Part shown: one piece after another, positions 1 to 64,000 of the stretch
Layout: every line of letters starts with the position of its first letter
Position numbering within the stretch: position 1 is the stretch's first letter
Program-made: the position numbers and the translations under genes
The notes under the pieces: generated by a model
What the model saw: the letters and a program-made list of their open reading frames with translations, nothing else
The model's database searches: none
Told to the model about the DNA's origin: nothing
NCBI GenBank assembly: GCA_018662325.1
Contig: JABJGM010000012.1
Span: forward strand, 1-64,000
Source of the DNA: a bacterium
GTDB lineage: Bacteria; Patescibacteriota; Gracilibacteria; UBA1369; GCA-2718715
Direction: 5' to 3'
DNA: 64,000 nt

Positions 1-23
1 AAGATATCAAATTTGGAGGAGAG

Positions 24-458
24 ATGTCTGGTCATTATTTTTTTGGTGAAAATTATTTTGGCTTTGATGATGCAATGTATGCTGCTTTAAAATTGTGTGA
101 GATTTATTCACAAGATGATAAAACTTATTCTGAGTTCTTTTCTGGTTTTAAACAAATGTTTAATACACCTGAGTTTAGATACGCTGTAGATTCTGATCAA
201 AAACCTATTTATGTAGCTAATTCTAAAGAATTTTTTGAATCAAAAGGTGCAACTGTAAAAGACATTGATGGCTCTTTTGTTGAATTTGATGATTTTTCTT
301 GGGGAACTTTTAGAGCTTCGAATACAGAAGATAAAATAAGTATGAGAATAGAATCTGATAGTAAGGAAACTTTTAATAAAATTATTGATTTGTATATTGA
401 GTTTTTTGAGCAGCAAGGTATCCCTTATGTAAATGAGATTTTAAGTATGAAATTGTAG
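24..458 (+). CDS. hypothetical protein
   Basis: Open 144 aa ORF with GGAGGAG just upstream of ATG; no family recognised. Confidence 0.6.
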   Translation: MSGHYFFGENYFGFDDAMYAALKLCEIYSQDDKTYSEFFSGFKQMFNTPEFRYAVDSDQKPIYVANSKEFFESKGATVKDIDGSFVEFDDFSWGTFRASNTEDKISMRIESDSKETFNKIIDLYIEFFEQQGIPYVNEILSMKL

Positions 459-472
459 TTTGCAGTGAAATG

Positions 473-481
473 TGTTATAAT
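473..481 (+). promoter_or_regulatory. extended -10 promoter (TGTTATAAT)
   Basis: TGnTATAAT about 20 bp upstream of ATG 502. Confidence 0.55.
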
Positions 482-501
482 GAATTGAATTAAAGTGTTT
501 T

Positions 502-903
502 ATGTTAAAAAATGTGTATATTGGTGCTGATAGTAAGGGATATGTTTTAAAAAATCAGATTATTGACTTCTTAAAAGAAAATCATAGTGATCTTCATGTA
601 GTTGATCTTGGAGTTTTTAGGATTGAAGAACAAATTGAAATTCCTGTTTTAGCTCGTGAAGTAGGGGAGAAAGTTGTGCAAAATAAACCAGCTGTAGGAA
701 TTTTGATTGATTCTATTGGTTCTGATTTATGTGATTATTCTAAATTAATGGATGGATTGCATCCAGTTTTATGTGAGGATCTTAAAGAAACTGAGTTGGA
801 TGATTCTTTAAGGAAAAATATTTTGTGTGTGGCTTCCAACTGTACACCAATTGAATCTGCTACAAAAATTGTTAATAATTTTATAGAAAGAAAAATTAAA
901 TAA
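502..903 (+). CDS. RpiB/LacA-LacB family sugar-phosphate isomerase-like protein (divergent)
   Basis: GADSKGYVLK...VVDLG...GILIDSIGSD resembles the RpiB fold; usual CGTGIG and GSDHAG motifs altered. Confidence 0.6.
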   Translation: MLKNVYIGADSKGYVLKNQIIDFLKENHSDLHVVDLGVFRIEEQIEIPVLAREVGEKVVQNKPAVGILIDSIGSDLCDYSKLMDGLHPVLCEDLKETELDDSLRKNILCVASNCTPIESATKIVNNFIERKIK

Positions 904-908
904 TTAAG

Positions 909-1535
909 ATGCGAAAAGTAGGAGTTTCTATTTTGGGTTTAGATGTAAGTCAAATGCAATCAAGAATAATTGATTTTGAAAAATTTGAGTTTGATTCTTG
1001 GCATTTAGATGTGATGGATCTGAATTTTGTTCCTAATCTGTCTTATGGATTGGAATATTTAAATTCTTTAAAATTTTCTAAGTCATGTGAATTACATTTA
1101 ATGGTAAATAAACCTTCGATTTTATGTGAGGAAATTTTGCATAAATTTGAGAATTTAAGAAAAAATCTTAAAGCTATCTATATTCATGTAGAGATTGAAC
1201 CAAAAGAAATTGAAAAATGTTTAGAGTTTGATCTTCCAATTGCTTTAGCTGTTAATCCTGATACAGAAATTGCTTTGTATGAAAACTTTCTAAGATTAGT
1301 TGATAAAATTTTGATTATGACTGTTTTTCCTGGTTTTTCAGGTCAAAAATTTATTTTAGATGCTTTAGATAAAGTTTCACAAATTAAAGCTATAAATTCC
1401 GAAATTGAGTTTTGGGTAGATGGTGGTGTTAACGAAGAGTCAATAAATCTTATTCCGAAAGGCTTAAATGTTGTTTCTGCATCTTTTTTACAAAAATCAA
1501 AAGACATTCAGACTGATTTAGATTTATTAACTTAG
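909..1535 (+). CDS. rpe: ribulose-phosphate 3-epimerase
   Basis: Motifs WHLDVMDLNFVPN, ELHLMV, MTVFPGFSGQKF, WVDGGV. Confidence 0.8.
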   Translation: MRKVGVSILGLDVSQMQSRIIDFEKFEFDSWHLDVMDLNFVPNLSYGLEYLNSLKFSKSCELHLMVNKPSILCEEILHKFENLRKNLKAIYIHVEIEPKEIEKCLEFDLPIALAVNPDTEIALYENFLRLVDKILIMTVFPGFSGQKFILDALDKVSQIKAINSEIEFWVDGGVNEESINLIPKGLNVVSASFLQKSKDIQTDLDLLT

Positions 1536-1557
1536 AACTTTATTTCTCTTTTTTTTT

Positions 1558-1566
1558 TGTTATAAT
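1558..1566 (+). promoter_or_regulatory. extended -10 promoter (TGTTATAAT), predicted leaderless
   Basis: TATAAT ends 6 nt before ATG 1573, so predicted TSS is at the start codon. Confidence 0.6.
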
Positions 1567-1572
1567 CAATGC

Positions 1573-2205
1573 ATGGAAAAAATTATTGATTATATACAGA
1601 ATTTTTCGGAAATCTTTTCACTTGAATGGTTTGTTTTTTTAGGTGGTATTGTTGAAGAAGTGATTGCTCCGATTCCAAGTCCTGTGATTATGACTTTTGC
1701 AGGTAGTACTTTGTCTGCAATGGATGTAGGTTATTGGTACTTAATTTTAATTGGAGTTTTAGGAGCAATTGGTAAGACTATTGGTTCTTTAGTTTTATAC
1801 TTTATAGGATTTAAGTTAGAAGATATTTTTATTCATAAATATGGAAATTATTTTGGATTATCTGAAAAATTATTTCTGACTTATTCTGAGAAGATTAACA
1901 ATTTAAGATATGGTGTTTTCTGGATATCAGTCTTAAGATCTCTGCCTTTTGTTCCATCCGCACCTTTTTCAGGTATTTTTGGTATTTTAAAATATGATAT
2001 TCGTAAGTTTTTAATTGGAACGATGATTGGAAATATAATTAGAGATACATTTTATGTCTTAATTGGTTATTATTCTTTGAAAAATTTAGATTATATTCTT
2101 GATGGTTTTTTTGGATTAGATAAAGTATTTACACTATTAGCAATTGCTTTTTGTTTTGCTTTGTTATATAAGTTAAGAAGTTTTTACATTAAAAAACATT
2201 CTTAA
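1573..2205 (+). CDS. DedA/SNARE-associated family membrane protein
   Basis: Hydrophobic multi-TM; EEVIAPIPSPVIMTFAGS and RSLPFVPSAPFSGIFG are DedA-like. Confidence 0.75.
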   Translation: MEKIIDYIQNFSEIFSLEWFVFLGGIVEEVIAPIPSPVIMTFAGSTLSAMDVGYWYLILIGVLGAIGKTIGSLVLYFIGFKLEDIFIHKYGNYFGLSEKLFLTYSEKINNLRYGVFWISVLRSLPFVPSAPFSGIFGILKYDIRKFLIGTMIGNIIRDTFYVLIGYYSLKNLDYILDGFFGLDKVFTLLAIAFCFALLYKLRSFYIKKHS

Positions 2206-2218
2206 TATATTTCAAGTT

Positions 2219-3319
2219 ATGTCGCTATCAAATCCGAATTCTTTTTTTTCTTCTCCTTTTTTAAGTCAAAGAGATTATTCTCTAGTTATTCCTGATGTTC
2301 ATGGTTCTGTGTTGTCTTTAAATGAAACTGTTTTTAGTACTCAAAAGTTTGCTTTTGAGGAAGGAATTAATTTCAATGATATAATCTTTCTCGGTGATTT
2401 TGTAGATAGAGGAAGATACTCTATGGAAGTTATAGAGAAAGTTTTAGATCTTCGTAGAAGTTATAATGTGGTAACTTTAATGGGTAATCATGAAGCTCTT
2501 ATGTTAAGAGCCTTGGTGACTAAAGATTTTAATAACTTTTATGCTTGGATTTTTAATGGTGGTTTTAAAACTTTAGTTTCTTTGGCTAAGTATATTTGTC
2601 CAAGATTTGAAAAATTATTACATGAAATGAGTAAAAAATTTAGTACTGGATTTAAGGTATCTTGCAAAGATAGTTTTTTTGATTTTTTCATTGAAAATTT
2701 TTCTGAGTTTATTTCAATGTTTGATGAAATTTTAGCAGATCGAAAAATTAAAAGTTTTTTAAGTCATCTTCAGTTGACTCATTTTGAAGATGGAAATCTT
2801 TTTATACATGGGGGGATTGATGTTAATTTTATTGAATCTCGTTCTTTTAGTGTTGAAAATTGGCTTACGGAGATGAATTTAGAGTTTTCTAATGCTTTGA
2901 AAATGGCACTTAATGGAGATTTTACTTTGTTTAATTATTATGACACAGCCTCAAAGTCTAGTGGTGGTTCACAGAATGCTTCACCCTTTTGGTATAGAAA
3001 TAAAGACTTTAAAAGATTAAATCAGGTCGAGTTAATAATTACAGAGGATTATTTTAAAGTTGCCGGTGTTCAAAGGTTGATTGTCGGTCATTCAATAGTT
3101 GATGAAGTTAAAAGGTTTCAGTTTCCTTTAGATACTAGTGTTTGGTTTACAGATGTAGGAATGTCGGAAGCTTATTCTACTTTTTTTGAACAGGGAGGAA
3201 TTTTAATACCTAAAAGACTCTCTTCTACTAAAAGTAAGGTTTTTGAATCGGAAGTTTTTTATATAGATTCTTTTGGTTTTTACTCTAGCTTATCAAACGT
3301 AGTTGCTTTGGAGAGTTAG
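2219..3319 (+). CDS. metallophosphoesterase / PPP-family serine-threonine phosphatase-like
   Basis: PDVHGS...FLGDFVDRG...LMGNHEAL...HGGID...VGHSI motifs. Confidence 0.8.
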   Translation: MSLSNPNSFFSSPFLSQRDYSLVIPDVHGSVLSLNETVFSTQKFAFEEGINFNDIIFLGDFVDRGRYSMEVIEKVLDLRRSYNVVTLMGNHEALMLRALVTKDFNNFYAWIFNGGFKTLVSLAKYICPRFEKLLHEMSKKFSTGFKVSCKDSFFDFFIENFSEFISMFDEILADRKIKSFLSHLQLTHFEDGNLFIHGGIDVNFIESRSFSVENWLTEMNLEFSNALKMALNGDFTLFNYYDTASKSSGGSQNASPFWYRNKDFKRLNQVELIITEDYFKVAGVQRLIVGHSIVDEVKRFQFPLDTSVWFTDVGMSEAYSTFFEQGGILIPKRLSSTKSKVFESEVFYIDSFGFYSSLSNVVALES

Positions 3320-3332
3320 TGTGTTTTTAAAA

Positions 3333-3409
3333 TGGTACACCCAGAGGGATTCGAACCCCCAACCCTCGGTTCCGAAGACCGATGCTCTATCCAGTTGAGC
3401 TATAGGTGC
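3333..3409 (-). tRNA. tRNA-Arg (anticodon UCG), CCA encoded
   Basis: Cloverleaf by eye: GCACCTA acceptor, loop CTTCGGA, GGTTCGAAT T-loop, 3' CCA. Confidence 0.93.
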
Positions 3410-3429
3410 ACTTTTGTATGGTAAGTATA

Positions 3430-4305
3430 TTAAGAATCTTGATTTTTTGCAAGGGTATCTAAAAAAGAAGTTGTAGTTGATGTTATTTGTTTTGCGTTAG
3501 TAATTTGTGAAATTTCTTTTGATAGATCTATAAATTCTTCAAAAGTTAAACTTGTCATAGTTCTTCGGTAAGGATACTTACACTTTCTATCGTAGCTAAG
3601 TTTTTTTTCTTGAGATAGATTTTTTAAGCTGCATTCAATTATATATCCATATATTAATCTTTCGGGAACTTCTAATTCTAAGACGTTTCTTCTGAATATT
3701 TCATGTCTAATACTTAGATTAAAGTAGCTTTCTGAAAAAATTGTTTTATCTATAAGATTAGGTTTCATAAATTTAAATTCTAGTAAATTAGGGTTTGAAA
3801 TTATTAAAGTTTTTTTACTTGAGTATGCTAGGTTTTGGTTCGTACTTTGAATTATGTGTGGTATTTCTTTAAGGTAATTTTCTAGATAATTATATAAGTA
3901 CGTAAAACTTTGATTGTACATGCTTATTGAAAATCTACTAGTATTGAGAGCTTGATATGGTTGGTTGTCAATGAACTCACTACATATTTTTTGCTCTTGT
4001 TCGAGATTTGTTCGGATTAGCTTTCTGTATGTGTTATGCGAGATTTTATCGATTGGTGGATTGAATGGTATGACAGTTTTTTTTGATTTATAAAAATAAT
4101 TTAAAAACTCAGGGCTATGATTTGACTCTAAGCTTGATGGTGAAATTATACCTTTGCTTAACTCTTTGTATTGGCGAATTAATTCTTGTGTAGTCGTTGA
4201 ATCGTAAATTAATATCACATTTGCATTGGAAATCTGTTCTTGAGTTTCGGGTTTGATTAGTGATTTTTTTTGATTGTAGACTAAATTTGTAACTTTGTTT
4301 AACAT
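3430..4305 (-). CDS. hypothetical protein (possible distant paralog of 4605..5606)
   Basis: Open ORF between two tRNA genes; no family recognised. Confidence 0.7.
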   Translation of the reverse strand: MLNKVTNLVYNQKKSLIKPETQEQISNANVILIYDSTTTQELIRQYKELSKGIISPSSLESNHSPEFLNYFYKSKKTVIPFNPPIDKISHNTYRKLIRTNLEQEQKICSEFIDNQPYQALNTSRFSISMYNQSFTYLYNYLENYLKEIPHIIQSTNQNLAYSSKKTLIISNPNLLEFKFMKPNLIDKTIFSESYFNLSIRHEIFRRNVLELEVPERLIYGYIIECSLKNLSQEKKLSYDRKCKYPYRRTMTSLTFEEFIDLSKEISQITNAKQITSTTTSFLDTLAKNQDS

Positions 4306-4489
4306 GTGCTTTTTTATATTCCAGGTCAGTATGATTTAATTTGAAGGTTTTTACTAGTTTACTTATTGTATTTTAATTATTAATAATTATTAAAGTCGAT
4401 TAATTTGTCTACTTTTATTATGGACTTAAATTTCACAGTAAAAGGCACTTCACTTAATTAGGTGATTTTACTGGACCTCTTTGTTAAAA

Positions 4490-4566
4490 TGGTGCACCCG
4501 ACAGGATTTGAACCTGTGACCTTTGGCTCCGCAAGCCACTGCTCTATCCAGCTGAGCTACGGGTGC
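4490..4566 (-). tRNA. tRNA-Arg (anticodon GCG), CCA encoded
   Basis: GCACCCG acceptor, loop TTGCGGA, T-loop TTCAAAT, 3' CCA; body resembles bacterial tRNA-Arg(ACG). Confidence 0.88.
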
Positions 4567-4604
4567 ATAAGCCTAGTTTGGCTTAAATTATTTAAAAATA
4601 CAAG

Positions 4605-5606
4605 TTATTTTGGATCTGCTTCTTGGATTATATTAAATCCAGTTTGTATGTATTTTTGAGCTAATACAAATGAAGCTCGTTTTTGCTTAGGATATCTTTT
4701 CTCAAATTCTTTGGTAATTATGGTTGATTTATTCCATCCAAACCAATGATCTTGGTGTTCCAAGTGTAGTTTTTTAATATCTGTTAATGAAAATGAATTG
4801 ATTATATGATTTCGAGTTTGGTTTAACCAAGGTGATTCTAGTTTGAAATTTTCGCTTTCTATATCGCACTCATTCATACTTAAATTAAGTAAAGTTTGAA
4901 ATAAAACTAATTTTAAATAATCTAAATCACTAAGAGTATATGATTCATTTGTAAGTTTTTTATCGGCAAATTTTCTATATATTTCAGTTCTAAAGTCTAA
5001 AGAAAAAGGTTTTTGAATGTATGTTTGAGTATTTTCTCTTTCACTATACCATCTGTATAAAGAGTCAGTAATTTGAGGTGATTCACCTTGGGTTAAGTAA
5101 CAGACGTTTGACGGATTTTGACTTAGAATTTTATTTGAAATATCTGTAATGTCCTGCATGACTTGCATTTCAATTCCTTGTTTGTAGCTTACAAAAGATT
5201 CAAAAGCTTTTTTAGAGGCCTGGATTGTTTCTTCTAAAGTTGCAAAGTAAAACATGTCTTCAGCTTCAGTGAAGGATTCTAGGCTTGGTATTAGTGTCTC
5301 GCTTAAATGTAGCTGGTAGGATGTGTCTTCAATTGCCACGAAATAAGATGGTTTGTTTTTTCTTTTGTATAGGCTTTGAAGTATTGCTTTGTGAGTAGAA
5401 GGAAAGTTGGGAGGAATCATTTCTGGTTTGATTTGTCGATTTTTTACCATGTTTAATACTCCTTGAATTTCTTGATTCATGTAGGGAAACTGAAAAACCA
5501 CATGTTCGGCTTGATCTATGGTTTGCCTTTGGGCTTTTGTTAAACCAGATTCATTGGTTGCTTCAAGGATTTTGACTTGTGTTTTGTGTTTTTTTCTTTT
5601 TGGCAT
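4605..5606 (-). CDS. hypothetical protein
   Basis: Open 333 aa ORF. Confidence 0.7.
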   Translation of the reverse strand: MPKRKKHKTQVKILEATNESGLTKAQRQTIDQAEHVVFQFPYMNQEIQGVLNMVKNRQIKPEMIPPNFPSTHKAILQSLYKRKNKPSYFVAIEDTSYQLHLSETLIPSLESFTEAEDMFYFATLEETIQASKKAFESFVSYKQGIEMQVMQDITDISNKILSQNPSNVCYLTQGESPQITDSLYRWYSERENTQTYIQKPFSLDFRTEIYRKFADKKLTNESYTLSDLDYLKLVLFQTLLNLSMNECDIESENFKLESPWLNQTRNHIINSFSLTDIKKLHLEHQDHWFGWNKSTIITKEFEKRYPKQKRASFVLAQKYIQTGFNIIQEADPK

Positions 5607-5701
5607 TTTATATTTTTAATTTTTACTTTAATAAGTCATGTTTTAATATTTGGCAAGAAAAATTGAGTTTTTGGCTTTAAATTTGCATATTTAAATGGTT
5701 T

Positions 5702-5710
5702 TGTTATAAT
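5702..5710 (+). promoter_or_regulatory. extended -10 promoter of uvrB (TGTTATAAT)
   Basis: TGnTATAAT 13 nt before uvrB ATG. Confidence 0.6.
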
Positions 5711-5723
5711 TTTTTAAAAATCT

Positions 5724-7706
5724 ATGTTTGAATTAAAATCAGAATACAAGCCAAGTGGTGATCAGCCAAATGCAATTAAGGATATTTATTCTCGTCTAAA
5801 AAAAGGTAATCAATTCACTACTTTACTTGGAGCCACAGGTACGGGTAAGACTTTTACAATGGCTAATGTTATTACTAAAATTGGAAAGCCAACATTGGTT
5901 TTAGCTCATAATAAAACTTTAGCTGCTCAACTTGCATCTGAGTTGCAAGACTTTTTCCCTAATAACGCAGTGAATTATTTTGTTTCTTATTATGATTATT
6001 ACCAACCGGAAGCTTATATTGCAGCTACCGATACTTTTATTGAAAAAGATTCTTCAATAAATGAAGAAATTAATAAATTTCGGCATGCTGCAACAGTTAA
6101 TCTATTAACACGGAATGATGTTATTATAGTGGCTACTGTAAGTTGTATTTATGGATTGGGTTCTGTTGAGGATTATCAAAATATTAGTATTACTTTAAAA
6201 AAAGGAGAAGAGAGAAATCGAGATAAGTTACTTCGTCACTTAACTGATATGCAGTATTCAAGAAGTCAGTTAGAGTTTAAACAATCCATGTTTCATGTGC
6301 TTGGGGATGTGGTTGAAATTTTCCCGCCAAATTCTGATAATATTATCTCTTTAGATTTTTTTGGTGATGAAATCGAAACTATTCGTGAAACAGATTCTTT
6401 TACTGGAGAAGTAATTCGTGAATTAGATGAAGTTACTATTTTCCCAGCTAAACATGCTGTGACAACTAATGAAAAAATTAAGGCTGCGATTGGTAAAATA
6501 CGAGAAGATATGGAAGTAAGGTATGAAGAGCTTAAAAAAATAGGAAAAATTCTTGAAGCGGAAAGAATTAAAACTAGAACCGAGTACGATATTGAAATGT
6601 TACTAGAGACTGGATATTGTTCGGGAATTGAAAATTATGTAAGATATTTCAACCAAAGAGAAGCTGGAAGTCAGCCCGCAACTTTGATTGATTATTTTCC
6701 AGATGATTTTTTAATGGTTATTGATGAGTCTCATATCACAGTTCCTCAATTCGGAGCCATGTATGAAGGTAATAAATCACGAAAAGTAAATTTGGTTGAA
6801 CATGGATTTAGGCTTCCTTCCTGCCAAGACAATCGACCTTTAAATTTCACAGAATTTGAAGGGCATATGAAGCAAACTGTATTTGTATCGGCAACTCCAG
6901 GTAAGTATGAGAAAGCTAACACAGAAAAAGTTGATATTATTGAACAGATTATTCGTCCAACTGGTTTGCTCGATCCAGTAATAGAAGTTCGTTCTAAAGA
7001 TGGACAAATTGATAATGTGTATAAACAAGTTTTAAAAGTTGTAGAAAAGAAAGAAAGAGCCTTGATTACAACTTTAACTAAAAAATCTGCAGAAGCTTTG
7101 ACTGATTACATGCTTAAAAAAGGAGTAAATGTGAAATATTTACATAGTGATGTAGATACAATTGAAAGAATTGAAGTTTTAAGAGAGCTTAGAGAAGGAA
7201 AAATTGATGTGATTATTGGTATTAATCTCTTAAGAGAAGGTCTGGATTTACCAGAGGTTTCTTTTGTTGGAATTTTGGATGCAGATAAGCGTGGTTTTTT
7301 ACGATCTGAGTCGGCCTTGGTTCAGACTATTGGACGTGCCGCAAGAAACGTTAATGGTTTTGTAGTTATGTATGGTAATGAAATTACTCCTGCCATGGAG
7401 TATGCTATTTCGGAAACAAAAAGAAGAAGAGAGATTCAGCATGCTTATAATCAAAAGCATGGTATTACCCCTCAAAGTATTAAAAAAGCTATTAAAGACA
7501 TTTCTCAGACGTCTAGAAAAGGTGAGCGAGACTTAGATGAAGTTCATAAATATGACAATAAAAATGTTCGAGAAAAAGATCAAAAAAGATTGGTTCTTGA
7601 GCTTGAAGCTCAAATGGATTTTGCTTCTCGGAATTTACAATTTGAAAAGGCAGCCGAGCTTCGAGATGAGATTGATTTTTTGAAACAAAAATTTAATTTA
7701 AAATAA
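5724..7706 (+). CDS. uvrB: excinuclease ABC subunit B
   Basis: GATGTGKTFT Walker A, YYDYYQPEAY hairpin, helicase motifs, C-terminal UVR domain. Confidence 0.98.
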   Translation: MFELKSEYKPSGDQPNAIKDIYSRLKKGNQFTTLLGATGTGKTFTMANVITKIGKPTLVLAHNKTLAAQLASELQDFFPNNAVNYFVSYYDYYQPEAYIAATDTFIEKDSSINEEINKFRHAATVNLLTRNDVIIVATVSCIYGLGSVEDYQNISITLKKGEERNRDKLLRHLTDMQYSRSQLEFKQSMFHVLGDVVEIFPPNSDNIISLDFFGDEIETIRETDSFTGEVIRELDEVTIFPAKHAVTTNEKIKAAIGKIREDMEVRYEELKKIGKILEAERIKTRTEYDIEMLLETGYCSGIENYVRYFNQREAGSQPATLIDYFPDDFLMVIDESHITVPQFGAMYEGNKSRKVNLVEHGFRLPSCQDNRPLNFTEFEGHMKQTVFVSATPGKYEKANTEKVDIIEQIIRPTGLLDPVIEVRSKDGQIDNVYKQVLKVVEKKERALITTLTKKSAEALTDYMLKKGVNVKYLHSDVDTIERIEVLRELREGKIDVIIGINLLREGLDLPEVSFVGILDADKRGFLRSESALVQTIGRAARNVNGFVVMYGNEITPAMEYAISETKRRREIQHAYNQKHGITPQSIKKAIKDISQTSRKGERDLDEVHKYDNKNVREKDQKRLVLELEAQMDFASRNLQFEKAAELRDEIDFLKQKFNLK

Positions 7707-7715
7707 TTAATATTT

Positions 7716-7991
7716 ATGGAATTTAAAAATTATAAACCTGAAAACGGAAAACTTTTAAAAATTTTTGTAGAGTTTACAGGTTCAAAAATCGCACAATTTA
7801 AATTACGTGGAGATTTTTTTATGCATCCTGAAAGCAGCTTAGAAACTCTTGAAGAGTTTATGTTAACTTTGGATGTGAGTAAAAATTTTACTCAAAGTTT
7901 AGAGAGGTTTTTAGTGGATAATCAAATCCAAGTTTTTGGCTTTATACCTAAAGATTTATATGATTTTTTAACTATGCAATATGAAGGCTAA
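7716..7991 (+). CDS. lipoate-protein ligase accessory (C-terminal-domain/LplB-like) subunit
   Basis: YKPENGKLLKI...LRGDFFMHPESSLETLEE matches the LplA C-terminal domain pattern. Confidence 0.75.
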   Translation: MEFKNYKPENGKLLKIFVEFTGSKIAQFKLRGDFFMHPESSLETLEEFMLTLDVSKNFTQSLERFLVDNQIQVFGFIPKDLYDFLTMQYEG

Positions 7992-8733
7992 ATTTTTAAA
8001 TACCGGTTTTAATAGTGCAAGTTTTAACTTTGCGTGCGATGAAGTTTTATTAGATTATGTATCAAAAACTGGAATTCCAGTTTTACGTTTCTATGGTTTT
8101 AATCCTAGCAGCTGCACGATTGGTTATTTTCAAGGTATGGAACTTGAAATAGATACTCAAAAGGCTAATCAAACTGGAGTTGAATGTGTTCGAAGGATTA
8201 CTGGTGGTGGAGCTGTGATGCATGATCAAAATCAATTTACTTATACATTAATACTTCCCCAGAAACTGCTTAGCCAAAACATATTAGAAAGCTATGAACA
8301 AGTTTGTTACTCAATAATTTCCGGTTTAAAAACACTAGATCTTCAGGCTGAATTTGCACCTTTAAATGATATTATTTTAAATAATCAAAAAATTTCTGGG
8401 AATGCTCAAACTCGAAAAAAAGGCTGTGTTTTACAACATGGAACTTTGCTATTAGATGTAGATGTTGATTTGATGTTTTCTTTGTTAAAAGTTCCTGATG
8501 AAAAAATTAAATATAAATTAATTCAGAGTGTAAAAAAACGTGTGACTGGAATTAATCAACATTTAAAAAATCCAATTTCTTTTGATGAAATTTCAAGGAT
8601 TCTAAAAGAAGAATTTCTTAAGAATTTTAATTTCTCAGAATTTGAGGATTTAGATATTTCCGAATTTAATTCAACTATTGAAAAGCTTCAATCTGAAAAA
8701 TATTCTTGCGATGAGTGGAATTTAAAGTATTAA
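7981..8733 (+). CDS. lplA: lipoate-protein ligase A, catalytic subunit
   Basis: VRRITGGGAVMHD motif, ISGNAQTRKKG...QHGTLL. Confidence 0.88.
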   Translation: MKAKFLNTGFNSASFNFACDEVLLDYVSKTGIPVLRFYGFNPSSCTIGYFQGMELEIDTQKANQTGVECVRRITGGGAVMHDQNQFTYTLILPQKLLSQNILESYEQVCYSIISGLKTLDLQAEFAPLNDIILNNQKISGNAQTRKKGCVLQHGTLLLDVDVDLMFSLLKVPDEKIKYKLIQSVKKRVTGINQHLKNPISFDEISRILKEEFLKNFNFSEFEDLDISEFNSTIEKLQSEKYSCDEWNLKY

Positions 8734-8748
8734 CTTTTAATTTAGGTT

Positions 8749-8757
8749 TGCTATAAT
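8749..8757 (+). promoter_or_regulatory. extended -10 promoter (TGCTATAAT)
   Basis: TGnTATAAT upstream of ATG 8781. Confidence 0.55.
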
Positions 8758-8780
8758 TTAGGTAAATCTAATTTTTTTTT

Positions 8781-10154
8781 ATGCATTATGATGTATTAGT
8801 AATTGGGGCTGGTCCCGGGGGAGTTGAATGTAGCCGTATTTTAGGGAGAAATGGTAAAAAGGTTGGGCTTGTTGAATATCGGCAAATTGGTGGTACTTGT
8901 TTGAATAGAGGCTGTATTCCAGCCAAAACTATGTTGTATTCGGCTGAAATGTTTCGGCATGCTAAACGTCTGCATGAATTTGGTATCGACCTTAAAGATG
9001 TTGCTCCAGTGTTAGATTTTCCAAAAATGATTGCAAAAAGACAGGAAGTAATGGATAAGCTTCGGAATGGGTATCAAAGAGTTACCCAGAATGACAAGGT
9101 TAAGTTTATAGAAGGTTTTGCAAAGTTTATAGATCAAAATACTATTGAGGTAGATGGACAGCGTTATACGGCAGATAAATTTGTATTAGCTACTGGTGCT
9201 AATTCGAGAAAGTTTCCAGGTTTCAGAGATGGTGATAAACGATTTTTAATCTCGGATAATATTTTTGAAATGACTCAAATGCCAGAATCAATTTTGATTG
9301 TGGGTGGAGGTCCGGTTGGAGTTGAGTTTGCAACATTTTTTCATGAATTTGGAGTAAAAGTTACAATTGTTGATTTAGCTGATAACTTCTTAAATTTCTA
9401 CGATGCTGATCTAGGTAAATATTTGATTTCGCAATATGGAAAAGCTGGAATCGATATACATTTAGAAACAGTAATTGATTCAATTAAGGATTTAGATTCT
9501 AGTAAACTAGAATTCAATTTAAAAAATGGGAAAAAAGTTGAAGCCGATTGTGTATTAAGTGCAATTGGAGTTATTCCCAATTTAGAATATTTAAGTGCTT
9601 TAAATTTAGAAATTATTCGAGGAAGAGTAAAAGTAAATGATGATTTAAAAACCAATTTAGAGCATATTTATGCAATTGGTGATGTGATTGGTTTGTCAGG
9701 ATCAGCTTATGGTGCTGAAAGAGAAGGACTTTTTGTAGCTCATGAAATTTTGGGTGAATATGCAGATTTTTATAAGGTTGATTATGAATTTTTCCCAGAT
9801 CCTGTTTTTTGTCATCCAGAAGTTGGTACTGTTGGACTGTCTGAGCAAGAGGTGATTGAAAAAGGAATTGAATACGTTAAAGCTAAAGCTTTTTATTTAG
9901 CTAACGGTAAAGCTCTTTTAAAAGGTTCTGCTAGTGGTTTTGTGAAAATTATTGCTAATAAAAAAACCGGTGAGATTCTAGGCTGTCACATCATTGGGAA
10001 TTCAGCTACCGAATTAATGCATATGATGACGATTCCTGTGATGTATCGAATGAAAATTTCAGATTTACGTCGTCAGGTCTTTGGACATCCGGTTGTGAGT
10101 GAAGTCTTAAAAGATGCAATTACAGCTTGTTATTTAGAACTTCAAAAATGTTAA
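8781..10154 (+). CDS. lpdA: dihydrolipoyl dehydrogenase
   Basis: GAGPGG FAD motif, GGTCLNRGCIPAK redox-active disulfide, dimerisation domain. Confidence 0.93.
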   Translation: MHYDVLVIGAGPGGVECSRILGRNGKKVGLVEYRQIGGTCLNRGCIPAKTMLYSAEMFRHAKRLHEFGIDLKDVAPVLDFPKMIAKRQEVMDKLRNGYQRVTQNDKVKFIEGFAKFIDQNTIEVDGQRYTADKFVLATGANSRKFPGFRDGDKRFLISDNIFEMTQMPESILIVGGGPVGVEFATFFHEFGVKVTIVDLADNFLNFYDADLGKYLISQYGKAGIDIHLETVIDSIKDLDSSKLEFNLKNGKKVEADCVLSAIGVIPNLEYLSALNLEIIRGRVKVNDDLKTNLEHIYAIGDVIGLSGSAYGAEREGLFVAHEILGEYADFYKVDYEFFPDPVFCHPEVGTVGLSEQEVIEKGIEYVKAKAFYLANGKALLKGSASGFVKIIANKKTGEILGCHIIGNSATELMHMMTIPVMYRMKISDLRRQVFGHPVVSEVLKDAITACYLELQKC

Positions 10155-10726
10155 AAAGACAACTTTATATTTTAAATTTAAAAGCCGCAAAACGAAGGTT
10201 GATAGCTATTTTGAGCCCATTTTTCTTAGTTCTTTTATTTGCTCTTTTAAGTTTTTTATACTCAGTAGGTTTAGATGGAGCAATAGTTGAGTATGTAATG
10301 GTTTATTTATTCTATTTATGTTTTTTAAGTGTTCCGGTGAGTTTATTTTATGTCGCAACTTCGATATTGTTAAGGAAGAGATTAAAAGACGAGTCTCTAG
10401 AAATTTGGAATCCAAAAGGTGCTAAGTTTCCAAAAGAGTACCAAAAGTTAAGTTTTGGAGCCTTTGGCTTAAATATTTTTTGGGGAGCTTACTACGGTAA
10501 TTTAGCTACTTTTTTGATTTTTTTTCCGATCGTAAATTTATTGTTGGTTTTATATTTGATGCTAAGAGGTAATTTAGTTTTATTTAGAACTTATGCTTTT
10601 GAAACTGAAAATCAATTTAAGGATTCTCTTAAAGTCTGGAATAAACATGGAAAAATCTTTGGTTTTTTGACTATTATGTTCCTTTTGTATGTGAATTTAC
10701 TTTATGTTCAGTTGCTTAATTTTTAG
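10148..10726 (+). CDS. multi-pass membrane protein of unknown function
   Basis: Four to five hydrophobic helices; ATG overlaps lpdA stop (track start 10127 probably too early). Confidence 0.65.
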   Translation: MLKRQLYILNLKAAKRRLIAILSPFFLVLLFALLSFLYSVGLDGAIVEYVMVYLFYLCFLSVPVSLFYVATSILLRKRLKDESLEIWNPKGAKFPKEYQKLSFGAFGLNIFWGAYYGNLATFLIFFPIVNLLLVLYLMLRGNLVLFRTYAFETENQFKDSLKVWNKHGKIFGFLTIMFLLYVNLLYVQLLNF

Positions 10727-10742
10727 TATTTGTAACAACTGC

Positions 10743-10771
10743 TTGACAGATTGACATTAATATGTTAAATT
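10743..10771 (+). promoter_or_regulatory. sigma70-like promoter (TTGACA, 17 bp, TAAATT)
   Basis: TTGACA at 10743 with TAAATT 17 bp downstream, preceding TTG start at 10788. Confidence 0.5.
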
Positions 10772-10787
10772 AAGCCTACATTAAATA

Positions 10788-11480
10788 TTGCACTTGAAAT
10801 ATACACTTAAAAACAAGCGTTATGTATTCTGTGAAGAATTAGATTATGGAGACAGATATTCATCTGAGATTCCTTTTAATTTAGATTATGATGTTTATTC
10901 ATATGAAATAGACCAATCTATGAAGGATATTGTTGATCGAATTATAAACAGTGCAACAGCTTTTGTCTTTTCTGAGCTTCATTTGAAAAATATTCAAAAA
11001 TTAAAAGCAGCTTATGATTTTGATGATTCTATAGTTATTGATTACTTTAAGTTTTTATATGTTTTTCAAAATATGATTTCAGATTTTGGCTTTAAAATGT
11101 CGAAAGAAAAGATAAGAATTAAGTTTTTAAATGCTAACAGGGATGCTAATTTATCTGATGTTTTTAATAATTCGGCAGCAATGTGTACAGAGTTTGCAGT
11201 TTTAGGTTATTTATTAATGAAAAATATTGGTGTGGAGGCTTCATTGATTGCATCAAGAGCTTCATGGGGTAAAAGAGTTGGATATCACACGCTTTTGTAT
11301 ATCAAAGATTTTGAAAGATTTTGGGATGTCGGGAATTGTTTCTCTGTGATGGGTAATTATTTCCCTTCCATTTACGACAATCTAAGCACGCAAGAGAATT
11401 ATCAGAATAATCAAATGGTCCTTAGACGAATGCCAAATGCTGGTGATTTCTCAACAAGTTTAATGCTTGATTTTAATTAA
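10788..11480 (+). CDS. transglutaminase-like cysteine protease-fold protein
   Basis: AAMCTEFAVLGYLLMKNIGVEA...GYHTLLY...FWDVGN suggests a C-H-D triad; TTG start. Confidence 0.6.
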   Translation: MHLKYTLKNKRYVFCEELDYGDRYSSEIPFNLDYDVYSYEIDQSMKDIVDRIINSATAFVFSELHLKNIQKLKAAYDFDDSIVIDYFKFLYVFQNMISDFGFKMSKEKIRIKFLNANRDANLSDVFNNSAAMCTEFAVLGYLLMKNIGVEASLIASRASWGKRVGYHTLLYIKDFERFWDVGNCFSVMGNYFPSIYDNLSTQENYQNNQMVLRRMPNAGDFSTSLMLDFN

Positions 11481-11500
11481 TATAAATAATTTTAATAAAT

Positions 11501-12232
11501 ATGAAAAAAGTAACAACACAAAATAAATCAACAATGTTTAATGGGCTTTTATTCTCAGATTTTAAAGTTGGAGAATTTTATCCAACTAGTTTTGATGGTA
11601 ATATTGGTTATGAAATTGATTCAGACTATATTAGTATTGTGAAGGATTTAACTATAAAAGTTATATATAACACTTTGAATGAAAGAGAAGAACAAATTCG
11701 TGTAGCTTTTATTGATTCCTATAATGAAGAGTATTTAGATGAGGATCTCTTTAACATAATATTTGATATTCAATCAGTACTTAGAAAAAATGTTAAAAAA
11801 GGAGACGATAGTAAAAGATCTACATTCGCTGCTTTTGAAAAGGGGTTTAATGCATCTGATATTTATAATGCAAAAGTTGGAATGTGTTCTGAGTTTTCAT
11901 TGTTGGGACAATTTCTTTTAAGAAATTTAGGTATTTCTTCATCTATTATATTATGTTTAAATAAAACTAAAGATAAAGCTAGATTAGGACGTCATGCTAT
12001 GCTGTATTTGAATCACCAAGATAAACCTATTGTTTTTGATGTTTTTAATCCGGTTTCTAGTAATGAGGCATCTTTGCCAAGTGTTTATGTTTCAGATTCA
12101 ACTGACTTTGATTTGGTGGAAACTCTTTTTACTCTAGAAGGAGGAAATGTGATAATGAATAGAATGCCTAATTTTAATGCTCCAGGATTTCCAAAGGAGA
12201 TGGAGCTTTTTACTGATAGGTATCAATCTTAG
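11501..12232 (+). CDS. transglutaminase-like protein, paralog of preceding gene
   Basis: VGMCSEFSLLGQFLLRNLGISS...GRHAMLYLN...VFDVFNP; shared C-terminal RMPN motif. Confidence 0.6.
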   Translation: MKKVTTQNKSTMFNGLLFSDFKVGEFYPTSFDGNIGYEIDSDYISIVKDLTIKVIYNTLNEREEQIRVAFIDSYNEEYLDEDLFNIIFDIQSVLRKNVKKGDDSKRSTFAAFEKGFNASDIYNAKVGMCSEFSLLGQFLLRNLGISSSIILCLNKTKDKARLGRHAMLYLNHQDKPIVFDVFNPVSSNEASLPSVYVSDSTDFDLVETLFTLEGGNVIMNRMPNFNAPGFPKEMELFTDRYQS

Positions 12233-14193
12233 CTAACTGAAATATAGTTTGAAATTAAGTTTTGGATTTCTCTTCCATATCTTTGGCTAATTAGTCTATC
12301 ATCTAAACTCGATAGGCTTTTTAGGTTGTATTTTGAGCTTAAGAAGTAGCTTAATTTGATAAAATTTGAGCTGCATTCTGGGATTAAAACTTCCATAAAT
12401 TCGTTATCGGCTTTTTTCTTGATATGGTCAAAATAAAAGTGGGAAAGAGTATGAAAGGGTAGGCTTGTTATATAGGCTTTATCGATTGATGGGAAATCAG
12501 GAGCAAATTTTTGTAAGAACTGGTAAGTGCATAGAAGTACAATTGGTGACTCTTGAGCATCAATATAAGATAGAATTTTACTTTTTGATCCGCTTTCGTC
12601 TTGTCCTAGTAAATTAATGCCTTGTTCTTTTAGTTTAGTCTGTAGGTTTTGAAAAATTGATCGAATGTGATCCTTAGAATTTGCAATAATTATCGTGTTT
12701 TGAAAGTTCTCATTAATGATTTCATTGTAAATAATGTTCGATACATTGGCTTTGAAATTTGGACTTTTGAAATGTGGAGCTTTGTGATGAGTTTGGATTT
12801 CAAAATTTGGATTTTCAGGAATAACAAAAAAGTGTGGAATTTTAATTTGATTGAAAATTGATTGAATTGTAATTTTCTCAATTTTAGGCATTTTAACTAT
12901 TTGTAGATTGAAATAATCTTTGTAAGCCATGTAAATTTGCTCACTGCTACTAAAGAAATCAATACTACCAGTAATGTCTTTTAAATCCTGGATTTGAAAC
13001 ATATCTAGGTGAACTTTTTGATAAGGTTCAAGTCCTAAGCCATTTTTTTGGAGTACTCCTAAAACTTGCTCTTGCTGATCTTTAGCTGGGTAAATTTTTT
13101 CGGTAATTGCATTCAGATATCCTTCGGCTAAAAATGGATCAAAATCTAGGAATGCTTCATGGTCATTTGGAATTAAATTTAAATGATTCAAATAAAAGAA
13201 AGTTTCATAATCACAAACATACGGTAGATTATGATGATTTGGAATAGTTTGAAATTTATCTAAAAAATTATTGAAAATAGCCATTTCGTCCATTCTAAAA
13301 TTAACATTTAAAGTATGTAATATTTTATCTTCTTGATATTTAATTAAAACTTTTAATAGACTTAACTTTTCAGATAGCTCAATTTCTGGTGAATTTTCTA
13401 AGTGATTTTTTATTTTTTCAACATCAAAAAACTGGAGTTTTTTAGGAATAAAGGTAAAGTCTTTATTTATATCTTTAATAGTATTGATGTTTTTAACTAA
13501 AATTTGTTTTTCTGAAAATCTTTCTGGAAGATTAAAAATATGTTCTCCTTTTGAATTATTTGATTTATCTTCTTGAATTTCTATGTTTTGGGCCTTAGGA
13601 TTATTAAAATTGTTAAAAGTCTCTTGAGAATCAGTTTTAAAGATTTTTTGATAAGCTGTATTACTTAGATTGTTTGAAATGTAATTCAAAATTTCTGGTT
13701 GGAAATTTGAGAGTTTTTTTTGTAATATCCAAAATAGTTCAATATTAGCTTTAACATCATCCATGGCTCTATGGGAAGGGGAGTAAATTTGATTGTATTT
13801 TGCACACAGTATTTCTAGGGAAAAGCTATCTTCGGTTTCTAGTAACATGTGAGAAAGAGGTAAGCTATCTATTTCAAGATTATGAATATGGGCTCCATTA
13901 GCATTTAAAAAACCTAAATCAAATTGGATATTGTGTCCTAAAATTGGTAAATCTTGTATGAATTCTTTTAATTTTGGTAAAATATCTTGAAGTTCGGGTG
14001 CTCCTTGAGTCATTTCGTTAGAAATACCTGTTAAATTTTGAATTTTTTCAGAAATTAGCACTTTATGTGAAACAAAGGTTTGGTATTCTTCAATAATTTC
14101 GGAATCATTAAAACGACAGGCTGCAATTTCAATAATTTCATCTTTGTCTTTATCTAATCCTGTACACTCAATATCTAAGCAAATGTATTCCAT
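12229..14193 (-). CDS. DnaQ-like 3'-5' exonuclease fused to degenerate DinG-like C-terminal region
   Basis: N-terminal DIECTGLDKDKDEIIEIAA, LGHNIQFDLGFL, HRAMDDVKAN exonuclease motifs; C-terminal LDDRLISQRYG resembles DinG end. Confidence 0.7.
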   Translation of the reverse strand: MEYICLDIECTGLDKDKDEIIEIAACRFNDSEIIEEYQTFVSHKVLISEKIQNLTGISNEMTQGAPELQDILPKLKEFIQDLPILGHNIQFDLGFLNANGAHIHNLEIDSLPLSHMLLETEDSFSLEILCAKYNQIYSPSHRAMDDVKANIELFWILQKKLSNFQPEILNYISNNLSNTAYQKIFKTDSQETFNNFNNPKAQNIEIQEDKSNNSKGEHIFNLPERFSEKQILVKNINTIKDINKDFTFIPKKLQFFDVEKIKNHLENSPEIELSEKLSLLKVLIKYQEDKILHTLNVNFRMDEMAIFNNFLDKFQTIPNHHNLPYVCDYETFFYLNHLNLIPNDHEAFLDFDPFLAEGYLNAITEKIYPAKDQQEQVLGVLQKNGLGLEPYQKVHLDMFQIQDLKDITGSIDFFSSSEQIYMAYKDYFNLQIVKMPKIEKITIQSIFNQIKIPHFFVIPENPNFEIQTHHKAPHFKSPNFKANVSNIIYNEIINENFQNTIIIANSKDHIRSIFQNLQTKLKEQGINLLGQDESGSKSKILSYIDAQESPIVLLCTYQFLQKFAPDFPSIDKAYITSLPFHTLSHFYFDHIKKKADNEFMEVLIPECSSNFIKLSYFLSSKYNLKSLSSLDDRLISQRYGREIQNLISNYISVS

Positions 14194-14292
14194 ATTTTAT
14201 ATTTAATTTAGGCTTATTCTATAGGTTATAGATTTGAATATCAATAACTTTACCTGGCTTGCTAAAAGTGGCGCACTTATGTGATACAAAGT

Positions 14293-15045
14293 TTATAAAT
14301 GATTGAATAAATTCAAACAATCTTCAAGGGATAAATTTTCAGGTCTTTTTTTAAGAGTTTCCTCTGGAATTTGACTAAGATCTTTCTTAAGAGATTTTAG
14401 GTTGTTTTTGATTGTTTTCCGTGGGTTTGAGTGAAGAATTTTTAGGAAAGACCAGAATTTTTTAAATTCGACATCTTTTGGAATTTTTGGATTTGGAGTG
14501 ATTTTAATTATTGCTGAATCAACTTTTGGAGCCGGGTCAAAATCTTTGGAAGGAACAGTAAATAAATATTCTACATCCGCCACGCAGGAAATTGAGGTTT
14601 GAAGTAAATTTGATTTTTTAGTTGTAGTAAGTTTTTGGGCAAATTCTTTTTGAACCATCAAAATCATAAATTTTGGCATTGGCCATGAATTAATATAACT
14701 TTGCATTAAATAGTGATTCAAAATCGGGGAAGTAATATAGTAGGGGATATTCGCAATTAATTTATATTTGTCTGGTAAATCACGAATATCAAATCTTAAA
14801 GAGTCCTCAAATTTAACATTGTAGTCTTTTAAAAATGGCATTAAAGTTTCATCTATTTCAAGGCCTAAATATCTATCGGTTTTTTGATTAATTAATTGAG
14901 TTAAATTAGCTGTTCCTGGACCAATTTCAAGAACAAAATCTTCTTCTTGGATCTGCGAGTTTTCAATTATTTTAGTTAAAACGTCTTGGTTGGTTAAGAA
15001 GTTTTGACCAAAATGTTTTTTGGCTTGAGTGGTTTGAATTTTCAA
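14293..15045 (-). CDS. rsmA: 16S rRNA dimethyladenosine transferase
   Basis: KKHFGQNFL, VLEIGPGTANLT, NIPYYITSP. Confidence 0.95.
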   Translation of the reverse strand: MKIQTTQAKKHFGQNFLTNQDVLTKIIENSQIQEEDFVLEIGPGTANLTQLINQKTDRYLGLEIDETLMPFLKDYNVKFEDSLRFDIRDLPDKYKLIANIPYYITSPILNHYLMQSYINSWPMPKFMILMVQKEFAQKLTTTKKSNLLQTSISCVADVEYLFTVPSKDFDPAPKVDSAIIKITPNPKIPKDVEFKKFWSFLKILHSNPRKTIKNNLKSLKKDLSQIPEETLKKRPENLSLEDCLNLFNHL

Positions 15046-15130
15046 TCTAAAATTTTTACTTTATTTAAGCTTAAAATACATTGTTTTATTGTTAAATGCT
15101 AGTTAATATAATTAAAATTTATAAGACTTT

Positions 15131-15682
15131 ATGGATTTTCCTAATTTAGAAACTTTAAAGTTAGTTTTAAATCAATTTGATTCAAGTGATGCTGAAAAAA
15201 TAGCAACTTATTTAAATGATGTTGATATGTCGAAGTTTGTTTCGAATATACCTTTTCCATATTCTTTAGAGAATGCAAGCACTTTTATTGATTCATGTCG
15301 CGAACAATTTTTAATAAAAAAATCTATTACTTTTGCAATTCGTGAAAAGTCTTCTCAGATTTTAGTTGGATCTATTGCTATTCAAATAAAAGCTAGGCAT
15401 AAACGTGGAGTCTTAGGTTTTTGGATTGCAAAAGATTATTGGAGAAGAGGATTTGCAACAGAGTCTTTAGAAAAAGTTTTAGAATTTGCTTTTGATGATT
15501 TAAAGTTGAATAAATTAGAAGCTGTTCATCATACTGAAAATTTAGCATCTGGTAAATTAATGCGAAAGGTTGGTATGGTTAAAGAAGGTGAATTAAAACA
15601 GCATTATTTTAAAAATGATAAATTTTGGGATGTTGTAACTATGGGAATCTGTAGGGACGATTATATAAAAAACCAAGCTTAA
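15131..15682 (+). CDS. GNAT-family acetyltransferase (RimJ/RimL-like)
   Basis: LGFWIAKDYWRRGFATESLEKVLEFAF acetyl-CoA site pattern. Confidence 0.85.
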   Translation: MDFPNLETLKLVLNQFDSSDAEKIATYLNDVDMSKFVSNIPFPYSLENASTFIDSCREQFLIKKSITFAIREKSSQILVGSIAIQIKARHKRGVLGFWIAKDYWRRGFATESLEKVLEFAFDDLKLNKLEAVHHTENLASGKLMRKVGMVKEGELKQHYFKNDKFWDVVTMGICRDDYIKNQA

Positions 15683-15703
15683 GCTTTGTTTTCATTGATA
15701 ATG

Positions 15704-15934
15704 TTAATATTCTTTGCAAATTTGAATAAGTTTAATCTGCGATTGTTTCCCACTTTTTATCACAATTTTAGATTTTTCGACTTTATAATGTTTGGATAAA
15801 AATTCTATTAGTTCTTTGTTAGCCTTGCCTTTTTCAGGCAAGGATTTAATTTTTACTTTGTATGTAATTTTATCTTCCATTAATTCTATGGAGTTTTTTG
15901 AAGAATTTGGAATTACTTTGACTCTAATATGCAT
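15704..15934 (-). CDS. DUF167/YggU family protein
   Basis: RVKVIPNSSKNSIE...LPEKGKANKELIEFLSKHY...KSGKQSQIK. Confidence 0.85.
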   Translation of the reverse strand: MHIRVKVIPNSSKNSIELMEDKITYKVKIKSLPEKGKANKELIEFLSKHYKVEKSKIVIKSGKQSQIKLIQICKEY

Positions 15935-15957
15935 TTTTTTATTTAATCTAACAGATT

Positions 15958-16380
15958 TTAGTAGAAAATAATATTTTGAGTGTTAATTTCAATAATTGCG
16001 TGATATCCAGCATCCTTTATTATACTTTGTATTTCAAATCTTTTGTCTTCGTCCGAATTTACTATTCTGAATACTTTACTTTCTGGATTTAATTCTTGAA
16101 TCTCTAAGTCTAATGATAGTCTTTCTTGAAGAATGTTTTGGACTTTTTCTTGTGGAGAATCTTCTGATTTTGTATTGATACAATTAATAATTTGTTCTCG
16201 ACTATCAGTAATTGTTCTGTAGCAAATTGCATCTAGTCCAAAGTTAGCTGTATTTGGTTTTGGTAAATAATCATTTCTAGGAACTTCTTTTGGTATGTAT
16301 CTTGGTCCAAATGTTGGTACGCATCCTTGTATTAAGCTTGTTGCTAAAATCAATGAAGGAATTGAGTTTTTAATTTTCAT
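15958..16380 (-). CDS. small lipoprotein of unknown function
   Basis: MKIKNSIPSLILATSLIQGC signal/lipobox; internal Met preferred over track start. Confidence 0.6.
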   Translation of the reverse strand: MKIKNSIPSLILATSLIQGCVPTFGPRYIPKEVPRNDYLPKPNTANFGLDAICYRTITDSREQIINCINTKSEDSPQEKVQNILQERLSLDLEIQELNPESKVFRIVNSDEDKRFEIQSIIKDAGYHAIIEINTQNIIFY

Positions 16381-16390
16381 TTTAAATAAG

Positions 16391-16981
16391 TTATTTTTTA
16401 GTTGCAATTATTTGTTTTTCAGTCAGGTTTACATTAAATCCATTACTTTGAAAGAGGTTGCTTGTTTGAGCTTTTTCAAGTGGATTAAGATTGAAATGAT
16501 TGCAAACTATACCACGAACAAAAAAACCTGAAAAATCAGCAGTTGTACATTCAATATGTTCTGATAAATTTTGGTTCTCTAAATCTGCATAGATTGATAT
16601 TAAATCTGTGTTTAGTTCGGAGTTTTCCCCTAGAGTAAATTCAATTTGACCATTTTCTACCTTTGCCCCCTTGATTTCGACTCCTCTAATAATATTTCTT
16701 ACACAGTTGTTTATGTTTTGGATTGGTATATTGATTTGAGCTATATCCTGAATTAAATATCTTCTTTTTTGAATATATCTTGGGTCTGGTCTTTTATTTA
16801 ATAAATGATAATTAGTTACTGAATTAACCTCACAAGTTTTTTTTAGTTCAGTATCCAAGTTTTGTAAAACTCTTTGATTTGATATTTGTGGTCTGGAATC
16901 TGATGATTTTGCCATACTACCACATCCTTGTTGTGTAAGGCTTCCTATTAACATTCCAGCTGTCAGCAGAGTATTTTTCAT
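16391..16981 (-). CDS. small lipoprotein of unknown function
   Basis: MKNTLLTAGMLIGSLTQQGC signal/lipobox. Confidence 0.6.
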   Translation of the reverse strand: MKNTLLTAGMLIGSLTQQGCGSMAKSSDSRPQISNQRVLQNLDTELKKTCEVNSVTNYHLLNKRPDPRYIQKRRYLIQDIAQINIPIQNINNCVRNIIRGVEIKGAKVENGQIEFTLGENSELNTDLISIYADLENQNLSEHIECTTADFSGFFVRGIVCNHFNLNPLEKAQTSNLFQSNGFNVNLTEKQIIATKK

Positions 16982-16992
16982 TTTAGAATTTG

Positions 16993-17493
16993 TTATTTTA
17001 TAATTGTAATAATATTAGATTGGCGATCTATTTGCATAAAGACATTAAATTTTTTACATAATTTGTTGATTGTATCAATGGTACTAAATGTTTCTTTTGA
17101 TATTTCAGTAAGTTTAATTCTATATACGCTATCATTTCTAAAGTCTTTCTCGACATTAATTACTCCATTTAAGCCTTTAAATTTATTTGCTAATGTTTTA
17201 GTTATATTGTTTATATCGTTAATTGGAAAGCAAAATTCTTTGCCTTTAATTACTATGCATCTATTGTTGTTTGAGATTTCTTCAATTATGCATTCTACTG
17301 TATATGTTACAATTTTCATTCCTTCTTGCTTAGCTTGATTCCGGTTAGTTGGTATTGTGTTTAAATTTTCTAGTGTTTTTTTTCTTATACATTCACACCC
17401 TGTTAAACTTGCTACACCTAAAGCTGAGCTTACAATTATATTTGTAATGCTTTGTGGTATGTTTATTTTATTTATTTGTTTTTCTAATGTCAT
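16993..17493 (-). CDS. small lipoprotein of unknown function
   Basis: IIVSSALGVASLTGC lipobox. Confidence 0.6.
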   Translation of the reverse strand: MTLEKQINKINIPQSITNIIVSSALGVASLTGCECIRKKTLENLNTIPTNRNQAKQEGMKIVTYTVECIIEEISNNNRCIVIKGKEFCFPINDINNITKTLANKFKGLNGVINVEKDFRNDSVYRIKLTEISKETFSTIDTINKLCKKFNVFMQIDRQSNIITIIK

Positions 17494-17504
17494 GCTAGTT
17501 TTTG

Positions 17505-18089
17505 TTATTTGATTCCGATTAAAAAATCTTCTTTTATTTGAATTGTAAACTCTTTTCTTTCTAGAAATTCACTTAAATTATTAACTTCTTCAATTGTTAA
17601 ATTTGGAGTTATACTTATACAAATAACAATATTTGTATCTTCATCAAATTTACACTCAAATTTCTGTCTTAGGTTATTGCTAATTAAAAAACTATTTAGT
17701 TCTAGCTGGCTTTTTGTTCGTAATAAATCTTTTGGTGCAACGTATAGGTTAGTGCTTGGTACTATGTATTTTCTAGTATGGAATTGAAGTTTTTGCTTTG
17801 TTTTCGGAGTAAAATTATGTCTGAAAAACATGTTTTGATTTGTACCTATAGCCTTAAGATTATAGTAATCACCTAGATTTTGTGTACTTGTGTTTAATTG
17901 GAATTCAGTGTCTATATTTCTTGTAATTTGTCTTATACACTCTTGAGTTTTTAATTGATTTTCTCGGCATAAAAGATCAATATTTAAAGCAATTTCTACA
18001 TTTTGTGTAAATTTTGCAGCTCTTTGGCAACCAGATTCAAATATTGATCCTGCGACAAGTAAGCTCAAAGCTATTTTTGACTTTATCAT
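17505..18089 (-). CDS. small lipoprotein of unknown function
   Basis: MIKSKIALSLLVAGSIFESGC signal/lipobox. Confidence 0.6.
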   Translation of the reverse strand: MIKSKIALSLLVAGSIFESGCQRAAKFTQNVEIALNIDLLCRENQLKTQECIRQITRNIDTEFQLNTSTQNLGDYYNLKAIGTNQNMFFRHNFTPKTKQKLQFHTRKYIVPSTNLYVAPKDLLRTKSQLELNSFLISNNLRQKFECKFDEDTNIVICISITPNLTIEEVNNLSEFLERKEFTIQIKEDFLIGIK

Positions 18090-18192
18090 TTTAGAATGTT
18101 TATTTGTTTATTTAATAACTAATTGTTTTGTTAATTACAAACTTTTTGATTTCTATTTATGTCTACTTTGTGGCTAATATACTTGTATAATT

Positions 18193-18221
18193 AAAAAACA
18201 CCCGAAGGTGTGTTGTTTTTT
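18193..18221. terminator. hairpin with flanking A/T runs
   Basis: aaaaaacacccgaaggtgtgttgtttttt. Confidence 0.5.
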
Positions 18222-18323
18222 GCTAATTTCTCTAAATTTATGAATACTTGATGTGAATTTTATTTAATTAAATTTTTTAGGTGTTTTAAATAGTACTTAT
18301 TTAAATATAAGGGGATTAATTAT

Positions 18324-18356
18324 AAAAAAACTAAGATCTTTATGATCCTAGTTTTT
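18324..18356 (-). terminator. terminator of DEAD-box helicase gene
   Basis: aaaaaaactaagatctttatgatcctagttttt hairpin just beyond the stop codon. Confidence 0.7.
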
Positions 18357-18378
18357 AGAATTTTAGAGTTTACGATCT

Positions 18379-19848
18379 TTATCTTGATCTTCTTCTATCT
18401 CTTCCGCCTGAGCCTCTTCTATCTCTTCCGCCTGAGTTTCTCCCGCCGCCTGAACCTCTTTCAGAGCTTCTTCTTCGTGAACCTCCACCAGATCTTCCTC
18501 CTCTTCTATATCCACCTCTACCACGTGAACTTTTTTTATTTCTGTTGATCGGTAAAAATTCTGTGTGTGATACTTCTTGATAAGCTTTTTGGATAAGTTT
18601 TAAAAGTAGCTCTTCGTGGTCAAATTCTTTTAATAACTCGTTTTTTAAATCTTCATAGAATCTAGATTTAGCTTGCATTTTATCAAGTTCTTCTTTGATT
18701 TTATTAAAGTAAAATTTCTTTAAATCATCTGCTTCAGGTGGTTTTATAACATCGAATTCAATTTGATTTATTTTTGAAATTTGTTTGTATTGACTGTACT
18801 CTTCACAACTTACAAGTGTAATTGCAGTACCAGTTTTTCCAGCTCTACCTGTACGACCAACTCTATGAACATAGCTTTCTGCGTTTTCAGGAAGGTGATA
18901 GTTAACTACGTAGTTTAGGTCTTGAACATCAATACCTCTAGCTGCTACATCAGTTGCAATTAGAATGTTTATTTTTTGATTTTTGAATTTGTCTAAAACT
19001 TTTTCTCTTCTATTTTGTGGTATATCTCCGTGGATACAATCTGCTTTATAGTTTCTTTTTACTAAGTTTTCTTTAAGTCTTTCAACTTCAACTTTAGTTC
19101 TACAAAAAACGATTCCATAGAAAAACTTGGCTTGCTCAATGATAAAACAAAGCGCATCTAGTTTTTGATGTTCTTGTACTTCAAGAGACTTTTGTTCTGA
19201 AAGTGAAGTTACTTTTTTATCTTGTTTTACTTCAATAAATTCGTGTTTTGGAACGTATTTTTGAATTAGACTTTGAATTTTTCTTGGAATTGTTGCTGAA
19301 AATAAAAATCTTGTACAGTTATCTGGAACGTACTCTAAAATTTTATTAATTTCATCTAAGAATCCCATATTCATCATTTCGTCAGCTTCATCAAAAACAA
19401 TATGCTTAAGGTTGTCTAATTTTAGATTTTTCTTTTTTAGATGATCTATTATTCTTCCTGGAGTTCCAACTATAATTTGGTCACCCATTTTAAGACTCTT
19501 GTTTTGTTTTTCATAACTTTGACCACCATAAATAGGTGATACAAAGACTTTCATTTCTCCTTTAAGACTTTTTAGTTCTTCACATACTTGTGAGGCTAAT
19601 TCTCTTGTTGGACATAAAATTAAAGCTTGAACTTTTTTTAGTTGTTCATCTGTTTTATTTAATATTGGAAGTCCAAAAGCAGCTGTTTTACCAGTTCCAG
19701 TTTGAGCTTTTCCGACAATATTAATATTGTTTTCAAGAGCAAGATTTAATGTTTCCTCTTGAATTTCTGTTGGAGATTCAAATCCTTTTTTAGCTATTGC
19801 AGCTTGTATTTCAGGCTTTAAATTATACTCCATAAATTTTTTTGACAT
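18379..19848 (-). CDS. DEAD-box ATP-dependent RNA helicase with RGG/RS-rich tail
   Basis: AQTGTGKT, PTRELA, DEAD, SAT, HRVGRTGRAG motifs; Gly/Arg/Ser tail. Confidence 0.96.
   Translation of the reverse strand: MSKKFMEYNLKPEIQAAIAKKGFESPTEIQEETLNLALENNINIVGKAQTGTGKTAAFGLPILNKTDEQLKKVQALILCPTRELASQVCEELKSLKGEMKVFVSPIYGGQSYEKQNKSLKMGDQIIVGTPGRIIDHLKKKNLKLDNLKHIVFDEADEMMNMGFLDEINKILEYVPDNCTRFLFSATIPRKIQSLIQKYVPKHEFIEVKQDKKVTSLSEQKSLEVQEHQKLDALCFIIEQAKFFYGIVFCRTKVEVERLKENLVKRNYKADCIHGDIPQNRREKVLDKFKNQKINILIATDVAARGIDVQDLNYVVNYHLPENAESYVHRVGRTGRAGKTGTAITLVSCEEYSQYKQISKINQIEFDVIKPPEADDLKKFYFNKIKEELDKMQAKSRFYEDLKNELLKEFDHEELLLKLIQKAYQEVSHTEFLPINRNKKSSRGRGGYRRGGRSGGGSRRRSSERGSGGGRNSGGRDRRGSGGRDRRRSR
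18391..18436 (-). repeat. two tandem 22-bp units at 24-bp period (coding, helicase tail)
   Basis: tcttctatctcttccgcctgag at 18391 and 18415. Confidence 0.85.
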
Positions 19849-19935
19849 AAGGTAGGTTATAAAATACCGTTAAAGGTATCTTCTACCTTCAATAATGTGC
19901 ATCAAAACTACTGTATTTTTTGTTTTTTGTCAAAT

Positions 19936-21495
19936 CTATAATTCAAAAACGTTTCCGATTTTAATTGGAATGCTTGAAATCTCTGGACAGTCAGCGAAAG
20001 TTTCGAAATTTCCTCTTCTTAGATCATATAAAAAGTCATAAAGATTATAATATGTATGTGCAATTATATCTTTATTTAATTCATTTTGAGTATTGAATTC
20101 AATTTTTTCTCCTCTATATGACATACTTGCAATTCTTACAATACCTGCTGCCGATCCTGTTAAAAAAGCACCTTGGAAGTTATGCATATCCTCCCAGATA
20201 ATGTGATTTAATTCTTGAACAATTATTCCCATTTTATAAGCCATTTTTAGAACTGTATCTCTTGTAAATCCTGGGAGAATAGTACCTCTATTTAGTGAAG
20301 GTGTTGTTAAAGTAAGATTATTGCCTGGATTAGAAATGAAGAATATATTTCCAGCTGCATCTTCTTCTAAAACTTCAATTATTTGGTTAGTAATTGGATC
20401 AATGCTTTCTCCGAAATAATAAACATCGTTAAATTTTGTATTTGGATAATCACTTATCAAGCCTTGTTTGGCCATCATTTTATGAGTAAATGTTGGTCCA
20501 TAATTAGACGAAACTTTTTGATCACCCATTCCATGCTTAAAACTCCTTCTTGTATTTGGTAGTGCTACTAAGTCAATTACGCTTTCTCTATTTGCGAAAT
20601 AGTCCCCAAAAGGGAATGCTTGAACCGAAAATAAATATTCTGAAGCTGGAGCAACTCCCGTTCCACCATTGATTCCTTGAATATGTGGTCTTACATACAT
20701 TTTTGAATTTGATCCAGGACTAGGTAGATAGTTTTTATTTGCTATTAAAGCATGTTTTATACTTTCAAAGAACTGTTCTTCTGAAATAGGTGGCATACCA
20801 ATCGAAATACAAGTACTTTGTAGTCTCCTTGCATTATCATATGGCCTAGAAACTACAATATCTCCATTTTCAGCTATCATTGCAGCTAGTCCTTCAAATC
20901 CACTCTGAGCATATTGGTTGCATGAGTTTAAACTTGGCATTAAGTGCATTCCATCTGGATATATTTTTGATGGACTCCATTGCCATACATCATCTATTTG
21001 CTTACAAATAGATATAACCTGCGAGCTTGTAGTTAAATTTGTAAATTTAGCTTGGTTTATTTCATCTTGTGTTAAAACTTCAGGTTTTTTAGTAATTATA
21101 GAGAAGTTTTCGCTTGGAAATTTAGTAAATCTGTAGATTTCAAATCTATCTCCGTTTATTTTAATTGGTTGAAAAGCTCTGTGAATTGAGTCTAAACAAT
21201 ATGTTCCATAAGGATTTTCATCTTGGAATCCCGTGATGTTAATTCCATAAATTTGTAATTCTTGTGCACTAATTTGCTTTAAATAAGTTTCCGGAGAGCA
21301 AGTATAAAACTCTTGAATTTCGCCATTAAGTAATTTTGTTATTAATTTTTCTTGAATAAAAATTTCTGATTGAACTCTGTCTTGATCTTTAAGCTGTGGG
21401 ATTAATGATTTTAATTCTTTGAAACTAGGAAAGTCATAATTTCCTTCCGTAAAGCTTACGTTTCCAATAGGTTGAATTTTTTTGATAAATGTCAT
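19936..21495 (-). CDS. class IV (branched-chain-type) aminotransferase with long N-terminal extension
   Basis: SGFEGLAAMIAENGDIVVSRPYDNARRLQST, YVRPHIQG, GDQKVSSNYGPT (PLP Lys), GITRDTVL-like LPGFTRDTVL. Confidence 0.82.
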   Translation of the reverse strand: MTFIKKIQPIGNVSFTEGNYDFPSFKELKSLIPQLKDQDRVQSEIFIQEKLITKLLNGEIQEFYTCSPETYLKQISAQELQIYGINITGFQDENPYGTYCLDSIHRAFQPIKINGDRFEIYRFTKFPSENFSIITKKPEVLTQDEINQAKFTNLTTSSQVISICKQIDDVWQWSPSKIYPDGMHLMPSLNSCNQYAQSGFEGLAAMIAENGDIVVSRPYDNARRLQSTCISIGMPPISEEQFFESIKHALIANKNYLPSPGSNSKMYVRPHIQGINGGTGVAPASEYLFSVQAFPFGDYFANRESVIDLVALPNTRRSFKHGMGDQKVSSNYGPTFTHKMMAKQGLISDYPNTKFNDVYYFGESIDPITNQIIEVLEEDAAGNIFFISNPGNNLTLTTPSLNRGTILPGFTRDTVLKMAYKMGIIVQELNHIIWEDMHNFQGAFLTGSAAGIVRIASMSYRGEKIEFNTQNELNKDIIAHTYYNLYDFLYDLRRGNFETFADCPEISSIPIKIGNVFEL

Positions 21496-21652
21496 AACAA
21501 TTATTTTTATAGGATCTTAAAATACAATACTGAGTTTTGTATAGCAAATACATCACGTAAATACGCTTGACTGATAGTTTTTACTAAGTTTAATAAATGA
21601 GATTTTGAATCCTTGGAATTATAGATGGAAAAATCTATTTTAAGGATAAAAA

Positions 21653-22312
21653 TTAACCTTTCAGGTTTTTATTTTTCCATTTATGAATATTAGAATGGTG
21701 TCCACTTAAGAGAACATCCGGAACTTTTAATCCTTGGAAATTCTCAGGTTTTGTATAGACTGGATGCTTTTTCTTTCCATCTAAATTTTCTCCAAAGGAT
21801 TCCTTTTGATGAGATTCTTGATTTCCTAAAACTCCAGGTATCAATCTTGTTACTCCTTCTATTATACAAAGACTTGGTAGCTCACCACCGCATAAGATAA
21901 AGTCACCAAGCGAAATCTCTTCATCCACACATAAATCAATAGCTCTTTGGTCTAAACCCTCGTAGCGGCCACATAATAAGGTTATATTAGCTTTTTTTGA
22001 TAATTCCAATAGTTTCCCTTGATTTAAAGTTTTTCCTCTAGGAGAGGCGAATATAACGTAAGTATTTGGATTTTCTTTTTTAATTTCTTGAATACAATCA
22101 AAAATAGGTTGAGGACTTAATACCATTCCAGCTCCACCTCCATAAGGTGTGTCATCAACTTTTCCATGTTTATTTAAACTATACTTTCTAAAATTAACTA
22201 AATTATACTCAACTAGATCTTTTTCTTGAGCAATCTTTAAAATTGAAGAATCCAAGTAGTTTTGAATACTTTGAGGAAATAGTGTTAAGATATTAAAAAT
22301 AATTTTCGACAT
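21653..22312 (-). CDS. trmD: tRNA (guanine-N1)-methyltransferase
   Basis: DDTPYGGGAGMVL, LLCGRYEGLDQR, GDFILCGGE motifs. Confidence 0.97.
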   Translation of the reverse strand: MSKIIFNILTLFPQSIQNYLDSSILKIAQEKDLVEYNLVNFRKYSLNKHGKVDDTPYGGGAGMVLSPQPIFDCIQEIKKENPNTYVIFASPRGKTLNQGKLLELSKKANITLLCGRYEGLDQRAIDLCVDEEISLGDFILCGGELPSLCIIEGVTRLIPGVLGNQESHQKESFGENLDGKKKHPVYTKPENFQGLKVPDVLLSGHHSNIHKWKNKNLKG

Positions 22313-22413
22313 ATTTTTTTTATGATTATAATCAGTCTTTTGTTAATTGGCAAATTTGTTTAGATCTTTAGGTTATTTTCTTAATTTAAAACTATAGAAA
22401 TATTTAATCCAAT

Positions 22414-22447
22414 AAAAAAAAATCCAGTACATAAGTATTGGATTTTT
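22414..22447 (-). terminator. terminator after rpsI
   Basis: aaaaaaaatccagtacataagtattggattttt hairpin. Confidence 0.75.
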
Positions 22448-22470
22448 GATTTTTCTTGTATAAGTATTTC

Positions 22471-22896
22471 TTAACGTTTCGAGAATTGAGATGCTCTTCT
22501 TGCTCTTTTTAAACCTGGTTTCTTTCTTTCTTTAATTCTTGAATCTCTTGATAGGAATCCAACTTTTTTAAGTGAACCTCTATTAGTTTCATCAAGTACA
22601 GTTAAAGATTTAGCAATACCAAGTCTCATAGCTTCCGCTTGAGCATTGTGACCACCACCGATTACTTTAATAGTAATAGTATAATCTTTTACATTTAGAA
22701 GACTAAGTGGAGATTTAATTTTTTGAACTTGTTCTGAATAATCAGACCATTCAGTAATATCTACTCCATTTACAGTGATTTTGTTTTCTCCTTTAGGATA
22801 AAATCTTACTTTAGCAATTGCAGTTTTTCTTTTACCACATGCGTAGAAATAATTTCCTTTTGGAGTTTCGATTTTTTTATTTTCTGTAGCTGCCAT
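22471..22896 (-). CDS. rpsI: 30S ribosomal protein S9
   Basis: YACGKRKTAIAKVRFYPKG...RRASQFSKR. Confidence 0.97.
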   Translation of the reverse strand: MAATENKKIETPKGNYFYACGKRKTAIAKVRFYPKGENKITVNGVDITEWSDYSEQVQKIKSPLSLLNVKDYTITIKVIGGGHNAQAEAMRLGIAKSLTVLDETNRGSLKKVGFLSRDSRIKERKKPGLKRARRASQFSKR

Positions 22897-23324
22897 TAGA
22901 TTTCTAGGTTAGTAGGTTGTTGTGCTTCATGGTCGTGTTGGTCTGAAGCAAATATTTTAAGTTTAGATAAAATTGGTTTTCTTAATTTATTTCTAGGAAT
23001 CATTCCTTTAATAGATTCGAAAACGATTTTTTCTGGGTTTTTTATTCTTAAAGTTTCAGCTGATTCTGATTTAAGACCTCCTGGGAATTTAGAGTGACGA
23101 TAATACATTTTATCTTTTTCTTTTGTTCCAGTTAATTTTAAATCCTTTGCATTGATGATGACAACATAGTCACCATTATCATGATTTGGACTAAAACTTG
23201 GTTTATTTTTTCCTCTTAAGATATCAGCAATTTTAGTAGAAAATCTACCTAGTACTTGATCTTTAGCATCAAATACGTACCATTTTCTTTCTATCTTTTG
23301 AGTATCTACAAATACTGTTTTCAT
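22896..23324 (-). CDS. rplM: 50S ribosomal protein L13
   Basis: KWYVFDAKDQVLGRFSTKIADILRGKNK. Confidence 0.96.
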   Translation of the reverse strand: MKTVFVDTQKIERKWYVFDAKDQVLGRFSTKIADILRGKNKPSFSPNHDNGDYVVIINAKDLKLTGTKEKDKMYYRHSKFPGGLKSESAETLRIKNPEKIVFESIKGMIPRNKLRKPILSKLKIFASDQHDHEAQQPTNLEI

Positions 23325-23328
23325 GGTT

Positions 23329-23682
23329 TTAATAATTTAATTGAATTTGAACATACTTAGCTCCGTCTCCAACTCTGTGTCCTAATTTGTGAATTTTAGT
23401 AAAACCAGAATTATTTTGGAATTTAGCTTTCATTTCTAAAATGATTTTTTTAGAAACATCTTTTTTCGTAATATATTTTCCAAGTAGTCTAATTGCTTCT
23501 CTATCATTTTTGTTTTTAATAGATGTAACTAATTGGTTTACGATTGGACTAATTGTCTTAGCTTTAGACTCAGTTGTTTTAATAGTTTCGTGTTCGAAAA
23601 GTGCTGTAATTAAATTTCTGTATAAAGCTTTTAAGTGACTTTTTGAAGTTCTTAAACCGGTCTTATTCTTTTGGTGTCTCAT
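23329..23682 (-). CDS. rplQ: 50S ribosomal protein L17
   Basis: MRHQKNKTGLRTSKSHLKALYRNL. Confidence 0.96.
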   Translation of the reverse strand: MRHQKNKTGLRTSKSHLKALYRNLITALFEHETIKTTESKAKTISPIVNQLVTSIKNKNDREAIRLLGKYITKKDVSKKIILEMKAKFQNNSGFTKIHKLGHRVGDGAKYVQIQLNY

Positions 23683-23719
23683 TTTTTAAGATTTATTTGT
23701 TTTACTTTTAGCATAAATT

Positions 23720-24694
23720 TTACTCGTCTGCAAGTGAAAGTCCTCGACCTGCTAATGCGTCTTTAACTTCATTTAGAGCTTTCTTACCAAAACCTCTTAA
23801 ATTTGATAATTTTGCTTCAGAACATTTAACTAATTGTTCAATTGATCCTATGTCTCCATTAATACAAGCATTCAGTGTTCTTGGTGATAAACCTAAGATT
23901 TCAATTGGTGTATAGGTTTCTTTAGCTGGTGCTTCTACTACTTGAGCTTGTTGTTTTGATGAAATACTATCAACATTACTTAAGAAATCAGACTCAACTG
24001 CTATTTTTTCTTCATTAAATAATGAAAAATAAGATGTTAATAGATTAGATGCAAAACGCATACTTTCTGTTGGTGTAATAGAACCATTTGTTTGGATTTC
24101 TAGAGTAAGTTTATCAAGATTTGTCATTTGACCTACACGAGTATTTTCTTGGTGAAATCTTACTTTTTTAACTGGTGAATAAAATGCATCAGTCCAGATC
24201 CAGTCAACTATGTTTTCTTTAGCTTGTCTTTCTTTTGATGTAATATATCCTACGTTTTTTTCAATTCTGATAGTAATTTCTAAATCAGTTTTGTCTTCTA
24301 AAGTAGTTATTACTAAGTCCGGATTTAAAATTTCAACATTCGAGTCTTTTTCAATCATGCTTGCTGTAACATCACCTTTTTTACTAGATTTAAGAGTTAA
24401 ATCTGCTTGTGTTACGTTACTTAACTTCACATTAAGCTGTTTAAGATTAAGTAGCATTTGAAGCACGCTATCTGAAGCACCTTCAATTGTTGAATATTCG
24501 TAGTTTTTACCCTTTACTTTAATTCCAGTTACTGCTGTTCCAGGAACTGATGAAAGTAAAACTCTTCGCATGGCATTTCCAAGTGTAGTTCCGTATCCAG
24601 ATGGAAGGGGACTTATTGTGAAAATTGTTGTGTTTTGGTCTGATTCTTCGATTTTTATTGAAGGCAAACCAATTTCTTCTTGAATTAAATGCAT
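23720..24694 (-). CDS. rpoA: RNA polymerase alpha subunit
   Basis: PSGYGTTLGNAMRRVLLSSVPGTAVT; alpha-CTD. Confidence 0.98.
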   Translation of the reverse strand: MHLIQEEIGLPSIKIEESDQNTTIFTISPLPSGYGTTLGNAMRRVLLSSVPGTAVTGIKVKGKNYEYSTIEGASDSVLQMLLNLKQLNVKLSNVTQADLTLKSSKKGDVTASMIEKDSNVEILNPDLVITTLEDKTDLEITIRIEKNVGYITSKERQAKENIVDWIWTDAFYSPVKKVRFHQENTRVGQMTNLDKLTLEIQTNGSITPTESMRFASNLLTSYFSLFNEEKIAVESDFLSNVDSISSKQQAQVVEAPAKETYTPIEILGLSPRTLNACINGDIGSIEQLVKCSEAKLSNLRGFGKKALNEVKDALAGRGLSLADE

Positions 24695-24712
24695 AGCAAT
24701 TAAAATTATTTT

Positions 24713-25330
24713 TTATTTAGAGTAGAATTCAACGATAGCTTGAGAGTTAATCATAACTTCAACATCGTCTTTGTCAGGTAATGCAATTACCTTTATTGTT
24801 AGTTTACCATAATCAACCTCTAACCATTTAGGATGATTAGCTTTTTTAGTTGCCTTAACTTCTTCAAAGAGTTTTGATTTAGTTAATTTATCTCTAACTT
24901 GAATTGTATCACCAATTTTAACTTCAATTGATGGCACATCAACTCTTCTTCCATTATATAGCATAATTCCATGGCTAGACATTTGTCTTGCCTGTCTTCT
25001 TGTTTCAGCTAAACCTGATCTAAAGATAACGTTGTCTAATCTTCTTTCTAATAATTTAAGAAGTTCTTGACCTGTTATTCCAGCAGTTTTTTCAGCTTTC
25101 TTATAATATTTTCTAAATTTCTTTTCTGTTAAACCAAACATAAATCTTGCTTTTTGTTTTTCTTGCAATTGTTTGGCATACTCAGACATAGATCTGAATG
25201 AAGATCTACCGTGTTGTCCTGGTGCGTATTTTCTTTTGTTAAAAGCGTTTTGTTTACTTTTTCCGTTAGAGAAAATCATTGCTCCATAACGTCGGGCTTT
25301 TCTTACGATTGGTCCTCTATATGTTGACAT
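24713..25330 (-). CDS. rpsD: 30S ribosomal protein S4
   Basis: RRLDNVIFRSGLAETRRQARQMSSHG. Confidence 0.97.
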   Translation of the reverse strand: MSTYRGPIVRKARRYGAMIFSNGKSKQNAFNKRKYAPGQHGRSSFRSMSEYAKQLQEKQKARFMFGLTEKKFRKYYKKAEKTAGITGQELLKLLERRLDNVIFRSGLAETRRQARQMSSHGIMLYNGRRVDVPSIEVKIGDTIQVRDKLTKSKLFEEVKATKKANHPKWLEVDYGKLTIKVIALPDKDDVEVMINSQAIVEFYSK

Positions 25331-25341
25331 ATGATTGTTTA

Positions 25342-25731
25342 TTAATTTCTTCTTGGTTTTTTGGCTCTTGCACCGTTATGGGCAATTGGAGTAATATCAG
25401 TTATACTTAATACTTGAACTCCAGCGGCTTGTAGACCTCTAACCGATTGTTCTCTTGACGGTCCAACACCTTTAACGTATACATCTACTTTTTCAAGTCC
25501 ATGTATTTTTGCTTTTTCAGCTGCATTTTCAGCAGCTATTTGTCCTGCGTAAGGAGTAGATTTTCTAGATCCTTTGAATCCATTAGATCCCGCAGAGCTC
25601 CAGGCTACAGTGTTTCCTTCTAGGTCTGTAATTGTTACTAAAGTATTATTGAATGAACTTTGAACATAAACTTTCCCGTGAGGCACACTTTTTTTAACCT
25701 TTTTGGTAGATTTTTGACTGTATTTTACCAT
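25342..25731 (-). CDS. rpsK: 30S ribosomal protein S11
   Basis: SFNNTLVTITDLEGN...GARAKKPRRN. Confidence 0.97.
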   Translation of the reverse strand: MVKYSQKSTKKVKKSVPHGKVYVQSSFNNTLVTITDLEGNTVAWSSAGSNGFKGSRKSTPYAGQIAAENAAEKAKIHGLEKVDVYVKGVGPSREQSVRGLQAAGVQVLSITDITPIAHNGARAKKPRRN

Positions 25732-25745
25732 ATTAAAAAAAATTA

Positions 25746-26120
25746 TTATTTAGTTACTTTCTTTTTGTTTGCAACTGTTCTTTTCTTACCTTTTCTTGTT
25801 CTTGCATTTGTTTTGGTGAGTTGACCTCTCACAGGAAGTCCTTTTGAATGTCTTATTCCTACGTAACAATTAATTTCTTGTTTACGTTTGATGTTCATTG
25901 CTACTTCACGTCTCAGATCACCTTCTAAAACGTAACTTTTCATTTCAGCACGAATCGCGTTTAACTCATCTTCTGTAATATCTTTCAGCTTTTTAGCTGT
26001 GTCGATTTTCAATTTCATGCAGATAGCTTCTGCTGAAGTTCGACCAATACCAGTGATATAGGTTAATGCAATAGGTACTCTTTTTTCTTTAGGGAGATTA
26101 ATCCCAGCAATTCTTGCCAT
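25746..26120 (-). CDS. rpsM: 30S ribosomal protein S13
   Basis: [26 protein letters not shown]. Confidence 0.97.
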
Positions 26121-26138
26121 TTTTTATATATTAAATTT

Positions 26139-26255
26139 TTATCCTTGTCTTTGTTTGTGTTTTTTTGAAACTTTGCAGATAATTCTAACTACACCTTTTC
26201 TTCTTATGACTTTGCAGTCTTTACACATTTTTTTTACGGAAGATCGTACTTTCAT
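26139..26255 (-). CDS. rpmJ: 50S ribosomal protein L36
   Basis: Hand translation [38 protein letters not shown]; absent from ORF track because of size. Confidence 0.95.
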
Positions 26256-26264
26256 GGTTTTTAT

Positions 26265-26486
26265 TTATTCATATCTATAGGTGATTCGACCTTTATTAAG
26301 GTCATATGGAGATAGTTCAACCTTGACTTTGTCGCCTTGCAAAATTCGAATATTATTTATTCTAATTTTACCAGAGATTGAAGCTCTTATCTCATGATCA
26401 TTAGTTTCAAGTTTTACTCTAAATTCACTGTTCGGCAGTGCTTCTAGTACTAGACCATCAACTTCGATTTTTTGTTCTTTGACCAT
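26265..26486 (-). CDS. infA: translation initiation factor IF-1
   Basis: [44 protein letters not shown]. Confidence 0.96.
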
Positions 26487-26571
26487 AAATTAAATTAAGC
26501 GTCATGATACTACATTATCAAATAAAATATTGCAAGATTTTTTTTAATTTTTACTTGATTTTTTATTATTT

Positions 26572-27342
26572 TTAATTTTTCAAATGTACTTCAATATCTT
26601 CATCAGATCTTTTTGTAAGAATTTCACATCCATCTTTTTTTATTAGGATCATGTGTTCCCATTGGCACCCAATAGTTCCATCAATTGATACTATTGTCCA
26701 ATCATCATCTAGAGTTACCATTTGACCTGTATTAATCCCAATTATGGGCTCTACGCATATGATCATTCCTTCTTTTAATGTTGGTCCTGTGTTAGGCTTT
26801 CCAAAATTTAAAATTTGCGGTGGTTCCCATAGTGCGTTTCCAACTCCGTGTCCTGTTAAGTCTTTAAAAATTTTATACCCTTTTTCTCTAGTTATTTTTT
26901 CAATATAGTGCCCCAGATCTCCAACTTTAACTCCGTCCTTAATAAAATTTAATGCTTTGTATAAAATTTGTTGACAATTATCTATGAATTCTTGAGCTTC
27001 TGGATTTCCACCGACTATTTTTGAAAAGGCTGAATCACTAAAATATCCATTTAAAATCACTCCACAGTCTACTGTTATTTTATCACCATCTTGCAGGGGA
27101 GTGTCGTCAGGAATTCCATGAACAATTTCATCGTTTACGGCCTTACATATTGTATTTGGAAATCCATGATGTCCTTTGAAGGCTGGTTTACCACCTTTGG
27201 AAATAATATAATCATAGGCGATTTTATCCAATTGATTAGTTGTTACTCCTACTTTGATATTTTTTTCTACTAATTCAAGAGTTTCAACTAGGACTCTAGC
27301 CGAGGCTTTAATCCCATTAATCTCTTTTTGTGTTTTAATCAT
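26572..27342 (-). CDS. map: methionine aminopeptidase
   Basis: CKAVNDEIVHGIPDD, DCGVILNGYFSDSA, GHGVGNALWEPP. Confidence 0.97.
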   Translation of the reverse strand: MIKTQKEINGIKASARVLVETLELVEKNIKVGVTTNQLDKIAYDYIISKGGKPAFKGHHGFPNTICKAVNDEIVHGIPDDTPLQDGDKITVDCGVILNGYFSDSAFSKIVGGNPEAQEFIDNCQQILYKALNFIKDGVKVGDLGHYIEKITREKGYKIFKDLTGHGVGNALWEPPQILNFGKPNTGPTLKEGMIICVEPIIGINTGQMVTLDDDWTIVSIDGTIGCQWEHMILIKKDGCEILTKRSDEDIEVHLKN

Positions 27343-27896
27343 TATAGTTGTTTTATTAATTCTTCGTTTATGTTTTCTATACTTTGATCAGCATTGATTT
27401 CGATTACCTCGTAGTTTTCTTTTATTTTTTCTATTACCGGCAAAGTATCGTTATAGAAGATTGAAATTCTTTTTTCAATTGCTTCATGCGTATCATCAGC
27501 TCGATGTTCAATTTCAGCTCTTTTCAGTAATCTTTCGATTGATTTATCTTTACTTAGTTCAAAAATTACAGCTTTAAAATCTAATTGAGACTTTTTAACT
27601 ATTTCTTGAAATGTTTTTAATTGTTCTTGATTTCTAGGAAATCCATCAAAGATAATTTTTTGGTCTTTATTTTTTTCTATAAAGCTTTCAATTAATCTTT
27701 TAATATGATTACTTGAAACTAGGTTTCCTGAGTTAATTGTTTCTTTGATTTCAATTCCAAGAGATGATTCTTCTTTGGCAATTTTTCTAAGCTCAGCCCC
27801 TGTTTCAAAAATTTTGTAATCTAATTTTTCAGATAATAGTTTTGCTTGAGTTCCTTTCCCTGAACCTTGGACTCCAAATAATACTAGTAAATTCAT
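27342..27896 (-). CDS. adk: adenylate kinase
   Basis: VLFGVQGSGKGTQAKLL, IFDGFPRN, RADDT. Confidence 0.93.
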   Translation of the reverse strand: MNLLVLFGVQGSGKGTQAKLLSEKLDYKIFETGAELRKIAKEESSLGIEIKETINSGNLVSSNHIKRLIESFIEKNKDQKIIFDGFPRNQEQLKTFQEIVKKSQLDFKAVIFELSKDKSIERLLKRAEIEHRADDTHEAIEKRISIFYNDTLPVIEKIKENYEVIEINADQSIENINEELIKQL

Positions 27897-27953
27897 AATT
27901 ATAAATATTATACTTTAATATATAAATTCTATATATTTTTAATTTTTAAGCAA

Positions 27954-27984
27954 TAAAAAAAGCCAGACTGTAAAAGTCTGGCTT
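27954..27984 (-). terminator. terminator after secY
   Basis: aaaaaaagccagactgtaaaagtctggctt hairpin between secY and adk. Confidence 0.8.
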
Positions 27985-28000
27985 GGGTATATAAATTATC

Positions 28001-29281
28001 TTATATAAGATTATTATAATTATCTGAGATTAAGTTGGCTTCAACTTGACGTTTTAAGTCTAGAATTACACCTACGATAATCAATATTCCGGCTCCTGAA
28101 ATCAGAAGAGGTAATTGATTTCCTGTTGTTCCAATTAAATTTTGGAAAATAATTGGGAGTACAGCTATAAGTGCAATAAATAGTCCACCAAATAAGTTTA
28201 ATCTATCTGAAACTTGTCTTAAATAATCAGCAGTATTTTTTCCTGGTCTAATTCCTGGGATATATCCACCTCTTTTTTGCATATTTTCTGCTACCTTTTC
28301 TGTGTCAAAGGTTATATTTACATAGAAGTAAGTGAAACCTAATATCAGTAAAAATAAAGTTAATATATATAGAGGTTGATTCATTCCAAAGTTAGCAAGG
28401 ATAAATTCTGAGATTGCAACCAATGTACTAGAAGAAGAACCTGAAATTAATTGTGCAACAATTGTAGGTAAAGTAACTACAGATACTGCAAATATAATTG
28501 GGATCATTCCAGCTTGATTAACTTTGATTGGAAGTGAGCTTACTGAAGCCTTTTTAGTTTTTGAACCATAAGCTACAGGTATCTCACGACTAGCATCGGT
28601 TACTATTACCGTTGCTACAATTAGAGCTAATGTGAATAGTACTACTGATACTACTGGTATTAATTGATTAATATCTGAACTAGCTACTATTAAATTTTGA
28701 GCTAGAGCAGTTGGTACAGTTGAAATGATTGATACTAGAATTAAAAGGGAAATCCCATTTCCAATTCCGTTTTCAGTCATAATTTCACCTAACCACATAA
28801 TTAATACAGAACCTGCTGATACTGTTAGCATTATAGGAAGTATTACCGATGGATCACTAATGTTTGATATAATTGGCATTTGTGAATTCAAAAGTAGAAT
28901 TGTTCCATATGATTGTAGGAATGCTAACGGTAGTGTTAACCATCTAGTGATTGCATTTAGTTTTTTACGACCAGTTTCACCTTCTTTAGACATTTCTTCT
29001 AGTTTAGGCCAAATTACTGTTAGTAATTGAATTATAATAGAAGCGTTAATGTATGGACCAAGTCCCATTAGAACTATTGAGAAGTTTTCAGCTGACCCAC
29101 CTGTTAAAAGTGAGAATAAGCTTAGATACTCATTTTGTTCAAAGATACTTTTCAAAGCTACTAAATCAATTCCTGGAATTGAGATTTGAGCTAGAAACCT
29201 GTAAGCAACAATGATTGCTATTGTAAACAGTATCTTCTTTCTTAGACCTTGGTTTTTGAAGATTTGAACTAGTTTTTGCAT
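28001..29281 (-). CDS. secY: preprotein translocase subunit SecY
   Basis: Multi-TM; GIRPGKNTADYLRQV; operon position. Confidence 0.97.
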   Translation of the reverse strand: MQKLVQIFKNQGLRKKILFTIAIIVAYRFLAQISIPGIDLVALKSIFEQNEYLSLFSLLTGGSAENFSIVLMGLGPYINASIIIQLLTVIWPKLEEMSKEGETGRKKLNAITRWLTLPLAFLQSYGTILLLNSQMPIISNISDPSVILPIMLTVSAGSVLIMWLGEIMTENGIGNGISLLILVSIISTVPTALAQNLIVASSDINQLIPVVSVVLFTLALIVATVIVTDASREIPVAYGSKTKKASVSSLPIKVNQAGMIPIIFAVSVVTLPTIVAQLISGSSSSTLVAISEFILANFGMNQPLYILTLFLLILGFTYFYVNITFDTEKVAENMQKRGGYIPGIRPGKNTADYLRQVSDRLNLFGGLFIALIAVLPIIFQNLIGTTGNQLPLLISGAGILIIVGVILDLKRQVEANLISDNYNNLI

Positions 29282-29293
29282 TTTTAAATCGTA

Positions 29294-29743
29294 TTATTGT
29301 TTTACTAAAAGTTTAACAGTTCCACCGGCTTTCTCAATGGCTTTTACTGCGGATTTAGAAGCTTTGTCAACTTCAACAGTTAATTTTTTAGATAATTCTC
29401 CACTACCTAAAACTTTAATTGCTTGTTTTTTTGGTAAGATACCTTTTGTTGATAAATATTCAGCGTTTACAGTATCACCACTTTTACAAATGTTTTCTAA
29501 ATCAGTTAAGTTTAGTATAAAATAATCGATTCTATTAATACTTTTAAAACCTCTTAATTTTGGAAGTTTTTTCCATAGGGGAGTTTGACCCCCTTCAAAT
29601 CCTGGTCTTACACCTCCAGATTTACGAGAGTTTTGACCATTCATCCCACGAGTACAAAATGTTCCGTGTCCAGATCCGTTTCCTCGTCCAACACGTTTTT
29701 TTCTACTTAGAGATGATGATTTTAAGTTATGTAATTTACTCAT
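29294..29743 (-). CDS. rplO: 50S ribosomal protein L15
   Basis: KRVGRGNGSGHGTFCTRGMNGQNSR. Confidence 0.96.
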   Translation of the reverse strand: MSKLHNLKSSSLSRKKRVGRGNGSGHGTFCTRGMNGQNSRKSGGVRPGFEGGQTPLWKKLPKLRGFKSINRIDYFILNLTDLENICKSGDTVNAEYLSTKGILPKKQAIKVLGSGELSKKLTVEVDKASKSAVKAIEKAGGTVKLLVKQ

Positions 29744-29768
29744 CTTAATTCATTAATTTTTTTTTGAA

Positions 29769-30425
29769 TTACTCAGCTTTTTTAGCGGGAGCCTTTTTGG
29801 CTGGAGCTTTTTTAGCTGGAGCTTTCTTTGCAGCTTCTGCTTTTTTAACAGGAGCTTTTTTTACAGCTTCTGTTTTTCTAGGTGTAGCTTTTCTAGCTTG
29901 TCCCTTGTTAAACGGAGCTTTTTGTTTGATTTCTTGTTTAGCTTTTTCAGCTTTTTCCATAGCAGGAGTTTTTCTAAGTTCGCTAAGAGCTAAAATTGTA
30001 GCTTTAGATGTAGATAATTTGTTAGTTGTCCCTAAGGATTTAGTTAGGATGTTTTTAACACCTGCTAACTCTAACACAGTTCTAACAGCTCCACCTGCAA
30101 TTATACCCGTACCAGGTTGTGCTGGTTTGAATAGTACGATTGCACTTTTGAATTTCACTTGGTGATCGTGTGGGATACTTCCTTTAAATAATGGAACTTT
30201 GATCATAGTTTTTTTAGCAGCATTTACTGCTTTTTGAATTGCTCCAGTAACTTCATTTGATTTACCGATACCAACTCCAACTCTACCTTTTTTATCTCCA
30301 ACACATACTGTTGCTCTGAATCTTAATCTTCGTCCACCTTTTACTACACGAGTAACTCTATCAATTTGAATAACTGATTCTTCGAACTCTTTTTTGGCTT
30401 TGAAATTTTTTCTATGAGATTTCAT
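29769..30425 (-). CDS. rpsE: 30S ribosomal protein S5 with Lys/Ala-rich C-terminal tail
   Basis: [29 protein letters not shown]; tail [19 protein letters not shown]. Confidence 0.97.
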
Positions 30426-30435
30426 TGTTTTTTAA

Positions 30436-30777
30436 TTAGAATTTTAGTCCATTTTCTCTAGCAGATTCAGCTAGTGCTTTGACTCTTCCGTGAAATTTGT
30501 ATCCACCTCTATCAAATACACATTCGCTAATTTTCTTTTCTTTAGCTTTCTTAGCTAGGTCTTCACCAACTTTTTGGGCTGATTGAGTTTTGGTCACTTT
30601 ATCTTTGCTTTTGATGCTTGATGCTTGCGCAAGAACAATACCATTTTCATCATCAATAAGTTGTGCGTAGATGTTAGTTAACGACCGAAACACAGATAGT
30701 CTAGGTTTTGATTGTGAACCAATCACTCTAGATCTAATTTTTTTGTGTCTTTTTTTTCTTGCAACTTGATTAGTCAT
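30436..30777 (-). CDS. rplR: 50S ribosomal protein L18
   Basis: [12 protein letters not shown]...[24 protein letters not shown]. Confidence 0.95.
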
Positions 30778-30791
30778 TTTTAGTTAATTAT

Positions 30792-31337
30792 TTATTTAGC
30801 AGCTTGTTTACCAGCTTTTCTAATAATTCTTTCGCCAACGTAGCGAATACCTTTACCTTTATAAGGTTCAGGTTTTTTAAGAGATCTAATTTCTGCCGCT
30901 ACTTGACCTACATGTTGTTTGTCAATTCCGCTTACGATAATGATATTATTTTTTTCCTTATCAATTTCTGCAGAAACAGTCTCTTTAACAGTATATTTTA
31001 CTGGATGAGAGAACCCTAGTGAGAACTCTAAATTTGTTCCAGTTTTTTTAACTCTGTAACCAACCCCTTGGATTTCTAGACGTTTTTCGTAGCCATTAGT
31101 TACTCCCGTAACCATGTTAGAAATCAATGAACGGTATAATCCATGCATCGATCGCGCCTCTTTAGTTTCATTAACAGGGTTAACTTGTACTTCGTTATCG
31201 GTTAAGGTGATTTTTACAAGTGGTTTGTATTCAATTTGTAATTCTCCTTTAGGTCCTTTAACTAATACAGTATTTTCAGTAATAGAAACTTCCACGTTTG
31301 ATGGGATGATTACTGGTAATTTACCTATTCTTGACAT
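30792..31337 (-). CDS. rplF: 50S ribosomal protein L6
   Basis: MSRIGKLPVIIPSNV...KPEPYKGKGIRYVGE. Confidence 0.97.
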   Translation of the reverse strand: MSRIGKLPVIIPSNVEVSITENTVLVKGPKGELQIEYKPLVKITLTDNEVQVNPVNETKEARSMHGLYRSLISNMVTGVTNGYEKRLEIQGVGYRVKKTGTNLEFSLGFSHPVKYTVKETVSAEIDKEKNNIIIVSGIDKQHVGQVAAEIRSLKKPEPYKGKGIRYVGERIIRKAGKQAAK

Positions 31338-31349
31338 TTTTATATTGAA

Positions 31350-31730
31350 TTAATAAATTTTGCAAATTACTTCTCCACCTAATTGAGATTTGAATGCTTT
31401 ATATTGAGGCATTAAACCCTTAGATGTTGAGATAATTTCTATACCCAAGCCAGCTTTTACCGGTTTGAATTCTGTATGTTTTTTGTAGATTCTTTGACCT
31501 GGCGATGAAACTCTTTTTAGAGTTAGATTTGGTCTTGCGTAATTTAGAGTTATTAATAGCTCTTTCTTATCGTCTTCAACCACATCTACTTTGCTTAGGA
31601 AACCATGTTTTACCATGATTTTGCAAATTTCATGCTTTATTTTTGAATATCTACAGTTTGTGTTTTCTTTTTTCGCTTTTTGGGCGTTTCTGATTCTGGT
31701 CAATAAATCAGCTATTGAGTCTGTTACCAT
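31350..31730 (-). CDS. rpsH: 30S ribosomal protein S8
   Basis: DSIADLLTRIRNAQ...ISTSKGLM...GGEVICKIY. Confidence 0.96.
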   Translation of the reverse strand: MVTDSIADLLTRIRNAQKAKKENTNCRYSKIKHEICKIMVKHGFLSKVDVVEDDKKELLITLNYARPNLTLKRVSSPGQRIYKKHTEFKPVKAGLGIEIISTSKGLMPQYKAFKSQLGGEVICKIY

Positions 31731-31749
31731 ATTTGTAAATTTTAATTTT

Positions 31750-31974
31750 TTACCATGAAGATTTTTTCACTCCAGTTAGTTTACCTGTTACAGCTAGCTC
31801 TCTGAAGCAAATTCTACAGATGTCAAAGTATCTCATGTATCCATGTCTTCTCCCGCATTGGGAACATCTATTCACTAATCTTGTGGCTTGTTTATGTTTT
31901 CGCCCTTCAGCTTTAGCTTTTAAGATTTTCTCTTTTCTTTTTGAGTCTTTAACAACTAGTGCTTTTCTTGCCAT
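31750..31974 (-). CDS. rpsN: 30S ribosomal protein S14, zinc-binding type
   Basis: [25 protein letters not shown]. Confidence 0.95.
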
Positions 31975-31975
31975 A

Positions 31976-32515
31976 TTATTGTTTTTTAAATGGGAAATTA
32001 TATAGTTTTAGAAGTTCTACACCCTCTTTATTAGATTTAGCTGTAGTTTTGATGTTGATTTGTAAACCATGAATTGTTACCAAATCATCAGGGTTGATTT
32101 CCGGAAATACTAAATGTTCTTTAATACCAACAGAAATGTTCCCTTGACCATCCATGCTTCTTTCAGAGTATCCTTGGAAATCTCTGATACGTGGACAAAC
32201 TATATGAATGAAGTTATTTAAGAAATCAAACATTCTTCGACCTCTTAATGTAACTGTTACACCAGTTGGCATTTCTTCTCTAAGTTTAAAGTTAGAGATT
32301 GAAAGTCTTGCTTTAGTTACTACAGGTTTTTGTCCTGCAATAAAAGTAAGATTTTCTACAACTTCTTTAACAACTTTTTTATCGCTGTTATAAAGTTTAC
32401 CAATACCTGCTGAAATAGTTATTTTACTTATTCTTGGCAGAGCCATAGGATTTTTTAATCCTAGGTTTTCTGCTAGTTTGCCAGTAATATCTTTGTGTGT
32501 AAGTACTTTATTCAT
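31976..32515 (-). CDS. rplE: 50S ribosomal protein L5
   Basis: [18 protein letters not shown]...[12 protein letters not shown]. Confidence 0.96.
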
Positions 32516-32519
32516 TTTA

Positions 32520-32828
32520 CTACTTAATTACTTTATTAGATTTTACAGAAACTCTTTGTTTGTTTCCTTTTGAATCTTTTTCTACTCGAATTCGAGTGGC
32601 TTTTTTTGTTTCTGGATCAATTAATGCTACATTTGAAGCATCAATTTTTGCGTTGATTTTAGTCATAGATCCAGGTCCTTGTTGTGATTTCTTTTTGAAT
32701 TTAGTTTTTTCGTTCATACCTTCAACGATAACATGGTTACTGTCTGCAAAAGTTTTTAATACTTTTCCAGTTTTACCCTTATCTTTTCCAGTTGTTACGA
32801 TTACTAAATCGTCTTTTTTTATTTTCAT
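32520..32828 (-). CDS. rplX: 50S ribosomal protein L24
   Basis: KKDDLVIVTTGKDKGKTGKVLK. Confidence 0.95.
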   Translation of the reverse strand: MKIKKDDLVIVTTGKDKGKTGKVLKTFADSNHVIVEGMNEKTKFKKKSQQGPGSMTKINAKIDASNVALIDPETKKATRIRVEKDSKGNKQRVSVKSNKVIK

Positions 32829-32829
32829 A

Positions 32830-33198
32830 CTACAATACGTCAGGTGCTAGAGAAATTATTTTTTGGTAACCTTTCTCTCTTAACTCTCTTCCGATCGGTC
32901 CAAATACACGTGAACCTTTAGGATTACCATCTTTGTTGACAATAACAACAGCGTTTTCATCAAATTTTATGTAAGATCCATCTTTTCTTCGAACTTCCTT
33001 AGTTACACGAACCACAACCGCTCTTTCTACTGCCTTTCTCTTAACAGTACCGTTTGGTTTAGCTTCTCTTACAGTAACTACTATCAATTCTCCGATACGT
33101 GCGTATCTTTTTTTTGAACTTCCAAGTACTTTAATACATTTTACTTTTGTAGCTCCACTGTTATCTGCAACATTTAGAATTGTTTCAGTTTGAATCAT
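32830..33198 (-). CDS. rplN: 50S ribosomal protein L14
   Basis: [26 protein letters not shown]. Confidence 0.97.
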
Positions 33199-33425
33199 TT
33201 TTGTTCAGGTTTAATTACTGTCCATTTTTTAAGTTTTGAAATTGGTTTACATTCATAGATTGTAACCTCATCTCCAACTTTATATTGATTTTCTGGATCA
33301 TGAGCTAGAAATCTTCTAGTTCGAAGATATCTTTTTTGATATTTTGGATGTAGCTTGTAGTACGATACTTCTATTTTAATAGTTTTATCTGTACTTGTAA
33401 GTACAATTCCAGTCTTAGTTCTCAT
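33195..33425 (-). CDS. rpsQ: 30S ribosomal protein S17
   Basis: [44 protein letters not shown] stop overlapping rplN ATG. Confidence 0.95.
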
Positions 33426-33429
33426 CGAT

Positions 33430-33627
33430 TTAAGAATTTAAATTTTGTAATTTTGTTTGCATTCTTGCAATAGACTTTTTAGCTAGTCTGTAGCTTTTAA
33501 GATCTTTTGAGAATCCAGATCTTAAATCTGCTTTTAACTTAGAAGAAAATTTCTTAAGTTCAGCAGTCTTTTTTGTGATTTCAGATTCTCCAAGTTTTTG
33601 GATGTCTGATAGACTTGGGATTTTCAT
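33430..33627 (-). CDS. rpmC: 50S ribosomal protein L29
   Basis: Position and LRSGFSKDLKSYRLAKKSIARMQTKLQ. Confidence 0.88.
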   Translation of the reverse strand: MKIPSLSDIQKLGESEITKKTAELKKFSSKLKADLRSGFSKDLKSYRLAKKSIARMQTKLQNLNS

Positions 33628-33639
33628 AGTCTTGTATAA

Positions 33640-34059
33640 TTAAATTTCTTTTGTTACCACCTTGCATCTTGATGGTAATTTGTATGCGGCAAGCTCTAAG
33701 GCTCTTCTGATCATTGCCTGATCTGTTCCTGCAATTTCGAATACTACAGTTCCAGCTCTTAGGTCAGCTACGAAGAAGTCAGGGCTACCCTTACCGCTAC
33801 CCATAGGTACGTCATGGGCTTTTCGAGTGATAGTTTTGTGTGGGAATACTTTAATCCATATCTTACCGCCTCTTTTGGTGTGTCTAGCCATTACTCTACG
33901 CGCTGCTTCAATTTGTCTTGAAGACAATTCACACGGATCTAGGATCATAAGACCCATATCTCCAAAGTGTAATTTGTTGTTTCGAGTAGCTAGGATATCT
34001 TTGTTGACGTTTCTACGTCTATGATATCTTCTATATTTTGTTTTTCTCGGAGTTAACAT
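33640..34059 (-). CDS. rplP: 50S ribosomal protein L16
   Basis: MLTPRKTKYRRYHRRRN...PMGSGKGSPDFFVA. Confidence 0.97.
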   Translation of the reverse strand: MLTPRKTKYRRYHRRRNVNKDILATRNNKLHFGDMGLMILDPCELSSRQIEAARRVMARHTKRGGKIWIKVFPHKTITRKAHDVPMGSGKGSPDFFVADLRAGTVVFEIAGTDQAMIRRALELAAYKLPSRCKVVTKEI

Positions 34060-34116
34060 TTTTTGTAAATTAGCTATCTGATTATAATAAATTTTTGAAA
34101 TTTATCAAGTCATTTT

Positions 34117-34746
34117 TTAATTAAAAACTTCTCCTCGATAAATCCATACTTTTACACCGATGACCCCATACGTAGTATTTGATCTTTCATCGGCGTAGCT
34201 AATATCAGCTCTTAAAGTTTGAAGAGGTACTCGTCCTTTAGTGAAGAATTCGCTTCTAGCGATATCTACACCGTTAAGTCTTCCTCCAACTTTAACTTTG
34301 ATACCTTTTGCACCACTATCCATTGCTTTTTCTATAGCTGCTTTACATGCTCTTCTGTACGAAATTCTTCTTTCTATTTGTTGAGCAATTGATTCAGCTA
34401 CAATTTTCGCGTCTAGTGCTGGCTTTGGAATTTCAACAACGTTGATTACAAAATTTGTTTTGAATTTTCTTTCAAGATTTGATTTCAATTCATCAATTTT
34501 TGAACCTTGTTGTCCAATAATTAGACCTGGTTTTGCTGCGTGGATATCGAGTGTAATTAGTCCACCATTATTTTGGATGTATATACTTGATACAGATTTT
34601 CCTTTGAATTGAGATTCTAAGTATTTTCTGATTGCTAAATCTAATTTAAGATTTACTGCATATTGACCTTTTTTTGGGAACCATGTCGATGACCATTTCT
34701 TATTTATACCCAGTCTAGTACTAATTGGATTTGCTTTTTGACCCAT
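34117..34746 (-). CDS. rpsC: 30S ribosomal protein S3
   Basis: MGQKANPISTRLGINK...GAKGIKVKVGGRLNG. Confidence 0.97.
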   Translation of the reverse strand: MGQKANPISTRLGINKKWSSTWFPKKGQYAVNLKLDLAIRKYLESQFKGKSVSSIYIQNNGGLITLDIHAAKPGLIIGQQGSKIDELKSNLERKFKTNFVINVVEIPKPALDAKIVAESIAQQIERRISYRRACKAAIEKAMDSGAKGIKVKVGGRLNGVDIARSEFFTKGRVPLQTLRADISYADERSNTTYGVIGVKVWIYRGEVFN

Positions 34747-34769
34747 AGATTAATAATTATTAAGGTTAT

Positions 34770-35264
34770 TTATTTAGCATCTTTTTTAGTTGAAGGTGCT
34801 TTTTTAGCAGTAGCTTCTTTAGCAGCTGGTTTTTTTGCTGTTGTAGCTTTTTTAGCAGCTGTTTTTTTAGCTTCTGCTTTTTTTATAGTTTTTTCTTCCT
34901 TTACCTCTGCTTTTTCAGCAGTATTTATAGGTTCTGCTACATCTTCCTTAAGAATTACATGTATATGTGAGCAAAACTTATTGATTGGATGCGCACGACC
35001 TCTTGAAATTGGATTGGATCTTTTGATCGTAAGTCCTTTTGAAACTTTGATTTCCGCAATAGATAATGTATCAACATTTTTTGAATCATTGTTTTTAGCA
35101 TTAGCTGCTGCTGAAGCAATAAGTTTTCGAAGGATTCTTGCTGCCTTTTTTGGAGTATAGTCTAGTAGTGAAATAGCTTGATTAACTTTCATTTTTCTAA
35201 CTAAGTCCGCTACCAAATTAACTTTTTTAGGCGATATACGAACATTTTTTAAATGTGCTTTCAT
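34770..35264 (-). CDS. rplV: 50S ribosomal protein L22 with Lys/Ala-rich C-terminal tail
   Basis: LKNVRISPKKVNLVADLVR...GRAHPINKFCSHIHVIL. Confidence 0.96.
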   Translation of the reverse strand: MKAHLKNVRISPKKVNLVADLVRKMKVNQAISLLDYTPKKAARILRKLIASAAANAKNNDSKNVDTLSIAEIKVSKGLTIKRSNPISRGRAHPINKFCSHIHVILKEDVAEPINTAEKAEVKEEKTIKKAEAKKTAAKKATTAKKPAAKEATAKKAPSTKKDAK

Positions 35265-35275
35265 AATTTATTTAA

Positions 35276-35545
35276 TTATTTTTGTTTACCACCGTGGGCT
35301 CTAAAGAATCTTGTTGGGGCAAATTCACCTAATTTGTGTCCCACCATTTCTTCAGAAACGTATACAGGTATAAATTTATTACCGTTGTGTACGGCGAATG
35401 TGTGTCCAACAAAGTCTGGGCAGATTACACATGCTCTAGACCAAGTTTTAATGACACCTTTTTTAGTTTCACCATCCTCCATTTTTTGAACTTTTTTCAA
35501 TAGACGAGGGTCTATATAAGGTCCTTTAATTGAACTTCTTGTCAT
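35276..35545 (-). CDS. rpsS: 30S ribosomal protein S19
   Basis: [17 protein letters not shown]...[18 protein letters not shown]. Confidence 0.97.
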
Positions 35546-35558
35546 ATTTTATAAATTA

Positions 35559-36395
35559 TTATTTTTTGGAGTGTCTAGATTTTACTATTAATCTGTTGGT
35601 GTATTTTCTTCTTCTAGTTTTCACACCAAGCGCTGGTCTTCCCCATGGAGTCTTTGGATGCTTCATCCCGATAGGAGATGCACCTTCACCACCACCATGC
35701 GGGTGATCATTTGGATTCATGGCTTTACCTCTAACTTGAGGTCTTTTACCCATCCATCTTTTTCTACCAGCTTTACCGATTTTAATATTTGAATGATCAA
35801 TATTTGAAACTACTCCAATTGTAGCCATGCAAGATTTTTCTACTAATCTCACCTCACCACTTGGAAGTTCAATTTGTGCTTTTGGTCCATCTAAAGATAC
35901 TACTTTTGATGAATTTCCAGCTGATTTTACAATTTGACCACCTTTATTTGGTTGTAATTCGATATTAAAGATTGGATAACCTACTGGAACATTTCTCAGT
36001 TCCATTCTGTTACCAGTTTTGATTTTAGCTTTTTTAGCACATACTATTTCGTCTCCAACTTGGATTTCGTGAGGTGCTATATGGTATCTCTTTTCACCAT
36101 CTTTGTATGCTACTAAGATAATGTAAGCTGATCTATTAGGATCGTACTCTACAGCTTTAACTGTAGCAGGGATACCAAGCTTATCAGTTCTTTTGAAGTC
36201 AACCAATCGGTATTTTCTTTTATGACCTCCACCTCTATGGCGTACAGTCAGTTTACCTTGATTGTTTCTACCCGCCATTGATTTTTTTGAAACCGTAAGG
36301 CTTTTTTCAGGTTTAGTTTTTGTAATGTGTTCGAAAGTATCTCGAGACATATTCCGCAAACTAGGCGTAGTAGGTTTATATGTTCTGATTGGCAT
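35559..36395 (-). CDS. rplB: 50S ribosomal protein L2
   Basis: [12 protein letters not shown]...[22 protein letters not shown]...[12 protein letters not shown]. Confidence 0.98.
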
Positions 36396-36400
36396 ATTAA

Positions 36401-36667
36401 TTACGAATTAATTTTTACATCTTTACTTTTGAAGGTAACATAAAGTTTTTTACTAGCATTTCTTCTCGTGATAGTTTTTTTTCCTGCTTGTCTAGTTTTC
36501 ATTGGAACGCTAATTGCTCTGATCGATTTGATTTTTTCTCCGTAGATTTTTTCTAAATCTTTTTGAGCTTCAATTTTGTTAACGCTTTTATTAGTTAAAA
36601 AGACATGCGTACCGTTGTTCGCTAATAAATTGCTTTTCTCTGTTACTAGATAAATGTATGAGTGCAT
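36401..36667 (-). CDS. rplW: 50S ribosomal protein L23
   Basis: VTEKSNLL...[23 protein letters not shown]. Confidence 0.92.
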
Positions 36668-36681
36668 AGCTTTTTATTAAA

Positions 36682-37311
36682 TTAAATTTTAAAAGTATCA
36701 GCTACTAACTTAATTGAATCTTCACCAACAAAACAGATAGTTCTGTATTTTGTTAAATCGTGAATATTTAAGTAAGGAGTAGTAATTACTTTTACGTTTT
36801 TTAAATTAGATGCAACTCTATTAAGACCTTCGTCTTTTTGACTTGTAACCAATAAAACATTTCTATTAATTGGTAATTTAGCAATTGTTGCAGCTAAGTT
36901 TTTAGTTTTAAGCTCTTTGTCTTCATATTTGTCTAATGCAATAACAGATTTTTCTGTAGCTTTTTGACTTAATGCACAAAGTAATGCTTTTCTTCTTTGT
37001 TTTTTTGGCATTTGAATGTAGAAATTTCTATCATTTCTTGGTCCAAATGCTACACCACCACCTACAAAGTGGGGATTTCTTGTGGAACCTTGTCTTGCTC
37101 GACCAGTTCCTTTTTGTCTGTAAGGCTTTCTACCACCTCCTCTTACTTCACCTTTTGTTTTGGTGTGTGCAATTGGATTTCTTGTATTTGAAAGTTGTCT
37201 AATTAATGCTCTGTGTACCAGAACTTCATTAAACTCAAGTCCAAAACATTCTTTGGGTAGTTTAATTTCTTTTAGAACTTCGCCTTTTTGATTATATATG
37301 TTTGTTTTCAT
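36682..37311 (-). CDS. rplD: 50S ribosomal protein L4
   Basis: GGGRKPYRQKGTGRARQGSTRNPHFVGGGVAFGP. Confidence 0.97.
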   Translation of the reverse strand: MKTNIYNQKGEVLKEIKLPKECFGLEFNEVLVHRALIRQLSNTRNPIAHTKTKGEVRGGGRKPYRQKGTGRARQGSTRNPHFVGGGVAFGPRNDRNFYIQMPKKQRRKALLCALSQKATEKSVIALDKYEDKELKTKNLAATIAKLPINRNVLLVTSQKDEGLNRVASNLKNVKVITTPYLNIHDLTKYRTICFVGEDSIKLVADTFKI

Positions 37312-37313
37312 AA

Positions 37314-37892
37314 TTATGCGAATATATATACTAAATTATTTTTGGCTCCTGGTACAGAACCTTTAATACCAACTAAGTGGTTAGAGTGATCAAAATAAAC
37401 AAGCTCAGCACTATTACGAGTAACTTTTACGTTACCCATTTGTCCTGGCAGTTTTGTTCCTTTTAATACACGTCCTGGTGCGGCACAAGCTCCAACAGAA
37501 CCTGGCTCTCTATGGTGTCTTGAACCATGAGTTTCCGGACCTCTTGAGAAGTTGTGTCTTTTAATAACACCTTGAAAACCTTTACCTTTAGAGGTAGCTG
37601 AAACTTTGATGTGAGTTTTTTCACTTAAAGATTCAGTTGTAATTTCTTGATCTACTGTAAAATCTTCAACCTTATCAACCGTAAATTGGCTAATGTTTTG
37701 GTATTTAGAATTTTTTGTAGGTCTTTTTTTAGGTTCATGACCTAATACAATCGCATTAACACCGTCTTTTTCAACAGTTTTAATTTGAATGATTTTGTTT
37801 GGTTGACATTGAACCAAGGTCAATGGAATCATCTTTCCATTTTCATCTATGATTCTTGTCATTCCGATTTTACGTCCTATTATTCCAGACAT
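37314..37892 (-). CDS. rplC: 50S ribosomal protein L3
   Basis: GIIGRKIGMTRI...GSRHHREPGSVGACAAPGRVLKGTKLPGQMG. Confidence 0.97.
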   Translation of the reverse strand: MSGIIGRKIGMTRIIDENGKMIPLTLVQCQPNKIIQIKTVEKDGVNAIVLGHEPKKRPTKNSKYQNISQFTVDKVEDFTVDQEITTESLSEKTHIKVSATSKGKGFQGVIKRHNFSRGPETHGSRHHREPGSVGACAAPGRVLKGTKLPGQMGNVKVTRNSAELVYFDHSNHLVGIKGSVPGAKNNLVYIFA

Positions 37893-37954
37893 ACTATACA
37901 GAGGTTATATTATATTTCTCAACTTATACAGTCGAAAGCTTTTTAAACTTTCAA

Positions 37955-38290
37955 TTATTTTGTTGTTTTTTTGTCCATCATCATTTTTATTTCGATGTCT
38001 ACACCTGCAGGAACTTGCAAGTTTTGTAGAGATTCAATTGTTTGTGAAGTCGTTTCTCTAAAGTCTATTAATCTAGCGTGAGTTCGGATTTCAAACTGGT
38101 CTCTTGAGTCTTTGTACTTAAAAGTAGGTTTGAGTACCGTAAACTTCTTAATTTTAGTCGGTAGAGGAATTGGTCCAGCTACAATTGCACCAGTATCAAG
38201 TGCTGTTTGGATGATGTTTTTTGATACTTCGTCGATGATTTTGTGATCAAATGATTTTATTTTGATCCTTATCTTTTGGTTTATTCCCAT
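37955..38290 (-). CDS. rpsJ: 30S ribosomal protein S10
   Basis: IRIKIKSFDHKIIDEV...TGAIVAGPIPLPT. Confidence 0.97.
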   Translation of the reverse strand: MGINQKIRIKIKSFDHKIIDEVSKNIIQTALDTGAIVAGPIPLPTKIKKFTVLKPTFKYKDSRDQFEIRTHARLIDFRETTSQTIESLQNLQVPAGVDIEIKMMMDKKTTK

Positions 38291-38384
38291 AGTTAACGAT
38301 TGTCATCAAATAACCGAGTTATTCACAACTCAGCTGAATTTATAAGTATATAGCGGGATTATATATTTAAAATAAAGACGAGAT

Positions 38385-38403
38385 GTCGGTATCTCCTACC
38401 GAC
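38385..38403. promoter_or_regulatory. inverted repeat in rpsJ upstream region
   Basis: Perfect GTCGGTA-TCTCC-TACCGAC. Confidence 0.5.
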
Positions 38404-38450
38404 CTTGCATATAAAAACATACACAAAGCATGCATATACTAAATAATTAT

Positions 38451-38482
38451 AAAAAAAAGTCAAGAGCATTTCTTGACTTTTT
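38451..38482 (-). terminator. terminator of SLH protein gene
   Basis: aaaaaaaagtcaagagcatttcttgacttttt hairpin. Confidence 0.75.
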
Positions 38483-38502
38483 AACCTTAATTTTTGAATC
38501 TC

Positions 38503-40728
38503 TTAGTAGAATTTTAGAACTTGTTTGTTTAATCGATTTATCAATGTTATTGCTTGAGCTCTATTTAATTTATCGGTAGGGGAGAATGTAGTTGGACTAG
38601 TTCCTTTTACAATTTCATTTTTTACTGCTTTTTTAAGGTTTTGCATATACCAAGCATCTTGAGGTACGTCTTTAAATTCGATTTCAAATTCATCTGCTTG
38701 AGAATTTTTAAGTGAGTCAAAACCTCTAGCTAATAAGGTTACAGCTTCCGCTCTTGAAAGGCTATCGTCTGGTCTTAGAGTATTTTTACCTGCATCACCT
38801 TTAACTAATCCGATTTCTTTAGCAACTTGAACATGGTAAAACCCTTTGTTTTGATAATTTTCAAAGTCTGAAAACATTTCTTCTTTTCCTATAATAACTA
38901 AAGTTTCAATATCTTCTTCTTGATCTTTTAATTGTTGTTCATGTTTTGTCTTAAGTTTAGAAATATCATCTTTAAATAATAGTTCTGTGATTAGCATTAT
39001 GAATTCTTTCCTTGATATGTCTTTATTTGGTTCGAAATTAGCTTTAAAAGTTTCTTCATTATATTGAGTTTCTAGAATTGCACTTATGAATATTTCCTTG
39101 TCTAATTCTTTAATTGGTTTTGAAAACCAATCTTCTTCTTTAATGTCACCATAAATTTCGTTTTCTAATGTTTGAGTAGGGGATATAAATCCAAGAAGTA
39201 GGTCTAGTGTAGTTTGTGGAATAATTAAATTAGTTTCTGAAACAATTTTGTTATCTATAAATTGAGCATCTCCACTTATTTTAATATCTTTGAAGAAACT
39301 CCCAAACATAATTGCAAGTGGATTAGCATTTTCTGTGTTTTCGCCTAAAAGATCAAGGTAAGGTTTTGTGTTGATTTCAAAATAGCTTAAACCAGAATTT
39401 CTTTCTGTTATTTCTTGACTTTGAATTTTATAATCTTTATTTGAGCTTATACTTATGTGAAGATTTCCATTTTCTTCATTTAAGTTCAGGTATGAAATTG
39501 AATCTTCTTCCGCTGAGTTGTTTTTGTCAGCTGGTATTAAAGTTATTGCAGTTGATGTATTGGAAAGATCGATGTCCGTTTCGTTTTCCTCTTCATTTGA
39601 AAGTGCTTTTAATACATCTTGGATACTGCCTTGTATTTCGTACGTATCTGTTTTTAAATCAATATTACTAGTTCTTTTAAATCCAAGTGTTTTTAATAGT
39701 TCTTTTATCTCTGGTCTTATTTCTTCTCTGGAACTTGCAGAATCTTTAAATATAAAGTTATAGTTCATTGATAAGTCATCGCTAATATCAATTATCATTG
39801 CAGAGTCTTTTTCAGTTATTAATTCGAGTAATTTTGAGTTTTCTGCAAAGTTATATAAGTTATTGTTGATTTTGATATTATTTTTTATGTCTTTACAGTC
39901 TTGTTCTATTACATAGCAAAATTCACTAACCATTTTAGTTCTTCTTGATTCTAGTTTCTTATTTATATCCTTTTTAAAACCTTTGTTCTCATAAAAAGCT
40001 ATTGATTTAGAATTTATAAATTGTTCAAAGTTTAAATTCGAATTTTTAGCTTCTATTGCATCAATTAACTCTTGGTTTTCAATTTGAATAGACAATTCTA
40101 AACCAAAGTTGGAATCTTTATTTGTTAATTTGATTTCAAATGGATTATTTTCAAAAGCTACATTAGCTTTTACCATTACATCTTTCTCTAATGAAAAATC
40201 TGTATCTAAAATATTTCTATTAAGGGGTTTTTTATGAATATAAATAGCCTCATCTTCAATCGAAATTTGGTATCCTTCAAAGTCTTGGTTTGAGGTAATT
40301 CTACAATTTTCGTTGATTGTGTCTGAACAAACATCATCAAAAAACGTGATATTTTTTGCTTTTAGATAATCAAAAATTTTTCCGTAATTTTCTTGTGTAG
40401 ATTTAATTTTTAAGGTTTGATCATTGTTAGAGTAAAATCCTTGAATTTGATTATTGTTAATACTTAAGAATTTACTTAAAAGTGTTTTTTCTTCTTTAGG
40501 TAATTTATTAAGTAATTTATTTAAAAAGTGAGAATCGTTGATTTGAAATTCAATAGTGGAATTTATAATCATTTCAGAATCTATTTGTGTTGATGAATCT
40601 ACAACTTCATTAAGAATATTTGCCTGTGTTATATCTGTTTCAAAACTTTCTTCAAATGTTTGAGCCATTCCTACTTGATTGAATAGCATTGTACATAGAA
40701 CAAATGTACTTAATAATAATTTTTTCAT
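38503..40728 (-). CDS. secreted S-layer homology (SLH) domain protein
   Basis: Signal peptide MKKLLLSTFVLCTMLFNQVGMA; C-terminal SLH repeats (LRPDDSLSRAEAVTLLAR, FSPTDKLNRAQAITLINR). Confidence 0.85.
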   Translation of the reverse strand: MKKLLLSTFVLCTMLFNQVGMAQTFEESFETDITQANILNEVVDSSTQIDSEMIINSTIEFQINDSHFLNKLLNKLPKEEKTLLSKFLSINNNQIQGFYSNNDQTLKIKSTQENYGKIFDYLKAKNITFFDDVCSDTINENCRITSNQDFEGYQISIEDEAIYIHKKPLNRNILDTDFSLEKDVMVKANVAFENNPFEIKLTNKDSNFGLELSIQIENQELIDAIEAKNSNLNFEQFINSKSIAFYENKGFKKDINKKLESRRTKMVSEFCYVIEQDCKDIKNNIKINNNLYNFAENSKLLELITEKDSAMIIDISDDLSMNYNFIFKDSASSREEIRPEIKELLKTLGFKRTSNIDLKTDTYEIQGSIQDVLKALSNEEENETDIDLSNTSTAITLIPADKNNSAEEDSISYLNLNEENGNLHISISSNKDYKIQSQEITERNSGLSYFEINTKPYLDLLGENTENANPLAIMFGSFFKDIKISGDAQFIDNKIVSETNLIIPQTTLDLLLGFISPTQTLENEIYGDIKEEDWFSKPIKELDKEIFISAILETQYNEETFKANFEPNKDISRKEFIMLITELLFKDDISKLKTKHEQQLKDQEEDIETLVIIGKEEMFSDFENYQNKGFYHVQVAKEIGLVKGDAGKNTLRPDDSLSRAEAVTLLARGFDSLKNSQADEFEIEFKDVPQDAWYMQNLKKAVKNEIVKGTSPTTFSPTDKLNRAQAITLINRLNKQVLKFY

Positions 40729-40801
40729 TTATAAATTTGGTTATTTATCTTAACCATAGTTTACTATTTGTAATATGTTTGTAAATATTAAAAAGAGTGC
40801 T

Positions 40802-41581
40802 TTATTTTTTAAGTAATTCTATGACTTTTTTATGTAGATCTTTTGAACTTGAAGCGATAATTTTTGGGTTAAATAAGTCTATATCTTGATTGTCAGGTGT
40901 ACTAACTGTAGCGCCAGCTTCTTTGGTAATTAGTATTCCGGCTGCTACATCCCAAGGTTGATCACAGCATGAATAGACTAAATGAGTTTTACCAAGAGCA
41001 AAATGTGCAAATGAAGTTACTGCACTATTGATGCTATATACATACTTAAATTCTTTTCTAATTTTTTCTAGGTTTTTAAAATCATATTCGTCTAAATATG
41101 ATTCTATGTTCATTAAACTATTACCTGTCGTATGAACATGATTGATGTTAAGTTTTGAATTATTACAATAACTACCTTGATTTTCAATTGCATGAAGTAC
41201 TTGATTTTCAAATGGTAAATAAATGCAACCAAGTATAACATTGTTATTTTGAACTAGTGCAATTTGGTTTGCAAAATTTTTAATTCCACTTCTAAAATTC
41301 GTTGTTCCATCTAATGGATCTACGATCCAGCAGTATTCGTCTTCTTTTATTTCTTGATTGTGACTATTGATATCTTCTTCTGAAATAATTTTAAATTCAT
41401 CGGAAATTTTTTTAAGTTGACTCAAGATAATGTTTTCACATTCTTTATCTATTTTTGTCACATCTTGAGTTTGGCTTTTTAATTCGTATTTGTATCCATC
41501 TTCGCAAAAATTATTCTTAGCATGATCACCTGCTTTTTTTGAAATTTCGATTACTTTTTTAATTATCTTATTTTTGTTCAT
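40802..41581 (-). CDS. inositol monophosphatase family phosphatase
   Basis: IISEED, WIVDPLDGTTNF, QPWDVAAGILITKEAGA motifs. Confidence 0.9.
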   Translation of the reverse strand: MNKNKIIKKVIEISKKAGDHAKNNFCEDGYKYELKSQTQDVTKIDKECENIILSQLKKISDEFKIISEEDINSHNQEIKEDEYCWIVDPLDGTTNFRSGIKNFANQIALVQNNNVILGCIYLPFENQVLHAIENQGSYCNNSKLNINHVHTTGNSLMNIESYLDEYDFKNLEKIRKEFKYVYSINSAVTSFAHFALGKTHLVYSCCDQPWDVAAGILITKEAGATVSTPDNQDIDLFNPKIIASSSKDLHKKVIELLKK

Positions 41582-42326
41582 GTATTGTGATTAATCTTTT
41601 AGAATTTTTTTTATCAAATATATCTTTTTGATCGTATGAACCAAATGTATTTGTTCTTTTCCATTTTGATCCAAGTAGTTTATCTATTTCTTTCGGTTCG
41701 ATAAATTGTACTATTTCTGGGTCGTAGATTTTATGTTCTTCATCTGTATTTAAATTTTTAAAATTAAAGGTATAGGAACCAGTTCTTAAATAATTTTCAT
41801 ACATAGTATATTGCCTTGTGGTTCTTATTTCGTAGTTTTTAAAAATTTCAACACTTTTACTTAAATCACTTTCCGGGTAATTATAAAAGTTACTTTGATC
41901 TATTATTATTGTTTTTTCTATATTTTCAGATAACCATTTATAAAGTTCTTTTCTTTTTTTTAAATCATTTACGTAAGTAATAGTTGTCCACATACTAATT
42001 GCTGCATCAAAACTTTTGTCTGCTAATACCTGTGGTATATTTTCAAAATATCCAACTTGAGTTTTTACATTCGAGATATTTTGTTCTGAAATCTTTTTCT
42101 TTGCATTTCTTATTAATTCTTCTGATCCATCGTAAATAGTAAATTCTACTTTTTTCATTTCTTTAGATAGGGGAATAGTGTGTACGCCGTCAGCACCACC
42201 TATATCAAGAAGGCTATCTATATTATTGTTTAATATTGATTTTAGAAATTGCACTTCTTCGTTAGATTTCTTTTCATGGTTTTCTCTCCACAAATTGAAA
42301 AGTTCTGGATTCTTATATATTTCCAT
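41568..42326 (-). CDS. class I SAM-dependent methyltransferase
   Basis: LLDIGGADGVHTIPLS and DAAISMWTTITYV; internal Met start chosen (track start 42362). Confidence 0.82.
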   Translation of the reverse strand: MEIYKNPELFNLWRENHEKKSNEEVQFLKSILNNNIDSLLDIGGADGVHTIPLSKEMKKVEFTIYDGSEELIRNAKKKISEQNISNVKTQVGYFENIPQVLADKSFDAAISMWTTITYVNDLKKRKELYKWLSENIEKTIIIDQSNFYNYPESDLSKSVEIFKNYEIRTTRQYTMYENYLRTGSYTFNFKNLNTDEEHKIYDPEIVQFIEPKEIDKLLGSKWKRTNTFGSYDQKDIFDKKNSKRLITIHEQK

Positions 42327-43353
42327 TTTCTTTTTGTTTAATAAATTCTTGAAATTCTTCAATTACAATTTGAGTTTCTTTTTGTGTTCCAATTGATATT
42401 CTGATTTTGTCTTTTAAGTTTTGATCATTCTCCGGAAAAAATTTGATTGCAATTTTGTCTTTAAGATAATTTTTTAGTTCTTGTTTTCTTTGGTATGGTA
42501 TTTTTATTAATATAAAGTTAGTGTTTGATTTATATGCATTCCAATTTTTTTGTTGGCTGAAAAAATCATATAAAGCTTGCTTATCTGAATTTATTTTTTC
42601 TTGAATATCTTTGTAGAAATTTTGGTGATTTAAGCAGCTAATAATTGTCTTTGAATTAAAGCTACTATATCCAAGGTATGTATTGTAGTCAGGGAATTTA
42701 GTGTCTAAACTGCTATTACTTATAGCGTAACCTATTCTAATTCCAGCTATTGCATATAGTTTAGAGAATGTTCTAACGCTAATTAAATTATCATGTTTTT
42801 CAACTAAATCTGATAGGAATTGATTGTTATAACTATCATCGAAACCATGATAGGCTTCATCTAAGAGTACTAAATCTACATCATTACATAACTCTAATGT
42901 TTCCGACAATCTACTTTGTTCGATAGAGTTTCCTGTAGGATTAAGTGGTGTAGTAATTACAACCATATTATAATTTCCATTCTTAATTTTAGATTGTAAA
43001 TCTTCTACATTGAAATTGTATGAGCTTTGCTCTTCATCGATTTTATAAGTATCTACATTTTTAGTATGAGCCTTTATTAATTTCAAATAATAACTCCATG
43101 TTATATTTGAAATTAGTACTTTTGATTCTTTATTTAACGTATTAAATATTTGCATTAAAATTTTCTCTGCACCATAGTCTAGATAAATGGAATTTTGACT
43201 AGAGACATTAAATCTTTTTCTAATGTTATCGATAGCTTTTTTATTCAGTTCTTTTGCTCCATCATAGGATGAACATTCTTCTTGAGATAAATTAATGTTA
43301 CTTATTTTTTCTGGAAGTTTATATCTCAATTCGTTTTGACTTAATTTAATCAT
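42313..43353 (-). CDS. PLP-dependent aminotransferase, HisC-like
   Basis: TTPLNPTGNSIE, LLDEAYHGF, RTFSKLYAIAGIRIGYA; start at MIKLSQNEL chosen from promoter position. Confidence 0.85.
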   Translation of the reverse strand: MIKLSQNELRYKLPEKISNINLSQEECSSYDGAKELNKKAIDNIRKRFNVSSQNSIYLDYGAEKILMQIFNTLNKESKVLISNITWSYYLKLIKAHTKNVDTYKIDEEQSSYNFNVEDLQSKIKNGNYNMVVITTPLNPTGNSIEQSRLSETLELCNDVDLVLLDEAYHGFDDSYNNQFLSDLVEKHDNLISVRTFSKLYAIAGIRIGYAISNSSLDTKFPDYNTYLGYSSFNSKTIISCLNHQNFYKDIQEKINSDKQALYDFFSQQKNWNAYKSNTNFILIKIPYQRKQELKNYLKDKIAIKFFPENDQNLKDKIRISIGTQKETQIVIEEFQEFIKQKENGNI

Positions 43354-43375
43354 TTTTTTGTTATTTAGTGAATTC

Positions 43376-43404
43376 AAAATAACAATATATTGAATGTTTG
43401 TCAA
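43376..43404 (-). promoter_or_regulatory. sigma70-like promoter of the HisC-like operon
   Basis: Minus strand TTGACA-17 bp-TATTTT with TG extension. Confidence 0.55.
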
Positions 43405-43412
43405 CTTTATAT

Positions 43413-43437
43413 ATTTGTACGTATTAATTTGTACGTA
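43413..43437. repeat. tandem direct repeat ATTTGTACGTA (x2, 14-bp period)
   Basis: 43413-43423 and 43427-43437 identical, upstream of the -35 box. Confidence 0.8.
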
Positions 43438-43449
43438 AAAAAAACAAAA

Positions 43450-43472
43450 AAACTGCCATTTCTGGCAGTTTA
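43450..43472 (-). terminator. terminator after tuf
   Basis: aaactgccatttctggcagttt hairpin with A-rich flank. Confidence 0.75.
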
Positions 43473-43500
43473 AATTTTGAGTTTAATTCTGTTTAAAGAA

Positions 43501-44688
43501 TTATCCTAAGATTTTTGTTACAACTCCGGCACCTACAGTTCTACCACCTTCACGGATAGCAAATCTAAGACCATCGTTCATAGCTATTTCTACACCAAGT
43601 TCAACATTCATTTTGATGTTATCACCAGGCATAACCATTTCAACTCCAGCTGGAAGCTCGATTGAACCAGTTACGTCAGTAGTTCTGAAATAGAATTGAG
43701 GTTTGTAACCTTTAAAGAATGGAGTATGTCTTCCACCTTCATCTTTAGAAAGGATATAAACTTCAGCTTCAAATTTAGTATGTGGTTTGATAGATCCAGG
43801 AGCAGCTAATACTTGCCCTCTTTCAATATCAGTTCTTTCTATACCTCTTAGTAGTAAACCAGCGTTATCACCAGCTTGACCTTGGTCTAGTAATTTTCTA
43901 AACATTTCTACACCAGTAACTACTACTTTTCTAGTTTCTTTAACACCAACGATTTCTACTTCTTCGTTAACTTTAATGATACCTTGTTCGATTTTACCTG
44001 TAGCTACAGTACCTCTACCTTTAATTGAGAATACATCTTCAACTGGCATAAGGAATGGTTTGTCTAAATCTCTTTGTGGTTCTGGCACATAAGAGTCAAG
44101 AGTTTTAAGTAACTCTTCAACTGGGTTCCCAGCTTCTGAAGATGGATCTTCTAAAGCTTTAAGGGCTGACCCTTTAATGATTGGAGTATCATCACCTGGG
44201 TATTCATATTTATCTAATAGTTCTCTGATTTCCATTTCTGATAATTCAGCAATTTCTGGATCAGCGATATCCATTTTATTCATGAATACTACGATGTATG
44301 GTACATTTACCTGTCTTGCAAGAAGGATATGCTCTCTTGTTTGAGGCATTGGTCCGTCAGCAGCAGATACCACTAGGATTGCAGCATCCATTTGCGCTGC
44401 ACCTGTAATCATGTTTTTTACGTAATCCGCATGACCTGGACAATCTACGTGAGCGTAGTGTCTAGCTTCAGTTTCATACTCTTGGTGAGAAGTTGAGATT
44501 GTAATCCCTCTTTCTCTTTCTTCTGGAGCGTTGTCGATGTCAGCAAAATTTACTGATTTGTTTTTACCACCAAATCTATTTGCTGCCACAGCCGTAAGAG
44601 CCGCAGATAAAGTAGTTTTACCATGGTCAACGTGACCGATAGTACCTACATTAACGTTGATCTTACTTCTATCAAAAACTTCATTCAT
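43501..44688 (-). CDS. tuf: elongation factor Tu
   Basis: [25 protein letters not shown]; start at [15 protein letters not shown] rather than track start. Confidence 0.98.
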
Positions 44689-44776
44689 TGTTTTGTAGTT
44701 AAAATATTGATAAGCGATACGATTGTAAATCATATGTAAGATTAAATCAAGATTATTTTTATTAAAATATATATAC

Positions 44777-44808
44777 AAAAAAAGCCTTCAATTGTATGAA
44801 GGCTTTTA
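44777..44808 (-). terminator. terminator after fusA
   Basis: aaaaaaagccttcaattgtatgaaggctttt hairpin. Confidence 0.8.
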
Positions 44809-44821
44809 ATATTTTTTTGAA

Positions 44822-46885
44822 TTATTTTCGACTAGCGATAATTTCTTCTGCTACATTTGATGGTACTTTTTCGTAGTGATCAAATGTCATTGAGTAGTTA
44901 GCACGACCTTGAGTCATTCCTCTTAGTTCAGTTGCGTATCCAAACATTTCAGATAGGGGAACAAAAGATTGAATAACTTTAGCTGTACCTCTATCAGATG
45001 TTTCACGGATTTGTCCACGCTTAGATGAAACATTACCCATAACGTCACCAAAGTAATCTTCTGGAGTAACAATTTCAACTGCCATAATTGGCTCTAAGAT
45101 AGTTGCACCTGCTTTTAATGCCGCATTTTTAAATGCCATTGCACCACATGCTTCAAATGAGAATTGAGATGAATCAACATCATGGTAAGATCCGTCATTA
45201 AGAGTGATTTTCACATCTACTAGTGGGTATCCAGCTAGTACACCTCTTGTCATTGCGGCTTGAACACCTTTGTCTACTGACGGGATATATTCTTTTGGAA
45301 TTCTACCACCAACAACAGCATTCTTAAATTCATATCCACCATCTTCTTTTGGCTCTACAGTCATTAATACATGAGCATATTGACCTCTACCACCAGATTG
45401 TTTAACGTATTTCTCTTCAATGTCTACTTTTTGCTGGATAGTTTCTCTGTAAGCTACTTGTGGTTGACCAGTGTTGGCATCCACTTTGAATTCTCTCATA
45501 AGACGATCAACAATAATTTCTAAGTGAAGTTCACCCATACCAGAAATAATTGTTTGAGCAGTTTCATCATCAGTATGTACTTTGAATGAAGGATCTTCTT
45601 CAGAAAGTTTTGAAAGCGCAAGTCCCATTCTTTCTTGATCAGCTTTTGTTTTTGGTTCAATTGCGATCGAAATCACTGGTTCTGGGAACTCAATACTTTC
45701 TAATAGAATTTGAGCAGATTGATCACATAATGTGTGACCTGTTTGTGTGTTTTTAAGACCAATTACTGCAGCAATATCTCCAGCTTTAACTTCTTTGATT
45801 TCTTCTCTTGAGTTGGCATGCATTTGAACAATACGCCCAATTCTTTCTTTTGAATTAGTTGCAGGGTTGTATACATAGCTTCCTGATGAAAGTACTCCTG
45901 AGTAAACTCTAATGAATGATAATTTACCTACGAATGGATCAGTTGCTATTTTAAATACTAGTCCAGAGAATTTTTCTTCTTCAGTCAGTTTTCTTTCAAT
46001 TTCTTCACCTGTATCAACATCAGTACCTTTAACTACATCAATATCAACTGGAGAAGGTAAGTAATCAACTACTGCATTAAGTACAAGTTGTACACCTTTA
46101 TTTTGTAAGGCTGTACCACAAAGTACTGGGTAGATTTGATTGTTGATAGTTTGTTTTCTGATTGCAGCTTTAATTTCTTCGTTAGAGATTTCTTCACCTC
46201 CAATGAATTTTTCCATTAAAACATCATCGTTTTCAGATATTTTTTCAACTAATTTCTCTCTGTATTCTTCCATTTTATCAACAAGATCGCTTGGTACTTC
46301 TACTTCTTTAATGATTTCACCCATTTTTCCTTCGAAATTGTAAGCTTTTCTTTCGATAAGATCGATTTGTCCTTCAAATTCGTTTTCAGCTCCAATTGGA
46401 ATTTGAACTGCAATTGCATCTTTTGAAAGTCTAGTGTGAATTGATTCTAAAGACATAAAGAAGTCTCCACCAGTTTTATCCATTTTATTTACAAATGCGA
46501 TTCTAGGAACATCATACTTATCAGCTTGTCTCCAAACTGTTTCAGATTGAGGTTCAACCCCTTGAGATCCATCGAATACTGCAACACCACCATCTAGAAT
46601 TCTAAGTGCACGTTCAACTTCAACAGTGAAATCAACGTGACCAGGAGTATCAATAATGTTTATTCTAGTGTCTCCCCAGTTACAAGTTGTAGCTGCAGAA
46701 GTAATTGTAATACCTCTTTCTTTTTCTTGTTCCATCCAGTCCATAGTCGCTGCACCATCATGTACTTCTCCAATTTTGTGAGATACACCAGTGTAATACA
46801 GAACTCTTTCAGAAGTAGTGGTCTTACCTGCATCAATGTGGGCAATAATCCCTATATTTCTTAATTTTTTTAAATCAGTGCTCAT
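44822..46885 (-). CDS. fusA: elongation factor G
   Basis: [24 protein letters not shown]...IDTPGHVDF. Confidence 0.99.
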
Positions 46886-46910
46886 GATTTTATTGTTAGG
46901 TTAATTTTTA

Positions 46911-47360
46911 TTAGTATTTAGCGAAGTGAGCAAAAGCTTTATTTGCTTGTGCCATTCTATGTGAGTCTTCCTTCTTCTTAACAGATGTACCTTCGTTATT
47001 AGCAGCTTGCATTAACTCATTTGCTAATCTATCTGCCATTGGAGCACCTTTTTTACCTCTTGCAGCAGCTAGAATCCATCTAGATGCTAATTGGAATTGT
47101 CTGAAAGGTTTAACTTCCATAGGGATTTGATATACAGATCCACCAATTCTTTTAGCTCTTACTTCAAGAGAAGGTTTTACATTTTCTAGTGCTTCACTGA
47201 AAATTTCTTTTCCTTTTTTACCAGTTTTTTTCTCGATGATTGCAAAACAATCGTTTAGAACTGCTCTAGCTACAGTTTTTTTTCCTTGATGCATTAGGTA
47301 ATTGATAAATTTTTCAATTAAATCAGTATTACCTTTAGCTACAAATTTTACTTTATTCAT
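46911..47360 (-). CDS. rpsG: 30S ribosomal protein S7
   Basis: VKPSLEVRAKRIGGSVYQIPMEV. Confidence 0.97.
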   Translation of the reverse strand: MNKVKFVAKGNTDLIEKFINYLMHQGKKTVARAVLNDCFAIIEKKTGKKGKEIFSEALENVKPSLEVRAKRIGGSVYQIPMEVKPFRQFQLASRWILAAARGKKGAPMADRLANELMQAANNEGTSVKKKEDSHRMAQANKAFAHFAKY

Positions 47361-47371
47361 ATATATAGTTA

Positions 47372-47791
47372 TTAAGCTGCTTTAGGTTTTTTCGTTCCGT
47401 ATTTAGATCTACCTTGGTTTCTTTTTTCTACACCTTGGCAATCTAAGTTACTTCTAACAACGTGGTATCTTACACCTGGAAGATCTTTCACTCTACCACC
47501 TCTGATTAGAACAACAGAGTGTTCTTGAAGATTGTGTCCTTCACCACCAATGTAAGCGTTAACTTCTCTTCCGTTTGTAAGTCTTACTCTGGCTACTTTA
47601 CGTAGCGCAGAGTTAGGTTTTTTAGGTGTCATAGTTTTAACTTGTACACATACACCTCTTTTTTGTGGAGAATTCATAGAAACTCTTTTATTGTTTCTAA
47701 GGGTATTAATTGTAAATCCAAGATCTGGAGATTTTGATTTTTTCTTATTTTTTCTTCTAGCCTTTCGAACTAGTTGAGAAATAGTAGGCAT
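47372..47791 (-). CDS. rpsL: 30S ribosomal protein S12
   Basis: [14 protein letters not shown]...[18 protein letters not shown]; start moved to MPTISQ. Confidence 0.97.
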
Positions 47792-47853
47792 TTTTATAAT
47801 ATTAAATTGATTTGGCGTTAAAATACTGAATTTTTTCAAAAAGTGCAAGCCTT

Positions 47854-50800
47854 TTATTGGTTCAGCTCTTGATTTTTTCTGAATGTTTCTCCAGCTGGTA
47901 TAAGTTTACCAATGATAACATTCTCTTTAAGACCTCTAAGGTGGTCTACTTGTTTGGTAGTTGCAGCTTCAACAAGAATCTTAATTGTTTCCTGGAACGA
48001 TGCTGCAGAAAGCCATGAACTTGTATGAAGGGCAGTTTTCGTAAGTCCAAGTAATAATTTTTCAAACATGATAGGTTTTTTCCCTTCGGCCTTAAGTTGT
48101 TTTTTCATATTTTCAACTTTGATTCTATCCATGATTTGTCCTGTTACTAAGTTTGACTCTCCTGGATCGGTGATTCTTACTTTCGATAACATTTGTCTTG
48201 CAACAATTTCTACATGTTTATCATTTATGGATTGACCTTGTGAAGAGTATATTTTTTGAATTTCTTCAATAATGTACTTAAGAGTAATATATGTCCCTGA
48301 TAGACTTCTAAGCTCTTTAAGGTTTGAAGATCCAGAAGTAAGTACTTGTCCTTTTGTAACTGATTCTCCGTTTTTAACGTAAACAGTTTTCCCTTTCGAA
48401 ACTAAGTATGTTTTTTCTACACTGTCAAAAGTCTGAACTTTTATAACATAGTTATCGGCATAAGTTACTTCACCCTCATCCTCACTTCTTACAACTCTAC
48501 CAGTAGAAGTTGTCTTAGCTAAGATTTGTTTGTTTTTGACTTTATCACCTGCTTTAACTTCTGGTAAAAAGTTTTCTGGTAAATCATAGATTGATTCCAC
48601 AGGTCCATTTGAAGTTACAATAATTTTAGTAGATTGACCTTCTGATGATATTTCTACTTCACCATTTATCCCGGCTAAGATAGCAGGAGATTTTGGATTT
48701 CTTGCTTCAAATATTTCTTCAATTCTTGTTAGACCTTGTGTCATATCTGATTCACCAGCTACACCACCCATATGGAACGTACGCATTGTAAGCTGTGTTG
48801 CCGGTTCTCCAATAGATTGTGCTGCTATAATACCAGCTGCTGCACCAATTTTAACTAATTGGTTATCACCAAGATCATATCCGTAACATTTTTGACATAC
48901 ACCACCTACAGATTCACAAGTTAATGGTGATCTCACTGGAATTTCTTCAATTTTAAGATCATTGATTAGATTTGCCTTTTTAGTTGTGATGATTTCTTCT
49001 TTTGCAACAATTATTTCACCATTTTGATCAACTATGTTTTGAGCGGCAACTCTACCGAAAATTCTGATAGGAAGTTTCATTCCAATTTTGTCAGTTTCAG
49101 AATATCTAATAATATGGAGTTTTTCTGTTCCACAATCGTTAAGATTTACAATTAAATCTTGAGTAGAATCTACAAGTCTTCTTGTTAAGTGACCTGCCTC
49201 TGCTGTTTTAAGAGCTGTATCTGATTTACCTTTACGACCACCATGGGTTGCAATAAAGTATTCAAGAATTGTAAACCCTTCTTTAAGGTTTGATTTAATT
49301 GGAAGTTCAATTGTTTTACCTGATGGGTTAATTACAAGACCTTTCATTCCCGCTAACTGGGTAACATTACCCCATTTACCTCTGGCTCCAGATTCTACCA
49401 TATAGTGAATATGGTTTTCATCATCGTATTGTTTGATTAACATTTCTGTAATCTGGCTTTTACATTGAGACCAGATTTCACATGTTTGATGATATCTTTC
49501 TTCGTCTGTAATTAGACCTTTTTGATAGTACTTATAAACTTGTTTTACTTCCTGTGTAGCGTCTTCAAGTTGTTTGTTTTTCGCATCTGGAATTTGCAGA
49601 TCTGAAGCTGCAATTGAAAGTCCTGATTTAGAAACATATTTGTAACCAATTTCTTTCAATGTATCTGCTAATTCAGCTGTTTTTTCAATTCCAAATTTTT
49701 CAAAGCAGTCTGCAATTAGTTTTTCTAAGTTTTTTGATGACATTACGGTATGAATGTATCTTAGACCTTCAGGTATATTCTCATTGAAAATAATTTTACC
49801 AGCTGTACTTTCACGAAGTTCACCCATGTAATTTATTTTGATAGGGGATTGAATATCTAATTTACCTAGTTCAACTGCTGCTAATACTTCATTAACATCA
49901 CTAAATATCATTCCTTCTCCGGCTTTGCCTGGTGTTACTTTAGTTAGGAAATAACATCCAAGAATAATATCTTGAGATGGAGAAATAATTGGAGCACCAC
50001 TTGATGGTTTAAGAAGATTTCTAGAAGATTGGATTAATTCCGCAGCTTCTTTTTGAGCAGGTACACTTAATGGTAAGTGAACTGCCATCTGATCTCCATC
50101 GAAATCGGCATTAAAGGCTGCACAAACAAGTGGATGAATTCTAATCGCATTACCTTCAATTAATTTAGGTTGGAAAGCCTGAATACCAAGTCTGTGAAGG
50201 GTTGGAGCACGATTAAGTAATACAAATTTACCTTGAGTTACGTGATCTAGAATATCCCATACTTCTTTATTTCCAGCTTGAATTAATTTTTCTGCTGATT
50301 TGATATTATGTGCGTATCCATCTCTGATTAATTTACCAAGTACAAACGGTTTAAATAGAGTTAAAGCCATTTTTTTCGGTAAACCACATTCGTTTAATTT
50401 TAGAGTAGGTCCTCCTACAATTACCGAACGTCCAGAGTAGTCTACACGTTTACCTAGAAGATTTTGACGGAAACGTCCTTGCTTACCTTTTAGGAAATCT
50501 GATAGAGATTTTAATTTTCTTTTATTGTTTGCAGAGTATGAACTTCTAGATTGTCTTGCAGATATATTAATTAAGGTATCTACTGCTTCTTGAAGCATTC
50601 TTTTTTCATTTCTACAAATTACTTCTGGAGCACCAATTGATAGAAGTTTTTTAAGACGATTATTTCTATTGATAACTCTTCTGTATAAGTCATTAAGATC
50701 TGAAGCTGCAAATCTTCCACCGTCAAGTTGCACCATTGGCCTTATGTCGGGTGGGATAACAGGCAAGATTTTTAGAATCATCCATTCAGCTTGAATACCT

Positions 50801-51669
50801 GATTTTTTTAAACTTTCAAATAGTTTTAATCTTTTCAGAAGCTTTGTTTCTTTGATAGCAGTTGCTGTTTGTAATTGAGAATGAATTAATTTAATTTCAT
50901 CGTCAAAGTCTAAGCTAGCAATGTAATCATTAATTGCTTCAGCACCAGTTTGAGCTTTAAATAAGTGTCCAAATTGAAGAGACATTTCTCTATATTCTAA
51001 CTCAGAAAGGATAATTCCTTTTTCTAAGTTCTGAAGATTGTTTTTAGTTTGAGATGTTTGTTTTTCAAGATTTTCAAGCTTCATTGCAAGTTCAGATTCA
51101 ATTCTTAACTCATCTTGTTTTGAGCCTTTTGCTTCTATTAAACTTTGAAGTTCTTTTTGATAATCGATTTGTATTTTTTCTTTAAGAGCTTTGTGTTCTT
51201 GCTCTAAAATTTTTAATGCTTCGTCAATATTCTCAATGTTTACTTGAGTTACTAAGTATGATGCAAAGTATACTACTTGTTCAATTTGTTTTACCGGTTG
51301 ATTTAAAATCAATCCAATTCTTGATGGAGTTGATCTTAAAAACCAAATGTGAGTAACAGGAACAGCCAATTTAATGTGTCCCATTCTTTCACGTCTAACG
51401 CTTGACTTTGTAACTTCTACGCCACATTTTTCACAGATTACACCTTTATATCGGATTCTTTTGTATTTACCGCAGTAACATTCATAATTTTTAGTTGGAC
51501 CAAAAATCTTTTCGCAAAACAAACCATCTCTTTCGGGTTTTTGCGTTCTGTAGTTGATTGTTTCCGGTTTACGAATTTCTCCATGTGACCATGATAAGAT
51601 TTGTTCAGGCGAAGCCACAGCAAGAGAAATTGCGTCAAAATCGTTTAAGTGTTCAATTTTATTAACCAT
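47854..51669 (-). CDS. rpoC: RNA polymerase beta' subunit
   Basis: [41 protein letters not shown]. Confidence 0.99.
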
Positions 51670-51688
51670 ATAAATAAATTTTTAATTT

Positions 51689-54600
51689 TTAGTTTAGTTG
51701 ATCATCTAGATCCGTAAGTTGATTTTGAATTTCTTCAGCTAATTGACTTTCTAAATCTTGCTCTACTTGTCCGTCAATTTGAAGTTCTTCTTTTGTTTCA
51801 TTTGTTTCAGATTCAATTTCTTTAACTACGTCTCTTGAAATTTCTTTTTCTGTTTCAGTATAGAAGTCCTCACCACTTTCATCATTTGATAATGAGTTGT
51901 TAATTAACTCTACGTTTAATCCAAGACCTTGTAGTTCTTTTAATAATACGTTGAAGGATTCTGGTGTTCTTGGTCTTTTGATTCGTTCATCTTTAATAAT
52001 CGCTTCATAAGCTTTAGATCTTCCGTAGATATCATCTGATTTGATGGTAATCATTTCCTGAAGAGTATGTGCTGCTCCATAGGCCTCTAGTGCCCAAACT
52101 TCCATTTCCCCGAATCTTTGCCCACCATGTTGAGCTTTACCTCCTAGTGGTTGTTGAGTAACAAGAGAATAGGGTCCAATTGATCTTGCATGAATTTTAT
52201 CTTCAACTAAGTGATATAGTTTTAAGATGTATGAAATACCAACTGTGGTTCTGTGTTTGTAAGCTTCACCCGTTTTACCATCGAAAAGCTGTACCTTACC
52301 ATCATGAGCCATTCCAGCTTGTTCATATAATTCTTGAATTTTTGAGTATTCAATTCCATTTAAAGCAGGAGTTGCAACATGGATTCCAAGTTTATGCGCT
52401 GCAAAACCAATATGTGTTTCTAAAATCTGACCGATATTCATACGAGAAACTACCCCAAGTGGGTTTAAGCAAATATCTACAGGCGTTCCATCTGGAAGGT
52501 AAGGCATATCTTCTTGTGGTACAATCATTGAAATCACCCCTTTATTACCATGTCGACCAGCTACTTTATCACCAATTTGTATTTTTCTTGTTTGAGCAAT
52601 CGCAACTTGAATTTGTCTTAATACTCCAGTTGGAAGTTCGTCGCCTTCTTTTCTATCAAAAATTTGAATATCAACAACTTTACCGTAAGATCCACCTGGC
52701 ATTTTTAGTGACGTATCTTTTACATCTCTAGCTTTATCACCAAAGATTGCTCTTAGTAATCTTTCTTCGGCAGTTAGTTCGGTTTCTCCTTTTGGAGTAA
52801 TTTTACCAACTAAAATTGCCCCTTCTTTTACAGAAGCTCCTAATCTTATAATCCCGTTCTCATCTAAGTCTTTAAGTTTTGTTTCACCAACATTAGGGAT
52901 GTCCTTTGTAACTAATTCAGGCCCTAATTTTGTATCTCTAATATCAATAGAGTAATTTTCTATATGGATTGAATCAAATACACCATCTTTAACAAGTCTA
53001 TCTGAAATTACTACTGCATCCTCAAAGTTATAACCTTCCCATGGGATGTATGCAGTTACTAAGTTTGCTCCTAAAGCTAAATCTCCTTCGTCGATGGAAG
53101 ATCCATCGGCTAAAATATCACCTTTAGCGATTTTTTGTCCGGATTTAACTTTTGGTCTTTGGTGTAAACATGTTCCTTCATTTGATCTCCCAAAATTTTG
53201 AAGTTCGTAACTTATTTTTTTACCGTTCTTGTAGATTACTTCTATTTTAGATCCATCTACAAATGAAACTTGACCATTTTGTTCGGCAATTAATACGTGC
53301 GAAGAGTTTCTACCTGCTACGGCTTCCATACCTGTACCAACTACTGGCCTTTGAGGCGTTACAAGTGGTACTGCTTGCCGAAGCATGTTTGACCCCATTG
53401 AAGCACGAGTTGAATCGTTATGCTCTACGAAAGGAATCAAACTTGTTGATACAGAAATAATTTGTTTTGGAGCAATATCAATATGAGTAACGTCTCTAAC
53501 GTGAGACATAACTGGTTCACCATGTTTTCTAGCAGGAACGTTTTTAAATTTAAACTCTCCTAGTGTATTAGTTTCAATTCCAGCTTGTGCAATTACTACT
53601 TTTTTATCACCATCAGAAGAAATTCTTTCAATTTCATCAGTTACGTATGCTTTGATGTTAATTTCTTTGTCTTTTAACTTAGTTATTTTATCTGCAATTT
53701 TTTCATTTATAACTTTCCCTTTTTCTATAATTGTTTTTCCTTTCTGATCTTTTATATCAATTGATGTAGTTCTTCCTAGAAGATTTTCTTTTTTATTTAC
53801 AACTGTTTGTTTAACAACTTGATATGGAGAATTTAAAAATCCATATTTGTCTATTTTAGCGTGAGTAGCCAGTTGAACTACTAAACCGATATTAGGTCCT
53901 TCTGGTGTTGTAATTGGGCAAATTCTACCATAATGGGTAGCATGTACATCCCGAACATCAAAAGATGCTCTTTCTCTAGTTAGACCACCTGGTCCCATTG
54001 CTGAAATTCTTCTTTTATGAGCTAGCTCTGAAAGAGGATTAGTTTGGTCCATAAATTGGGAAAGTTGAGAACTTGCAAAAAATTCTCTTAACGCTGCTGT
54101 AATAGGTCTTGAATTAACAAGTTGAGTTGGCGTAACTGTCTCTGCATCCATAACTGTCATTCTATCCTTTGCAATTCTTTCTGTTCTTAATAAACCGACT
54201 CTAAATTTGTTAATAACTTGCTCTCCAACTGCTCTAATTCTTCTGTTAGCTAAGTCATCAATATCATCTGGTTGTGAGTTGTCGTAATTTAATTCGAAAA
54301 TTTCTTTAATTATCAATTCCAAATCAGATTTTTGAAAAGTGTGATTTGCTTTAATGTTCTCTACATCAATACCAAATTTGTTGTTTATTTTGTATCTAGC
54401 TACATTACCCATGTCATATTTTTTTGAATCAAAAAACATTTCTCGGATTGCCGTCTTTGCATTTTCTACTGTGGCTAGATCTCCTGGTCTGATTCTTTTG
54501 TATATTAACTGAAAAGCTTGATCTACTGTTTTAGAAGGATCTTTTTCAAGTGTATTTAAAATGAAATTTTCCTTATCATCAGCAATCTCTCCAGCGAATG

Positions 54601-55267
54601 ATTTTAAAATATCTTCATCTGTTTCCCATCCCATAACTCTTAGCAGGGAAGTAATTGGAATTTTTCTTTTTCTATCAATTTTTACATTTAAAATCCCTTT
54701 TTTATCAGTTTCTATTTCAAGCCAAGCTCCTCTTTTAGGAATGATTTTAGCTCCGTAATATGGAGAATTCATGGTTTGAGAAAAGAATACCCCTGGTGAT
54801 CTTACGATTTGAGTTACAACAACTCTTTCGATACCGTTTACGATAAAAGTAGCCTTATCTGTCATCAAAGGTATTGAACCTAAGAAAACATCTTGCTCTT
54901 TAATTTCACCTGTTTCTTTATTAATTAACTGTACATGCACTTTTAGTGGTGCTTCGTATGTTAAATTTTTTCTTCTACATGTCTTTGGGTCGTACTTTGG
55001 TTCTCCCATTTCATGTGAAGTAAATTGAATTTCCAGTTTTTTACCTGAAAAATCAGTAATTGGGTTGATTTCATCAAGAAGCTCTTTTAGACCTTCTGAA
55101 ATAAACCACTCAAAAGATTGAATTTGATTTTCAATCAGATTTGGAAGCGGATGACTGTCTAAATCATTTTCGGTAAAAAACCGTCTTTGTCCTAGACCAT
55201 CTTTGGATGGACAAAAGATTGATTCGTCGAGTATTTGCTTCGATTTCTTTGGCGAAGTCGCGCTCAT
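51689..55267 (-). CDS. rpoB: RNA polymerase beta subunit
   Basis: FMDQTNPLSELAHKRRISAMGPGGL, GRICPITTPEGPNIGL. Confidence 0.99.
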   Translation of the reverse strand: MSATSPKKSKQILDESIFCPSKDGLGQRRFFTENDLDSHPLPNLIENQIQSFEWFISEGLKELLDEINPITDFSGKKLEIQFTSHEMGEPKYDPKTCRRKNLTYEAPLKVHVQLINKETGEIKEQDVFLGSIPLMTDKATFIVNGIERVVVTQIVRSPGVFFSQTMNSPYYGAKIIPKRGAWLEIETDKKGILNVKIDRKRKIPITSLLRVMGWETDEDILKSFAGEIADDKENFILNTLEKDPSKTVDQAFQLIYKRIRPGDLATVENAKTAIREMFFDSKKYDMGNVARYKINNKFGIDVENIKANHTFQKSDLELIIKEIFELNYDNSQPDDIDDLANRRIRAVGEQVINKFRVGLLRTERIAKDRMTVMDAETVTPTQLVNSRPITAALREFFASSQLSQFMDQTNPLSELAHKRRISAMGPGGLTRERASFDVRDVHATHYGRICPITTPEGPNIGLVVQLATHAKIDKYGFLNSPYQVVKQTVVNKKENLLGRTTSIDIKDQKGKTIIEKGKVINEKIADKITKLKDKEINIKAYVTDEIERISSDGDKKVVIAQAGIETNTLGEFKFKNVPARKHGEPVMSHVRDVTHIDIAPKQIISVSTSLIPFVEHNDSTRASMGSNMLRQAVPLVTPQRPVVGTGMEAVAGRNSSHVLIAEQNGQVSFVDGSKIEVIYKNGKKISYELQNFGRSNEGTCLHQRPKVKSGQKIAKGDILADGSSIDEGDLALGANLVTAYIPWEGYNFEDAVVISDRLVKDGVFDSIHIENYSIDIRDTKLGPELVTKDIPNVGETKLKDLDENGIIRLGASVKEGAILVGKITPKGETELTAEERLLRAIFGDKARDVKDTSLKMPGGSYGKVVDIQIFDRKEGDELPTGVLRQIQVAIAQTRKIQIGDKVAGRHGNKGVISMIVPQEDMPYLPDGTPVDICLNPLGVVSRMNIGQILETHIGFAAHKLGIHVATPALNGIEYSKIQELYEQAGMAHDGKVQLFDGKTGEAYKHRTTVGISYILKLYHLVEDKIHARSIGPYSLVTQQPLGGKAQHGGQRFGEMEVWALEAYGAAHTLQEMITIKSDDIYGRSKAYEAIIKDERIKRPRTPESFNVLLKELQGLGLNVELINNSLSNDESGEDFYTETEKEISRDVVKEIESETNETKEELQIDGQVEQDLESQLAEEIQNQLTDLDDQLN

Positions 55268-55353
55268 GGTTAAGGGTTATTATTTATATTAACCTAAATC
55301 CTGCAACGTATATTCTCAACTAAGACTCGTTTGTTGGTAATTTTAGCAAGACT

Positions 55354-55381
55354 ATTTTAGTTCATGCAGACAAAAAGTCAA
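55354..55381 (-). promoter_or_regulatory. candidate rpoBC promoter
   Basis: Minus strand TTGACT-16 bp-TAAAAT upstream of rpoB. Confidence 0.5.
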
Positions 55382-55437
55382 TCTTTTTTTCTGATTTAAT
55401 ATACTTTATAATATAAATGTTTTAATCTTATATTATC

Positions 55438-55668
55438 ATGACGTTAAATAAGCAAATTTCAGATGGTATCAGAGATAAATTCCTAATTGATAGATCAAGA
55501 TTTTATGAATGTAAGTATCTCTTAGAAAGAGAGGATGGTGAATACTTTTGGGGGGAGATGGTTCATAGTACATTTAAAAAAATAGCTTCTGTTGATGAAG
55601 ATAGAGTTGAGATTCATGACATTGATAAAGTAATTTTCTACATAAGGGAACAAATCTTAGGAATCTAA
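55438..55668 (+). CDS. hypothetical small protein
   Basis: 76 aa ORF with TATAAT at 55407-55412. Confidence 0.55.
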   Translation: MTLNKQISDGIRDKFLIDRSRFYECKYLLEREDGEYFWGEMVHSTFKKIASVDEDRVEIHDIDKVIFYIREQILGI

Positions 55669-55815
55669 CCCAGAATTTCAGTTTGTCTATGTAAAGATTT
55701 TGCATTTAGTTTTTAATTTAATTTAAAAAAAAATAAAAGAGTTATTCAAGTTATCTACCTAATTCAAAAGAGCTTTTGTATTAGGTTTTAATCAATAGTT
55801 TTTTAAATGAAGAAG

Positions 55816-55837
55816 CCCTCTTTGTTTGAGGGCTTTT
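55816..55837. terminator. hairpin; 22-nt copy identical to 57374-57395
   Basis: ccctctttgtttgagggctttt. Confidence 0.65.
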
Positions 55838-55842
55838 AATTA

Positions 55843-56448
55843 TTATAGTGCTCTTTTAATTCTTGTTAAAAGTCCAACTTTAATTTTTTCTGTTTTTTCG
55901 TATTGATTTCTTATTATTGGTATATATAACTTGTTTTCATCTAATTCAATAGCTTGTGTAATTTCATTGTCGATGTTTGATTTTCGAGATAATGTTTTCT
56001 TGATTGGTGAAAAAAACTTTTCGCAGGTATTTGCTATTGCCTCTATTTCTGGTTCAATTTCTGTAAGTAGTTTATCTAATTCTCTTAGAAGCTCCATGTA
56101 AAATAATAGATTGTCTATGTCATTTACTTCAATTATGTTAATTAATCTTAATAGATTGTTTATTTCTGTATGGAAATTTGGGAATACTCCTATCTCAACT
56201 TCAGGTGGAAATTGTTTAAATTCTATTGTCTTTAAATTAAAATGATATTTATTGAATACATTTATAATTAAGTTTATCATCGCTGGATCCGTAAACAAGT
56301 GTCCTCCTAATTTTAATTTTGTAATTATTGCTGATGTGCTTTTTTGTAGTTTTTCTATACCTTTTTGTCCAACTAATAAAGGTGGTGCCTCTTGTTCTAA
56401 TTTTTTCATATTTACTAATGTCTCATTTGATATTGTTGTTGTTTTCAT
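55843..56448 (-). CDS. hypothetical protein
   Basis: Open 201 aa ORF, no family recognised. Confidence 0.6.
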   Translation of the reverse strand: MKTTTISNETLVNMKKLEQEAPPLLVGQKGIEKLQKSTSAIITKLKLGGHLFTDPAMINLIINVFNKYHFNLKTIEFKQFPPEVEIGVFPNFHTEINNLLRLINIIEVNDIDNLLFYMELLRELDKLLTEIEPEIEAIANTCEKFFSPIKKTLSRKSNIDNEITQAIELDENKLYIPIIRNQYEKTEKIKVGLLTRIKRAL

Positions 56449-56594
56449 GTTGAATTATATTAAAATACATTCTAACTATAGATATAAATTACAGATCTGT
56501 CAACAATAATAGTGGCTTTCTAAAGGGCGTAATTAGTTATTACGTAATATTTTTAATTTCAGTGACGTAAAATCTTTCAACGTAGCTATTTTTA

Positions 56595-56603
56595 TGATAT
56601 AAT
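56595..56603 (+). promoter_or_regulatory. extended -10 promoter (TGATATAAT)
   Basis: TGnTATAAT upstream of TrmB-like gene. Confidence 0.55.
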
Positions 56604-56646
56604 TTAATTGAGTGTAGAAAAAAATTACGTAAAATTCTTTTTAAAA

Positions 56647-57366
56647 ATGTTACAAAAAATTCTCGAATCCTTAAATTTTACTAAAAAAGAAGCTCAAATT
56701 TATTTGTGCTTGTTAAAGATTGGTAATGCAACTGTTACTGAAATTGCAAGTTTTACTAAAATTAATCGTATAACTGTTTATGATAATCTTGATGAGTTGA
56801 TCAATCGAGGTGTGGTTAAACGAATCCTTAAGAATTCTAGTAAATTGTATTTTGCTGAAGATCCGGAAAGGATTTTAAGAGTTGAAGAGTCTAAAGTTTT
56901 ACAGTTCAGAAATCATATTGAAGATTTTAAATCTTTAAAGGTTGTAAATAATGAAAAAAGTGTAATGGTTTATGAAGGAGTGAGAAATTTAAGTTCAATG
57001 TATGATGATATATATTCTCATAAAGGAATTACTAAGTGTTTTATTAACCTTGAGCTTTTAGATAATCAGAATAAGAAAATATTGGATGAATTTGTGAACA
57101 AGAGAATAAAACAACATTGTTTAGTTTACACTATTATTCCCAAAACTGAATATTCTCTTGAGTTGTATAAAAGTCAAAAAGATTTTAAAAGAAAAATAAA
57201 GTTGCTTACTGAAAATCGTTATAATTTCGAAAGTTCTTTTGTTGTGACTAATGGGAAGCTTTATATTATTGATTTTTCAAATCCCGTTGTTGCTATTTTA
57301 ATCGATAATCCAAAGGTTGCTGGATCGTTTGAGAAGTTATTTAATTTATGTTGGGATTCTTTGTAA
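56647..57366 (+). CDS. TrmB-like HTH transcriptional regulator
   Basis: LNFTKKEAQIYLCLLKIGNATVTEIASFTKINRITVYDNLDELINRGVVKRI; ATG preferred over upstream TTG at 56608. Confidence 0.8.
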   Translation: MLQKILESLNFTKKEAQIYLCLLKIGNATVTEIASFTKINRITVYDNLDELINRGVVKRILKNSSKLYFAEDPERILRVEESKVLQFRNHIEDFKSLKVVNNEKSVMVYEGVRNLSSMYDDIYSHKGITKCFINLELLDNQNKKILDEFVNKRIKQHCLVYTIIPKTEYSLELYKSQKDFKRKIKLLTENRYNFESSFVVTNGKLYIIDFSNPVVAILIDNPKVAGSFEKLFNLCWDSL

Positions 57367-57373
57367 GAAAAAA

Positions 57374-57395
57374 CCCTCTTTGTTTGAGGGCTTTT
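57374..57395. terminator. bidirectional terminator between TrmB-like gene and serS
   Basis: ccctctttgtttgagggctttt with U/A tracts on both sides. Confidence 0.75.
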
Positions 57396-57398
57396 GTT

Positions 57399-58655
57399 TT
57401 AGATTTGAGTAAAGTTTAAGAAAGACTGTAAGGCTTTTGGAATATGAATATTTCCATCCTTGTCTTGATGATTCTCGGCTAAGGCAATTGGAAGCCTAGA
57501 AGTAACAATTGCTGTTCCGTTTAAGGTATGCGCGAATTGTTTTTTACCATTTTCATCCACATATTTAATATTGGCTCTTCGAGCTTGGTAATCTAAGCAG
57601 TTTGAAGTTGAGGTTATTTCTCCGTAGTCTCCTTGTTTTTGCTCGTCACCTTTCATTACCATGTAGCTTTCAATATCATATTTTCTGTAGGCTGGACCTC
57701 CAAGATCAGCAGATGCTATGTCGATTAGTTGATATGGGATTTCAAGTCCATCAACTATTTCAAGTTCGATGTTTTTGATTTGTTCGTGAATTTTTTCAGA
57801 GTCTTGGGGTTTGCAGATTGCAAAGATTTCAAGTTTAGAAAATTGATGTACTCGGTATAGTCCTTTAGAAGTTCTTCCGTAAGATCCAGCTTCTTTACGG
57901 AAGCATTTAGATATAGCTGCAAAGATTTTTGGTCCTTTGGATAAATCTACAACTTCGTTTGAGTAGTAACCTAGCATTGTGATTTCTGAGGTAGCGATTA
58001 GGGAAAGTTCTTCGCCTTGAATGTTATAGATTTCATCGGAGTCTCCACGCGGGTTGAATCCTGCGTTTTGGAGCATTGATTTGTATGCAAAATCTGGAGT
58101 TTCAAAAATGTCAGTGATTCCATTTTTTTCTAAGATTGAAATTCCGTATTGGATTAAGGCGTTGTTTAAATGAACTAATTGATTTTTTGAAAAGTAGGTT
58201 TTGTGACCTGCTACTTTTGAACCTCTTTCGAAATCAACTAGACCTTTGTTCTCAAAAAGTTCTAAGTGGTCTTTAGGAGCAAAATCGAAATTTTTAGGTT
58301 CCATGTTTTTATGTAAAACATTAAAGTCTGCTTCTTCACCAATTGGAGAATCTTTGTGAGTAAGGTTTGGAACCTTAGATAGTTCTTCGTGGAATTTTTC
58401 TAAAATTTGTCTTTCTTCTTCCTCTAGCTCTTTAATTGATTGGCTTAATTGTTTAAGTTCAGCAATTTTTTCTGGAGTTGGTTTGGATTTAGAGCTTGAT
58501 TTTAATTCGGATCTTTTGGAGTCTAATAACTGTTGATGTGTTTTTCTTTGATCGTCTAGTTTAAGTAAACCATGAATGTCTACTTTTGTTCTACGATCTT
58601 CGCAATTTTTAATTATTAAATCCGTGTTTTCACGAATAAATTTTATATCAAGCAT
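57399..58655 (-). CDS. serS: seryl-tRNA synthetase
   Basis: MLDIKFIRENTDLI...CFRKEAGSYGRTSKGLYRVHQF. Confidence 0.98.
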   Translation of the reverse strand: MLDIKFIRENTDLIIKNCEDRRTKVDIHGLLKLDDQRKTHQQLLDSKRSELKSSSKSKPTPEKIAELKQLSQSIKELEEEERQILEKFHEELSKVPNLTHKDSPIGEEADFNVLHKNMEPKNFDFAPKDHLELFENKGLVDFERGSKVAGHKTYFSKNQLVHLNNALIQYGISILEKNGITDIFETPDFAYKSMLQNAGFNPRGDSDEIYNIQGEELSLIATSEITMLGYYSNEVVDLSKGPKIFAAISKCFRKEAGSYGRTSKGLYRVHQFSKLEIFAICKPQDSEKIHEQIKNIELEIVDGLEIPYQLIDIASADLGGPAYRKYDIESYMVMKGDEQKQGDYGEITSTSNCLDYQARRANIKYVDENGKKQFAHTLNGTAIVTSRLPIALAENHQDKDGNIHIPKALQSFLNFTQI

Positions 58656-58815
58656 TGTAGAAGCTAGTTAAATATGTATAAAGTTTAGTTTGTGCTTGGA
58701 TTTTTGTCAATTAAGATGTTTTTGTTATTATTTGTAATTTTTTTACTACAAAAAATATTAAATAAAAGATGTTAATTAGCTTTATTGTTTGATTTGTTTA
58801 TTTATTTATTTAAAT

Positions 58816-58824
58816 TGGTATAAT
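58816..58824 (+). promoter_or_regulatory. extended -10 promoter (TGGTATAAT)
   Basis: TGnTATAAT upstream of ATG 58844. Confidence 0.55.
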
Positions 58825-58843
58825 TAAAACATAATTTAATAAA

Positions 58844-59659
58844 ATGTATATGACAAATGAAAATAAAAATAGTTGGTATTTTAATAATTCCTCTGATTTA
58901 AGTGGTACCCATCTAGATTTAGTTTATAAGAAAACTGAGCTTCCTGGTGATATTTTAATTACTGAAGCTAATAAATCTATAATTGTAAACGAGATCTTAG
59001 AGGTTTTATCTGAGCCCAACAATAAAAATACATTATCTGTGTTTACTTCTTTTCTTAATTCTTCGGTGGATTTTCCTGCTTTTTTGATTGATTCATTGAA
59101 ATATTGGGCTTTGAATAATTTTAATATTAGAGGTTGTTTTAATCCATTCGATCTTAGTAGTTTGGAATATGTAAATAATCTTTTTATTGATCTTTATTGT
59201 CCGGATGATTTTGAAGGTGGTGTTTATACAGCTCCTCAAATGGTTGGCGATTTGTATGTTAAAAGTTATGAACATCTTATATGTTCTGGTTCTAAGGAAG
59301 AGGACTGGTGGGATGATGTTACTGAAGGTTTTAAATCTCCAATTACAATTGAGGCTAATGAGTTTAATTCTGGAAGATTTAGAAATCTTAATACAGTTTC
59401 TTGTGCGAATAAATTTGTTCCACTAGTTCATTGTTATGAGGTTGATTCGGTTTTATTGGGTCGAAAAGGTAATTCTAATAATTTTAATGATAAGTTTCAT
59501 TCATTAAGTTTTCAATATGAGGGCAATAATTCTGATAGTATAGACTTGTATTATGTTAATAATGTGGTTTTGGATGGTGTTTTTTCACAAGGTCTAAAGA
59601 ATGTAACGTATAAATTAACTGTTGACTTCACAGATTTTAATGAATTCCCTTCTTCATAA
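58844..59659 (+). CDS. hypothetical protein
   Basis: Open 271 aa ORF with promoter; no family recognised. Confidence 0.6.
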   Translation: MYMTNENKNSWYFNNSSDLSGTHLDLVYKKTELPGDILITEANKSIIVNEILEVLSEPNNKNTLSVFTSFLNSSVDFPAFLIDSLKYWALNNFNIRGCFNPFDLSSLEYVNNLFIDLYCPDDFEGGVYTAPQMVGDLYVKSYEHLICSGSKEEDWWDDVTEGFKSPITIEANEFNSGRFRNLNTVSCANKFVPLVHCYEVDSVLLGRKGNSNNFNDKFHSLSFQYEGNNSDSIDLYYVNNVVLDGVFSQGLKNVTYKLTVDFTDFNEFPSS

Positions 59660-59695
59660 GAAGGAGGGTGATAAGAAATAAATTTTCTTGAATAT

Positions 59696-59720
59696 AAAAA
59701 AGAGCCTAAGGCTCTTTTTT
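59696..59720. terminator. bidirectional hairpin terminator
   Basis: aaaaaagagcctaaggctctttttt. Confidence 0.8.
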
Positions 59721-59723
59721 AAT

Positions 59724-60602
59724 TTACCAGCTATTTGAGGATCCGCCTCCGCCTGAAGAACCTCCGGAAAATCCTCCGAATGATCCGCCAGACGATCCAC
59801 CAGAAAATGGACCGGATGAGTTATTTGATGAACTTCCATTAGTGTTTCCAGGTTTAATGTAGCCTTTTTTTATTCCCATGTGTATGTAATAGGTAGTTAC
59901 TCCAATTAAATATAGGAGGGGAAGGGCCCAAAAAATATTTTCGGAATATGTAAGGTAGCTAATTGGTATTGCGAATATTTGAGTCGTTAGAATTGATGAG
60001 CGGTATCTAGCTTTTTTTTTGTTTCCAAAAACTACCAAGGGAATCCATATCATTATAAACCAAATTACTCCTCCGAAAATTAGGTTTTCTTCGGTACTTC
60101 TTTTGTATTCAGGGATATAGTTTTCATCTTCTATGGATAGAATTAGTTCATCTAACACTAGTGCAATTCCGTAGGTATATTTTTCTTCTTGAAAATAAGG
60201 ATTTGCAAGTTCTTGGATTAATTTTGTTTCGTAGTCAGTTAGGATTTTTTCAATTCCGTATCCTAGTTCAATTCTTGATTGTCTTTGAAAGGGTGCTATT
60301 AGATATAAAATTCCTGAATCGTTCTCTTGGTTTCCAATACCCCATTGTCTAAAGGTTTGATTCGCATAAGTATCAATTGGATAGTCTTGCAGTGAATCAA
60401 CTGTAAGTACTGAAATTTCGATTCCTTGATTAATTTTTATGCTTTGAAGTGCAGATTCTAATTTTTCCTGTTTTTGATTATCTATTATATTTGCATAATC
60501 ATTGATGTACCCACTTGGATTCGGGATGTCTAAAGCTGCAAAAGTTGGTATACTAAAGCTAATGCAGAATAGGAATGTAATAAATAATTTTTTAATTTTC
60601 AT
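59724..60602 (-). CDS. TPM-domain (YgcG-like) membrane protein with Gly/Ser-rich tail
   Basis: GYINDYANIIDNQKQEKLESAL...ILYLIAPFQRQSRIELGYGIE; GGSSGGSFGGFSGGSSGGGGSS tail. Confidence 0.85.
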   Translation of the reverse strand: MKIKKLFITFLFCISFSIPTFAALDIPNPSGYINDYANIIDNQKQEKLESALQSIKINQGIEISVLTVDSLQDYPIDTYANQTFRQWGIGNQENDSGILYLIAPFQRQSRIELGYGIEKILTDYETKLIQELANPYFQEEKYTYGIALVLDELILSIEDENYIPEYKRSTEENLIFGGVIWFIMIWIPLVVFGNKKKARYRSSILTTQIFAIPISYLTYSENIFWALPLLYLIGVTTYYIHMGIKKGYIKPGNTNGSSSNNSSGPFSGGSSGGSFGGFSGGSSGGGGSSNSW

Positions 60603-61164
60603 CTACTATATCAGTTAAGCTTGGTCTTTTTGTAGCTTCTTGATCGGCTTCAAAAAGTTCAACGTTTCCGAAACTAAAAATCATTGCTATTAAATTAGTT
60701 GGAAAAACGTCTATGATGTTATTAAATTCATTTGATGCATCATTAAAATCCTTTCTGGCAATTCGCAATCTATTTTCAGAACCTGAAACATCGGTTTGAA
60801 GTTGTGCAAAAAGTTGAGTTGATTTTACTTGTGGATAATTTTCAAAGGTAGCTAAAATTCCTCTAAATCCTGTGTTAGCTTTGCTTAAAGCTTGAACCAT
60901 TTCGTTTTTAGAATCTGCTTCTGTGATTCCTGATCTGTATTTTGCAATTTGGGTAAAAATTTCTTTTTCTAGATCAGCAGAAAGTTTTGCTGATTCTGCA
61001 GAACCAGAAAGGGTATCAAATCTAGATTGAAGATTATTTTCTATTTCGGCTAAAGTTCTTTCGATTTCGTTTTCTTGAGTTTTCAGTGTGTTGTAAGTAC
61101 CACCTATATAGCTTCCAGCTATAACTAAGACAAATATAATTAAAAGATTTTTAAAGGTTTTCAT
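60592..61164 (-). CDS. LemA family protein
   Basis: YNTLKTQENEIERTLAEIENNLQSRFDTL...ENYPQVKSTQLFAQLQTDVSGSENRLRIARKDFNDA. Confidence 0.9.
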   Translation of the reverse strand: MKTFKNLLIIFVLVIAGSYIGGTYNTLKTQENEIERTLAEIENNLQSRFDTLSGSAESAKLSADLEKEIFTQIAKYRSGITEADSKNEMVQALSKANTGFRGILATFENYPQVKSTQLFAQLQTDVSGSENRLRIARKDFNDASNEFNNIIDVFPTNLIAMIFSFGNVELFEADQEATKRPSLTDIVDEN

Positions 61165-61271
61165 TTTTTAAGGTTAAATGTTTATTTAAGTTTAGCATTA
61201 ATTTGTTTATATTTAAATAATTTTCTTATGGTATTGATATTTATGTACTAGTTTAAAAATCCAAAAAAGTA

Positions 61272-61280
61272 TGCTATAAT
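61272..61280 (+). promoter_or_regulatory. extended -10 promoter (TGCTATAAT)
   Basis: TGnTATAAT upstream of second TrmB-like gene. Confidence 0.55.
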
Positions 61281-61364
61281 AAAATGATCTGTGTTAAAAG
61301 TTAGTTTTATTCATGCTTTATAGCTAATTTTTTCTTAAGATATTTAATTCAAAATTATTCGAAA

Positions 61365-62123
61365 ATGAAACATAGAAAAATTCTGAGCCAAGTTCTTAAA
61401 GATTTATCTTGTAATGAGCAAGAAATTGAAGTTTTTTTTAAAGTAATTTCCAGTAATGGATTGAAGATTTCTGAGGTTTCTGAAAGATCTGGAATTCCTA
61501 GAGTTAATTGTTATAAGATTGTGGATGACTTGGTTTCTAAAAGATTGTTGTATTTAGATTTAGATTCGAAGGTTAATAAATTTTATGCTGTTTCTCCTTA
61601 TGAATTGCAGAATATCTTAGATAAAAAGAAAGATAAGCTATTGAAGTTAAAAGACGATTTTGTTTCTATTGTTCCTGATTTAGATAAGATTTATAAAATT
61701 GATTCATCCAAGGTCAATGTAAGATATTATTTTAATACTGAAATTGATAAAGTAGTTGCTGATATTGTTTTGAATAAATCATATTTAGCATTTTACAATC
61801 CTTTTGAAGTTAGTAAAAATCATTTGGATTTTTATAAATCTTTTTTGGATAATTTGCAAAAATCTACACAAAATGTACGAGAGATTTTAGTTAATTGTAA
61901 AAGTAAAGTTTTGTTAAAAGCTTTAAGTGAAATTTCAAATCCAAACTATGAGTACAAGTTATTGAATTATTTAGAGTTACCATTTAAATCTGATATAATT
62001 ATCTTTGATGATAAAGTTTTAATTGTAAATTATAAAGACTCAACTGGTGTTTTAATTCAAGATTTAAACTTGGTAAAATCTTTGCAATTGTTGCATGAAT
62101 TTATATGGAATAGTATTCAATAA
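61365..62123 (+). CDS. TrmB-like HTH transcriptional regulator (paralog)
   Basis: LKISEVSERSGIPRVNCYKIVDDLVSKRLLYLD winged-helix pattern. Confidence 0.75.
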   Translation: MKHRKILSQVLKDLSCNEQEIEVFFKVISSNGLKISEVSERSGIPRVNCYKIVDDLVSKRLLYLDLDSKVNKFYAVSPYELQNILDKKKDKLLKLKDDFVSIVPDLDKIYKIDSSKVNVRYYFNTEIDKVVADIVLNKSYLAFYNPFEVSKNHLDFYKSFLDNLQKSTQNVREILVNCKSKVLLKALSEISNPNYEYKLLNYLELPFKSDIIIFDDKVLIVNYKDSTGVLIQDLNLVKSLQLLHEFIWNSIQ

Positions 62124-62206
62124 GTTATATTTTAATCTAGGATTTCTTACTTTGTTTGACTTATTTTTTTGTTTGTTTAGTCTGTAGATACTATTTAACA
62201 ATTTGT

Positions 62207-62542
62207 ATGAATTTTAAGGGCATAATAGACAGCGCTATTTCGACGCGAGAATCTTTTGAGAAATTTGAAGAGAAGATTTATGGGAAAAAGTGGGATGTTA
62301 ACCAATTAATGCTAGGCTTATCTGTTGATGTTGGCGATTTAATAAGATTAGTTCAAGAAAAAAAGGGAACTAGACCAAAAAACACTGAAGATTTAGATGA
62401 TAAAATTGCACATGAGCTTTGTGATGTTTTATGGGTTGTTTTGGTTTTAGCTAATGAACTTGATGTTGATCTTACTCATGAATTCCCTAAAAATATGATA
62501 GATCTACAAGCGATAATTGAAAATAAAATTAATAATAATTAA
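62207..62542 (+). CDS. MazG-like nucleotide pyrophosphohydrolase
   Basis: LSVDVGDLIRLVQEK...DKIAHELCDVLWVVLVLANELDVDL; ATG 62207 preferred. Confidence 0.75.
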   Translation: MNFKGIIDSAISTRESFEKFEEKIYGKKWDVNQLMLGLSVDVGDLIRLVQEKKGTRPKNTEDLDDKIAHELCDVLWVVLVLANELDVDLTHEFPKNMIDLQAIIENKINNN

Positions 62543-62543
62543 C

Positions 62544-63083
62544 ATGAGTAAACTACCTAAATTTATTGAACGAAACACTGTTTATGAATCTAAGTTTATT
62601 AAAGTTCATCGAGATAAAATTAGAACTCATTCTGATAAAACATATAAGCACCATGTTTTAGAGTCTCCTTTTGACTCGGTTGTTAGTATTATAAAAAATA
62701 CTAATGGTCAATTAGCTATGGTTTCATCTATTCGATATGTTCAGGGCATTGAAGATTCTTTGGAGCTACCAGCTGGTGGTATTGATCCAAATGAAGAGCC
62801 AATGATTGCTGCAAAAAGAGAGTTTAGAGAAGAAACTGGGTTTGAATCTCATAATCTCACTTTTTTAGGTGATTTTTATCCAAGTAATTCTATGATGACT
62901 CAAAAAATTTATGTTTTTGGTGGTGAATTAAATGAATCGATGGAAAGGCAAGAGTATGATAAAGATGAAGTGAGTGAGACTTTTTGGTATACTTTAGAAC
63001 AGATTAAAGACTTAATTCGAAATAAGAAAATAACTTGTGGAGTTACTCTGTCTGCATTAACATTATATATGTTAAATAACTAA
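62544..63083 (+). CDS. NUDIX hydrolase (ADP-ribose pyrophosphatase-like)
   Basis: LPAGGIDPNEEPMIAAKREFREETGF Nudix box; ATG 62544 preferred. Confidence 0.9.
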   Translation: MSKLPKFIERNTVYESKFIKVHRDKIRTHSDKTYKHHVLESPFDSVVSIIKNTNGQLAMVSSIRYVQGIEDSLELPAGGIDPNEEPMIAAKREFREETGFESHNLTFLGDFYPSNSMMTQKIYVFGGELNESMERQEYDKDEVSETFWYTLEQIKDLIRNKKITCGVTLSALTLYMLNN

Positions 63084-63088
63084 ATAAT

Positions 63089-63529
63089 ATGGCTCAAAAA
63101 TTTAAAGTTTACTTTGCTGTTTACTTGGTTTTGAAGCGCGATGGAAAAATTTTAATGGCAAAGCGTTCCAATACAGGTTATATGGATGGAATGTATAGTT
63201 TAGTAGCGGGCCATGTAGATGGTAATGAAACTGTTTATCAAGCTATGCTGCGTGAAACCAAAGAAGAGGTTAATATTGATATCATTGCTGAAGATATGAA
63301 AGTTGTACACGTCAGTCATAGAAATTCTAAAGATACTAAACGTGAATATATTGACGTTTATTTAAAGGCTTCAAAGTTTAAAGGTGAACTTTTGAATTTA
63401 GAACCTGATAAGTGTTCTGAGTTAAAGTGGTTTAATAGTCATGAATATCCAGAAAATATTGTTCCAGAGGTTAAATCTGTTTTAGAGAATCTTTCAAAAG
63501 GTAATTTTTTTTCAACCTTAGGATTCTAG
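63089..63529 (+). CDS. NUDIX hydrolase (MutT-like)
   Basis: GHVDGNETVYQAMLRETKEEVNI Nudix box. Confidence 0.9.
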   Translation: MAQKFKVYFAVYLVLKRDGKILMAKRSNTGYMDGMYSLVAGHVDGNETVYQAMLRETKEEVNIDIIAEDMKVVHVSHRNSKDTKREYIDVYLKASKFKGELLNLEPDKCSELKWFNSHEYPENIVPEVKSVLENLSKGNFFSTLGF

Positions 63530-63600
63530 TAAATTTATATAACAATTCATTGTTATATTTACTCAAATATGTTATTATATATAGAATATAATTACTAATT

Positions 63601-64000
63601 TTGAATGATATTAATTCTTTTCCATCTTCGGATAATTTTGATTCATTAGTTTTTTCTTCAGACAATGAAGGTGATGCTCAATTAGAGGCTAGTTCGGGCT
63701 TGCTTTCATCTAGTGCTGTAATTCAGGGTTTTCAAAATAAGTATTATACCTTAAGGGGTGATGTTGATCAAAGTTTATATGTTGATTATTTTTCTAATAA
63801 TCAAGAATTAATAGAAAAGGTAAGAGGAGAGAATTTTCATATTGGGGAATTATCTTCAAGTGAAAGGTTAACTTATAAACGTTTGTTGGTAATATCAAAA
63901 TTAAAAATTTTAAATCGTAGTTTTCTTGATTTTGATATACCAATTAATTTATCTTATTTAAATTCCAATAGTTTTTTAGATAATCAGGAGCAATTTAAAG
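63601..64000 (+). CDS. hypothetical protein, truncated by window end
   Basis: Frame open from TTG 63601 to the edge; TATAAT at 63587-63592. Confidence 0.45.
   Translation, partial: MNDINSFPSSDNFDSLVFSSDNEGDAQLEASSGLLSSSAVIQGFQNKYYTLRGDVDQSLYVDYFSNNQELIEKVRGENFHIGELSSSERLTYKRLLVISKLKILNRSFLDFDIPINLSYLNSNSFLDNQEQFK

Follow-up and report, generated by a model that had tools for sequence, protein, structure and literature searches.

Three overlapping genes on the minus strand (positions 40802–43404) of the window, the 64,000-nucleotide stretch of DNA analysed here, encode a HisC-superfamily PLP-dependent enzyme, a class I SAM-dependent methyltransferase and an inositol-monophosphatase (IMPase)-family phosphatase, and this cassette is probably one functional unit acting on a phosphorylated amino compound. 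The initial annotation had described the same three overlapping genes, and both the open reading frames and the Pfam matches agree with it. A more specific reading, in which the three genes constitute a short metabolic pathway to an N-methylated amino alcohol, is tentative, the substrates being suggested by protein family and genomic context.

Gene organisation and transcription unit

The PLP enzyme gene (42313..43353; 346 aa, ATG start; PF00155, E 1.2e-36) is followed by the methyltransferase gene (41568..42326; 252 aa, GSMT/DesVI-like fold; PF13649, E 2e-11) and the phosphatase gene (40802..41581; 259 aa; PF00459, E 4.9e-49). The starts of the first two were moved to the ATG codons at 43353 and 42326 because relatives begin there in the alignment; the TTG extension of the PLP enzyme to 43404 is thus unlikely, and the methyltransferase likely starts at its ATG rather than at the mechanically listed TTG. 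With these starts, both gene junctions overlap by 14 nt (42313–42326 and 41568–41581).

The three genes form their own transcription unit in this Patescibacteria (Peregrinibacteria-type) genome (0.98 Mb, 95.8% complete). An intrinsic terminator behind tuf, consisting of a hairpin and a T run (43450..43471, minus strand), insulates the cassette, and a promoter-like site on the same strand (43376..43404; TTGACA-17-TATTTT, 10/12 matches, with TG preceding the second hexamer) lies shortly 5' of ATG 43353, a kind of site that the AT-rich DNA here contains no more often than expected by chance. Directly 3' of the cassette lies a minus-strand gene for a secreted SLH-domain protein (38503..40728; PF00395, E 2e-15), linked to it by association only, and then rpsJ of the S10 operon. 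No other biosynthetic genes adjoin the cassette, as had been noted before. Together, the cassette and the SLH gene (38503–43404) split the rpoBC-rpsL-rpsG-fusA-tuf block from the S10 operon, and they constitute an AT-rich island with 26.6% and 27.3% GC, respectively, compared with 34–37% for tuf, fusA and rpoBC.

Elsewhere in the window (15958–18089, minus strand), four consecutive small genes have lipoprotein-signal-like starts (a hydrophobic stretch followed by Gly-Cys) and are possibly a tandem family.

Conservation and distribution of the cassette

A genome-neighbourhood search had been proposed for the triad, and it revealed all three genes, in unchanged order, in Candidatus Peregrinibacteria bin120o (G003; 79% complete), which belongs to a different genus of the same family, with overlaps of 14 nt and 8 nt and with 31% (PLP enzyme), 39–40% (methyltransferase) and 31% (IMPase) identity to the window proteins. 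The surroundings differ: in G003 an SLH gene lies upstream and there are no ribosomal genes, so that the SLH proteins stand on opposite sides of the two triads, and they have only the SLH repeat in common. The methyltransferase was found in 2 of 353 genomes of the class (the window genome and G003) and in one of 380 genomes sampled across the phylum (the window genome); the cassette is therefore rare, which probably reflects mobility or frequent loss. When the methyltransferase alignment was used for a scan across species, a single additional locus was recovered, from a Woesearchaeota archaeon (L076). The corresponding scan with the PLP enzyme, covering 84,980 species genomes, gave no match, because its single-sequence query yields weak peptide patterns. 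No relatives of the bacterial methyltransferases were present in plasmid and phage collections, and none in viral contigs, and thus no phage link is indicated; a PHROGs search likewise gave no match. A PADLOC match to mad2 was set aside, as it spans the generic SAM fold only.

Three housekeeping enzymes without a joint function (a general aminotransferase, a SuhB/FBPase-like phosphatase and a methyltransferase) could also lie side by side, and the genome content is compatible with this: the cassette PLP enzyme is the single PF00155 (Aminotran_1_2) match of the window genome, the phosphatase is its sole IMPase match at E<=1e-6, and IMPase genes are widespread within the order (37/59 genomes). 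However, the order and overlapping starts are kept in G003 in another context at about 31–40% identity, and the PLP partner of the methyltransferase is retained across domains, which makes an unconnected set quite improbable. Judged from these alignments and neighbourhoods, the triad arrangement is more than chance, since order and overlap recur in G003 and the methyltransferase–PLP pairing recurs in two Woesearchaeota-group genomes.

Relationship of the PLP enzyme and phosphatase to histidine biosynthesis

All fold type I catalytic residues (Asn157, Asp184, Tyr187, Lys214, Arg222 and Arg335) are kept in the window PLP enzyme, and the phosphatase, which scores 167.7 bits against PF00459 (gathering threshold 27), has complete DPLDGT and WDVAAG metal motifs. 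The cassette thus shares both superfamilies and the catalytic residues with the HisC and HisN pair, and a relic or salvage version of the histidine pathway, with HisC and a HisN-type histidinol phosphatase, is the reading that the top curated models would favour: hisC (TIGR01141) for the PLP enzyme, and his_9_HisN (TIGR02067) among the top two for the phosphatase. The scores fall far under the cut-offs, however (188.5 bits against 276.55 and 111 bits against 275.15, respectively). The histidine pathway was judged by a search for histidinol dehydrogenase (HisD) in three genomes; it was not found in the window genome, G003 or the Woesearchaeota genome G423, and was present in 13 of 14 control genomes.

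Phylogenetic analysis included HisC proteins of E. coli, C. jejuni, Medicago and archaeal histidine operons; Cj1436 and Cj1437 of C. jejuni, which are HisC-like PLP enzymes, were left out. The window and G003 enzymes formed a separate clade (support 100/99), and their placement inside the HisC rows was rejected (AU p 0.02). Within this clade the PLP-stacking Tyr110 is replaced by Trp, and at the position of Arg322, a conserved phosphate-contact residue of HisC, the window enzyme has Lys and the G003 enzyme Arg. The structural model of the PLP enzyme was poor (AF2, pLDDT 62) and was not used. The cassette also differs from the HisC and HisN pair in its additional methyltransferase. The histidine-remnant reading is nearly refuted and has only a very slight chance of being correct, in keeping with the earlier view that the genes are not a histidine pathway.

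The window enzyme also scored below the cut-off of the CobD model TIGR01140 (115.3 bits against 290.55), and the N-terminal HGG motif of CobD is absent from the window and G003 enzymes.

Characteristics of the methyltransferase

Pfam assigned the methyltransferase a Methyltransf_25-type domain (PF13649/PF13847, 2e-11), and its AF2 model (pLDDT 79.5) has antiparallel strands after the core sheet. The best Foldseek matches with a known role were glycine/sarcosine N-methyltransferase, CypM, CalS10, DesVI and TylM1, at 8–14% identity, and the C-methyltransferases SeMT and PsmD were also among the fold matches. A profile built from four sequences recovered the same N-methyltransferase set together with plant-type phosphomethylethanolamine methyltransferases; generic UbiE/UbiG models also match. 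Although glycine/sarcosine N-methyltransferase and the N,N-dimethyltransferases DesVI and TylM1 are the closest characterised folds and profiles, the window protein gave no match at 0.01 to the NCBIfam glycine/sarcosine model NF051855 (cut-off 350 bits), which three of its relatives match weakly, far under that cut-off. As the fold and profile matches are mostly small-amine N-methyltransferases, our best guess, resting on the modelled fold, is that the enzyme would act on the nitrogen of a small amine, although it could methylate O or C.

Archaeal counterparts

At the Woesearchaeota locus, a PLP enzyme, a HAD phosphatase and the methyltransferase are encoded in that order, all overlapping. In G927, another genome from that archaeal phylum, the genes for the PLP enzyme and the methyltransferase overlap at a contig end, the contig beginning inside the PLP gene. 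The four PLP-linked methyltransferases form one clade (support 99/97.9), and a PLP gene adjoins all four loci of this clade compared with none of the 14 loci of the next-nearest archaeal methyltransferases; this distribution would arise by chance once in 3060 if the loci were independent, a figure to be taken as a guide only, since the loci are in part related to one another and contig ends truncate some of them.

The CobD-type HGG motif is present in the archaeal PLP enzymes, which group with CobD and PDB 6oux (support 93/97), a structure deposited as a threonine phosphate decarboxylase-like enzyme, which we take to be SMUL_1544. A single clade of archaeal and bacterial PLP enzymes was rejected (AU p 0.0004). 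By sequence, the archaeal enzyme is assigned to a CobD/phosphoserine-decarboxylase-like subfamily, unlike its bacterial counterpart: the window enzyme lacks HGG, groups elsewhere and has no cobamide genes nearby. The phosphatases also belong to different superfamilies (IMPase in the bacterial loci, HAD in the Woesearchaeota locus). Different PLP and phosphatase families have thus been recruited around one methyltransferase family, and it is these differing parts beside the same methyltransferase that give the strongest sign of a phosphorylated amino intermediate.

A pair of PLP enzyme and methyltransferase could alternatively serve keto-acid C-methylation, giving a beta-methyl amino acid with the phosphatase as an accessory. 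Aminotransferase and SAM methyltransferase pairs of this logic are known, beta-methylarginine and 3-methylglutamate being made in this way, and the presence of SeMT and PsmD among the fold matches fits. Against this, a phosphatase from one or other of two superfamilies occurs in every checkable locus, the archaeal PLP enzyme groups with decarboxylases and not with amino-acid aminotransferases, and most characterised matches of the methyltransferase are N-methyltransferases, so that C-methylation of this kind seems rather improbable.

Several other arrangements were encountered around related PLP enzymes. Streptomyces plasmid proteins matched by the archaeal PLP query occur without the methyltransferase or phosphatase and are not this system. 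These plasmids (L077:6389–8967, L078:6389–8970 and L080:5389–7952) encode a GNAT/FeeM-like domain fused to an HGG-type PLP enzyme, annotated, probably wrongly, as histidinol-phosphate transaminase; the next gene in all three is annotated as phosphatidate cytidylyltransferase, with CTP_transf_1 found in the one tested. In the archaeal genome G933 (L160:5270–7853, plus strand), an NTP_transferase domain is fused to a CobD/SMUL_1544-like PLP enzyme and followed by a CDP-alcohol phosphatidyltransferase, apparently a stand-alone pathway to a CDP-amino-alcohol phospholipid. Two archaeal genomes encode, adjoining a CobD-like PLP gene and divergent from it, proteins of about 285 aa (L076:5294–6154 and L159:8350–9207) with no Pfam match, 28% mutual identity and an N-terminus resembling a winged-helix regulator.

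Proposed pathway and comparison with known systems

In the bacterium, the PLP enzyme would most likely transaminate dihydroxyacetone phosphate (DHAP) to serinol phosphate, as its family suggests; triose-phosphate isomerase is present in the window genome, so DHAP should be available. The CobD-like archaeal enzyme, again going by its family, would more likely decarboxylate L-phosphoserine to ethanolamine phosphate. The IMPase-family enzyme, or the HAD enzyme in the archaeon, may then strip the phosphate, before or after methylation, an assignment based on family and strengthened by the exchange of one phosphatase type for another; esters resembling glycerol phosphate are common IMPase substrates. 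Finally, the fold of the methyltransferase suggests that it could place one to three methyl groups on the amine, yielding an N-methylated serinol or a choline-like compound. The bacterial route would accordingly run from DHAP through serinol phosphate and serinol to N-methylated serinol, and the archaeal route from phosphoserine through ethanolamine phosphate and ethanolamine to N-methylated ethanolamine; the product might be a solute or a cell-surface decoration. Several points weaken this proposal: amino acids without a phosphate are also substrates for transamination by HisC-superfamily members, the window enzyme has Lys in place of Arg322 of HisC, and the methyltransferase, with its UbiE/UbiG matches, could act on O or C.

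The chemistry has precedent in Campylobacter jejuni, where Cj1437 converts DHAP to serinol phosphate, Cj1436 converts phosphoserine to ethanolamine phosphate, and the HAD phosphatase Cj1435 acts on amides of these two products (PMC11800397). Like the cassette, this serinol/ethanolamine capsule module (Cj1435, Cj1436, Cj1437 and Cj1438) combines HisC-like PLP enzymes with a later phosphatase; the cassette, however, has no adjoining amide ligase or glycosyltransferase, uses an IMPase (HAD only in the archaeal version) and has an additional methyltransferase. The rhizobitoxine pathway also leads from DHAP through serinol phosphate to serinol, by way of the N-terminal DHAP aminotransferase of RtxA (PMC3222319). 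This likeness is one of chemistry, drawn by description and not by sequence, and unlike the cassette enzyme RtxA is a two-domain protein of another pathway with no methyltransferase or IMPase partner.

The suggestion that the genes make or modify a phosphorylated amino compound is borne out insofar as the triad is conserved and has an archaeal counterpart with another phosphatase; substrate and product are assigned by inference. Two outcomes had been named as counting against it, a complete histidine pathway elsewhere and no conserved co-occurrence in relatives; neither the HisD search nor the neighbourhood comparison, with its two carriers among 353 class genomes, gave such a result. The narrower proposal of a methylated amino-alcohol headgroup fits the nearest methyltransferase relatives, mostly small-amine N-methyltransferases, but a lipid link was not found in the window genome. 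No product-using gene (CDP-alcohol transferase or amide ligase) adjoins the triad; CDP-alcohol transferase matches numbered one in the window genome, four in G423 and one in G927, and none was found in G003 (79% complete).

The SLH neighbours are a hint towards the cell surface, and the substrate of the methyltransferase could be an aminosugar or some other precursor of surface glycans, the cassette decorating the cell surface together with the nearby SLH proteins. In both bacterial genomes the triad has an SLH-domain gene as a neighbour, and aminosugar N,N-dimethyltransferases are among the near fold and profile matches. Nucleotide-sugar aminotransferases are as a rule of the DegT/DnrJ type and not HisC-type, however, no glycosyltransferase or nucleotide-sugar gene adjoins, and the SLH proteins, on different sides of the triads, share only their repeat; we therefore regard a glycan role as unlikely.

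Implications for ultra-small bacteria and archaea

All parts of the cassette belong to known kinds, and the amino-alcohol pathway proposed above would be a variant of amino-alcohol phosphate metabolism; a description of the triad was not found in the literature searched. The widest form of the proposal is doubtful: that a minimal pathway came together on more than one occasion among ultra-small bacteria and archaea, with interchangeable PLP and phosphatase parts around one methyltransferase family, and that it converts a central metabolite to N-methylated serinol or choline, so that CPR and DPANN cells would make a cationic solute or surface group of their own. A partner set is now available for an uncharacterised methyltransferase family, and also for HisC-resembling PLP enzymes outside the histidine pathway. 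Patescibacteria and DPANN archaea with genomes of less than 1.5 Mb are regarded as lacking most biosynthetic capacity and as relying on hosts for compounds; a conserved cassette making its own methylated amine would, if true, be a concrete exception to this host-supply view.
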